From positions 1 to 35,943 of IMG/VR virus record IMGVR_UViG_3300032304_000611: a stretch of DNA of 35,943 nt, one strand, 5' to 3'. The DNA is from a virus. Positions 1 through 35,943 of this stretch are shown here, in pieces; position 1 is the first letter of the stretch; every line of letters begins with the position of its first letter. The notes below the pieces were generated by a model that worked only from the letters and a program-made list of their open reading frames with translations, had not been told where the DNA came from and searched no databases. The position numbers and the translations under genes were made by a program.

Positions 1-123
1 GCTGAGACTTTTGATCGCAGCTTCTGGAAGATATCGTTCGCCTGTTTCAGAAGATTTTTTACCACTTTTCGTTCTCCATTTTTGGTCACCCCAATCTTTT
101 AGGGATTTTTGAGGGGCTTTCAT
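1..123 (-). CDS. Partial small basic phage protein, C-terminus beyond window
   Basis: An ATG at 123 opens a frame that stays open for all 41 codons to the window edge, so only the N-terminus is present. It reads M-K-A-P-Q-K-S-L-K-D-W-G, then QKWRTKSGKKSS and GERYLPEAAIKSLS. This Trp/Lys-rich pattern (WxxQKWRTKSGK, then ERYLP) is one I associate with small conserved proteins of phages and large DNA viruses, possibly of the DUF5872 type; I could not check the family name. It begins one base after the TAA of the next gene upstream (TAATATG junction), which suggests translational coupling. No good Shine-Dalgarno is seen. Function is unknown. Confidence 0.75.
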   Translation of the reverse strand, partial: MKAPQKSLKDWGDQKWRTKSGKKSSETGERYLPEAAIKSLS

Positions 124-124
124 A

Positions 125-460
125 TTAGTCTTTGTATCCGCCGCCTGCGGCTTTATATTTTTTAGCAACGAGCTGGGCCTTGCGCGCGCTCCATTCACCA
201 GCGCCAGTTCCTGCTGTAGCTTCGGCTTTCACAGCGTTGAAGATACGCTTGCGTAGTTCAGGCTTGGTGTAGTTGCCAGCAGCGTTGACCTTAGACTTGG
301 CCTCACCGCCAGTTTTAAATGAAGCTGTCTTAGCTGCGGCGGCAAAGTCGCTTTTTTTAGGAGCGCCCTTGGCACCGGGACTGCGCATTTTCTCACCAGA
401 GCCAGAGGCTATGCGTTGCTTCTTTGCGGCAATATTTGCGTATAAGCCCTTGCCAGCCAT
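125..460 (-). CDS. Small basic conserved phage protein (WSARKAQLVAKKY motif)
   Basis: This encodes 111 residues rich in Lys, Ala and Gly. The N-terminal part (about residues 1-35) reads KGLYANIAAKKQRIASGSGEKMRSPGAKGAP in overlapping pieces, a pattern common in small phage proteins. The C-terminal part (about 66-111) has YTKPELRKRIFN, then WSARKAQLVAKKYKAAGGGY, which looks like a short helical basic domain. The start at 460 lies one base after the TGA of the preceding gene (TGATATG). It sits with two other small basic proteins downstream of the large internal virion proteins, so a nucleic-acid- or virion-associated role is a guess. No enzymatic motif is visible. Confidence 0.8.
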   Translation of the reverse strand: MAGKGLYANIAAKKQRIASGSGEKMRSPGAKGAPKKSDFAAAAKTASFKTGGEAKSKVNAAGNYTKPELRKRIFNAVKAEATAGTGAGEWSARKAQLVAKKYKAAGGGYKD

Positions 461-461
461 A

Positions 462-656
462 TCAACCGCCTCGAGCTTTCTTCATCACCATTTTTTTAGC
501 ACCACCACCGGCTTTCATCTTGGAGGTCATGCCACCAGATGCCATCATTTTGGATTTCATCATACCGCCTTTAGCCATCTTGCCCTTGCCGTCGGCTGCG
601 AAAGCTGGGACCATCTTGCCGTCTTTGCCCTTAACCATTTTCAATTTTGAGTCCAT
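462..656 (-). CDS. Lys/Met/Gly-rich small protein, related to the protein at 26997-27218
   Basis: This 64-residue protein is made almost only of Lys, Met, Gly, Ala and Ser. The core GGMMKSKMMASGGM nearly matches the N-terminus of the 73-residue protein at 26997-27218. The start at 656 is preceded by AAAGGTGG at ribosome-site spacing. It follows the 1135-residue internal protein and precedes two other small basic proteins. It has no signal peptide, no Cys and no catalytic motif. High positive charge and low complexity fit a packaged DNA- or protein-binding peptide, but that is inference. The low complexity means similarity to its partner could be convergent; the identical order of short blocks argues for common descent. 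Confidence 0.8.
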   Translation of the reverse strand: MDSKLKMVKGKDGKMVPAFAADGKGKMAKGGMMKSKMMASGGMTSKMKAGGGAKKMVMKKARGG

Positions 657-688
657 GATTTACCACCTTTATAAAAAAATTGTTTTAT

Positions 689-3600
689 CTACTGTCGCGG
701 GGGAGCCATCTGTTGTTGACGTTGCAGCAGCATCTGGCTAATTGGATCATTGGGGAACAACGTAGGATACATCAAGTTTGGCGCAGCCGTGGGAGTGGCC
801 GCGGGCGGCGGACCCATACGCAAGTTTGGCATGCCACGAGTCTGCGGAGCAGGCGGCAACTTGCGCAGCATTGATGCAGCCGTGTTCGGTGTTGCAGGAG
901 TTGCGGCAACCCCATCTTGTTTTTCTTGTGCCAACTGAGAGGCTTCCAAGCCCGTGACCCGCACAGGTTTAGGCACATACGTGGTTGGAGAGATGCCAAT
1001 GTTTTGCAACATGGCTGCTACCTTTTTGGCTTCCGCAGGCGTGCCAACGCGAGTCATGGATTTGGCAAACTCGGGGTCCTCTAAAGCCTTGGTGAAAATG
1101 CGCTGGTACAACTGATCTTCAATACTTCCGGTCAAACGCAGCATGATGGCCAGAGCACCAGTGCTGGGGTTGATGCGGCCCACAGCAGCTTCACGCATCG
1201 TGGTGGTCATGAACTGGATGCCGGAGCCAAACAGCTTCTTCATCGCCTCATCTAATGAATCAAACGCAGGAATTTGCCCTGTCACGTCAGCAAAAGCGTT
1301 GACTCGGCGCTGCAAGTCAGCAAGCGTCTTGAGATCGTTTAGGTGCGAGGTGTTCTTGAACAAAACGCTCAACGACTTCTCGTTGTTTTTTAAGAACGCT
1401 TCTAGTGCGCCACCGCCTTGTGCCCCGCCTGTAGCCACATCCCAAACTTGGCGACGCAACGCGGCCAAGCTCTCAGGGTCCTTACCTACTTGGTCAACCA
1501 GTACCCGCATGGTGGCCGGGTCACGCAAAGCATTGACCAAGATTTGTTGCGGATCAGCATCTGGGCGACTGGCCTTGGCTAACAAGGTGTCCAACTCATT
1601 GTTTGTAGCGGCTACACGGCGGCGATCAATGTCGGCCATGCGTTTGGCAAAGTCATCGGCGTTGGCCACTTCGTCGCGCAAACGCTGTTGTATGGAAGCA
1701 GGGAGGTTTTGAACAATATTCTTGTTGTTATCCAAAACGCTTTTGATCTTCTTAGGATCAACCAAGCCTTCTTGGGACATCACGCCCTTAGAGCGTAACC
1801 AATCAATTGCACCGTTAGTCAACAATTCAGTTGCAGCAGGACTGTTGCCGAGTGTGACATCTAACTGGCGCAAGTTGTCCGCTGTCTTGAATGCTGTGCG
1901 CATCAAGTCTTCGTTGGGCAGTAAGAAATCACGGCCCCCAGACTTCTGTGAAGTTATAAGAAGCGGCAAGCGCCTCTCATATCCCGCGGTGTAGTCCTCC
2001 AACGCCATTTTCATGGTGTTGTACTCTCTGCTGACCTTGGGCACCGCATTAAGGACCAAGCTCTCAATGTCTTTGTATCCAGCGTTGCCGCGATCCAGCT
2101 TGAGCTGTGCGTCCGAGATCCGCGTTCCGCGGCCCGACATCAGTGAGCTGTTGAACGAGTTGATTGCATCGTGACGCGCGCGCTGTCCGGCAGCCAACAA
2201 GTCCAATGCCTCGGGGATGTTGATATCGATGTTGGTGCCCTCTCGGGCAATCAATTCCGCATCCTTTTTAATCTGCTCAGGGTTGATGTAAATTGGGCGA
2301 CCAGGAATGCCTGTAGCCACAGCTACTTCATCTTTTGCAACGCCTTTCCCTGTAATACCTGCGGCCTTTTGAAGGTTCATTTGACGAGCAAGCTCGTCCG
2401 CAGCCTTTTTCCCTTTAGTGCCAGAGGGGTTAATCAAAGCGCGGACGTTGATCATGACCTGTTCACGCAACTGTTCGTCCAGCGGGTAACCAGCCAACTG
2501 CTCATTTACGCGCTGATTAATCAGCGATTCAGTGGCCTGCTTCAAAGCTTCTTGGCGTGCCTTATCTGTGGATGCCACCATGCTTTGCAGTATTTTGATA
2601 GGCTCCGGCATAGGGCCGCCCTTGGCTCCCGTTGCACGTGTTGGGGTGTACTTGGCTACCAACGCACGGGCAGCTTCTTCAATGTCGTAGGCAGGATACT
2701 GAGGTAGTGTTTTCCCTGCATCGGGGCCTTCGCGGTAGCGGGTGTCGCCTAGGGTTCCGTCAGGATTGACAGCACGTTTCATGCCCATCCTAGACAAAAT
2801 CTTTTGGCGCATGCCAAAGTCAGATTCCATGTCGGCCATGATCACACCGCGCAGCTCATTGTTGAGCTGATCAATGTTTTGTGGCCCGAGGCGCTCGGAC
2901 AGTGCAGCAATTTCTGCGTCTGTTATGTCCTTTTTCTCGCGCAAGAGTCCTTCAAAAAAGTTCTGACGCTCTTGTTGAGCAGCCATAAAGGCTTCTTCAA
3001 TGGGCTTGCGAGATGCGGGGGAGAATGAATCAAACAGGGTTGCCAGCTTTTGCTGATTTTGATTAATACGCGCTTTAACAGATTCCAGTTCCTTGGGTCC
3101 TAATTTTTCAAGCAACTCGGCCTTGCGGCTGAGCAAGGGGCTGTACATGGTGCGCTCGGACACGTCAAACATAAAGCCTGCTTCCGCGATGCGCGGATCG
3201 GCTAGAGCGGCCTCTAATTGCTTAAGTGCCTGTTGGGCTTCGGGGCTCTCGTTAATTGGACCAAACACCTGTGCCAACTTGCCTTCGGCGCGCTTGACCA
3301 AGACGCTGGGAATGATGTTAATCACGGGCAGACGGTAGCCTCTTGGCAAACCGGCGATGGCTTCTTTCTCGACTTGGCCAAGACCGCCTTGTGCACCCTT
3401 AATCTTGTCCATGCCCCAGCCTGCAGCTTTGACGCTTGGCAAACTGGCAGCAGCCAATGGCAGACCCATGAAAGCAGCGGCTGGCAGCAGATCTTTATAC
3501 AAGTCTTTGTATGGGTTGGACTCATCCATGTTCTCTTCAACAGCTTGGCGCAGGCCCTCGTAGCCTGCTCCGAAAGCAACATCAGTGGCAGCAGCCGCCA

Positions 3601-4096
3601 ATGGATTCTTCTGTGCATACTGGATGGCGCTGTTGGCAATGTTTTTTAGCACGCCCGCACCGGGCTCGGCAACCTTGACCATGGGCGAAACCTTTGCCGC
3701 GTAGGCCAGCACCCCTGTAACGGGAAATCCGCCACCAATGCCTTCACCAAACGCGCGGCTGTAACGCTCTGCTGCGTTGACCGGGGCCCGCTCCCCCTTG
3801 TTAAAGAACTTGGCCAGCGTAGCCACTTGGTCTTCTTCCATGCCCAAGCCCTTACCAATCTTCTTAGCGACAAAGTCGGGCAATGCAAACAGGGCGCTGT
3901 TGAACCCCCAAGAGAAATTATTGATCAGGCCCTGCGCTGTCTTGCCCTCAGGAGCAACTCCTTCGGGCCCCGTAGCGCGGGGGTCCGTACCACGTACATT
4001 GGCTTGTGCGGGAGCAGGCGCACCCTCCGCTTGGCCGACGACCTCCCCGGTCAGCATATCAATAATTTGGCCCTGGGTATTGGTCAACGTAGGCAT
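689..4096 (-). CDS. Large internal virion / DNA-ejection-type protein (1135 aa)
   Basis: This is the largest gene of the window. I recognise no catalytic domain. The N-terminal ~55 residues are low complexity; a stretch near residues 60-230 has amphipathic and Gly/Ala-rich segments (SWGFNSALFALPDFV, GEGIGGGFPVTGVLAYAAK). Most of the rest is predicted helical with many charged heptad-like blocks, and the last ~90 residues are Pro/Met/Gln-rich. Size, helical content, and position after two other large low-complexity proteins and the nozzle fit the ejection-protein slot of podoviruses. Its ATG overlaps the stop of the preceding gene (TAATG at 4098-4094), so the two are probably coupled. A lytic transglycosylase domain, seen in some ejection proteins, was looked for and not seen. 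Confidence 0.8.
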   Translation of the reverse strand: MPTLTNTQGQIIDMLTGEVVGQAEGAPAPAQANVRGTDPRATGPEGVAPEGKTAQGLINNFSWGFNSALFALPDFVAKKIGKGLGMEEDQVATLAKFFNKGERAPVNAAERYSRAFGEGIGGGFPVTGVLAYAAKVSPMVKVAEPGAGVLKNIANSAIQYAQKNPLAAAATDVAFGAGYEGLRQAVEENMDESNPYKDLYKDLLPAAAFMGLPLAAASLPSVKAAGWGMDKIKGAQGGLGQVEKEAIAGLPRGYRLPVINIIPSVLVKRAEGKLAQVFGPINESPEAQQALKQLEAALADPRIAEAGFMFDVSERTMYSPLLSRKAELLEKLGPKELESVKARINQNQQKLATLFDSFSPASRKPIEEAFMAAQQERQNFFEGLLREKKDITDAEIAALSERLGPQNIDQLNNELRGVIMADMESDFGMRQKILSRMGMKRAVNPDGTLGDTRYREGPDAGKTLPQYPAYDIEEAARALVAKYTPTRATGAKGGPMPEPIKILQSMVASTDKARQEALKQATESLINQRVNEQLAGYPLDEQLREQVMINVRALINPSGTKGKKAADELARQMNLQKAAGITGKGVAKDEVAVATGIPGRPIYINPEQIKKDAELIAREGTNIDINIPEALDLLAAGQRARHDAINSFNSSLMSGRGTRISDAQLKLDRGNAGYKDIESLVLNAVPKVSREYNTMKMALEDYTAGYERRLPLLITSQKSGGRDFLLPNEDLMRTAFKTADNLRQLDVTLGNSPAATELLTNGAIDWLRSKGVMSQEGLVDPKKIKSVLDNNKNIVQNLPASIQQRLRDEVANADDFAKRMADIDRRRVAATNNELDTLLAKASRPDADPQQILVNALRDPATMRVLVDQVGKDPESLAALRRQVWDVATGGAQGGGALEAFLKNNEKSLSVLFKNTSHLNDLKTLADLQRRVNAFADVTGQIPAFDSLDEAMKKLFGSGIQFMTTTMREAAVGRINPSTGALAIMLRLTGSIEDQLYQRIFTKALEDPEFAKSMTRVGTPAEAKKVAAMLQNIGISPTTYVPKPVRVTGLEASQLAQEKQDGVAATPATPNTAASMLRKLPPAPQTRGMPNLRMGPPPAATPTAAPNLMYPTLFPNDPISQMLLQRQQQMAPPRQ

Positions 4097-6624
4097 TATT
4101 GGTTCAAGGCTCGCAGTTGAGTTGGACTGAATTGCTGAACTGTACCATTGGGCATACGCAAATGGACCACGGCCCGCGGGTCTTGGATATTGCCAATTGT
4201 GCTGCCCAAGAACGTGAACATTGGTTTTTGTTGTGCTGGGTCGCTCGGGATAATAAACGGATCATTCTTTGTTCCGGTATTGGGCGTGCGCATGACGTAA
4301 TCATTGCCCTCGTAGCCCAACTGCGTAAGCGTTTGCTGACGAGCATTTCGCAACATTGCCTCTGTGCTGCCAAACTGTTGGGCAGCCAATTCTTTATCTG
4401 CAAAGAACGCTGTAGGGTTGGAAATTCCTTTAGCAGTTTCTCGCACCCACTCTTGTTCCTGTACCGCAACGCGGCCCGAGTCGTTGGCAGAAGCAATGCT
4501 TTTGAGCAAGGTGTTCATTCCTGTGCTGATGCGGGTAGCGGCATCGGCTGTATTGAAGTTAGGCTTGACCAAGCCCGTTGGATCAATAGGAACCAACAGG
4601 TTGTTGACTTTGTCTGAGAACCACGCACCGGGGCCATAGGCACTGACGTAGACACCCTTGAGGTTGTCCAATGTTGACAGGCTATTGTCCAGCGAACGCA
4701 ACGTATTGCCCAGCTTGATACGCTCGGCCTTGTCGGTCTCAATGGTGGTTGGGGCCTGGCCACGGTTCTCGACAAACGGGTTGTCGGTGTCGCGCAACGT
4801 AAAGCGGCTCTGGACCGCAGACTTAACTGCCGGGTCGTTGGGGTCAATTCCACTGCCAACATACGAGCCGTTTTTAGTCTTTGTATTCCGCAGACCCATG
4901 CCGCCGTCTTCGATAATGCCGCCACCCTGTTTGGCTTGCTCTTTAAGCAAATCGTAATCGCCTTTAAGCACTTGTAGTCTAAGAGCCTGTGCGTACTTGT
5001 CTTGAGCATCCACGTCGGAGATAGCTTGTTGCAAGGAAGCACCTTTGACTTTCATGCCCAGTTCGCGTTCTTGTGCAGTAATCGCGGCAAAACCGCGTGG
5101 CAGGCCAGACGAAGCATCAGCCAGCGCCATAGCAAAAGTAGGCTTGCTGGTACTGGCCAGTTTCAAACCGGCTTCAGACAGCAGCAACAGCGCGTTGATT
5201 TTAGCCGATTCTTTGTCACTGCCCAAAAGCTCTTCAAACAAAGGTGCGTATTCTGCTTGGGACTCGCGGATGCGTTCTATTTTGCTTTTTTCTTTAACGG
5301 CTGCTTTTAGATCTTTGGCCAACGTCTTGTCCGTGCCTTCTTGACGCTTGTCAAATGCAGCGAGCTTTTCGGTGATAAACGCACCCAGAGGGTCGCCGGA
5401 AGGAGCCACCTCTTCTTCAGTTGGTGGTAATGATGGTGGCGCTTTTACGAAGCCTTCAATCTGCTGTGGTGTAGGCCGTACTGGTGGCGTAGGTCGATTG
5501 ACAGCATCAATTTGACGCATGGTTTCGTCGTATTTGGCTTGTTCGGCTGCTGTTAAAGGAGTAGACCGTTGCTCCTCGGTCAACGTAGGGCCAACAATAC
5601 CAACGGCAGCCAAGATAGATGGAGGCAACAAAGCTGCAACACGGGGATACTCCGCAGCCACCCTATTTAAACCTTGGGTAAAACCTTGGGTAAAGGTGGG
5701 CGAAGTAAGCGGGCCCATGGTCGTGTATGGGGCAAGCCTTGTCCCCGTTCCTTGACTAATTACGCCCGTAGCAGGATTTTGAACTAAGGACTCTTGTTGT
5801 TGCCGCGTCAAATTTATTGGGGGACTTCCGCCAGTCAAGCGAGAGACAGATGGCTGTGGAGACATCATTTTGCTGCCTAAATACTGATTTAAGCCGCCTA
5901 AGTAATCCCTAAAAGAGCTGCTCTGAGGCCCAGCCATAGCAGCTTGACCCGTTGGCGTGACCTCAAAAGCGGCAGGCCGCGCAGGGGCACTGAATGTGGG
6001 AGAAGTAAATCCACCACCGCCACCGCCACCGCCCTCTAATAATTGGGCATCGTCACCTCGTCGTCTTGCAATGCCGCCTTTATTAAATTGCTGAGGGGCC
6101 TCAGCCCCCGGGGAAAAAGGGGGAGCACTCTCCATGCCCGAAGGCATGGGAATACCACCTTGAGGCATGGCCGGAGCAGGTTGAGGAGCTCCCATTTGAT
6201 CGGGAGGAGGCATGCCTGCACCGGTCGGCATCATGCCCGGTCCTGTGGGCATCATGTTTTGGCCTTGTGGCAACGCGCCAATGCCGCTTTGCTGGGCACC
6301 CATTTGGCCCATCAACATAGCCAAAACTTCTGGTGGTGTTTCCATGGCGGCTTCTTCGCCTACCATCTGAGCCAGCTCCATGTAGCGAGCGTCAAGCGAG
6401 CGCATGTCTCCGCGCAAGTTGTTCATTAAGATTTCAGGATTCTGTGGCGTGCGTGCCATGGGAGGCATTTCTTCCATGTCGGCATTTTCGTCCACATCCT
6501 CTTCCATCTCGTCCATATCTTCCATCTCGTCCATGTCAAAACCTGACATGATGCCGGTGCCTTGGGCCTCCTTTGACAGGGGCATTGCGAACATGGCTCG
6601 CTTGAGGATTTCTTCTTTCATCAT
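4096..6624 (-). CDS. Large Met/Pro/Gly-rich internal virion protein (842 aa)
   Basis: Residues 30-52 are an acidic Met/Asp/Glu run (DMDEMEDMDEMEEDVDENAD). Residues 101-170 are rich in Met, Pro, Gln and Gly with the repeat MMPTGPG/MMPTGAG, and residues 199-205 are a poly-Gly run. Residues 182-190 (KGGIARRRG) carry a GGIA motif also found in the neighbouring 890-residue protein. The central part (about 360-560) is helical and charged; the C-terminal ~200 residues are globular in composition. No enzyme motif is seen. Two start codons are adjacent (6624 and 6621); the AAGGA site lies 3 bases from the first and 6 from the second, so the second may be used. Probably an internal or ejection protein, judged from context. 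Confidence 0.8.
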   Translation of the reverse strand: MMKEEILKRAMFAMPLSKEAQGTGIMSGFDMDEMEDMDEMEEDVDENADMEEMPPMARTPQNPEILMNNLRGDMRSLDARYMELAQMVGEEAAMETPPEVLAMLMGQMGAQQSGIGALPQGQNMMPTGPGMMPTGAGMPPPDQMGAPQPAPAMPQGGIPMPSGMESAPPFSPGAEAPQQFNKGGIARRRGDDAQLLEGGGGGGGGFTSPTFSAPARPAAFEVTPTGQAAMAGPQSSSFRDYLGGLNQYLGSKMMSPQPSVSRLTGGSPPINLTRQQQESLVQNPATGVISQGTGTRLAPYTTMGPLTSPTFTQGFTQGLNRVAAEYPRVAALLPPSILAAVGIVGPTLTEEQRSTPLTAAEQAKYDETMRQIDAVNRPTPPVRPTPQQIEGFVKAPPSLPPTEEEVAPSGDPLGAFITEKLAAFDKRQEGTDKTLAKDLKAAVKEKSKIERIRESQAEYAPLFEELLGSDKESAKINALLLLSEAGLKLASTSKPTFAMALADASSGLPRGFAAITAQERELGMKVKGASLQQAISDVDAQDKYAQALRLQVLKGDYDLLKEQAKQGGGIIEDGGMGLRNTKTKNGSYVGSGIDPNDPAVKSAVQSRFTLRDTDNPFVENRGQAPTTIETDKAERIKLGNTLRSLDNSLSTLDNLKGVYVSAYGPGAWFSDKVNNLLVPIDPTGLVKPNFNTADAATRISTGMNTLLKSIASANDSGRVAVQEQEWVRETAKGISNPTAFFADKELAAQQFGSTEAMLRNARQQTLTQLGYEGNDYVMRTPNTGTKNDPFIIPSDPAQQKPMFTFLGSTIGNIQDPRAVVHLRMPNGTVQQFSPTQLRALNQ

Positions 6625-6630
6625 TTATCC

Positions 6631-8076
6631 TTAGAAAAGGCCTGCTCTTGACCCGGCAGCCGCCGCGCTTATACCTGCAACCCCTAAGCCAGCGGCCTGT
6701 TGGAAAGGGCTAGGCGCTGCTTGTGCTTGTTGCATGCTGGACATCGACGACGACGGAGCGCCTTTGTAAATGTCCGACTGGAAGGCGAGCTGCTGGTAAG
6801 GCTGCATATTTTGTTGCAGCGTGTTTTGACGCGAGGCATCGAGCTCGGATTGAAGTTGTCTTTGCTGGGCAGACCCCAGGTTGTACAAGAAGTTGGTATC
6901 CTGCTGAGCAAGAGACTGCGCGTTCTGACCAAGGGCTGCGTTTTGCATACCAATGTTGGCCTGCTGCGTGCCCAACGAACCGAGGCCCTGAGCTATTTGT
7001 GCACCAATACCAAACTGCTGACTAGCCAAGTTGCCAATACCTTGGCCAAGTTGCTGTCCAAGTTGGGATTGTTGCCCATAGATGTTGGCTTGCTGGCTGC
7101 CCAAGTTGCCGTACATACCAGATAGGCCTGCCAACTGATTAGAAAGATTGCCCTGCAAACCTGCCGCGCCTTGGCCTAGTTGAGCCTGTTGAAGAGCCTG
7201 TTGGCCATACAAACCGCCAAAGCCTTGGTAGCCTTGTGCCTGTGCCAACTGACGACCCTGCTGCTGCTCAAACGCTTGTTGTGCTTGCTGTGCCGCATTC
7301 TGGTAGCCCTGAGACAAACCACCCACAATGGCAGCATTCTTCTGTTCAGCCAATGCACGCTCAAGCTCAGCACGTTGCACGCCTTCGCGGCTGCCACCAA
7401 AGGCTCCGGCGCGCGTGGCTTGAGCCTGCAGGTTCTGGCGAGAGATGTCACCTTGGCGATTAATCTGACGAATGGACTCGTCGATCACCTGTTGCTGGTA
7501 CGGATTCATGAACTGCTGAGCGCGGTTCGGGTCATACATTTGGGCTGCGCCTTGCAACGCTCCAATACCCTGTCTCAGCGTTCCCATGGACTCGTCCATG
7601 TTTGCTTGGGAATACCTGTTGGCCAACTGTTGTGCAGCAGTGATGCCCTGCGCCCCTTGGGCGATTAACGGTACACCTTGTGTTGCCAATTGCGCACTTT
7701 GGCTCATTTGATTAATTGGAATAGCCGCTTGATTCATAGCGGCCTGTGCGCCAGCAAACTGTCCCCGGGTATCGGCCCCGCGCAATACGGTGGCTGCTTC
7801 GCCCAAAGTATTTGCACCAGAGGCAACACCTTGGGCCGCAGCAGTCATGTAAGGCTGATATGCCCCAATTCCTTGGCGTCCCATTTGCACGGCAGCCAAT
7901 TGGTCGGGGCTCATGCCCGCTACTTCGTAGTCAGGAGTTAGGTATTCTCCGTAAAGCGCACGCTGATTAGCAGCGTCGGCCAATACCTTGGCCGAGTCCA
8001 TGAGACCAACTTTGCGGCTCTCAATGTCCTCGGCTTCCCGGACTATTTGTTCTTGAACTTGATTAGCAGTAGCCAT
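6631..8076 (-). CDS. Gln/Ala/Gly-rich helical internal virion protein (481 aa)
   Basis: Gln, Ala and Gly dominate. From about residue 195 to 400 there are degenerate repeats such as LGSLGTQQANIG, LGNLASQQFGIG and LGQQLGQGIGNLAS, which would form long amphipathic helices. Residues 1-60 are a charged helix. It contains the segment FMNPYQQQVIDESIRQINRQGD (about 190-212), followed by RQNLQAQATRAGAFGGSREGVQ in the same region, a pattern I have seen in phage internal proteins. Its stop overlaps the ribosome site of the 842-residue gene (CTAAGGATAA). Position between two other large low-complexity genes and the nozzle supports a DNA-ejection or inner-core role; function is not proven by any motif. 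Confidence 0.8.
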   Translation of the reverse strand: MATANQVQEQIVREAEDIESRKVGLMDSAKVLADAANQRALYGEYLTPDYEVAGMSPDQLAAVQMGRQGIGAYQPYMTAAAQGVASGANTLGEAATVLRGADTRGQFAGAQAAMNQAAIPINQMSQSAQLATQGVPLIAQGAQGITAAQQLANRYSQANMDESMGTLRQGIGALQGAAQMYDPNRAQQFMNPYQQQVIDESIRQINRQGDISRQNLQAQATRAGAFGGSREGVQRAELERALAEQKNAAIVGGLSQGYQNAAQQAQQAFEQQQGRQLAQAQGYQGFGGLYGQQALQQAQLGQGAAGLQGNLSNQLAGLSGMYGNLGSQQANIYGQQSQLGQQLGQGIGNLASQQFGIGAQIAQGLGSLGTQQANIGMQNAALGQNAQSLAQQDTNFLYNLGSAQQRQLQSELDASRQNTLQQNMQPYQQLAFQSDIYKGAPSSSMSSMQQAQAAPSPFQQAAGLGVAGISAAAAGSRAGLF

Positions 8077-8079
8077 AGA

Positions 8080-10752
8080 TCAACCCCGTTCTGAATTCTT
8101 TTCGAGCTGATGCATCAGCGCGTACATTTTCTTTGCACCCGCACGTCGGCTGCCCTTGCCCGCGCCGCGGACCGCTTTCGCTGTCATGACGAATTCACCA
8201 TCGGAAAGCATTGCAGGGATTGAATCAGACTTCTCGGTCCCCGGACCGCTGATTTGACCAGTGCGTCGAGGATAACCGCCCCGAGCCAAAGTTGCAATAC
8301 CACCCATGTTCATAAGAGTGGTTCTTCCTGCGTTTGTGTAAGTCGGCATGGGGAAGGGTTGTGTTGCTGGCTGCGGCATGGGCCTGCGTGCTGCTAATTC
8401 AGGTTGAGCGGCATTTTCAAATGCCGCCCGTTCTTCTGGGCTAATTGAGCTTCCAAACGTCTTGCCCCAGAAGTCCGCTGCTGCCTCCTCTGGAGTCTGC
8501 GAGCGCCCCAAATATTGTTGGTATAGGTCGTTCACCGAGATTTGAGAAGGAAGAGGCTGGCCGGTAAATTTACCTTGCTGGCGCAAAGCAGTGCGCTGGT
8601 CTTCCAGCATTGAACCATAGGTCGTTTGCAACCCCGCCAGTCCAGCCGCACGGTTACGCGCACCATAAGTATGGTCGGTGTCATCCATGGGATTGGTTTC
8701 AGGCGCGAGGGCCGCGAGCCCCGCATTGATGTTGCTGTACATCTGACCGCTGCCCTGGGCTCTGCGCAGGGCTTTTTGCCTAGCAACCGCGTTCCGAGCA
8801 GCCCTTTGCTCGGCTTCTACTGCTGCTGTGTTATCTGCTGAATTATCTCCGTCAAGGGCCTCTCTAACGGCGCTTACTACACTGCCCCCATCAAAAAACT
8901 TCTGAATGATCCCGCCATCAGCAGCACGCCGAGGCACTAAATTGGGATACATGTCCGAGTTGTTATACGGCTGTTCCACGCGGCGCGAACCAATAGTACC
9001 GGGAGGTGAAATGTATATAGGAGGCAGGTTAATGGCTTGCTGCCCTTGCGGCATGCCATATCCGCCGCTGTTGTAATCAGGCACGTCATAGGTAGGCAAG
9101 CGTGTGCTTTGGCCATACACAGGAGCGCCGAACTGGTCATATACCACACCGGGCAGGCCCTGCGAATACACCTGACGCTGCGTGCCCTGTTCCGCAATGC
9201 GTTGAGTAACCGGCTTCATTAACTGTTTGGTAATAGGGCCGCTTTGCACAGGCTTGGCTTCAAAGCCGCCAAAAGCTCCCAAAGCTCCGAGGCCCACTCC
9301 GGCTATTGGGGCGTAAGTAGCAAACATCCCGGGCAGCGCATCTTGGTATGCCTTACCAAGTACCGAAGTCACAGGAGCATTTATAACTTGTTCTGCCGTT
9401 GCACCAGGAAATTGAGCCAACGTCTTGGTCATAGCCGCTTCTCGGCCAGCCTCTTGGATGCCCGAAGGAGAGATGTTCTTGTTGTAGAAATCAGTTGCTC
9501 TTTCGAACATCGAAGGCGATGGCTTAGGTGCCGCAGATCCCACTTGATCAACAGGAGTCACTGGCGCAGGGGCATTAACCTGAGGGGGTAAAACCTCAGC
9601 AGTTATTCGCGCAGGAGTATTACTAGCCGCAGCGCGTGCAGCGTCATTTTGTTGGATAAAGTCGCCCAAGGGGTCAGAGGATGGCGTAGGCACGGGCGCT
9701 GCGGCAGAAGTACCAATTGCCTCGGTTCCAGTTGGGGGGCTCAGCACAGGCGCTTGAGGGGAAGAAAACATCCCCGTAAATCGGTCAACTTGTCCCTGAA
9801 ACGCCTGGCCTGGGGTTACGGTTGGCCCTGAAGCAAACGCTCCTGGGCCCCCTATGATGCCCGCGCCCGCGCCAGCAGTCAGACCGCCAATAGCACCTGC
9901 CTTGAGCGCATCTCCAATGTCTCCCCCGCCCAACAAAGTAGAGCCCGCCGAACCAACAAAGCCACTGATAGCAGCCACGCCTATAGAAGAGGTAATGCCA
10001 AATTGAGCAGCTACAACAGGGCCTAGAAAATAGCCTATAGCCACACTCGTTACAAGTTGGCCCACCTCACTTTCGACAAAATCTTGAACTGCGTCGCCTA
10101 TGCCACCGAGCACATCGCTGACCGCGTCGCCTATGCCACTGAAAACGTCGCCTATGCCATCAAAAAAATCATCAAGGAAAAACTCAGGCAGTCCTGTATC
10201 AGGGTTGATTGTTCCCGAGCCACCGCGGCGACGCAGCATGCGTGCTTCGGCAGGCGTAATGTGAGCCAGCATGGTGTCGCCATTGCGGCCATAACTGGCA
10301 ATTACCTTGGCAATCGGCTTGAGTTCAGCAATACCGCCTTGGGCAAACGACTGCACGCCCGAAGGCTCTGCAATCATTTGATCAATAGCCATGTTCAACG
10401 CAACAAAGAACTGAGGATCAAACTTCGCAGGCAGAATCTTTTCGGGTAAGCCCTTCGCTATGTACTTTGCCCGCAGCTCGTCGTAACGCTCAGGGTTGGC
10501 CAAAATCTCGTCGACCACATTGTTTAACGCATCAAGGACCTCGGGCGGTACATTCAAACTTTGAAGTTTTTGAAGGAACTTGGCCACGGCCTGTGGGTCT
10601 GCCTGAGCAGCTCCCGCCAACATCTCGTCCCCAAACGCTTTAGGCGACGTGTTCTGGCGCAACTGGTCATAGACCGCTATTGCATTAGGATCGGCAAAAG
10701 GACTTGCGCCTTGTTGAGGCATTTCCATTGCGGTCGGTGCTGCTGTTGCCAT
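8080..10752 (-). CDS. Structural protein with membrane-active segment and conserved phage C-terminus (890 aa)
   Basis: Residues 1-130 are a charged helical domain. Residues 136-178 contain FAQGGIAELKP and GDTMLAHITPAEARMLRR. Residues 192-228 form an amphipathic repeat (GIGDVFSGIGDAVSDVLGG and similar), followed at 230-305 by a Gly/Ala-rich hydrophobic stretch able to insert in membranes. The middle is Pro/Ala-rich linker. The C-terminus has MGGIATLARGGYPRR, ISGPGTEKSDSIPAMLSDGE, FVMTAKAVRGAG and KKMYALMHQLEK, a block I recognise as widely shared at the ends of phage internal or tail proteins. The start has AAGGA at good spacing. I infer a membrane-interacting ejection protein; a tape-measure-like role is the alternative. 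Confidence 0.82.
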   Translation of the reverse strand: MATAAPTAMEMPQQGASPFADPNAIAVYDQLRQNTSPKAFGDEMLAGAAQADPQAVAKFLQKLQSLNVPPEVLDALNNVVDEILANPERYDELRAKYIAKGLPEKILPAKFDPQFFVALNMAIDQMIAEPSGVQSFAQGGIAELKPIAKVIASYGRNGDTMLAHITPAEARMLRRRGGSGTINPDTGLPEFFLDDFFDGIGDVFSGIGDAVSDVLGGIGDAVQDFVESEVGQLVTSVAIGYFLGPVVAAQFGITSSIGVAAISGFVGSAGSTLLGGGDIGDALKAGAIGGLTAGAGAGIIGGPGAFASGPTVTPGQAFQGQVDRFTGMFSSPQAPVLSPPTGTEAIGTSAAAPVPTPSSDPLGDFIQQNDAARAAASNTPARITAEVLPPQVNAPAPVTPVDQVGSAAPKPSPSMFERATDFYNKNISPSGIQEAGREAAMTKTLAQFPGATAEQVINAPVTSVLGKAYQDALPGMFATYAPIAGVGLGALGAFGGFEAKPVQSGPITKQLMKPVTQRIAEQGTQRQVYSQGLPGVVYDQFGAPVYGQSTRLPTYDVPDYNSGGYGMPQGQQAINLPPIYISPPGTIGSRRVEQPYNNSDMYPNLVPRRAADGGIIQKFFDGGSVVSAVREALDGDNSADNTAAVEAEQRAARNAVARQKALRRAQGSGQMYSNINAGLAALAPETNPMDDTDHTYGARNRAAGLAGLQTTYGSMLEDQRTALRQQGKFTGQPLPSQISVNDLYQQYLGRSQTPEEAAADFWGKTFGSSISPEERAAFENAAQPELAARRPMPQPATQPFPMPTYTNAGRTTLMNMGGIATLARGGYPRRTGQISGPGTEKSDSIPAMLSDGEFVMTAKAVRGAGKGSRRAGAKKMYALMHQLEKNSERG

Positions 10753-10778
10753 AAGAATTCCTTAGATTGATACCTATA

Positions 10779-11168
10779 TTATGGAGTAACTGTGCCGACT
10801 GCGCCACTACCACTGACGCTTGTCAAGCCAAGAGTTATTGTGCCCCCAACGGGCCCAACTGATCCGACCGCTCCCGTGCCCTGAACCCCCGTTAAATCAA
10901 CCGGGACTTTAATCCGAAGCATTTGACTTGTGGCTTGAACACCATCTTTTGTGTCTCGATACACATCGCCTACTCGTAAATTTGGCAGATCGGCGTCCGT
11001 GGGCAGCGTAGCAAGGTTAAGGTTTAATGTGGCCCCGCCTATGTCCCCCGGGTTGTTCAAGCGAACAAAAAACAAGCGCAAAACATTGTTGAGCTGGTCT
11101 TGATACTGCCTGTTGTACTGCTCCGGGGCAAGCGGCAGATTAGGAGGGGAGACATTAAGTTCCGCCAT
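10779..11168 (-). CDS. Small tail-associated structural protein with two GAVGTV-type repeats
   Basis: This encodes 129 residues. The N-terminal half (about 8-75) holds PLAPEQYNRQYQDQLNNVLRL, followed by a segment ending LPNLRVGDVYRD, a pattern common beside phage nozzle genes. The C-terminal 40 residues contain LTGVQGTGAVGSV and TSVSGSGAVGTV, the same repeat type that makes up the 260-residue protein at 23185-23967, some 12 kb away. The gene starts directly after the nozzle stop (TAAATG), so it is likely co-translated with it. Function is probably structural at the tail tip or neck; the repeats may be a docking element. Confidence 0.8.
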   Translation of the reverse strand: MAELNVSPPNLPLAPEQYNRQYQDQLNNVLRLFFVRLNNPGDIGGATLNLNLATLPTDADLPNLRVGDVYRDTKDGVQATSQMLRIKVPVDLTGVQGTGAVGSVGPVGGTITLGLTSVSGSGAVGTVTP

Positions 11169-13268
11169 TTACCGTCTTCCATCCTTGCGGATATCCAGCC
11201 GCGACGCACCAAGCTGCCACGTTGTGCCCAACTTAGTCGATTCGGCTTTTAAAATCATCTGACGTCCGCGCACGCGTGTGTAAATCTGGCCAGTAAATTC
11301 TTCCGTAATGACGTATGTCGAGCCCTTGAGTACTGCTCTGCTTTTGTCACTTGTCACACCAGAACCAGAGTTAATCAGGCCATACAGCGTCATTGTGAGC
11401 TCAGGAGACGACCCTGCCGTAGAGCCATCAAAAGTCAGATCGGGAAGCATGCGCCAGACCTCTGCAAAGTTGTGACCATCTTCAATGTCAAACTCAGACG
11501 AAGAGATGTAGGCTTCAATTGCAACCGGGGTTCCCGTTTCGTTGTCATCCACGCCCACTTCGTGCGACAGGACTTTGTAATTATACGTAGCTGCAATAGG
11601 GCTACTCAGCAGTCCTGTATCGAGCCACGCGGTCCGGGCCATATTGCCGTAATACCAAGCATTTTCTGCGTAGTTAAAGATGACGTACTTATCAATAGCC
11701 GTGCTGTTTGCAGAGCAATAGAACCACCAAACCTCATTGAAGCCTTCGTTGGTTCCAGCAAATACCTGCTGATTCTGTTCCAAATTGATATCACTGAACA
11801 CAAACCGGCGCAGGTCGCAGTTGAGTGTTTGCACCCGACCGTCGTAATAATAGAACTTGTCCACACCCATCCAGTACACAACCCCGGACGCGGAAACAGC
11901 GGAGTTTGGCCCGATGATAGAAATGTTGTCGGCAAGGGGTTGCGCACCCCAAACAAACGGTGGGCCAAGGTACTGCATGGAGAACGCGGCATGATCAGTG
12001 ATGACCACAATCTCCTGTCGAGTCTGAACAGCAGTCACGATCTCGGACCCCAGTGACAGGCGCAAACTGCCTGCCTGATTCGTGGCCAGCGGTTCCCAAA
12101 CAAACGGGCTCTCTTGATCACTCCAGCGAATAAGTAGCGGATCAAGGACTGAACTACCAATTTCGTTTGTTCCAAACAGAATTACGAACCGTTGGGAAGA
12201 CACCAGCATGTAGTTGTGCAAGATTGGAGCCAAAGGGTCTTCGACACCATAGAGGTTGACCCCGCGTTGAGAGATAAACTGCAAGCCTGACTGACCCCCA
12301 CTGGTGGTGATTGCAGCCCCGCTGATCGTGGCAGCAACACTAAATGTATTGGCTACTGAATCGCGGACAAAATACGTAGTTCCCACAGATAGGCCCGTGG
12401 GCAACGCACCAGTGGATTCAAATTGAACCAGCGTTCCGTTTGGTAGACTAAATCCACCGGGCATCGTAATCACACCGGGAGCACCAATTGAAATAGTGCT
12501 TTGAATTGGGGTAAGTTCTTTCTTAGCGTCCCAATAATAAACACCCTGGCCTCGAGCGCCGTAGATTAAATCCTCACCAAAGTTTTGGGCATTCCACAAC
12601 TGGAGGGCGTTGGTATCGGCTGTGCCATTCCCCCAAGTGCCTGAGCCCCAAGTGCCTGAGCCCCATCCAGAAAAAGGAATCTGAAAAGAAGGTCCTGCGT
12701 TGACTTGGTACTGTGTAATTACTGTTCCACCACCGGGGGAACCAGAAACGTCTGTGGCATTGCTGACCGCATCCACAGTGATGGTGTAGTTGTTGTCGTC
12801 AATTAGAGCAATTTGGAAAGTGCCTGTCAACTTAGCAGCGCTGATTGTCCCGCCCAAGCCCGTGATCCCTGCGCCACTAAACGAAACCGTGCTTTCATTG
12901 GTGCAACCATGGTTCACATCAAGTACGTTGACTATTGACGTTCCAACGCTTGCCACGCTAAATGGGTTGGTCAGTGTGACGGTGCTGCGGATGGGCGTGA
13001 TGTCGTAAAAAGTGCCGCCGCGGTTGACGTAATACTTGAGGTTTGTGCCAACGCCAAGCAGGTTGATGTTGTCCAAAGTCACCCAATCCCACAGCGAACG
13101 GCATACCCCATTAAAAGTGTTTGCGGAATACTGGACCCAGCCACCAATCTTTTCAGGCGTGCCCTGACGAAAACGAATCTTGTCGCACTCGTACCAACCG
13201 CCCTCGGTTGTGTATCGTGTGTTTTCCCGGTTAATGCCCGGTTTGAAAAGAATCTTTTGTAGAGGCAT
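11169..13268 (-). CDS. Tail nozzle / P22 gp10-like stabilisation protein (699 aa)
   Basis: The N-terminus (LFKPGINRENTRYT, GGWYECDKIRFRQG, PEKIGGW, residues 7-44) is the signature of the gp10-like family that closes the tail of podoviruses and stabilises packaged DNA. The rest is beta-rich with many aromatic residues, consistent with the propeller-type fold of these proteins. Two inserts stand out: residues about 98-186 and 258-331, which look like independent beta modules (for example LPTGLSVGTTYFVRD and ANTFSVAATISG), and a short GSGTWGSGTWGNG repeat at 203-215. It lies between the endolysin gene and the internal virion genes. The start ATG sits two bases after the endolysin stop. The family call is from recognition of the N-terminal pattern only. 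Confidence 0.85.
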   Translation of the reverse strand: MPLQKILFKPGINRENTRYTTEGGWYECDKIRFRQGTPEKIGGWVQYSANTFNGVCRSLWDWVTLDNINLLGVGTNLKYYVNRGGTFYDITPIRSTVTLTNPFSVASVGTSIVNVLDVNHGCTNESTVSFSGAGITGLGGTISAAKLTGTFQIALIDDNNYTITVDAVSNATDVSGSPGGGTVITQYQVNAGPSFQIPFSGWGSGTWGSGTWGNGTADTNALQLWNAQNFGEDLIYGARGQGVYYWDAKKELTPIQSTISIGAPGVITMPGGFSLPNGTLVQFESTGALPTGLSVGTTYFVRDSVANTFSVAATISGAAITTSGGQSGLQFISQRGVNLYGVEDPLAPILHNYMLVSSQRFVILFGTNEIGSSVLDPLLIRWSDQESPFVWEPLATNQAGSLRLSLGSEIVTAVQTRQEIVVITDHAAFSMQYLGPPFVWGAQPLADNISIIGPNSAVSASGVVYWMGVDKFYYYDGRVQTLNCDLRRFVFSDINLEQNQQVFAGTNEGFNEVWWFYCSANSTAIDKYVIFNYAENAWYYGNMARTAWLDTGLLSSPIAATYNYKVLSHEVGVDDNETGTPVAIEAYISSSEFDIEDGHNFAEVWRMLPDLTFDGSTAGSSPELTMTLYGLINSGSGVTSDKSRAVLKGSTYVITEEFTGQIYTRVRGRQMILKAESTKLGTTWQLGASRLDIRKDGRR
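12631..12665 (-). repeat. 15-bp tandem repeat inside the nozzle gene
   Basis: The unit CCCCAAGTGCCTGAG occurs twice in a row (12631-12660), followed by a partial third copy (CCCCAT). It encodes GSGTWGSGTWG on the minus strand. It is in frame, so copy-number change would lengthen a loop in steps of five residues without breaking the gene. Confidence 0.9.
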
Positions 13269-13270
13269 GA

Positions 13271-13735
13271 TTAGGCTACAAGACCGGGAACATATTGCGT
13301 TTTACCAGCGACTTTCATTGCGGTCAACTCCTGCTTTTTCAGGTTGTTCGGGTCGTAAGACACGTGCACCCAGCCACTATCGGGTATGCCGGGAGTATAA
13401 AACTCAAGGATGAGCTGTGTGTATTCTAAGTTATCCATGATCCATTGCGCAAGCTCTGCGTTGGCTACGCCGGGTATCTCAATATCGGCTGCTTGGCCCT
13501 TCACATGGTCTGAGGACTTCGAGCCTCCTGTGGCCTGATTGGTCTCTGAAGAGCGAAAACCAGATGTCACAGTGACAGACTTGCCAAAGTGGTCACGAAT
13601 AGGCTGAAGCACCTTTTCGCACAAAGTTTTTAAGTTGTCAATAACCTTCTCATCAGGTGTGTTATCCAGCCCCAATCTAATGGCTGTATCTGATCTTGTC
13701 ATTTCTTTCAAAGAAAAATTGGCTGATAAGTTCAT
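13271..13735 (-). CDS. Endolysin, M15-type peptidoglycan peptidase
   Basis: This 154-residue protein carries the metal site of the peptidase M15 family (VanY/DD- or L-Ala-D-Glu-peptidase type): SGFRS at 58-62, SDH-x-x-G-x-AAD at 75-84 (ligands H77 and D84), a probable catalytic Glu at 111 (LILEFY) and the third ligand H124 in WVHVSY. It should cut peptide stems of the host cell wall at lysis. There is no signal peptide or membrane anchor, so a holin would be needed to release it. The start at 13735 has AAAGG about 8 bases upstream. It is separated from the other lysis genes by the phosphoesterase, a small gene and a plus-strand gene. Whether it cuts D-Ala or L-Ala-D-Glu bonds cannot be told from sequence. 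Confidence 0.9.
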   Translation of the reverse strand: MNLSANFSLKEMTRSDTAIRLGLDNTPDEKVIDNLKTLCEKVLQPIRDHFGKSVTVTSGFRSSETNQATGGSKSSDHVKGQAADIEIPGVANAELAQWIMDNLEYTQLILEFYTPGIPDSGWVHVSYDPNNLKKQELTAMKVAGKTQYVPGLVA

Positions 13736-13780
13736 TTCTTTAACCTTTCGTAGTAAAAATTGGTAGATTATTGCTGGCGT

Positions 13781-13809
13781 CTGTCACAATTTGTAGATAG
13801 GATTTTAAT
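13781..13809 (+). promoter_or_regulatory. Candidate sigma70-type promoter for the plus-strand acidic gene
   Basis: CTGTCA (13781-13786, 4 of 6 matches to TTGACA), a 17-base spacer and TTTAAT (13804-13809, 5 of 6 matches to TATAAT) stand 30 bases ahead of the start codon at 13839. The region 13736-13838 is the gap between two divergent genes, so some plus-strand promoter is expected here. The match is modest and unproven. Confidence 0.4.
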
Positions 13810-13838
13810 TGGCAATTGTGCCATTAAAGGAGTTTTTC

Positions 13839-14120
13839 ATGTACAAGATTGAAATTGACATCGCAGACTGGGATTTTGGCTCAGACAAAGTGACCGTTGA
13901 AACCATGGATTTCGACAAGATCGCTATCATTCAGGAATTCATCGAATTCCAAAAACAGCACGATTGGTGCGTTGACTATGACGTTACCGAAGACTGGGTA
14001 TACCAGTGCGATGAAGAAGTTGAAGAAGACGAAAGCGCCGAAGACGAAGAATACGAAGAATACGAAATCGGAGAGACTGTAGAAGACGAAGACGGCTTAG
14101 TCTGGGAACGCGTGGCATAA
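13839..14120 (+). CDS. Extremely acidic small protein, putative moron / DNA mimic
   Basis: This is the only convincing plus-strand gene. The ATG at 13839 has a strong AAAGGAG site 6 bases upstream; an upstream TTG at 13809 has none. The 93-residue product has about 35 Asp/Glu against 5 Lys/Arg. Residues 1-58 are mixed beta/alpha in composition (MYKIEIDIADWDFG, then FDKIAIIQEFIEFQKQ), and residues 55-87 are an almost pure acidic run with Tyr and Val. A candidate promoter precedes it and a hairpin terminator follows, so it is a self-contained unit placed against the flow of the late genes. Such charge and size are seen in DNA-mimic anti-restriction and other host-takeover proteins, but no family is recognised and other roles are possible. 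Confidence 0.88.
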   Translation: MYKIEIDIADWDFGSDKVTVETMDFDKIAIIQEFIEFQKQHDWCVDYDVTEDWVYQCDEEVEEDESAEDEEYEEYEIGETVEDEDGLVWERVA

Positions 14121-14142
14121 TTTAGGTGCAGTTGACCTTTAC

Positions 14143-14169
14143 AGGGGAGTCTTAGGACTCCCCTTTTTT
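14143..14169 (+). terminator. Rho-independent terminator after the acidic gene
   Basis: AGGGGAGTC (14143-14151) pairs perfectly with GACTCCCCT (14156-14164) around a TTAG loop, and six T follow on the plus strand (14164-14169). It lies 23 bases past the stop of the acidic gene. On the minus strand no T-run follows, so it should act mainly on plus-strand transcripts. Its T-run touches the stop codon of the convergent gene. Confidence 0.9.
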
Positions 14170-14380
14170 ATTCAATGCCGTGATCTGCTTCAATGTCCCT
14201 GGCCAACTGTCGCCAATCTAAGCTATGTCTATACAAGCTGTATATACGCTCTTCGCTTAGGGGCTCAGAACGCCTGTTAAGCCTGTCGTTTGCTTGAGCC
14301 AAAGCAAGTTGCGTTTCATGCAAAATGTTATGCAGTTCTTTAATCTCTGATCTCAGATAAGTCACAAGGTCATACGTCAT
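14168..14380 (-). CDS. Small coiled-coil phage protein of unknown function (70 aa)
   Basis: The ATG at 14380 is chosen because AGGGG stands 8 bases upstream; an in-frame TTG at 14401 lacks such a site. Residues 5-40 form a coiled coil (RSEIKELHNILHETQLALAQ), and the C-terminus reads ERIYSLYRHSLDWRQLARDI, which looks like a second short helix pair. It overlaps the end of the phosphoesterase gene by 11 bases, so the two are likely translated together. It converges on the plus-strand acidic gene. I do not recognise the family. Confidence 0.75.
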   Translation of the reverse strand: MTYDLVTYLRSEIKELHNILHETQLALAQANDRLNRRSEPLSEERIYSLYRHSLDWRQLARDIEADHGIE

Positions 14381-15329
14381 AAACTTTACCCCTAAATTCA
14401 ATTTTGTTTTCAGCGCCCCAACTGTGAACTAGCTCAGGCCACAAAAGACGTCCATTATAAAATGTCAGTATGGCAAAACCACTACGCCAATTGGTTGGCG
14501 AGTCCTCTAGATAATTCATAAACTGAGGGCCATCAGGTTCTGCCAATGTGCCAGTATCCACGCCAAATCGGTTGCCGTTGTAGTCTGCAAAGGGCGTTAC
14601 CTTTAAGCTGTGCAAATGACCCGTACAAATTGAGACGCCCGATTGGACGGCGTTATTGTGAGTGGCATGCAGGCCCCCCTTCCAACGGTGCTTGACCACT
14701 ACTTCCTCTGTAGGCCAGCAAGACCAGCAAGAATGCCACGCAGGGAAATGGTCTTTCAAAGAAAAGCCTTTGACAAACTCATATTGAGATGCATTGGCTG
14801 CTAGGCGGTTCTCAAACCTTGCATCATGGTTGCCAAGCGTCCACACTAAGTTGACATTGTGTCTTTCTTTCTTAGCAGTTTCCTCTATCTCACCAAGGGC
14901 TATTTCACACGCTTTTAGTTCTTGAACTACGGACGGTACTGAACTAAAGCCATGAGGGTCATAACGAGAAACAGAAGCTCCATCGAATATGTCTCCATTA
15001 GCAATGACAGCTTTTGGCTGAAACTCTTTAATTGCCCAAAGAAGTCCTTTATACGCGGTTGTATGGATGCCAGGCCAGAAATGAGCATCACTAAAAACAA
15101 TAACAACACCATTTTCAATACCCAATAATTTACGGACTGAATTTTCTTTGATAGTTTGATGCTTACTATTCTTTGACTTAAGTGGCTCGCCGTATCTAGC
15201 CTCTAGGTTGTTTTTACGCCTAATAATATTACGCATATCCATGCCAACGGCTTTGGCAAACGCACTGGCAGACTCATGGGTTTTCCAAAGTTCAATAAAC
15301 TCATGATCGTTGTAAACAGTTTTTCCCAT
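14370..15329 (-). CDS. Calcineurin-like metallophosphoesterase with N-terminal helical domain
   Basis: The metal-binding motifs of the calcineurin-like phosphoesterase superfamily are complete: D81-x-H83 (FSDAHFWPG), NGD at 111-113 with D116, GNHD at 166-169, H221 (or H224) and GHLH at 237-240. It should hydrolyse phosphomono- or diesters with two metal ions; the substrate is unknown. Residues 7-47 (DHEFIELWKTHESASAFAKA, then RNIIRRKNNLEARYG) resemble a small helix-turn-helix and may recognise nucleic acid. It lies within the lysis module, an unusual place for such an enzyme. The ribosome site GGAG, 5 bases before the ATG, is partly inside a hairpin (15330-15350), suggesting control of translation. 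Confidence 0.88.
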   Translation of the reverse strand: MGKTVYNDHEFIELWKTHESASAFAKAVGMDMRNIIRRKNNLEARYGEPLKSKNSKHQTIKENSVRKLLGIENGVVIVFSDAHFWPGIHTTAYKGLLWAIKEFQPKAVIANGDIFDGASVSRYDPHGFSSVPSVVQELKACEIALGEIEETAKKERHNVNLVWTLGNHDARFENRLAANASQYEFVKGFSLKDHFPAWHSCWSCWPTEEVVVKHRWKGGLHATHNNAVQSGVSICTGHLHSLKVTPFADYNGNRFGVDTGTLAEPDGPQFMNYLEDSPTNWRSGFAILTFYNGRLLWPELVHSWGAENKIEFRGKVYDV

Positions 15330-15350
15330 TGCAACTCCAGTGAAGTTGCA
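15330..15350 (-). promoter_or_regulatory. Hairpin overlapping the ribosome site of the phosphoesterase gene
   Basis: TGCAACT (15330-15336) and AGTTGCA (15344-15350) are perfect inverted repeats around a 7-base loop, directly adjacent to the start codon (15329-15327). On the minus-strand transcript the Shine-Dalgarno GGAG lies half in the loop and half in the stem next to the ATG. Folding would hide the ribosome site. Whether it melts with temperature, protein binding or upstream translation cannot be told. Confidence 0.55.
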
Positions 15351-15386
15351 TGAAAATAAACTAAATCAATGACAACAACGTGAAAT

Positions 15387-15866
15387 CTAATCTAATTTGT
15401 TCAAAGATTTTCTAATTGACTCATAAGAGTCAATGCAGGCATTTAGTTGCCTGATGGCCTGGTCGCCCCGGCTGGTGAGATCGATAAGAGATTGAGCAGT
15501 TCTTGGGTCAAGCTCGGCTCTTGTTTCTGTATCTCCAACGGGAGCGGGGGAATCTGCGGTGGCTGGTACGGGGCAGGAGGTTTGGACAGGGATGAACAAC
15601 CGACGCTCGCCAGAGGCAATATCAGTACGCAGCTTATCTTCTTTAGCTTTTGCAACATTGTTGGCTTTCCTCAAAGTTTGGGCGTATGTTTGAGCAACCT
15701 CACCCATACGTTGTTCTGTTTCCCGTGCCTGTTGGTTTAAACGGGAAATCTCAATCTGCTGACGCTCATACTCATTTTGCTCACCACTGTAATACCCAGC
15801 GCCAAAACTGCCAAGTAGGGCAAGTACAACGCCAAGAAGAATCCAAGGATTAAGTAGGCTTAGCAT
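15387..15866 (-). CDS. Rz: Inner-membrane spanin, Rz-like
   Basis: This 159-residue protein has one N-terminal membrane helix (about residues 8-26, ILLGVVLALLGSFGAGYY), then a long charged coiled coil in the periplasm (30-85, EISRLNQQARETEQRMGEVA). The C-terminal part has Cys at 98 and 143. This is the topology of lambda Rz, which joins an outer-membrane lipoprotein to fuse the two membranes in the last step of lysis. A lipoprotein gene of Rz1 type lies wholly inside it in another frame, which strongly supports the call. It overlaps the end of the upstream two-helix membrane protein gene by 17 bases. Sequence similarity in this family is low, so the call rests on topology and arrangement. Confidence 0.82.
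   Translation of the reverse strand: MLSLLNPWILLGVVLALLGSFGAGYYSGEQNEYERQQIEISRLNQQARETEQRMGEVAQTYAQTLRKANNVAKAKEDKLRTDIASGERRLFIPVQTSCPVPATADSPAPVGDTETRAELDPRTAQSLIDLTSRGDQAIRQLNACIDSYESIRKSLNKLD
15443..15658 (-). CDS. Rz1: Outer-membrane spanin lipoprotein, Rz1-like, nested in Rz
   Basis: This 71-residue reading frame lies entirely within the Rz-like gene, in a different frame. It begins MLQKLKKISCVLILPLASVGC, read as two pieces: a basic start then a short hydrophobic stretch ending at Cys21, a lipobox-like site (S-V-G-C; the -3 residue is Ser rather than the usual Leu or Val). Right after it comes the Pro-rich segment SSLSKPPAPYQPPQIPPLPL, typical of Rz1. It has its own ribosome site (GAGGA, 9 bases before the ATG). 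After lipid attachment it should sit in the outer membrane and bind the Rz coiled coil. Confidence 0.82.
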   Translation of the reverse strand: MLQKLKKISCVLILPLASVGCSSLSKPPAPYQPPQIPPLPLEIQKQEPSLTQELLNLLSISPAGATRPSGN

Positions 15867-16119
15867 CGTCTGCTTTCATCATGGCATCGGTCTTGTCTTT
15901 GCTTGACTTACTTGAACCGTAAAAGAACGAAATAATGGTAGCAACTGCCGTGCCCAGCAAGAAGCCCAAAATAATGTTGGCAAAGTCTCTGCCGCCCTCG
16001 GGCAACAAAATGAACGTTACGCAAAAGAAGTACAAGACTGAAGCCAATGCCCAAAACCAGGCATAGTAGTAAATGAAGTGCTTGGCGGTTTTGTCATTTG
16101 GGTCTATCGGCGCTTGCAT
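15850..16119 (-). CDS. Two-helix membrane protein, holin candidate (89 aa)
   Basis: The ATG at 16119 is preceded by AAGGA about 8 bases upstream, so the longer upstream extension is not used. Two membrane helices are clear: about residues 16-38 (YYAWFWALASVLYFFCVTFI) and 46-67 (FANIILGFLLGTAVATIISF), followed by a polar, Lys-rich tail of about 20 residues. Size, two helices and charged C-terminus match class II holins, which make the inner-membrane lesion that lets the endolysin out. It lies between another small membrane protein and the spanins. Holins share little sequence, so this is an inference from topology and place. Confidence 0.7.
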   Translation of the reverse strand: MQAPIDPNDKTAKHFIYYYAWFWALASVLYFFCVTFILLPEGGRDFANIILGFLLGTAVATIISFFYGSSKSSKDKTDAMMKADDAKPT

Positions 16120-16393
16120 CTCTTTTTTCCTTTTCAAGTTCTCTACGCAGTTTTTCCATCTTTTCAATCTGCACTTTGGCTTCATGCTTGGCCTCAAGGA
16201 CATCCAAATACAACATACCCAATAAGGGTAGGAGCATACCCACAAGCACACAAGCGGCGATCCAACCCACAACTATCTCCCAATCCTGCTCAAGAGGCCG
16301 AGGAGCAACCACATATATAGGAGGAATAGGAAAGTCGCCAGCAGGTATGCTTGCCTTTCGTTTAAAAGACGTTGCCTTTCCTTGCGTTGCCAT
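16094..16393 (-). CDS. Single-helix membrane protein with coiled-coil tail (99 aa)
   Basis: Residues 1-40 are a basic, Pro-containing leader (FPIPPIYVVAPRPLEQDWE), about 41-63 form one membrane helix (VVGWIAACVLVGMLLPLLGM), and about 66-99 form a highly charged coiled coil (KVQIEKMEKLRRELEKEKRD). It overlaps the end of the 222-residue gene by 121 bases and the start of the holin candidate by 26. It could be a holin partner, an antiholin, or a spanin-like accessory protein. No strong ribosome site is seen before the ATG at 16393, so translation may be coupled to the overlapping upstream gene. Confidence 0.7.
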   Translation of the reverse strand: MATQGKATSFKRKASIPAGDFPIPPIYVVAPRPLEQDWEIVVGWIAACVLVGMLLPLLGMLYLDVLEAKHEAKVQIEKMEKLRRELEKEKRDASADRPK

Positions 16394-16941
16394 GACTCAT
16401 CATCCCGTTTCTTCCTTGCCCTGTCCTGCTCTATCTTGATGACATCTCGCATATCAAACACTTTGGAATACAAAGCTCCCATCTCTTTAGGAGCACCGTA
16501 CACCATCGCCTCTCTTATCTCCGTTTCCAACAGCGCCATCTGGTCTTGAGCCATAACCCGCTTTAGGGCGGCTTCCATCAGGTTAGCGTCGGGGTCGTAG
16601 ACAGTTTTACTCTTCTCTTCCTCTTCCCTTATGTGTTCAGCAAGCTGCTCTTGTAGCTTAAAGAACGTCGAAAGCTGAGTAACAATGTCTGCCATGACTT
16701 GGGTTTCGTCAACGGCAACGTAGGCTTCCTTCTTTTTCGCCACAGGCTTGGGGTTTGCGGTGGGCGCTGTTCCGAAGAGCTTTGCCCAGAATCCTCTGAC
16801 TGCTTTGACATCTGATGCAACCTCATCAACAGTCTTTTTGATCTCCATGAAAGACGTTTTAGCGTCTTTATAGAGTTTGCACCCTTGCTTAATAGCGGCA
16901 ACGCAGGCGTTAGCTGCAAAGAGGATGCTAAGAGGATCCAC
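16273..16941 (-). CDS. Membrane-anchored coiled-coil protein of the lysis region (222 aa)
   Basis: A GTG at 16941 is the only start that keeps the N-terminal DPLSILFAANACVAAIKQG helix; it falls directly after the TAA of the upstream gene (TAATGTG). Residues 1-50 are a helical segment with KTVDEVASDVKAVRGFWAK, followed by a Pro/Lys linker, then a long charged helix (about 80-195), and a C-terminal membrane helix (about 199-218, LLATFLFLLYMWLLLGLL). Proteins of this shape are common near phage lysis genes but I know no assigned function. An ATG two bases earlier opens a different frame that gives no plausible protein. Only its weak AGAAG site argues against the GTG start. Confidence 0.7.
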   Translation of the reverse strand: MDPLSILFAANACVAAIKQGCKLYKDAKTSFMEIKKTVDEVASDVKAVRGFWAKLFGTAPTANPKPVAKKKEAYVAVDETQVMADIVTQLSTFFKLQEQLAEHIREEEEKSKTVYDPDANLMEAALKRVMAQDQMALLETEIREAMVYGAPKEMGALYSKVFDMRDVIKIEQDRARKKRDDESWQRKERQRLLNERQAYLLATFLFLLYMWLLLGLLSRIGR

Positions 16942-16942
16942 A

Positions 16943-17191
16943 TTAGACTTCTGCCATTACATCCGCAGTGATGCAGGCAGTTGAGTTCTCCCGGTCAATA
17001 GACAGGAATCCTTGACAGACAATGTTGTAGTCTTGTCCGTTAGCGTCTTTTTCGCTTTTGATCGGCACGGTGATGTCCAAGTTCTTGAACAGGTACTCTT
17101 TACCGTTTTCAAAGACGCGCCAGACGTGATCCATAGACCCACGACCTGCTTGGCCACGAGACTTGTTGAACCGAATCTGGTACGTGTTCAT
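16943..17191 (-). CDS. Conserved small phage protein (82 aa), function unknown
   Basis: The sequence is globular with alternating beta-type pattern: MNTYQIRFNKSRGQAGRGS, then DHVWRVFENGKEYLFKNLD and GFLSIDRENSTACITADV. It starts with an ATGA overlap on the stop of the oxygenase gene, so the two are translated in tandem. No membrane helix or metal motif is seen. The tight coupling hints at a role linked with the oxygenase, for example as a partner protein, but this is inference from gene order only. Confidence 0.78.
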   Translation of the reverse strand: MNTYQIRFNKSRGQAGRGSMDHVWRVFENGKEYLFKNLDITVPIKSEKDANGQDYNIVCQGFLSIDRENSTACITADVMAEV

Positions 17192-17898
17192 ACGATTTCA
17201 GCCGCTGGCATTGGGCAGGTTTGTGGTTGTGAGATCACGGTCAAGTTAAAGTGCACAAACTTAATTGGCTTGTCTGCCGCATGGCGGGTAAATGAATGAG
17301 ACAGCCATGAGTTAGCAAAGATCATCATGCCGGGTTTGGGTGTAAAGTTAATCATCTTGCTTGCAGGAGTCGCCATATTCATGTCTTGCTCAGGCAAGTC
17401 AATCTGCACCTTGGCAGCACGTGGGTCGTGGAAACAAACACGAGAGCCGTCTTCTGGTGTCTCAAGGAAGTAAAAGCCCACAATCTGTGAGCCAAACCCG
17501 TGAACGTGCGCGTCCATTGCAGAGTGTTTATGGTGCTCTTGTGTCCACATCTCTGTGAACTGCACCGCCTTGTCTTGCATGGCATAGCCCTGCTCATTAA
17601 GGATGTTCCAAGCAGTAGCGCCAACAAACTCAGAAAACCCCGCCATGCGTGGGTCACCAAAGTAATTACCCGTCATGTAGACAGGATAGATCTCATTAAG
17701 AGATTGCGTCTTGCGGGCTTCGGCCAAACCTTCTTCAGAGACCGTGTTTACGGCCTCCAAGAAGTCAGGGCGCTCAATAATGTAGATTGGGCATGGGAAG
17801 TGATATGCAACTTGAAGCTGCGTTTGCAGTACGACTTCAGCTACCGACTCAGCAGCTTTGCATACTTTTTGTTTTGGCTTCTTTGTTACTTTGCTCAT
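17188..17898 (-). CDS. 2-oxoglutarate/Fe(II)-dependent oxygenase
   Basis: This 236-residue protein resembles the phage 2OG-Fe(II) oxygenase group best known from marine phages. Visible signs are H131-x-H133 in DAHVHGFGSQIVGFYFLE, HDPR at 157-160, and near the end GMMIFANSWLSHSFTRH with H201 and R205, giving the distal iron ligand and the likely 2-oxoglutarate-binding Arg, followed by IKFVHFNLTV. Such enzymes hydroxylate or otherwise oxidise a substrate using O2 and 2-oxoglutarate. The start at 17898 forms ATGA with the upstream stop; six more upstream codons are possible but lack a ribosome site. Its place right after the glycine-rich adhesins and their probable chaperone suggests a fibre protein as substrate, which is a hypothesis. 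Confidence 0.85.
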   Translation of the reverse strand: MSKVTKKPKQKVCKAAESVAEVVLQTQLQVAYHFPCPIYIIERPDFLEAVNTVSEEGLAEARKTQSLNEIYPVYMTGNYFGDPRMAGFSEFVGATAWNILNEQGYAMQDKAVQFTEMWTQEHHKHSAMDAHVHGFGSQIVGFYFLETPEDGSRVCFHDPRAAKVQIDLPEQDMNMATPASKMINFTPKPGMMIFANSWLSHSFTRHAADKPIKFVHFNLTVISQPQTCPMPAAEIV

Positions 17899-18383
17899 AC
17901 GGCAACCCACTGCCAAGCGATGAAGTCAAACTTGTATTCGCCTTCTGGGCGCACTGGAGTATCTTTCCAGTTGGCATCTGCGCCGCACCAGAAAGTCATG
18001 ATGCGCTGATCCAGCTTGGCTTGGTCTGGCTCAGGGCGTGGAATTGGAGGAACCATTGTGTTAGTAGCCTCGTCCAAAGTCCATGCAGACCAGTTTTCGG
18101 CTTGTGGACGGCTGTTAAATGCGTCACGAACAGCTTGCTGAACCGCAGCCTTTTCTTCCGCAGTCATTTCACGCACTGTCCACACGTCAGTCCAAACACC
18201 ATCTACTTTGGTGTAGACAGGTTTATCAGAGTCCATTGTTTGATAAACGCCGGGCACAGGGCGCTCAACACGCTTAAAAGGTTCCCAGTGTGCTGGGACT
18301 GCACCAAACGCTTGAATGAGGTTGTCCTCAAACGCAGGATGATTCTTAGTTACGCCGTTTTCTGTTTCGATATAGAGATTCAT
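17895..18383 (-). CDS. Probable tail fibre assembly / chaperone-like protein (162 aa)
   Basis: The N-terminus (MNLYIETENGVTKNHPAFED) is followed by VWTVREMTAEEKAAVQQAVR, and the C-terminus has EGEYKFDFIAWQWVAV. The ending with a Trp-rich beta strand and the mid-protein EMTAEEKAA motif are typical of small proteins encoded just after phage tail fibres, many annotated as fibre assembly proteins. It follows three adhesin paralogues and has a good AGGAG site. I therefore infer that it helps fold or attach the adhesins. It contains no membrane helix. The alternative is a virion protein of unknown role. Confidence 0.72.
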   Translation of the reverse strand: MNLYIETENGVTKNHPAFEDNLIQAFGAVPAHWEPFKRVERPVPGVYQTMDSDKPVYTKVDGVWTDVWTVREMTAEEKAAVQQAVRDAFNSRPQAENWSAWTLDEATNTMVPPIPRPEPDQAKLDQRIMTFWCGADANWKDTPVRPEGEYKFDFIAWQWVAV

Positions 18384-18396
18384 TTGTTACTCCTGA

Positions 18397-19602
18397 TTAA
18401 AGATTGCCAGTGTTTGTTGATGGGAAACTGCGTGTTGTACCGGGCCAGATGATACGGACAGCACCGTTACCGCCAGTACCGCCACTAGAACCACATAAAT
18501 TACCGCCACCGCCGCCACCGCCATATGCGCCACCAGTGCCGCCATTTGAACTAGCGTCATAAACAGTGCCGTTTGCGCCGCCACTACCGCCTCTACCATA
18601 TGTACAAGCCTTGGTATTAAAAGTTCCGCCAGCGCCGCCACAGCTTTGACCTAATAAGCCTACGCCACCGCCACCTGAAGCACCGGGATTGCCACCACCT
18701 ACAGTTGACCCCGTACCGCCTCCACCGCCTGAACCGCTTGAGCCACCATTTGTGTTGTTATAAAAACCAGCACCTCCCGCATGGCTATAACCTCCAGCGC
18801 CTCCGCCTCCGCCGCCAGTATTACTTCCACTAAAATTCCATCCACCAGCGCCACCATTACCGCCGCCATCGCCCGTGAAAGTTCCACCGCTTGCAGTAGC
18901 AGTTGGAAATTGTGTTCCATTTATGCCTTCGCCACCTTTAACCACGGCAGTAGAAACAAAATAAGAATCGCTGGCAAAATTGCCTTGCGGCCCTACTTGA
19001 ACTGCATAAGAATTACCGGGTATTACAGTGTAATTATTTTTATATCCTAGCCCACCACCACCGCCACCCCCGCCAGTTCCGCAGGGATTGCCGCATTTAC
19101 CTCTCCCACCACCACCAACAGCAACAACAGATACAGAAGTAACCCCGCTTGGAGCAACCCAAGAGAAAGTACCCGCAGTTGTAAAGGCTTGCTGGCCAGT
19201 AACCACAGTTGGTGTGATGCTGTTTGAAGCCGCGCTTGATGGGCCAGTGCCACCGGGTGTTGCGCCAGCCACAGAAAACGTATAAGCAGTATTAACAGTC
19301 AAACCTGCAACGCTAATAGGCGAAGCGCCTGTTCCAGTTAAACCACCGGGGCTAGAAGTAGCCGTATATGTAACCGCTCCAGTACCAGCATCAGTAGGCG
19401 CTGTGTATGGCACTGATGCCGTTGTACTTCCAGAAGCTATTGTTGCTGTCCCAATCGTAGGAGCGCCGGGGCTTCTAGGCCAGATGCCTTGCTTAACGTA
19501 ATTCTGTGCTTGGTCAAGCGTCCAGATACCCTTTGCTGTCGAAGTTGTTGGGGCCGTTGGGTTCTTGGTGATGATGCCACCGGGGTATTGTTTGATACTC
19601 AT
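18397..19602 (-). CDS. Glycine-rich adhesin/tail fibre protein, paralogue C (401 aa)
   Basis: The N-terminal ~45 residues (KGIWTLDQAQNYVKQGIWPR) are a probable anchor. Residues about 46-135 are one fibronectin type III domain (APTIGTATIASGSTTASVPY, ending SSAASNSITPT). After a conserved link (FSWVAPSGVTSVSVVAVGGG) the remaining ~230 residues are more than one third Gly, in runs such as GGGGGGGGLGY, and the protein ends GAVRIIWPGTTRSFPSTNTG. Gly-rich tips of this kind are known as receptor-binding adhesins in some phages, where they can form packed polyglycine II helices. It is the last of three tandem paralogues. Frame is open throughout; the opposite-strand and shifted frames here are artefacts of the GGN repeats. 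Confidence 0.85.
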   Translation of the reverse strand: MSIKQYPGGIITKNPTAPTTSTAKGIWTLDQAQNYVKQGIWPRSPGAPTIGTATIASGSTTASVPYTAPTDAGTGAVTYTATSSPGGLTGTGASPISVAGLTVNTAYTFSVAGATPGGTGPSSAASNSITPTVVTGQQAFTTAGTFSWVAPSGVTSVSVVAVGGGGRGKCGNPCGTGGGGGGGGLGYKNNYTVIPGNSYAVQVGPQGNFASDSYFVSTAVVKGGEGINGTQFPTATASGGTFTGDGGGNGGAGGWNFSGSNTGGGGGGAGGYSHAGGAGFYNNTNGGSSGSGGGGGTGSTVGGGNPGASGGGGVGLLGQSCGGAGGTFNTKACTYGRGGSGGANGTVYDASSNGGTGGAYGGGGGGGNLCGSSGGTGGNGAVRIIWPGTTRSFPSTNTGNL

Positions 19603-19605
19603 GAA

Positions 19606-20778
19606 TTAAGGCCCTACGCAAGTTGAAGGGAAAGCCGGTGTTCCACGGCTTCCACCAGCCCAGACAATACGGACTGCGCCGCCAGCACCAGCGCGGAAAA
19701 CATAAGTAACGCATTGAAATCCACAGCAAAAGTAGTTAAATCCCCTAGCGCCTGCGCCACCACCACCACCGAAATTACCACCAATACCGGGGTTACACCA
19801 GTTTGTTGTTGTTGCACCGGCTGTTCCACTACTGCCGCCACCTCCACCGCCACCAGCAGCCCCAGCGCCGCCAGTACCGGCAGCACCATTAGAGCCTTGT
19901 CCATAAACTCCGGTTCCACCACCAGCACCCCAGCGGGTTTGACGACATGTAGTGCCATTTGTAGTTGAGCCAGAGCCACCGCCACCACCGCCACCACCGG
20001 AACCCGCAAAACCACCGCAGCTACCTGCACCGCCGGGACCACCAGCACCACCAGCACCAGAATAGCCGCCAGCGCCTCCTGCACCTCTACTCCCCCGTAA
20101 GCCGCCGTTTCCACCACCAGCACCAGCAAATTGTCCGCCAGTAATACCACCATTACTGCCACCGCCATAACCTGCAACGGAGCCAATACTAGTAGCGCAG
20201 CTAGTTCCGCCAATACCGTTTACTATTCCACCAGCGCCTACAGTGATGTTGTATGAAGTACCGGGGGTAACTGACATACCATTGCGCCAACCCAACCCAC
20301 CACCACTAGCGTAACAGCCAAACCCGCTTCCGCCACCGCCACCAATAGCTACTACAGCAACAGAAGTTACACCAGTAGGAGCAACCCATGTGAATGGGCC
20401 GGGGGTTGTGAACGTTGCACAAGTTTGCACAGTAGCTGTAATGCTGTTACTTGCCGCGCTCAACGCGCCATACCCATTAGCATTTGTTGCTTGAGCTTTA
20501 AATGTGTAAGACGTTCCGGAAGTCAAACCAGACACTACAACAGGAGAAGATGCGCCTGTATTTGAAAGGCATCCGGGGGTAGAGATAACACGATAACCTG
20601 TGATGCCCCCAGCAGGGTACCCGGTACAAGCAGGGGCGGTAAATGTCACTGAAGCACAGTTGTTTATACCAGCCGTAGCCGTACCAATCGTAGGCGCACC
20701 GGGCGTTGCTGGCCATGTGCTTGCACCCTTTGCTTGCATCTGCTGGGTGACTGTCCAGATTCCTGAGAAATTAGGCAT
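19606..20778 (-). CDS. Glycine-rich adhesin/tail fibre protein, paralogue B (390 aa)
   Basis: The ATG at 20778 overlaps the stop of paralogue A by one base (TAATG), which decides the start over an upstream TTG. Architecture matches its neighbours: short anchor (FSGIWTVTQQMQ, then WPATPGAPTIGTATA), fibronectin III domain (about residues 20-115), link (FTWVAPTGVTSVAVVAIGGG) and a ~240-residue Gly-rich part with GGGGGGGGSGSTTNG, ending GAVRIVWAGGSRGTPAFPST. It carries more Cys than the others (for example NCASV, PACTG, CFYFCCGF-like pairs near the end), which could give disulfides outside the cell. Probably recognises host surface structures. Confidence 0.85.
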   Translation of the reverse strand: MPNFSGIWTVTQQMQAKGASTWPATPGAPTIGTATAGINNCASVTFTAPACTGYPAGGITGYRVISTPGCLSNTGASSPVVVSGLTSGTSYTFKAQATNANGYGALSAASNSITATVQTCATFTTPGPFTWVAPTGVTSVAVVAIGGGGGSGFGCYASGGGLGWRNGMSVTPGTSYNITVGAGGIVNGIGGTSCATSIGSVAGYGGGSNGGITGGQFAGAGGGNGGLRGSRGAGGAGGYSGAGGAGGPGGAGSCGGFAGSGGGGGGGGSGSTTNGTTCRQTRWGAGGGTGVYGQGSNGAAGTGGAGAAGGGGGGGSSGTAGATTTNWCNPGIGGNFGGGGGAGARGFNYFCCGFQCVTYVFRAGAGGAVRIVWAGGSRGTPAFPSTCVGP

Positions 20779-21710
20779 TAGAGATTCCCCGTACAAGTTG
20801 ATGGGAATGAGCGTGTGTTACCGGGCCAGATTATGCGGACTGCACCGCTTGCGCCGTTAAGACCTGAGGCTACGCCGCCACCGCCATATACACCGCCGTT
20901 AACCGCACCGCCATTAGTGCCACCAGAACCGCCGCCGCCGCTTACTGCACCGTTAGTCCCTTGGCCTAATAGCCCAACGCCACCTCCACCAACGCAATTG
21001 CCACCACCAGCGCCACCACCACCAGCGCCATTTTGGGGCGCAGAACCGCAAATGCTTCCATTGCCGCCGTTACCAGCGTAACCTCCAGCACCGCCGCCAC
21101 CTTCGCCACCTTGACCCCCATTACCTCCGCCGTCGCCTAGTCTAGCAGCGCCCGTAGCAGCGCGGACTGTTGATGTATTTATAAAATATGAGAAGTTTGA
21201 AGCATCACCAATCACTACGCAATAGGAACTACCCGGAGTTACTGAAATATTATTTTTATACGCTAACGCACCGCCGACAATACTTGCAGTACCAACAACC
21301 ACTACAGAGACGGAAGTGACCCCAGTTGGTGCAACCCATGAATATGATGTACTTTTGCCTGTATACACCTGTTGTCCAGCAATCGGTGGAGTTACGCTAT
21401 TTGATGCCGCGCTTGGGTAGCTTGGGCCGAACGCATTTGTGGCAATAACCCTGAAGGTGTAAGCTGTGCCAGCAGTTAAACCAGAAACAACCAAGGGCGA
21501 AGACGCGCCTGTTGCACTGTTAGTTCCAGTGGTATTGCAGTACGCCCTATAAGAAGAAATGGCTCCACCACCAACACACGCTGGTGCAGTAAAGGCCACA
21601 GACACGGAAGTCCCGCTGGCAGCCGTAGCAGTGCCAATAGTCGGCGCGTTAGCGACCTTCAGGGCGTTGTACCCCGATAAAACAATACCAGCTTGATAGC
21701 GCGAACTCAT
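20778..21710 (-). CDS. Glycine-rich adhesin/tail fibre protein, paralogue A (310 aa)
   Basis: This is the first and shortest of the three. It begins MSSRYQAGIVLSGYNALKVA, then a fibronectin III domain (about residues 20-108, APTIGTATAASGTSVSVAFT), the link YSWVAPTGVTSVSVVVVGT and a ~150-residue Gly-rich region, ending GAVRIIWPGNTRSFPSTCTG. A good AAGGGG ribosome site overlaps the upstream stop. The N-terminus differs from paralogues B and C, while the link and the C-terminal motif are nearly the same, so the differing parts may set different attachment points or receptors. Confidence 0.85.
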   Translation of the reverse strand: MSSRYQAGIVLSGYNALKVANAPTIGTATAASGTSVSVAFTAPACVGGGAISSYRAYCNTTGTNSATGASSPLVVSGLTAGTAYTFRVIATNAFGPSYPSAASNSVTPPIAGQQVYTGKSTSYSWVAPTGVTSVSVVVVGTASIVGGALAYKNNISVTPGSSYCVVIGDASNFSYFINTSTVRAATGAARLGDGGGNGGQGGEGGGGAGGYAGNGGNGSICGSAPQNGAGGGGAGGGNCVGGGGVGLLGQGTNGAVSGGGGSGGTNGGAVNGGVYGGGGVASGLNGASGAVRIIWPGNTRSFPSTCTGNL

Positions 21711-21720
21711 GGGTTACCCC

Positions 21721-22116
21721 TTAACTTGCGATGGATTCGTAGCTGATTGTATAGGTCAAAGCACTACCTGTGCCAGACGTAACCGTGATTGAAGTGCCTT
21801 CCATCAAATAGATAGATGTAGTCTTATCAACCGCAATTAATGATGCATTAGCTGGAACAGACACTGCTGACACCACGGGGAAAGCCGTACCGCTTGAAGG
21901 TGTGCCGCCTTGAGCTACAGCGCCGTTGGTGTAGATTGACACTGTAGCGTTAGCCGCAGAACCCGTAGTGTTTGCCACCACAATCTGATTGATCTTAAAG
22001 ACCAGACCAGATGCTGCGGCGTTAGGTACAAGCACTACAGCGGCTGTACCGCCGGGAGTGAGGTACGTCGTAGTGCCAAGAATGGACGTGACGTTGACAA
22101 TATTTGGATTTGCCAT
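21721..22116 (-). CDS. Small beta-rich structural protein (131 aa)
   Basis: The composition is Ala/Thr/Val/Ser-rich with alternating strands and no charged helices: IVNVTSILGTTTYLTPGGTA, VFKINQIVVANTTG, SIYLMEGTSITVTSG, ending LTYTISYESIA. It resembles short virion-associated beta-sandwich proteins that accompany phage fibres. It lies between a fibre-type protein and the adhesin triplet, each with a TAAGG-type stop/ribosome-site junction. It may be a fibre connector or decoration element. No family is recognised with certainty. Confidence 0.75.
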   Translation of the reverse strand: MANPNIVNVTSILGTTTYLTPGGTAAVVLVPNAAASGLVFKINQIVVANTTGSAANATVSIYTNGAVAQGGTPSSGTAFPVVSAVSVPANASLIAVDKTTSIYLMEGTSITVTSGTGSALTYTISYESIAS

Positions 22117-22125
22117 GATGGTTCC

Positions 22126-22725
22126 TTATAGACCGAAAATGATTGAGAATGCGATTGATTGGCCTTTGTTGACACTGCCTCCACCACCAGATGGAACGGA
22201 GGATGCCCAGCCCGACCCAGTAGAAGTCAGCACATTACCAACAGCACCGGGGCTGGACAATCCTGTACCACCATTGACGGCAGGAAGAACGCCAGACACG
22301 TCCGTTGTCAACACCATTGGGTTACTGACAATCTTTACAAAATCAGATCCGTTCCACGCCACCAAGGCGCGAACACCAGAGGCAACTGTTACCCCAGTCG
22401 TTGGGCCAGAACCGCGAATAACAATAGAGCCAGTACCTGCGTTGATGACCAAGTACGCCTTACTTTGAGCCGGAGCAGTGATGTTGCGAGTGGTTGCACC
22501 GTTACTGGCTGTCCACAAGATGATCGCATTACGTGCTTGGTTAGCCGCGCCGTTGGTTGTGGAGAGGGTTACATCCACATTGGCAGAAAGTGTTGTTGTC
22601 CCCGCAATCGCTGAATCAATCAGGTTCGTAATGGCGTCGTTGACTGTTGTACCCCACGTACCTTGCAGGTCCCCTGTGGTCGGGAGAGCCAGACCAAGGA
22701 GAGGGGAGAAGTTCGTTACTGCCAT
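22126..22725 (-). CDS. Tail fibre-type protein (199 aa)
   Basis: The N-terminus (MAVTNFSPLLGLALPTTGDL, then GTWGTTVNDAITNLIDSAI) is a frequent start of phage fibre proteins from aquatic samples. The middle (about 45-130) is beta-rich with ARNAIILWTASNGATTRNI. The C-terminal half has VLPAVNGGTGLSSPGAVGN and VLTSTGSGWASSVPSGGG, the NGGTG linker motif seen in fibre and tail-spike proteins, and ends in a short hydrophobic segment. It has a strong AAGGAG site. Likely a structural part of the host-recognition apparatus, without a visible enzymatic domain. Confidence 0.8.
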   Translation of the reverse strand: MAVTNFSPLLGLALPTTGDLQGTWGTTVNDAITNLIDSAIAGTTTLSANVDVTLSTTNGAANQARNAIILWTASNGATTRNITAPAQSKAYLVINAGTGSIVIRGSGPTTGVTVASGVRALVAWNGSDFVKIVSNPMVLTTDVSGVLPAVNGGTGLSSPGAVGNVLTSTGSGWASSVPSGGGGSVNKGQSIAFSIIFGL

Positions 22726-22734
22726 GATGTCTCC

Positions 22735-23175
22735 TTAATCGGCAAGAATCCGCATGGCTTGTGCGTAGGATTTACTGGCGGCAGTGGAGGTTTGGAACGT
22801 AGGAGCTACCCCTGTGCCGTTAGAGGTCAATAGCTGGCCGGATGTCCCCACGTTAGTAGCCGCAACCGAATACTCTGATGGGTAGGTAACAAACACGTCT
22901 TTGGTGCCAGCAGAAAAACTTAGTGCTGAGGGCTGTGTCCCCGAACTATTGGCCAAAACAGTTGTACGCGCTAGCGTCGTCCCAGAAGAAGTGTATGTAC
23001 CAACACCCACTTCCCATTCGTTACCCGTCTGCCCGACAATGCTGTAATAGGTTGTATTGCCGTTACCAATTACGGCAAAGGATTGAAACCCTGTGGATGC
23101 ACCAAGCAGGGTCACCGTTCCCGTACCCGTCGTGGTAGTGGTTTCCTTTACTCGATTTGCTATTACAAGGGGCAT
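22735..23175 (-). CDS. Fibre-associated structural protein (146 aa)
   Basis: The first ~110 residues hold [37 protein letters not shown] and [20 protein letters not shown], then [10 protein letters not shown] recognise this as a widespread module in phage baseplate/fibre proteins, thought to be a beta domain that carries a distal fibre. The end has [20 protein letters not shown], a fibre-type linker, followed by a short helix. It has an AAGGA ribosome site fused to the previous stop. It may pair with the next gene product, which has the matching GNVLTSTGSGWASS linker. Confidence 0.78.
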
Positions 23176-23184
23176 ATTTAATCC

Positions 23185-23967
23185 TTACACCGTCATTTCG
23201 ACATTCTGCCAGTTTGGCGTCTCGTTGTCATCTATTGTCGACCAATAAAAATAATTCACTGTGCCAACCTGACCGCTTGCTGAGACACCGCTTAAAGCAA
23301 CAAACCGTTCTCCCATTGTAATGGTGCCGACTGCGCCAGTCGCCACTACACCGTCTTCCGTTGGGCTGTTGGTCTCAGTGACATCGCCCACCGCACCAGC
23401 GGCTTGAACACCCGTCAAGGCAACAAGCCGTTCGCCCATTGCAACAGTACCAACTGCACCAGAGGCGGAAACGCCACTTGGGATAGGCGAAAAGTCAACA
23501 GTACCAACTGCGCCAGAGCCCTGGACCCCGCTAATGCCAAACTCTTTGCCGGGGATAACTGTTCCTACCGCACCCAAAGCCCCAACACCCGTCAAGACCG
23601 CAGCATAAGAGAAATCAACACTACCAACCGCGCCAGTTGCCCCAACACCCGTCAGAGCAATAAACCGTTCACCCACTGAAACGGTTCCAACAGCGCCGTT
23701 AGCTAGTACCCCAGTCTCATCCGGGCTGTTAGTCTCTGTAACATCCCCTACTGCACCAAGCGCCTCAACCCCAGTAATTGAAGTTACCGCATCCGCTGCT
23801 ACCGTACCCAACAATCCCGATGCATTAACACCTGTTAATGCTACAGAACTAATCTCCGTGACTGTTCCTACCGCGCCAGATGCCTGAACGCCGGTAAGAT
23901 CAACAACAATCGTCTGCCCCGCAAGAGAGGCAAACGGTGCTTCAGCGAATGCGGAGATTCCAAACAT
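23185..23967 (-). CDS. Eleven-repeat beta-solenoid-like structural protein (260 aa)
   Basis: After a short N-terminal peptide (MFGISAFAEAPFASLAG) the protein is built from eleven copies of TGVxAxGAVGTV, starting near residues 25, 45, 65, 85, 106, 126, 146, 164, 185, 205 and 226, with a period close to 20 residues. The regular spacing suggests a beta-solenoid or stacked beta-hairpins. The C-terminus (YWSTIDDNETPNWQNVEM) is a separate tail. The same repeat occurs twice in the protein at 10779-11168. Two blocks share GDVTETNSP and two share MGERxVAL, indicating internal duplication of longer segments. Function is probably a virion fibre or neck component. A 7-bp hairpin stands just upstream of its start. 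Confidence 0.82.
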   Translation of the reverse strand: MFGISAFAEAPFASLAGQTIVVDLTGVQASGAVGTVTEISSVALTGVNASGLLGTVAADAVTSITGVEALGAVGDVTETNSPDETGVLANGAVGTVSVGERFIALTGVGATGAVGSVDFSYAAVLTGVGALGAVGTVIPGKEFGISGVQGSGAVGTVDFSPIPSGVSASGAVGTVAMGERLVALTGVQAAGAVGDVTETNSPTEDGVVATGAVGTITMGERFVALSGVSASGQVGTVNYFYWSTIDDNETPNWQNVEMTV

Positions 23968-23974
23968 GGCTACT

Positions 23975-23994
23975 CTAGCGGATTACCCCGCTAG
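23975..23994 (-). promoter_or_regulatory. Hairpin in the gap before the repeat-protein gene
   Basis: CTAGCGG (23975-23981) pairs with CCGCTAG (23988-23994) around a 6-base loop, in the 32-base gap between two genes. No T-run follows on either strand, so it is not a standard terminator. It could be an RNA processing site or affect translation of the gene starting at 23967, which lacks a clear ribosome site. Confidence 0.45.
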
Positions 23995-23999
23995 TCCTA

Positions 24000-24509
24000 T
24001 TAGGTTGTAGCCAAGCGGATCAGAGCATTTGTTGTGTTGTTTGTTGGCATCGTCAAGGTAAACGTGCCAGCAGTAATTGTCTGCGAACCAAATGTGTGGA
24101 TACTCACAGCAGGATACGCACCAGCAGAACCCTGTGTAAAGTTGTAGACCATCACAGCATCAAACGCAGTAGCAAGCGTCACGCTTGTGTACGTGATACT
24201 GGCAGAGGGTGTCCAAAAGGCCACACCAGCAGTTGCAGACGAATTGGTAAAAGATGGCGGAGTTGCGTTGGTAATTGGAACACCACCCGCGGTGTAACCT
24301 GTACCAGACACTTCACCAGACATAGTTACTGAGCCAACCGTGCCTGTGTAGTTTGCAGAAGAAGCATTGAATGTGGCGCTTGCCAGCAACAACGCGCCGT
24401 AGTATGTGTCCGCAGTGGTAGCAGCACGGATAGGACCCACGCCAAAATTATGCGTACCTGTCATGAGTTTGCTCATGAACGAAGTTGACATTGCTTGTGT
24501 ATTTGCCAT
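24000..24509 (-). CDS. Virion structural protein (169 aa), distant paralogue of 24719-25135
   Basis: The layout is beta-rich with short helices: STSFMSKLMTGTHNFGVGPI, YYGALLLASATFNASSANYT, GEVSGTGYTAGGVPIT and a C-terminal NTTNALIRLATT. The same landmarks (TSF-K/S-xxLL-xxxH-F, SGTxYTAGG, NALIRI) occur in the same order in the 138-residue protein two genes upstream, so the pair probably arose by duplication. Such proteins are frequent in phages of this type beside fibre genes and are presumed virion parts. It has a good AAGGA site. Confidence 0.8.
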   Translation of the reverse strand: MANTQAMSTSFMSKLMTGTHNFGVGPIRAATTADTYYGALLLASATFNASSANYTGTVGSVTMSGEVSGTGYTAGGVPITNATPPSFTNSSATAGVAFWTPSASITYTSVTLATAFDAVMVYNFTQGSAGAYPAVSIHTFGSQTITAGTFTLTMPTNNTTNALIRLATT

Positions 24510-24518
24510 GATATTTCC

Positions 24519-24707
24519 TTACGTAAAAGATGCGGCTTCAGCCGAAAACGTGACTGCTTTTTTCAATTGAACATGCGCTGAACGGTGAACAAGTTCGCCA
24601 TCCAACCAATATTCCACCCACGTGGTTGTTTCATTGTCATTATCAATGGAACCCTCTATCTTTTCAAGCAAAGATTCGTCCATTTGGCCTTTGGTTGTAT
24701 TAATCAA
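24519..24707 (-). CDS. Small conserved phage protein with TTG start (62 aa)
   Basis: A strong AAAGGAG stands 6 bases ahead of a TTG at 24707, which therefore is the likely start; the first in-frame ATG (24683) is eight codons later and has no such site. The product reads INTTKGQMDESLLEKIEGS, then TTWVEYWLDGELVHRSAHVQ. It has one probable helix and a small beta part, with no membrane or metal motifs. It is flanked by the two related structural genes, so it may belong to the same assembly. The function is unknown. Confidence 0.75.
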   Translation of the reverse strand: MINTTKGQMDESLLEKIEGSIDNDNETTTWVEYWLDGELVHRSAHVQLKKAVTFSAEAASFT

Positions 24708-24718
24708 TTTAAACTCCT

Positions 24719-25135
24719 TTAAGAAATACGAATAAGCGCATTGTCGGCATTGTTTGGCGGGAACTGAATCTGAAACTGTTGGTTTACCGTCGTCTGGTCA
24801 AGCCCAAAATTCAACACGCCAATCGATTTATTGCTTTTAGAAGAATTGTAAATCAGCGCCCCACGTGTCGTAAACGACGATCCATTCCAGGTTGGATTGT
24901 TAAAAGACACATACGCAATATTGCCCGTCAAGGTCACCGTGACCCCCGTAAGCACTAAACCCCCTGCCGTGTACGCCGTTCCAGATGTCTCATTTGAAGT
25001 GGTGTATACCGTGGTGTTTTCATCTAGCGTAGCAGCAGATGTGTACAACGCAATCTTTATCGTATCCACGCTAAAGTCATGCACCGCCAACAAAAGCTGC
25101 TCTTTAAAACTATTGGTCAGTCCGGCTGTGATCAT
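24719..25135 (-). CDS. Virion structural protein (138 aa)
   Basis: The protein starts MITAGLTNSFKEQLLLAVHD, continues IKIALYTSAATLDENTTVY, has SGTAYTAGGLVLTG near the middle and closes with NNADNALIRIS. The block from LYTSAATL to YTAGG is typical of a small phage beta protein found after head-to-tail adaptors. It starts three bases after the stop of the adaptor gene. It is related to the product of 24000-24509. Probably a tail or neck component; no enzymatic sign is present. Confidence 0.8.
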   Translation of the reverse strand: MITAGLTNSFKEQLLLAVHDFSVDTIKIALYTSAATLDENTTVYTTSNETSGTAYTAGGLVLTGVTVTLTGNIAYVSFNNPTWNGSSFTTRGALIYNSSKSNKSIGVLNFGLDQTTVNQQFQIQFPPNNADNALIRIS

Positions 25136-25138
25136 AGG

Positions 25139-25984
25139 TTACCTCACCGGGAGTTTAACTTGGCCATCTTGATAAGCATCACCACGTTGCTTACCATCCC
25201 CCAAATTCTTCAACAAGGCAAGTGCTTCTTGATACTTACCGTTATATAGCGCCATCATGTCCGCTTCACCCTTCATGTAGGTGTACGCCTCGACCAGCGA
25301 GCCATATAAAAGCACCGTGTCAAAGTTGTCCCCAAGCCATGAAGTGCCCGCCGTAACAATAGATTCGGGGTAATAGTAAAAATGCAATTCCACTTCATAG
25401 TTAGTGTCAGGCGTGGGGCCTATGATAAAAACCAACTCATTTACATTACTAACATTAGGGCCAAAAATAGCATAGTACTTAGGCTTACCACGTTGTAATG
25501 GATTTGGATACGTTTCACGAATAAAATTGACATCGCGATTTAACAAATAGATGTAATCACCCTGAAACGTGACGGTGCCCGACACTGCCCCTGTATTGGC
25601 AAGGGTAAGCGTAATTGTTGTCCCTACAATTGCAGAAACAGCCGCTCCAGTTGCAATGCCTGCACCAGAAACAATCATGCCAACAACAATATCCGTGGCA
25701 CTAGACACCACAATGGTAAACGCGGCTGCCGTTCCTGTAGCCGTTGGAGTAGGCTTGGAAAAAAGTGCCAAAGAATAAGCAGAAAGAAAATCTAGCGGAC
25801 AAGGAATATATTTATTGCCAGACTGTACATTTCCCGTCATGTTCTTGCGCAGATTGGCAACCTGAACAGTGTTGTTAATTCGCTGCTCTGCCTGCATTAC
25901 GAAAACAGGGATTTGCGCTACGAAATCTGTATCGGTGTTATTTGTATACGCTTGAATAGCAGCGTTTAATTGAGTGTAGTTCAT
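25139..25984 (-). CDS. Head-to-tail adaptor, SU10-adaptor-like, with inserted beta domain (281 aa)
   Basis: Residues 1-76 (MNYTQLNAAIQAYTNNTDTD, then MQAEQRINNTVQVANLRKNM) and 142-281 (YIYLLNRDVNFIRETYPNP, PKYYAIFGP, IIGPTPDTNYEVELHFYYYP, GDNFDTVLLYGSLVEAYTYM) match the pattern I know from the SU10-type adaptor family, which forms a ring under the portal. Between them, residues 77-141 are a Thr/Ala/Gly/Val-rich beta segment (AAFTIVVSSATDIVVGMIVS, then GTTITLTLANTGAVSGTV) not expected in the family. The ATG overlaps the zinc ribbon gene's stop (ATGA). The family name is from memory and should be tested by profile search. Confidence 0.82.
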   Translation of the reverse strand: MNYTQLNAAIQAYTNNTDTDFVAQIPVFVMQAEQRINNTVQVANLRKNMTGNVQSGNKYIPCPLDFLSAYSLALFSKPTPTATGTAAAFTIVVSSATDIVVGMIVSGAGIATGAAVSAIVGTTITLTLANTGAVSGTVTFQGDYIYLLNRDVNFIRETYPNPLQRGKPKYYAIFGPNVSNVNELVFIIGPTPDTNYEVELHFYYYPESIVTAGTSWLGDNFDTVLLYGSLVEAYTYMKGEADMMALYNGKYQEALALLKNLGDGKQRGDAYQDGQVKLPVR

Positions 25985-26313
25985 GTGATGCTCGTTGTAA
26001 CCGTTCCAAGCATAGCGCCAGCTACTAAAGGCTTTGCAGGGGGCATGGGACGCATGCCAATACTTGCAAACAAACTGTCTCCAGCATCCCCTACATAAAC
26101 GCTAACCCCCAGTCGTGCCTCTGGACGTGGCTCCAACAAAGCCACTGGTTCGTCTAACGTGCGCTTAGGCTCAAGTTGGGGATGTTTAGGCTCATAGCAC
26201 TCATCGCAGACCTTGAACCCAGTCCACTCTTTTTTAAGATCATTTAGTTTGAACTGTTGACCACACTGATCACACAGAGCAAGACCATATTTGCCAGATG
26301 TGTAACCGCCCAT
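25981..26313 (-). CDS. Zinc ribbon protein of the neck module (110 aa)
   Basis: Residues 14-17 (CDQC) and about 36-39 (CDEC) give a four-Cys zinc ribbon (ALCDQCGQQFKLNDLKK, then GFKVCDECYEPKHPQLEPK). The remaining ~65 residues are Pro/Glu/Arg-rich and end in a hydrophobic Gly/Thr tail. The ATG at 26313 overlaps the preceding stop (TGATG), and GGAG stands 8 bases upstream. The gene is locked between two adaptor genes by overlaps, so it probably acts in connector assembly, perhaps by binding DNA or an adaptor ring; this is inference. Confidence 0.82.
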   Translation of the reverse strand: MGGYTSGKYGLALCDQCGQQFKLNDLKKEWTGFKVCDECYEPKHPQLEPKRTLDEPVALLEPRPEARLGVSVYVGDAGDSLFASIGMRPMPPAKPLVAGAMLGTVTTSIT

Positions 26314-26993
26314 CAATAATTCTCCGTATAGGTCGGCACCGCAAAATAACCAGTGCGTTCTGTGTCCTCTGCAGCAGCTCTTGCAAATTCTTCTTCATAA
26401 AACTGCTTGAGCATCCCAATACGATCTGGAGCCTTTTTAACAGCCAAATAGTAAGACAAACCTGCAGTCAAACAAGGTAAAAACCTAAAGGAGATATCCG
26501 CTGTGTTGGTAACTGCACCAGTTTCTTGTATACGGCGAATGCCATAGTAGCGGAAGATGTACGCCTGGGTAGAATCGGGCGCGGGATACAGAAACAACTT
26601 TGCGGGCACTGTGCGCTGCACATAAAACTGGGCAGGGCGCGAAGTGGTCAACTTGTTGGGCACGTGCAAATATTCTGCACTACCAATCCGGTCAATCGTA
26701 ATATCCTGCTGATCAGTCTGGCCAGAATTAGTACGTATCACCGCCGACAAAACATCCACCGTGTCGTCCGGCAACGTGTACTCAAACGTACCCGCAACTA
26801 AAACCACCTGCCGCTGCTCAATCGTATATAGATTTAATCCGCGATTGGCCCACTCAGCAAACATCAAGTTTAAAGAGCGACGTGCAGACAAAACGTCATA
26901 CCCATCCCGAACCTGCAAGCCGCAGCGTTCATACGCTTCGGTGATGATCTCATCGAAGTCCGGGTTGTAGGAAGAGACGCCTGAGGTGGTCAT
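26313..26993 (-). CDS. Head-to-tail adaptor, P22 gp4-like (226 aa)
   Basis: The sequence runs FDEIITEAYERCGLQVRDGY, then DVLSARRSLNLMFAEWANRG and LNLYTIEQRQVVLVAGTFEY, TLPDDTVDVLSAVIRTN, and later FLYPAPDSTQAYIFRYYGIR and FEYYLAVKKAPDRI-like helices. This helical start with a beta middle is the pattern of P22 gp4-type tail accessory factors that attach to the portal and carry the nozzle. Length fits (P22 gp4 is 166, many relatives are 200-230). No ribosome site precedes the ATG; it lies 3 bases after the preceding stop, so coupling is likely. Confidence 0.82.
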   Translation of the reverse strand: MTTSGVSSYNPDFDEIITEAYERCGLQVRDGYDVLSARRSLNLMFAEWANRGLNLYTIEQRQVVLVAGTFEYTLPDDTVDVLSAVIRTNSGQTDQQDITIDRIGSAEYLHVPNKLTTSRPAQFYVQRTVPAKLFLYPAPDSTQAYIFRYYGIRRIQETGAVTNTADISFRFLPCLTAGLSYYLAVKKAPDRIGMLKQFYEEEFARAAAEDTERTGYFAVPTYTENY

Positions 26994-26996
26994 TTT

Positions 26997-27218
26997 TTAA
27001 TAGATAGTGGCTTTTTGAGCACGGGCTGCACCTACGCCGCGCACTGAAACAGTCTGACCTGTCACTGATTTCTTGACAGGCTGACTCATGGTCTTACCCT
27101 GTGGGCCAGCCATGTCAGCAACGCCGCCCTCAGCATAGCCTTTTTTCTTCATGCCGCCGCTGGCACCCATTTTAGATTTCATCATGCCGCCGCTGGCCAT
27201 CATTTTAGAGTTCATCAT
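26997..27218 (-). CDS. Lys/Met/Gly-rich small protein (73 aa), partner of 462-656
   Basis: The ATG at 27218 has AGGAG 8 bases upstream and lies inside the last codons of the preceding gene (14-base overlap); a longer upstream frame exists but has no ribosome site. Residues 1-26 are Met/Lys/Ser/Gly repeats (SKMMASGGMMKSKMGASGGM). Residues 27-38 (GYAEGGVADMAG) carry the GG-I/V-A motif found in the internal virion proteins, and the C-terminus (TVSVRGVGAARAQKATIY) is a basic motif common at the end of small phage proteins. It is likely packaged or binds nucleic acid, but the role is unknown. Confidence 0.8.
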   Translation of the reverse strand: MMNSKMMASGGMMKSKMGASGGMKKKGYAEGGVADMAGPQGKTMSQPVKKSVTGQTVSVRGVGAARAQKATIY

Positions 27219-27888
27219 CTTTTTGCTCCTGATAGAGGTTGTTAAAAGTTTCTTCTGCGTCCATGTACGAATCGTCTTGCTCCGCACAATGAATCCACTG
27301 GTTTGGCCTGAAATCAGGCGCTCCCTGTCCCGTAACCCAGTAGGCGGGACTTGTTACACGGACCCTGTTGTTAGGCAGCGCCACAATGTTCCCCGTCCAC
27401 TTGCCTGCATCAGTCAGTATCAACACATGACTCTGTTTGTGCTGAGATGGATCTTCAGATACGTCGCTTTCCGCATAGTCTACAGTGAACAAGTACCTAC
27501 CGGTGAAAAATTCATTGTTGATTTTGCAAATCCAAGGGGACGGCTTTGCTCGCTCTAAACTAATGATGCTGTGGTTGTACGAGTTGCAATCCCAAGGCTG
27601 CGACAAATGATTAAGCATGCGCTCAGGCCATTCCTTCAAAGGAATGTCCCCTACCAACGCAGCCAGCGGCATCCGCGCCCACATGGCCCCACCATGAACA
27701 TTGTCTTGGCTGCCCTCATCGGCTTCACAGCCCGTAAAAATAACCTGAAAGCTCAAGCTCCTGTCAGGGATGGTTGTTACCGCTACAGCCAACGCATGAA
27801 GGTATTCGCCCTGATACTTTTGATGCCCGTTCGTAAATTCTTTACGAACCCAGCACTTAAAATACGGGATATTGCTTGTTAAATACAT
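27205..27888 (-). CDS. Conserved phage protein of unknown function (227 aa)
   Basis: A globular protein rich in Trp, Tyr and Cys: NIPYFKCWVRKEFTNGHQ, AVAVTTIPDRSLSFQVIFTG, MWARMPLAALVGDIPLKEWP, SWDCNSYNHSIISLERAK-type text and KWTGNIVALPNNRVRVTSPA. I have the impression that this belongs to a conserved group in podoviruses next to adaptor genes, but I know no function. No catalytic triad or metal site is obvious; Cys and His residues are scattered. The start overlaps the preceding stop by one base (TAATG), so it is coupled to the small membrane protein gene. Confidence 0.8.
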   Translation of the reverse strand: MYLTSNIPYFKCWVRKEFTNGHQKYQGEYLHALAVAVTTIPDRSLSFQVIFTGCEADEGSQDNVHGGAMWARMPLAALVGDIPLKEWPERMLNHLSQPWDCNSYNHSIISLERAKPSPWICKINNEFFTGRYLFTVDYAESDVSEDPSQHKQSHVLILTDAGKWTGNIVALPNNRVRVTSPAYWVTGQGAPDFRPNQWIHCAEQDDSYMDAEETFNNLYQEQKDDEL

Positions 27889-28127
27889 TACTTTCCCACC
27901 CGAATAAGCTGATCAATCTTCTCTTCAAGCCGGTTAAAGCGTTGATCAATGTGGTCAGTAATTCTCTGCACTTCGGCGTTGGTCGTGTAATCCCGAGCAA
28001 TCTCTTCGCGAGTCTTATTTAACAGAATGTCAATTCGTTTGAGCTCGTCAAATTTCTCGCGAATAAAAAACCATAATCCGCCAAAGGCAGCAGAAAGGAT
28101 CGCCAACCAGATTGTATTGATTTCCAT
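27888..28127 (-). CDS. Small membrane protein with coiled coil (79 aa)
   Basis: Residues 4-22 form a membrane helix (NTIWLAILSAAFGGLWFFI), and residues 25-79 are a charged coiled coil (DELKRIDILLNKTREEIARD, then DHIDQRFNRLEEKIDQLI). Such one-helix proteins are common in phage genomes and are often called holin-like or structural without proof. Here it lies in the head/neck module far from the lysis genes, so a lysis role is less likely. It starts directly at the stop of the preceding gene (TAAATG). Confidence 0.78.
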   Translation of the reverse strand: MEINTIWLAILSAAFGGLWFFIREKFDELKRIDILLNKTREEIARDYTTNAEVQRITDHIDQRFNRLEEKIDQLIRVGK

Positions 28128-28382
28128 TTAGCACTTCCATCTTGCCAAGGCTGCCGCCTTGCGTGTAGGTTTGCCCTTTTCATCCTTCATAGGCCCGGGC
28201 ATCCCGGACATACGAGCACAAAAAGAATCTTTTCGTGGACCACCTTTAGGCTGAGGAGCTTTTAAATTACTACCTGTAGCAGCATTGTATTTAGCCCGGC
28301 CTTTGGCCGTCAGGCCCGCACCCTTAGAGATCGGTAGCTTCTCGCCCCGACCAACAGAGAGAGAAGGGCCCTTTTTAGCCAT
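28128..28382 (-). CDS. Small basic conserved phage protein (84 aa, DUF6321-like pattern)
   Basis: The ATG at 28382 overlaps the preceding gene by 8 bases; an upstream TTG has no advantage. The protein reads MAKKGPSLSVGRGEKLPISK, GLTAKGRAKYNAATGSNLKA, PRKDSFCARMSGMPGPMKDE and ends in KPTRKAAALARWKC. This is a very conserved small phage/large-virus protein that I link, without checking, to DUF6321. It is Lys/Arg-rich with two Cys (one at the C-terminus) and no membrane segment. It is likely packaged or associated with nucleic acid, by inference from charge and neighbourhood. Confidence 0.85.
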   Translation of the reverse strand: MAKKGPSLSVGRGEKLPISKGAGLTAKGRAKYNAATGSNLKAPQPKGGPRKDSFCARMSGMPGPMKDEKGKPTRKAAALARWKC

Positions 28383-28884
28383 AATAAATGTTAGCAAGCG
28401 CTATGCCGTCCATGAACGCATAGACACCCCTAAGGGCCAACACCCCGTCTTCTGGGATTTCAGGAGCATTGTTAAAAACGTCTGTGGCTGAAGACTCATA
28501 CGTCAAAAGCCACGAACCGCCGCCGCTGACATAAACCGCTGCAGGGGTTCCTGTAATAGTCCCAGAGTTGATGTCAGTAAGCGAAAAGCTGTTTGCATCA
28601 ATTCGGGTAATGACATAGTTGCCATCCGTAGCCGAGGGAGACGCTTCAAAATGAATTCCAACAACATCCCCAGTAACAAGCCCGTGAGCTGTTTTGGTTA
28701 CTGTTACGAGTGTCCCCGTGCGCGAGTACGTAACGCCAGTGCTTACAGGGACAGTGTTAGTATCAAACATTGCCAATGTTCCCGCTCCGGACGTTCCTAC
28801 ATAGGACAAAGCTTTAACGCGAGTGCGTCCCAGCACTAAAAAACCGCTTAAGTTTATATGCGCTTGTTTGACATCAGTTGCCAT
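28375..28884 (-). CDS. Virion-associated protein with inserted beta module (169 aa)
   Basis: The outer parts (VKQAHINLSGFLVLGRTRVK at 6-25 and ILEDGVLALRGVYAFMDGIA-type text at 143-165) frame a central beta module at about 51-119: RTGTLVTVTKTAHGLVTGDV, VGIHFEASPSATDGNYVITR and DANSFSLTDINSGTITG. The module looks like the HGL-TGD-V ... Y-x-IT ... N-SFSL type found in many phage structural proteins (profile searches sometimes label it E1-FCCH-like). It likely serves as a surface or contact domain. The start overlaps the stop of the small coiled-coil gene. Confidence 0.78.
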   Translation of the reverse strand: MATDVKQAHINLSGFLVLGRTRVKALSYVGTSGAGTLAMFDTNTVPVSTGVTYSRTGTLVTVTKTAHGLVTGDVVGIHFEASPSATDGNYVITRIDANSFSLTDINSGTITGTPAAVYVSGGGSWLLTYESSATDVFNNAPEIPEDGVLALRGVYAFMDGIALANIYYG

Positions 28885-29038
28885 CTTGTTGCTCCGGTTC
28901 TGGTGTTTCTAGCCTGTTTATAAGCATCTTGTATGCTTGGATTGTGGCTTGAGCCTGAGTCAAAAAGGTTTGCGCTTTATGTGCTTCAGTCTCAAGTTCA
29001 CGAATCTCAATCTCCAAGAATTCCTTGGTGATCTGCAT
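28874..29038 (-). CDS. Small coiled-coil phage protein (54 aa)
   Basis: The ATG at 29038 lies one base after the TAA of the preceding gene (TAATATG). The product is one long helix (ITKEFLEIEIRELETEAHKA, QTFLTQAQATIQAYKMLINR) with an acidic Pro/Glu/Gln tail. This is a common small phage protein between capsid genes, with no assigned function. The upstream frame extension (start at 29086) lies inside the previous gene and is not used. No separate ribosome site is seen, so coupling is likely. Confidence 0.75.
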   Translation of the reverse strand: MQITKEFLEIEIRELETEAHKAQTFLTQAQATIQAYKMLINRLETPEPEQQDGN

Positions 29039-29039
29039 A

Positions 29040-29642
29040 TTAAGAGAATGATGCGTAGGCGGGTACGTAGTACACAGTGCCACCAATCATCACCTTGATT
29101 GCTTTAGACACAGTAGCCACGGCAGTTGCTGTAGGAGCAATCGTAACAGCGGGAGCGGTTTCAATGTTCATCAACAAAGGAATCTCACCGGTGTTTGCGC
29201 CGCTGTCAGTCACGCGAATGAACGAAGCTGTTGCTGGCAAAGTTGCATTAACTGTGTAGTTGGTATCCAACTGAATCACAGCCAAAGTACCGCCGGGAGT
29301 AGCATCAGTGCCGCCCAGAGTAGCGCGAATTGCGTTAGCAGCGCCAGAGATAGTAGCTGATGCGCCATCAACTTCCAAAGAAATGTGAGCGCCGTTAATC
29401 GTGCCAGCAGTTGCAGCAGCAGTGCCAGTTACAACAGAGAAAGCACGAAGTGTTTCACCAGAACCCGTAGAGGTAAAAGTCAGCTTGTTGTATAGCAAAC
29501 GGGTGTCGCCCGTAGTGGCTGAAGTAGTGGCGAAAGAAGAACTGATGTTCTGCGCTGTAGTAACCGTAATAGGGCTACTGGCTGTGCCGCCGATAAAACC
29601 ATTGAGAGAAGAGACTGGACCGGAGAAGGTGGTTAATGCCAT
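29040..29642 (-). CDS. Capsid decoration-like structural protein (200 aa)
   Basis: A Thr/Ala/Ser/Gly-rich beta protein with almost no charged residues: MALTTFSGPVSSLNGFIGGT, RAFSVVTGTAAATAGTINGA, ISGAANAIRATLGGTDATPG, and a conserved end in VMIGGTVYYVPAYAS. It follows the major capsid gene after a terminator-like hairpin and has its own AAGGA site. This composition and place are typical of proteins on the capsid surface. I treat the decoration role as likely but not shown. Confidence 0.78.
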   Translation of the reverse strand: MALTTFSGPVSSLNGFIGGTASSPITVTTAQNISSSFATTSATTGDTRLLYNKLTFTSTGSGETLRAFSVVTGTAAATAGTINGAHISLEVDGASATISGAANAIRATLGGTDATPGGTLAVIQLDTNYTVNATLPATASFIRVTDSGANTGEIPLLMNIETAPAVTIAPTATAVATVSKAIKVMIGGTVYYVPAYASFS

Positions 29643-29669
29643 GATTTTTTCCTTACATACAAGTTAGGC

Positions 29670-29708
29670 GCATTAGTCTGTATGTCGTCAGCCGGGACTG
29701 TCTAATGC
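29670..29708. repeat. Short inverted repeat upstream of the decoration-like gene
   Basis: GCATTAG (29670-29676) and CTAATGC (29702-29708) are perfect 7-base inverted repeats 25 bases apart in the 146-base gap after the major capsid gene. The rest of the gap holds the terminator hairpin and the AAGGA site of the next gene. The repeat could be an operator or RNA structure, or chance. Confidence 0.3.
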
Positions 29709-29743
29709 ACCGGAGAATCCCGGAATAAACGCAATATACACCA

Positions 29744-29771
29744 AAAGAAAAAGGGGCACAAGGCCCCTTTT
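29744..29771 (-). terminator. Terminator-like hairpin after the major capsid gene
   Basis: AAAAGGGGC (29749-29757) pairs perfectly with GCCCCTTTT (29763-29771) around a 5-base loop (ACAAG). On the minus strand the stem ends in TTTT and is followed by TCTTTT. It starts 17 bases past the capsid gene's stop. It should reduce read-through into the genes that follow, or set a 3' end that keeps capsid mRNA abundant. Confidence 0.85.
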
Positions 29772-29788
29772 CCATATTTTCCAAACGC

Positions 29789-30703
29789 TTATGCAGCGCC
29801 AGGAGAACCGTAGATGCCACGTGGGTCACTGAAGCCAAAGCTATAGCGCTCACGGGCCTTGTAACGAACGTTACCTGTCTCAAAGTCGCCTTCAAAAGCG
29901 GTTTTGATAGGTGAACGGTTGAACATCTTCAAGCCGTTAGGTGCGTCAGTCAACAAGAAGAAGGCATCTGTGTCTGTCAAGTAGTGATTGACAGCGTATC
30001 CTTCAGGAATCAAGCCCATGGACTTGATCGCGTTGATGTCGTTGTCAGCTGTTGCTACACGCTGAACAGTTTTCATCAAACGCTCTGCAGTAAACTGCAG
30101 TTCTTTAGGAACAATCAACTTACGAGCAGTCAATGCAACCTTCAAGCCGCGCTCATCCGTAAACGAGGCGATGTCGATAATGCCTTGCTCGAGAGAAGTC
30201 TCGTTCAAGTCAGCAGCAACAACTGGACGGTTAGCAAAGTCAGGACCCAATGCAGTAGGATGGTTAATGGCCATCAAGGCCACGCCGTCGCCACCAGCAA
30301 ACTGGCCGCCGGTAAATCCATTGTTCAACACAGAAGCAGCTTTTACTTGCTTAGTGTTGGACATGGAACGAGCCAGCGCCTTGGTGTAGCGAACAGACAG
30401 ACGGTCGTAAAGGTTATCTTCAACGGCCTCTTCAGTCAGCGCAAACGCCATAGCGATGGTTTCGTGGGTGTAGCGAGCAGTGAACGACTCCAAAGCGGTG
30501 TCGTATGCCAAGCCTGCACCCTCGGTCTTCACCGGAGCGGAACCGAAGCCAGTCAACATGACCTCTTCTTCAAAAGCACGGTCAGATGTCTCAATAGAGA
30601 AAATCTGCTCATGCTCATTTTCATAACGCTTGTATTCCATACCGAATAAAGCATTAAGTCCTGGCTCTAGTTCTTTAACAAGTTGTGAACGGGTAATTGC
30701 CAT
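29789..30703 (-). CDS. Major capsid protein (304 aa)
   Basis: The sequence MAITRSQLVKELEPGLNALF, GMEYKRYENEHEQIFSIETS, EEVMLTGFGSAPVKTEGAGL and LTEEAVEDNLYDRLSVRYTK is one I recognise as a phage major head subunit, with a fold likely of HK97 type; it ends FGFSDPRGIYGSPGAA. Length, lack of a long N-terminal delta region, and the position after scaffold and decoration genes support it. It has a strong AAGGAG site. A perfect hairpin with a T-rich end follows its stop, consistent with very high expression. Whether it belongs to the Mu gpT-like or another HK97-fold subgroup cannot be settled here. Confidence 0.85.
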   Translation of the reverse strand: MAITRSQLVKELEPGLNALFGMEYKRYENEHEQIFSIETSDRAFEEEVMLTGFGSAPVKTEGAGLAYDTALESFTARYTHETIAMAFALTEEAVEDNLYDRLSVRYTKALARSMSNTKQVKAASVLNNGFTGGQFAGGDGVALMAINHPTALGPDFANRPVVAADLNETSLEQGIIDIASFTDERGLKVALTARKLIVPKELQFTAERLMKTVQRVATADNDINAIKSMGLIPEGYAVNHYLTDTDAFFLLTDAPNGLKMFNRSPIKTAFEGDFETGNVRYKARERYSFGFSDPRGIYGSPGAA

Positions 30704-30714
30704 GATTTATCTCC

Positions 30715-31290
30715 TTATTGACCAGCCACACCTGCACTACCGTACACGTGTTCGTTGATCTTAACTACCACCACGGCATTTGTGCCGAACTCATTGTTGA
30801 CGTCGTTGTACAAGCCAACAACCTTCAAGTTCAATGCTGCTGAATTTGCCAACGTACCTGAATTCAACTCCATGGTAGAAATACCAGAAGTAGTGCTGCC
30901 GCCTGTGCCGATAACATCGGCGTTTTTGCCAACGTCAGCCGCAACAAAACCTGCATCACATTGAATCAAAAACAACTGACTAGGATCGTCAATAACATCA
31001 GCAATAATTTTGCCGGATGTGATGTTGACAGAACCTGGATAGTAGTTCTTGAACGTAGGTTTGCCTGTAGTGGGATCAATGTAGTTACAACCGTTAAACA
31101 CGCCTACCGCAGCAGTGTGTGTAGCTGGTAAAAACTTTGAAATGAATCCACCTGTAAGAACAACCAAGTCGCCTTGGAAAATTGTTCCTGCCTGACTATC
31201 AGCAATCTCATATCCGTACTGCTTTTGAGCACCAGTAGCGGAAAGATTACCAATAGGACGTAGCCCGAAGGCCTTATCAATATTAGCCAT
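30715..31290 (-). CDS. Head decoration-type structural protein (191 aa)
   Basis: The protein begins MANIDKAFGLRPIGNLSATG, then QKQYGYEIADSQAGTIFQGD, VVLTGGFISKFLPATHTAAV and GVFNGCNYIDPTTGKPTF. The middle has ITSGKIIADVIDDPSQLFLI, and the end has NNEFGTNAVVVVKINEHVYG. It is beta-rich and lies directly ahead of the major capsid gene, where podoviruses often place a decoration or stabilising protein. It has a strong GGAG site. The family is not one I can name with certainty; the pattern is common among phages of this type. Confidence 0.8.
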   Translation of the reverse strand: MANIDKAFGLRPIGNLSATGAQKQYGYEIADSQAGTIFQGDLVVLTGGFISKFLPATHTAAVGVFNGCNYIDPTTGKPTFKNYYPGSVNITSGKIIADVIDDPSQLFLIQCDAGFVAADVGKNADVIGTGGSTTSGISTMELNSGTLANSAALNLKVVGLYNDVNNEFGTNAVVVVKINEHVYGSAGVAGQ

Positions 31291-31316
31291 TTATATCTCC
31301 TGCAAATTTAAAAGTA

Positions 31317-31796
31317 TCAGCCCTTAGACTGACGGAATGTTGTGCGCGATGTCCGTTCTGGGGATTGGATTCGCATTGAAGAGTGGGCGTTTTCACGCAT
31401 CATCTCATTGTCCACCGCATGTAACTGTTCCTGTGCCCTCTGGCGAAAGTAAGCGTTGCGTTCTTCAACTGTTTCGTCAGGGATCTTAGCAAGTAAGAGT
31501 CCACCAACAGAAATAACGCCAGCATGTTTGCCGTCATCCATCGTGGGCAATGTTGCGCGATATTCCTCAGGAATACTTTCGGGACGAACAAGTTCATATC
31601 CCTCGCGCAGTTTGCTGTACACGTTCTGGTTGTCGAGGCTTCCATTGACTTCAGCGCGAATCCAACGGTACTTAAACCCTTCAGGGGCAGGTGGTGCATC
31701 CAAGCGTGAAGGCGGGCGCCATGGCTTGCGACGAGTTTCTTTCTCCCGACTTTCGGAGGAACGGCTGGCTCGGTCGATAGTGATTTTTTCGCTCAT
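31317..31796 (-). CDS. Conserved phage protein between scaffold and decoration genes (159 aa)
   Basis: Residues 1-30 are charged (DRASRSSESREKETRRKPWR). A central part reads APPAPEGFKYRWIRAEVNG, DNQNVYSKLREGYELVRPES, and later KHAGVISVGGLLLAKIPDET. The C-terminus is a helix with FRQRAQEQLHAVDNEMMREN followed by a Ser/Arg-rich tail. It is a frequent neighbour of scaffold genes in phage genomes, but without assigned function. Its position suggests a head assembly role. It begins 3 bases after the scaffold stop and has AAAGGA upstream. Confidence 0.78.
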   Translation of the reverse strand: MSEKITIDRASRSSESREKETRRKPWRPPSRLDAPPAPEGFKYRWIRAEVNGSLDNQNVYSKLREGYELVRPESIPEEYRATLPTMDDGKHAGVISVGGLLLAKIPDETVEERNAYFRQRAQEQLHAVDNEMMRENAHSSMRIQSPERTSRTTFRQSKG

Positions 31797-31799
31797 GAT

Positions 31800-32735
31800 T
31801 TATTCCTTTACGTACTTGGCATACTCTTCAAGAGGTACACCCAGTTTCTTTGCAATAGCAACCTGACTCGGCGATAACCGGACAGTTCGGCGCGCACTAT
31901 TTATTCCGGAACTCCGGGAGGCAGGGGCAACAGCAGGCGCGGAACGCTGTTGTCTGGGTTGAGGACTAGGTGATTGCTCACCCGCAAACTTCTTCGGAAA
32001 CTCGTTCCGCAGACGTTGATCTAGCTCAGTATAGTACTCATCGGAAGTAGGGTCAACACCCTCTTTCTCAATTAGTTCTTGATGGATACCCCACGCAGCG
32101 TAGGTCAGCATGCGATCCTGACCAAACCAAGTGTTACGAGCAGCCCAGTCCTCGGCACGGGGATCGGGTGTGGCACGCTGCTGTTGTGGGGCCTGATATT
32201 GTTGCTCGGGCGCGGGCGCGGGATTGCGCACAGCATGTTCCTGCTGTTGCAGCCAACCAGAAACTTGCCCTTTTTCTTGAAGCAAACCCGTCAGGCGTTC
32301 CTGAGCTTCCATTTCAGTGTCAAGATCGCCTTCTTCGCGCGCTTTATGAATAATCTGACGCAGTGCAGACTGTTGCGTATCCAAACGAGATTTAGCTTCG
32401 CTTAAGCGGCTGTAATCCGTATGCACCAGCTTTTGTTGTAGCTGATGAGTCTGCGTTTGCAGGCCCTTGGCATACTCAATAGCAGCTTGCTCGCGGCGTT
32501 CAGCCTCGCGCATCTTGGCAGTCAGCTTGGCAATGCGCTTTTGCACTGCGTCGTTGACCGAACCTAGCTCATCTGAGTGAGAAGAGCTTTCTTTTTGTTC
32601 AGGGCGTTCCTGCTGTGTATCCAGCTTGCCCTCTTCTTGGTTACCGTCAGCGTCGTTGTCAAACGTCACCGTTGCGGAGTTTTCGTCTTCCCCAAGGTTA
32701 AATTCCAATTGTTCGCTATCCATTTGAGTTGCCAT
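31800..32735 (-). CDS. Scaffolding protein, probable (311 aa)
   Basis: Residues 1-50 are acidic, residues 65-170 are a long Gln/Lys/Glu coiled coil (IAKLTAKMREAERREQAAIE, AKGLQTQTHQLQQKLVHTD), and residues 180-235 hold a Pro/Gln linker and then AEDWAARNTWFGQDRMLTYA, a motif frequent in phage scaffold proteins. The C-terminal basic tail (INSARRTVRLSPSQVAIAKK) would bind the capsid protein. High helicity, no Cys and gene order (portal, scaffold, capsid) support the role. It should leave the head after assembly. The AAGG site before the ATG at 32735 overlaps the stop of the GroES gene. Confidence 0.82.
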   Translation of the reverse strand: MATQMDSEQLEFNLGEDENSATVTFDNDADGNQEEGKLDTQQERPEQKESSSHSDELGSVNDAVQKRIAKLTAKMREAERREQAAIEYAKGLQTQTHQLQQKLVHTDYSRLSEAKSRLDTQQSALRQIIHKAREEGDLDTEMEAQERLTGLLQEKGQVSGWLQQQEHAVRNPAPAPEQQYQAPQQQRATPDPRAEDWAARNTWFGQDRMLTYAAWGIHQELIEKEGVDPTSDEYYTELDQRLRNEFPKKFAGEQSPSPQPRQQRSAPAVAPASRSSGINSARRTVRLSPSQVAIAKKLGVPLEEYAKYVKE

Positions 32736-32743
32736 AATTTGCC

Positions 32744-33196
32744 TTATAGGTGAACGATATCTTCAGGATTCTGGATTAATGCCAGGACTTCGTCATCGTT
32801 GATGATTCGGATCTCGCCCCCGTCGATCGGCAAGCGTGCGCCCGCGTATCGGCCAAAAACGATCCAATCCCCCTTCTTGCACCACGCTCCGGTGGGAAAT
32901 TTAGCCTCATCGGCGAAGGCAAGTGGGCCAACAGACAGCACATAGCCGCAAACCGTTGCCGATTGCTCTCGCAAACGGGTTTGGTCTGACAATACGATGC
33001 CACCTTTGGTTTTTTCTGCCCCTCGGTAGGGCAGGATGACGATTCGCCAACCCGTAGGGGCGGGAATTCGGTCCATTACCTTCTGTTCGATCTTTTTAAC
33101 ATCGAGGCTGCCCTCTTTGTCGTAAGCATCGTCCAAAGAAGGCACGTGAGCAGCAGCTTCCTCTGCCCACTTTTTCTCCAGCGCAGTAATTTCCAT
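32744..33196 (-). CDS. GroES-like co-chaperonin (150 aa)
   Basis: Residues 43-140 match the Cpn10 fold: GWRIVILPYRGAEKTKGGIV at 49-68, VGPLAFADEAKFPTGAW, then KKGDWIVFGRYAGARLPIDG and IRIINDDEVLAL. The mobile loop keeps GGIVL (65-69), the segment by which GroES grips GroEL. Residues 1-42 are an extra helical, charged extension not found in bacterial GroES. The ATG at 33196 has a strong AAAGGAG site, so the upstream extension of the frame is not used. Its place between portal and scaffold suggests that it helps the host chaperonin fold the capsid protein, as T4 gp31 does; that analogy is inference. Confidence 0.88.
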   Translation of the reverse strand: MEITALEKKWAEEAAAHVPSLDDAYDKEGSLDVKKIEQKVMDRIPAPTGWRIVILPYRGAEKTKGGIVLSDQTRLREQSATVCGYVLSVGPLAFADEAKFPTGAWCKKGDWIVFGRYAGARLPIDGGEIRIINDDEVLALIQNPEDIVHL

Positions 33197-33206
33197 GAAA
33201 ACTCCT

Positions 33207-33392
33207 TTATTGGTCTTGGTTTTTGCTGAGAAGATGTTGTATTTCCATCTCAACAAACTTGTAACCCTCAAGGCGTCCCATCAGGAACCTATACTGCTCC
33301 ATATCTTTTACTTTACCGCTTGTCACGAGCTCTTCCGTCTGGCGACGCAGCCCCTTGATAGCAATCAGTGTTCTTTCAGCAAATTCAAGCAT
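33207..33392 (-). CDS. Small coiled-coil phage protein (61 aa)
   Basis: The product is helical: MLEFAERTLIAIKGLRRQTE, ELVTSGKVKDMEQYRFLMGR and LEGYKFVEMEIQHLLSKNQD. It is one of the short helical proteins often found next to phage portal genes, with no assigned function. It lies 10 bases ahead of the GroES-like gene, whose ribosome site overlaps its stop. Only a weak GGA precedes its ATG. The 69-base gap upstream holds a GTGCAT-T-ATGCAC palindrome at 33442-33454 and nothing else I can support. Confidence 0.75.
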   Translation of the reverse strand: MLEFAERTLIAIKGLRRQTEELVTSGKVKDMEQYRFLMGRLEGYKFVEMEIQHLLSKNQDQ

Positions 33393-33461
33393 GGATTATT
33401 CCAATGAAGCAGACAGATGGGACCCCTGTCCGTGGGCTTGGGTGCATTATGCACTTATTTG

Positions 33462-33605
33462 TTACGTAATCAACACCTTTTTGAACGCATCTTTACGATA
33501 AACATACGTTTTCTTTGGGTTATCGCTGGGGGCCGCTGGTTTTTTGGCTCCGGGTAATTGCTTGGAGCTGGGCGTTTTGGCGGGCTTGGTTGTTTTGGGC
33601 TGCAT
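33462..33605 (-). CDS. Small Lys/Pro-rich protein overlapping the portal gene (47 aa)
   Basis: The ATG at 33605 has AAGGA 7 bases upstream, inside the portal coding region. The frame runs 86 bases in overlap with the portal gene (which ends at 33520) and then 58 bases beyond it. The product is strongly basic (11 Lys, 1 Arg, 2 Asp): MQPKTTKPAKTPSSKQLPGA, then PKKTYVYRKDAFKKVLIT. A good ribosome site and the extension past the portal stop support it as real. It may be packaged with DNA; no family is recognised. A longer upstream version of the frame has no ribosome site. Confidence 0.72.
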   Translation of the reverse strand: MQPKTTKPAKTPSSKQLPGAKKPAAPSDNPKKTYVYRKDAFKKVLIT

Positions 33606-35931
33606 TTTGTGATCCTTGCTGTAGAAGTTTTTGATTGTCAAGCGCAATCTTGGCCTGATCGACTGCCAAATCTCCCTGCACGCGCTGGCTCTCCAGTTGG
33701 ATGCGCGCCTTGTCGTTTGCGTCCTTGGCAGCGTCTGCCGCGGCCTTGGCCTGGATTTCTTGCTCCTTGACCTTGACCAATGGGTCGTCCCCTGGAGGTC
33801 CTTGCAGCTCTGTTTGCAGCTTTTTGGCTTCTTGGTAGTACTCAGCGGTCTTGATAGCAATCATTGCCTCACGCTGCAACGCGGAAACAATGCTATCGGG
33901 GTCTGTACCGTACTGCGTAAACAATTCAGCCTCTGTGGCCTCTTCCGCCTTCAAGCGAATGTGCTCAAAGATGTGTTTTTGCATCGTAATTGCCACTTGC
34001 GGCATCCCGCCAATCATGGGAGACAAACCAAACAGCAAATGGTTCAAGATGTGAGCATCGTGTTGCTGACCTGCAAAAGCCTTGAGCGGTGAGCCGTCCA
34101 AAGCCTGTGAGTTCTCGCTGACAGGGTCTTTTGGCTTGTCCACATTCTGTGTATTGAGGATTTGATCCACATCCCGCACACCGATCGCCTGATACATGCG
34201 ACGATACGCTTCGTACATGTTGTGCATCTGCGGATTGCTCTGCGCCAACTGCAATTGGGTCTGCGCCATGGTAATGCGCTGGGCCACAGAGAAGATGTTG
34301 GGGTCAGAAACAGGCAGCACGTCGATGCGCTCGTCAAAATCCTTGCGCTTGATGGTACGAGTCTCGCCCGGTACATCGTATGGATACTCGTCAGGCAAGT
34401 ATTCACCAAACCCCTTGGCCAACAAATTAAATTCGATCTTCTGTGAGTAGTGCAAGCGCTTGTGGATAGCGGACATGATCTGCCCACCCTTTTCCAACAA
34501 CGCAATCGTTGTACCCACCGCAGCGTTTTGGTTGCTGTCGCCTACCTGCATATCAGTAACACTGGCCAAACGACGACCTGTGTCCGCACAGAAACCCAAC
34601 AGCGAAAACAGCGTTTGGCTTGGCTCTTTGTACGGCAGTGGCATCAACGTCTGCGTCAACTCCACGCCACCCGCATCAATATCCCTAAACTCGCCCGGCT
34701 GCAGCGGCACATCGTCATTCATGATGCGCGCGCCCTTGGCTTTAAAGCCCGCTGGCAAGTTGGCCAACGTACCCGCATCGATTAGCTGGCGCAACGCTGA
34801 AGTGGCCGCTTGGCTCAAGCCACCAACCAAATGCAAGAAGCCCAAGCCATAAGCACCGAGGCCTTGAACCAACATGTAGTGCACGTAGTACTGCTTGCGG
34901 CGATACAACTCGTCGCCCTCTTTCCAGTTGCGACGCACACCCACTGTCGAGCCAGATGTCCTGTCAATCGTGATGATGTAAGGCAAACGCAAACCAGTCG
35001 GCTCGCCCTCATCATCCACGTGCTCAAAGCCCTGCAGATCCCAATCAATCTGGAACTCCAGCAATTCCATTTCCTCATCATCCGCATTGGGCGTTATCTT
35101 GGTAACGCGGTCGGTTTCCTTTTGGATGATGTTGTCGCCCACATCCGAAGTGCTGCGCTCCTCTGCCGTATCCAAATACTGCCCACGCAACACCGCCTTG
35201 CGGTAATCGTTCACGGACATCGGCACAATGTGCGTGATCCGCGCGCATTCGCTCATCACACTCGAGCCGTTATACGGGATGTACAGGTTGTCTGGCAGGA
35301 TCAACTTGCTGACCATGCGGCCCTTGTCCTCGTCGTAATAAACCTTTTTAAACGCCGAGCCGCCATACCCCGTGTAGAACAAGAGCTGATCAAAATCAGG
35401 GGTGTACTCTTCCATCACCGAAGTGATTTGGTAATTCATAAAGTCGCGCACGCGATCCGCCTGCATCAACTTCTCGCGAGTCTCTTTACCCAGCACCTGT
35501 GTACGCACAGGACCGTCAGCAGGCATCAGCTCCTTGAGCGCTTGCGACTGGAACTGCACAATAGCTTCGGTAAGCAAAGGATGCGTCGCCGCGGCTGCGC
35601 CTTTAAATGGTCGAGTGCGCTCGTCAAACGTAAAGCCCAACAACTTCAGGCCCTTGCCGTACTGCTCTTCCCAATCCTTACGCGAACCCTGGTCTGCCTC
35701 AAACAAGGGCATCAACTCCGAGCTGATTTGTGCCAAGGCTCCAGGATCGAGGACCTCGGCAAGGTTGGCATCAAACGGGACGTCTTCGTCTTCTCCCTCG
35801 CCGATTGTTATATCAACGCCACCTTCTTCGTCAAAGACAATTTCAATGTCGGGCAAGTCTTCCGTTATGACGTCCTCGACTTCAACATTCATATTGCCAG
35901 AAGGCAGATCGTTATTTTTTTCAATTGGCAT
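33520..35931 (-). CDS. Portal protein, P22-like (803 aa)
   Basis: The portal forms the twelve-fold ring through which DNA enters and leaves the head. Recognisable parts are QGSRKDWEEQYGKGLKLLGF, RPFKGAAAATHPLLTEAIVQ and QALKELMPADGPVRTQVLGK (about residues 80-150), VGVRRNWKEGDELYRRKQYY, and GLSQAATSALRQLIDAGTLA in the region of the crown helix. The N-terminal 60 residues are very acidic. Residues 690-803 are a Gln/Ala/Lys helical tail (VKVKEQEIQAKAAADAAKDA), as in P22-type portals with a long C-terminal barrel. The ATG at 35931 has AAGGA. The TAA in that site (35943-35941) may be the stop of the upstream gene, probably the terminase. Confidence 0.88.
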   Translation of the reverse strand: MPIEKNNDLPSGNMNVEVEDVITEDLPDIEIVFDEEGGVDITIGEGEDEDVPFDANLAEVLDPGALAQISSELMPLFEADQGSRKDWEEQYGKGLKLLGFTFDERTRPFKGAAAATHPLLTEAIVQFQSQALKELMPADGPVRTQVLGKETREKLMQADRVRDFMNYQITSVMEEYTPDFDQLLFYTGYGGSAFKKVYYDEDKGRMVSKLILPDNLYIPYNGSSVMSECARITHIVPMSVNDYRKAVLRGQYLDTAEERSTSDVGDNIIQKETDRVTKITPNADDEEMELLEFQIDWDLQGFEHVDDEGEPTGLRLPYIITIDRTSGSTVGVRRNWKEGDELYRRKQYYVHYMLVQGLGAYGLGFLHLVGGLSQAATSALRQLIDAGTLANLPAGFKAKGARIMNDDVPLQPGEFRDIDAGGVELTQTLMPLPYKEPSQTLFSLLGFCADTGRRLASVTDMQVGDSNQNAAVGTTIALLEKGGQIMSAIHKRLHYSQKIEFNLLAKGFGEYLPDEYPYDVPGETRTIKRKDFDERIDVLPVSDPNIFSVAQRITMAQTQLQLAQSNPQMHNMYEAYRRMYQAIGVRDVDQILNTQNVDKPKDPVSENSQALDGSPLKAFAGQQHDAHILNHLLFGLSPMIGGMPQVAITMQKHIFEHIRLKAEEATEAELFTQYGTDPDSIVSALQREAMIAIKTAEYYQEAKKLQTELQGPPGDDPLVKVKEQEIQAKAAADAAKDANDKARIQLESQRVQGDLAVDQAKIALDNQKLLQQGSQNAAQNNQARQNAQLQAITRSQKTSGPQR

Positions 35932-35943
35932 TTTTGTTCCTTA

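What the first reader, a model, noticed from the sequence alone, without database searches (positions are those of the whole stretch)
13781..14169. Self-contained plus-strand moron encoding a highly acidic protein
In a window where every other gene is on the minus strand, one 93-residue gene runs the other way with its own candidate promoter, a strong AAAGGAG site and a perfect 9-bp hairpin terminator with a T-run. About 35 of 93 residues are Asp/Glu and 5 are Lys/Arg. Independent cassettes of this kind are typical of morons, and extreme acidity is typical of DNA mimics that block restriction or other DNA-binding defences. No known family is recognised.
Basis: partly seen in the sequence, partly recalled or inferred. 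Interest (0 to 1): 0.7.

Follow-up and report, generated by a model that had tools for sequence, protein, structure and literature searches.

The report
Conserved acidic phage gene, private promoter
A small, very acidic gene of uncultured aquatic phages is not a recent stray insertion but a fixed neighbour of one phosphoesterase gene in over a hundred relatives, nearly always expressed from its own almost unchanging promoter and terminator, and its protein belongs to no described family.

Summary
In detail: window 13839-14117(+) is a 93-residue ORF (35 D/E, 5 K/R), alone on the plus strand, with SD AAAGGAG and a 9-bp terminator. The 'moron' reading does not hold. Relatives (50-99% identity) lie in well over 100 IMG/VR contigs. 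In 131 of 132 distinct loci with enough DNA, the gene sits 50-508 nt from, and convergent with, the same metallophosphoesterase gene. It is under purifying selection (median dN/dS 0.21), and its distances track those of its neighbours. An invariant TGTCA-N11-TAnnnT promoter precedes 109 of 111 copies and is almost absent elsewhere in 1.43 Mb of relatives. A 5-6 bp hairpin at the predicted +1 keeps pairing through whole-stem changes. A GCAGTTG box precedes the terminator. The protein is a small beta-beta-alpha domain, a fast-drifting acidic linker and a conserved C-terminal hairpin. No Pfam, PHROG, PADLOC or PDB match was found, and none in 84,980 bacterial and archaeal genomes. DNA mimicry is possible but untested; the invariant residues lie in the ordered ends, not the acidic linker. 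Best reading: a lineage-fixed phage regulatory or takeover protein made from an insulated, probably activator-dependent mini-transcript near the early/late junction.

The parts
13779..13791 (+). Promoter-distal box; consensus AAyTGTCAyAAwT, in the window GTCTGTCACAATT. The TGTCA core is at 13782-13786, about -28 to -24 from the predicted start
   Evidence: TGTCA invariant in 31 non-redundant upstreams, 2.00 bits per position. TGTCA-N11-TAnnAT: 115 sites at this gene against 3 elsewhere in 1.43 Mb, control spacings 1-11 each
13798..13805 (+). -10 element TAGGAT followed by TT
   Evidence: T1, A2 and T6 invariant, 11 nt after TGTCA in all 98 loci that fit a pattern allowing 9-14; no conserved -35 hexamer
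13809..13823 (+). Palindrome / RNA hairpin (T)TGGCA-ATTG-TGCCA at the predicted transcript start
   Evidence: About 90-97% of cells paired at five stem positions; stems switch TTGGCA/TGCCA, TGCGGG/TCCGCA, TACGGA/TCCGTA; folds in the window 5'UTR at -5.9 kcal/mol
13826..13832 (+). Shine-Dalgarno AAAGGAG, 6 nt before the ATG
   Evidence: direct sequence; purine-rich SD in relatives
13839..14120 (+). ORF 'T', 93 aa acidic protein: ordered N-domain 1-53, acidic linker 54-73, C-terminal hairpin 74-93
   Evidence: family of 57 aligned members with 17 invariant columns; dN/dS 0.19 / 0.55 / 0.28 for N / linker / C; AF2 models
14128..14134 (+). 3'UTR box GCAGTTG
   Evidence: in 83 of 98 distinct downstream regions, 7 nt after the stop in most; in 89 of 91 scored terminators at this gene against 6 of 31 elsewhere, one of the 6 being an edge-truncated copy of this gene's own 3' end
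14143..14169 (+). Intrinsic terminator AGGGGAGTC-TTAG-GACTCCCCT with T-run; works only for plus-strand transcription because the minus side has no T-run
   Evidence: terminator within 90 nt in 100 of 107 distinct loci
14168..14401 (-). Small convergent neighbour gene (77 aa, no known family)
   Evidence: present beside T in many relatives
14370..15329 (-). Metallophosphoesterase (PF00149, phrog_221), the constant partner of T
   Evidence: convergent in 131 of 132 distinct T loci
13271..13735 (-). Peptidase M15-type endolysin, divergent from T in the window and many relatives

Best explanation
T is a lineage-fixed accessory gene of a group of uncultured, mostly aquatic tailed phages. It makes a small, strongly acidic, virus-specific protein from an insulated monocistronic transcript placed at the edge of the lysis block, which in many relatives is also the junction between early-oriented and late genes. 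Shown by sequence: family, fixed place, purifying selection, promoter, hairpin, 3' box, terminator. Inferred: the promoter is used by host RNA polymerase through its -10 plus a regulator bound at TGTCA, which replaces the -35 contact as at T4 middle promoters, so T is made at a set time rather than constitutively; the 5' hairpin and the terminator protect or tune the short mRNA. Inferred and weakest: the protein acts by binding a basic, nucleic-acid-binding partner (host or phage transcription, nucleoid or nuclease protein). Target recognition would lie in the conserved beta-beta-alpha domain and C-terminal hairpin, and the acidic linker would supply only charge.
For: Fixed adjacency and convergence with the phosphoesterase in 131/132 loci. 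dN/dS 0.19 and 0.28 in the ordered parts, 0.55 in a linker that stays acidic. T distances correlate with those of neighbours (r 0.29-0.61), in the range of neighbour pairs among themselves (0.43-0.61), all above 999 permutations. TGTCA-N11-TAnnnT in 109/111 upstreams and nearly private to T. No -35. Hairpin pairing 0.82 against 0.12-0.67 for slid frames and 0.68 mean for shuffled partners. GCAGTTG plus terminator. T at the meeting of opposite-strand blocks, with replication and recombination genes on the early side in L077 and L143. MotA box 12 +/- 1 bp from the -10 replacing -35 in T4 middle promoters (PMC2988021).
Against: No biochemical or expression data. No regulator for the TGTCA box was identified. 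A promoter nearly private to one gene is unusual for a phage-coded activator. The predicted structures are of low confidence (pLDDT 62 and 68). In L214 and L217 T is co-directional behind the phosphoesterase without this promoter and without the C-terminal motif, so neither is indispensable everywhere.
Confidence: 0.4

Rival explanations
1. DNA mimic that blocks restriction or another DNA-binding defence.
For: 35 of 93 residues acidic, net about -30, kept across the family (acidic excess 21 to 38). Small phage protein from its own cassette. The known prototype Ocr is a 117-residue DNA mimic (PMC7261183).
Against: Acidity is densest in a poorly conserved, predicted disordered linker, whereas Ocr mimics a shaped, folded helical turn as a dimer. 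Strongest conservation is in hydrophobic and aromatic residues of the ends. No Foldseek or sequence match to DNA mimics. No gain/loss pattern within the lineage as expected for an arms-race gene. Low model confidence limits this.
Confidence: 0.25
2. T is the functional partner (regulator or inhibitor) of the neighbouring metallophosphoesterase or of the lysis block.
For: Near-absolute linkage, kept even in L214 where T lies on the other strand; distance correlation with the phosphoesterase r=0.52 and with the 77-aa gene r=0.61.
Against: Position alone can keep neighbours together. The phosphoesterase occurs without T in seven loci of a divergent group and T was not found in two GenBank phages with it. 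T-neighbour correlations are no higher than those among other neighbours.
Confidence: 0.2
3. A true moron: a recently gained cassette that moves between phages independently of its surroundings.
For: Opposite strand, own promoter and terminator.
Against: Same place in all near relatives, co-inheritance, purifying selection.
Confidence: 0.05
4. The transcript itself is the main product: a dual-function RNA with a 5' hairpin and a GCAGUUG seed before the terminator, besides or instead of the protein.
For: 5' hairpin and GCAGTTG more conserved than the linker codons; a similar CAGTTG-plus-terminator element stands in an early intergenic region in a clade whose T lacks the box.
Against: dN/dS well below 1 shows that the protein matters. 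No target was identified. GCAGTTG may simply belong to the terminator. No Rfam match above threshold.
Confidence: 0.1

Closest known systems
T7 Ocr (gp0.3) and other DNA-mimic proteins (ArdA, Arn)
   Same: small, strongly acidic, phage-encoded (Ocr, Arn) or plasmid-encoded (ArdA)
   Different: no sequence or fold match found; acidity concentrated in a drifting linker; no DNA-like shape shown; placed at the lysis block
T4 middle promoters (MotA box plus -10)
   Same: a box replaces the -35 element at a short fixed distance from a sigma70-like -10 (PMC2988021)
   Different: box is TGTCA, about 4 bp closer to the -10 than the MotA box; nearly private to one gene; activator unknown
PhoB-dependent promoters (Pho box, CTGTCAT tandem repeats)
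   Same: a CTGTCAy half-site before a -10 and no -35; the 11-nt spacing resembles what I recall for E. coli phoA and pstS (from memory, not checked here)
   Different: the tandem second half-site 11 bp upstream is absent, so it is not a Pho box as defined in PMC3511308
BFVD A0A6J5LQI9 (uncultured Caudovirales phage)
   Same: 45% identity over 65 columns, Foldseek E 4.5e-4; probable family member
   Different: 74 aa; function unknown

Membership tests
Moron (independently acquired phage cassette) | own promoter and terminator, strand against its neighbours | tested here: met
Moron (independently acquired phage cassette) | present/absent patchwork among close relatives at the site | tested here: not met
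   62 of 69 phosphoesterase loci have it; absences only in the 66-68% identity group; 131/132 fixed adjacency
DNA-mimic protein | extreme net negative charge | tested here: met
   35 D/E, 5 K/R; family acidic excess 21-38
DNA-mimic protein | folded surface with DNA-like charge spacing | tested here: inconclusive
   AF2 pLDDT 62 and 68; no PDB match at E<=0.001
DNA-mimic protein | binds and inhibits a DNA-binding protein | not testable with these tools
   needs an assay
Known anti-defence or phage protein family | profile match in Pfam, PHROGs, PADLOC or PDB sequences | tested here: not met
   (best PHROG E 0.0044 in single members, not consistent)
PhoB-regulated promoter | two tandem 7-bp CTGTCAT repeats with a 4-bp AT-rich linker | tested here: not met
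   mean 1.81 of 7 matches at the tandem place, within background 1.4-2.8
sigma70 promoter | -35 TTGACA 16-18 nt before the -10 | tested here: not met
   3-7 of 32 non-redundant upstreams with >=4/6 matches at a given spacer of 16-18; absent from the consensus scan
sigma70 promoter | -10 hexamer TAnnnT | tested here: met
   T1, A2, T6 invariant in 31 non-redundant upstreams

The most novel reading that the evidence does not exclude
A new family of phage regulators (or inhibitors) whose single gene carries a private, activator-dependent promoter of a so far undescribed type (TGTCA-N11-TAnnnT with a hairpin at +1) and an RNA 3' element (GCAGUUG plus terminator), together forming a self-timed switch between early and lysis expression in an abundant uncultured phage group.
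Probability: 0.2. Interest if true: 0.75.

Novelty: new variant of a known kind. Interest (0 to 1): 0.5.

Why it matters
Small acidic phage proteins are a main source of inhibitors of host machinery and defences, but most are orphans. This one is a well-populated family with clear invariant residues, a constant genomic partner and an almost invariant promoter, so both its regulation and its target can be tested directly. It also shows that opposite strand plus own promoter and terminator does not by itself make a gene a moron.

Tried and rejected
tblastn of T and of its N-terminal half against 50,697 phage records: no hits. T and phosphoesterase in 84,980 bacterial and archaeal genomes: no relatives, so no host or prophage could be named. 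Pfam, PHROG and PADLOC: nothing consistent. PDB sequence and Foldseek: nothing significant. Pho box: half-site only, rejected. Promoter as a genome-wide phage promoter class: rejected for the DNA held, nearly private to T (early regions only partly covered). sRNA second sites: the group in L066, L069 and L113 is at least partly the coding end of another gene ('QLS*', read), so it is not good evidence for sRNA genes; the group in L142, L138 and L174 remains open. Rfam: only below-threshold chance matches. tRNAs: none. One search misclassified all terminators as belonging to T because of an empty string in the script; corrected. The structure count failed on length and was replaced by a script.

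Full report
What is there. The window is a 35,943-base virus record. The plus-strand ORF at 13839-14117 encodes 93 residues, 35 of them Asp/Glu and 5 Lys/Arg. Its charge density of -0.32 per residue stands far outside that of the other window proteins, the next being -0.10.

The family. A scan of one genome per 84,980 bacterial and archaeal species found none, and GenBank phages gave none by tblastn (the low-complexity filter may hide weak hits). A Foldseek match in BFVD, A0A6J5LQI9 at 45% identity, is a probable member from an uncultured phage. Pfam, PHROGs, PADLOC and PDB sequences give no consistent match.

Anatomy of the protein. The alignment shows an N-terminal part (YKIEI..., VTVET, DFDKIAIIQEFIEFQ, W, Y), a linker of variable length rich in D and E, and a C-terminal motif GExVEDEDGLVWERV. 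AF2 gives two strands and a helix (residues 2-7, 17-22, 25-40), a low-confidence linker and a C-terminal hairpin. Mean pLDDT is 62 for the window protein and 68 for a short-linker relative. Median dN/dS is 0.19 for the N part, 0.55 for the linker and 0.28 for the C part (a simple Nei-Gojobori count over related pairs, so the values are indicative). The protein is therefore real and constrained, and the most constrained parts are not the most acidic ones.

Place. In 131 of 132 distinct loci with at least 1.6 kb on the 3' side, a metallophosphoesterase gene lies convergent to T at 50-508 nt, median 257. Starting from the phosphoesterase instead, 62 of 69 loci with enough DNA have T. The seven without it belong to the 66-68% identity group. 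In that same divergent group L214 and L217 carry T co-directional behind the phosphoesterase, without the promoter and without the C-terminal motif. Protein distances of T correlate with those of its neighbours (r 0.29-0.61), in the range of neighbours among themselves (0.43-0.61), all above 999 permutations. The T-spanin value of 0.29 is the lowest. This is co-inheritance, not independent traffic.

In the window and its closest relatives T is embedded between minus-strand endolysin and phosphoesterase genes. In many others the plus-strand block left of the endolysin, or directly left of T, holds small and early-type genes, for example a primosomal/O-like protein, PAPS reductase and HNH endonuclease in L077. 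In L143 the replication genes (primase/helicase, exonuclease, Holliday resolvase) lie further left, on the minus strand. T thus often marks the meeting of blocks of opposite strand.

Promoter. Aligning 111 upstream regions shows TGTCA, then exactly 11 nt, then TAnnnT followed by TT, in 109; the two exceptions are L214 and L217. In 31 non-redundant sequences TGTCA and the T, A and T of the -10 are invariant. TGTCA-N11-TAnnAT occurs at 115 T sites and 3 other sites in 1.43 Mb of relatives; other spacings give 1-11. No -35 hexamer is conserved and no tandem Pho half-site exists. The architecture, a non-sigma box at a short fixed distance from a -10, works like that of T4 middle promoters, where the MotA box lies 12 +/- 1 bp from the -10 and replaces the -35 (PMC2988021). 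It is not a member of that class: box sequence and distance differ. That a regulator binds TGTCA is inference.

Hairpin at +1. Directly after the -10, at 13809-13823 in the window, lies a palindrome that keeps its pairing while the stem changes from TTGGCA/TGCCA to TGCGGG/TCCGCA and TACGGA/TCCGTA. Paired cells are 0.82 for six pairs, against 0.68 mean and 0.72 maximum for shuffled partners and at most 0.67 for slid frames. Its register moves by one base in a few sequences. An RNA hairpin at the 5' end fits (such stems can stabilise mRNA; Emory, Bouvet and Belasco 1992, cited in PMC3997798). A DNA operator whose sequence changed with its repressor cannot be excluded.

3' end. GCAGTTG stands between the stop codon and the terminator in 83 of 98 distinct downstream regions and within 22 nt of 89 of 91 scored terminators at T, against 6 of 31 terminators elsewhere. 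One of those six (L186) is an edge-truncated copy of this gene's own 3' end. A terminator was found within 90 nt in 100 of 107 distinct loci. The function of the box is unknown.

Interpretation. The facts above are shown by sequence comparison. That the cassette gives a timed, insulated pulse of a small acidic protein is a fair inference. What the protein binds is not shown. The moron idea is contradicted within this lineage. No host can be named from these data.

Noticed in passing
L142, L138, L127, L110, L174, L173, L175, L179, L182 (positions): A leader-like element (TTGGCGG ... GCCAGTTGCC, strong terminator, T-run) in an early intergenic region; in L174 it lies between divergent genes. Several of these phages have a T without the GCAGTTG box. 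Could be an attenuator or a small RNA.
   Followed up: partly
14370-15329: The metallophosphoesterase has about 60 residues before its catalytic domain that look like a helix-turn-helix (by eye), as if it bound DNA; it is not found in the bacterial genomes scanned.
   Followed up: no
15387-15866 and 15443-15658: Rz-like spanin with a lipoprotein-like small ORF (o-spanin candidate) nested in another frame.
   Followed up: no
L214:4983-5237, L217:3386-3616: T homologues on the same strand as the phosphoesterase, lacking the C-terminal GxxxxDxDGxxW motif and the TGTCA promoter.
   Followed up: partly
18397-21710: Three successive large minus-strand ORFs with repeated glycine-rich stretches and shared N-terminal motifs (APTIGTATA...), possibly tandemly duplicated tail or appendage genes.
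   Followed up: no
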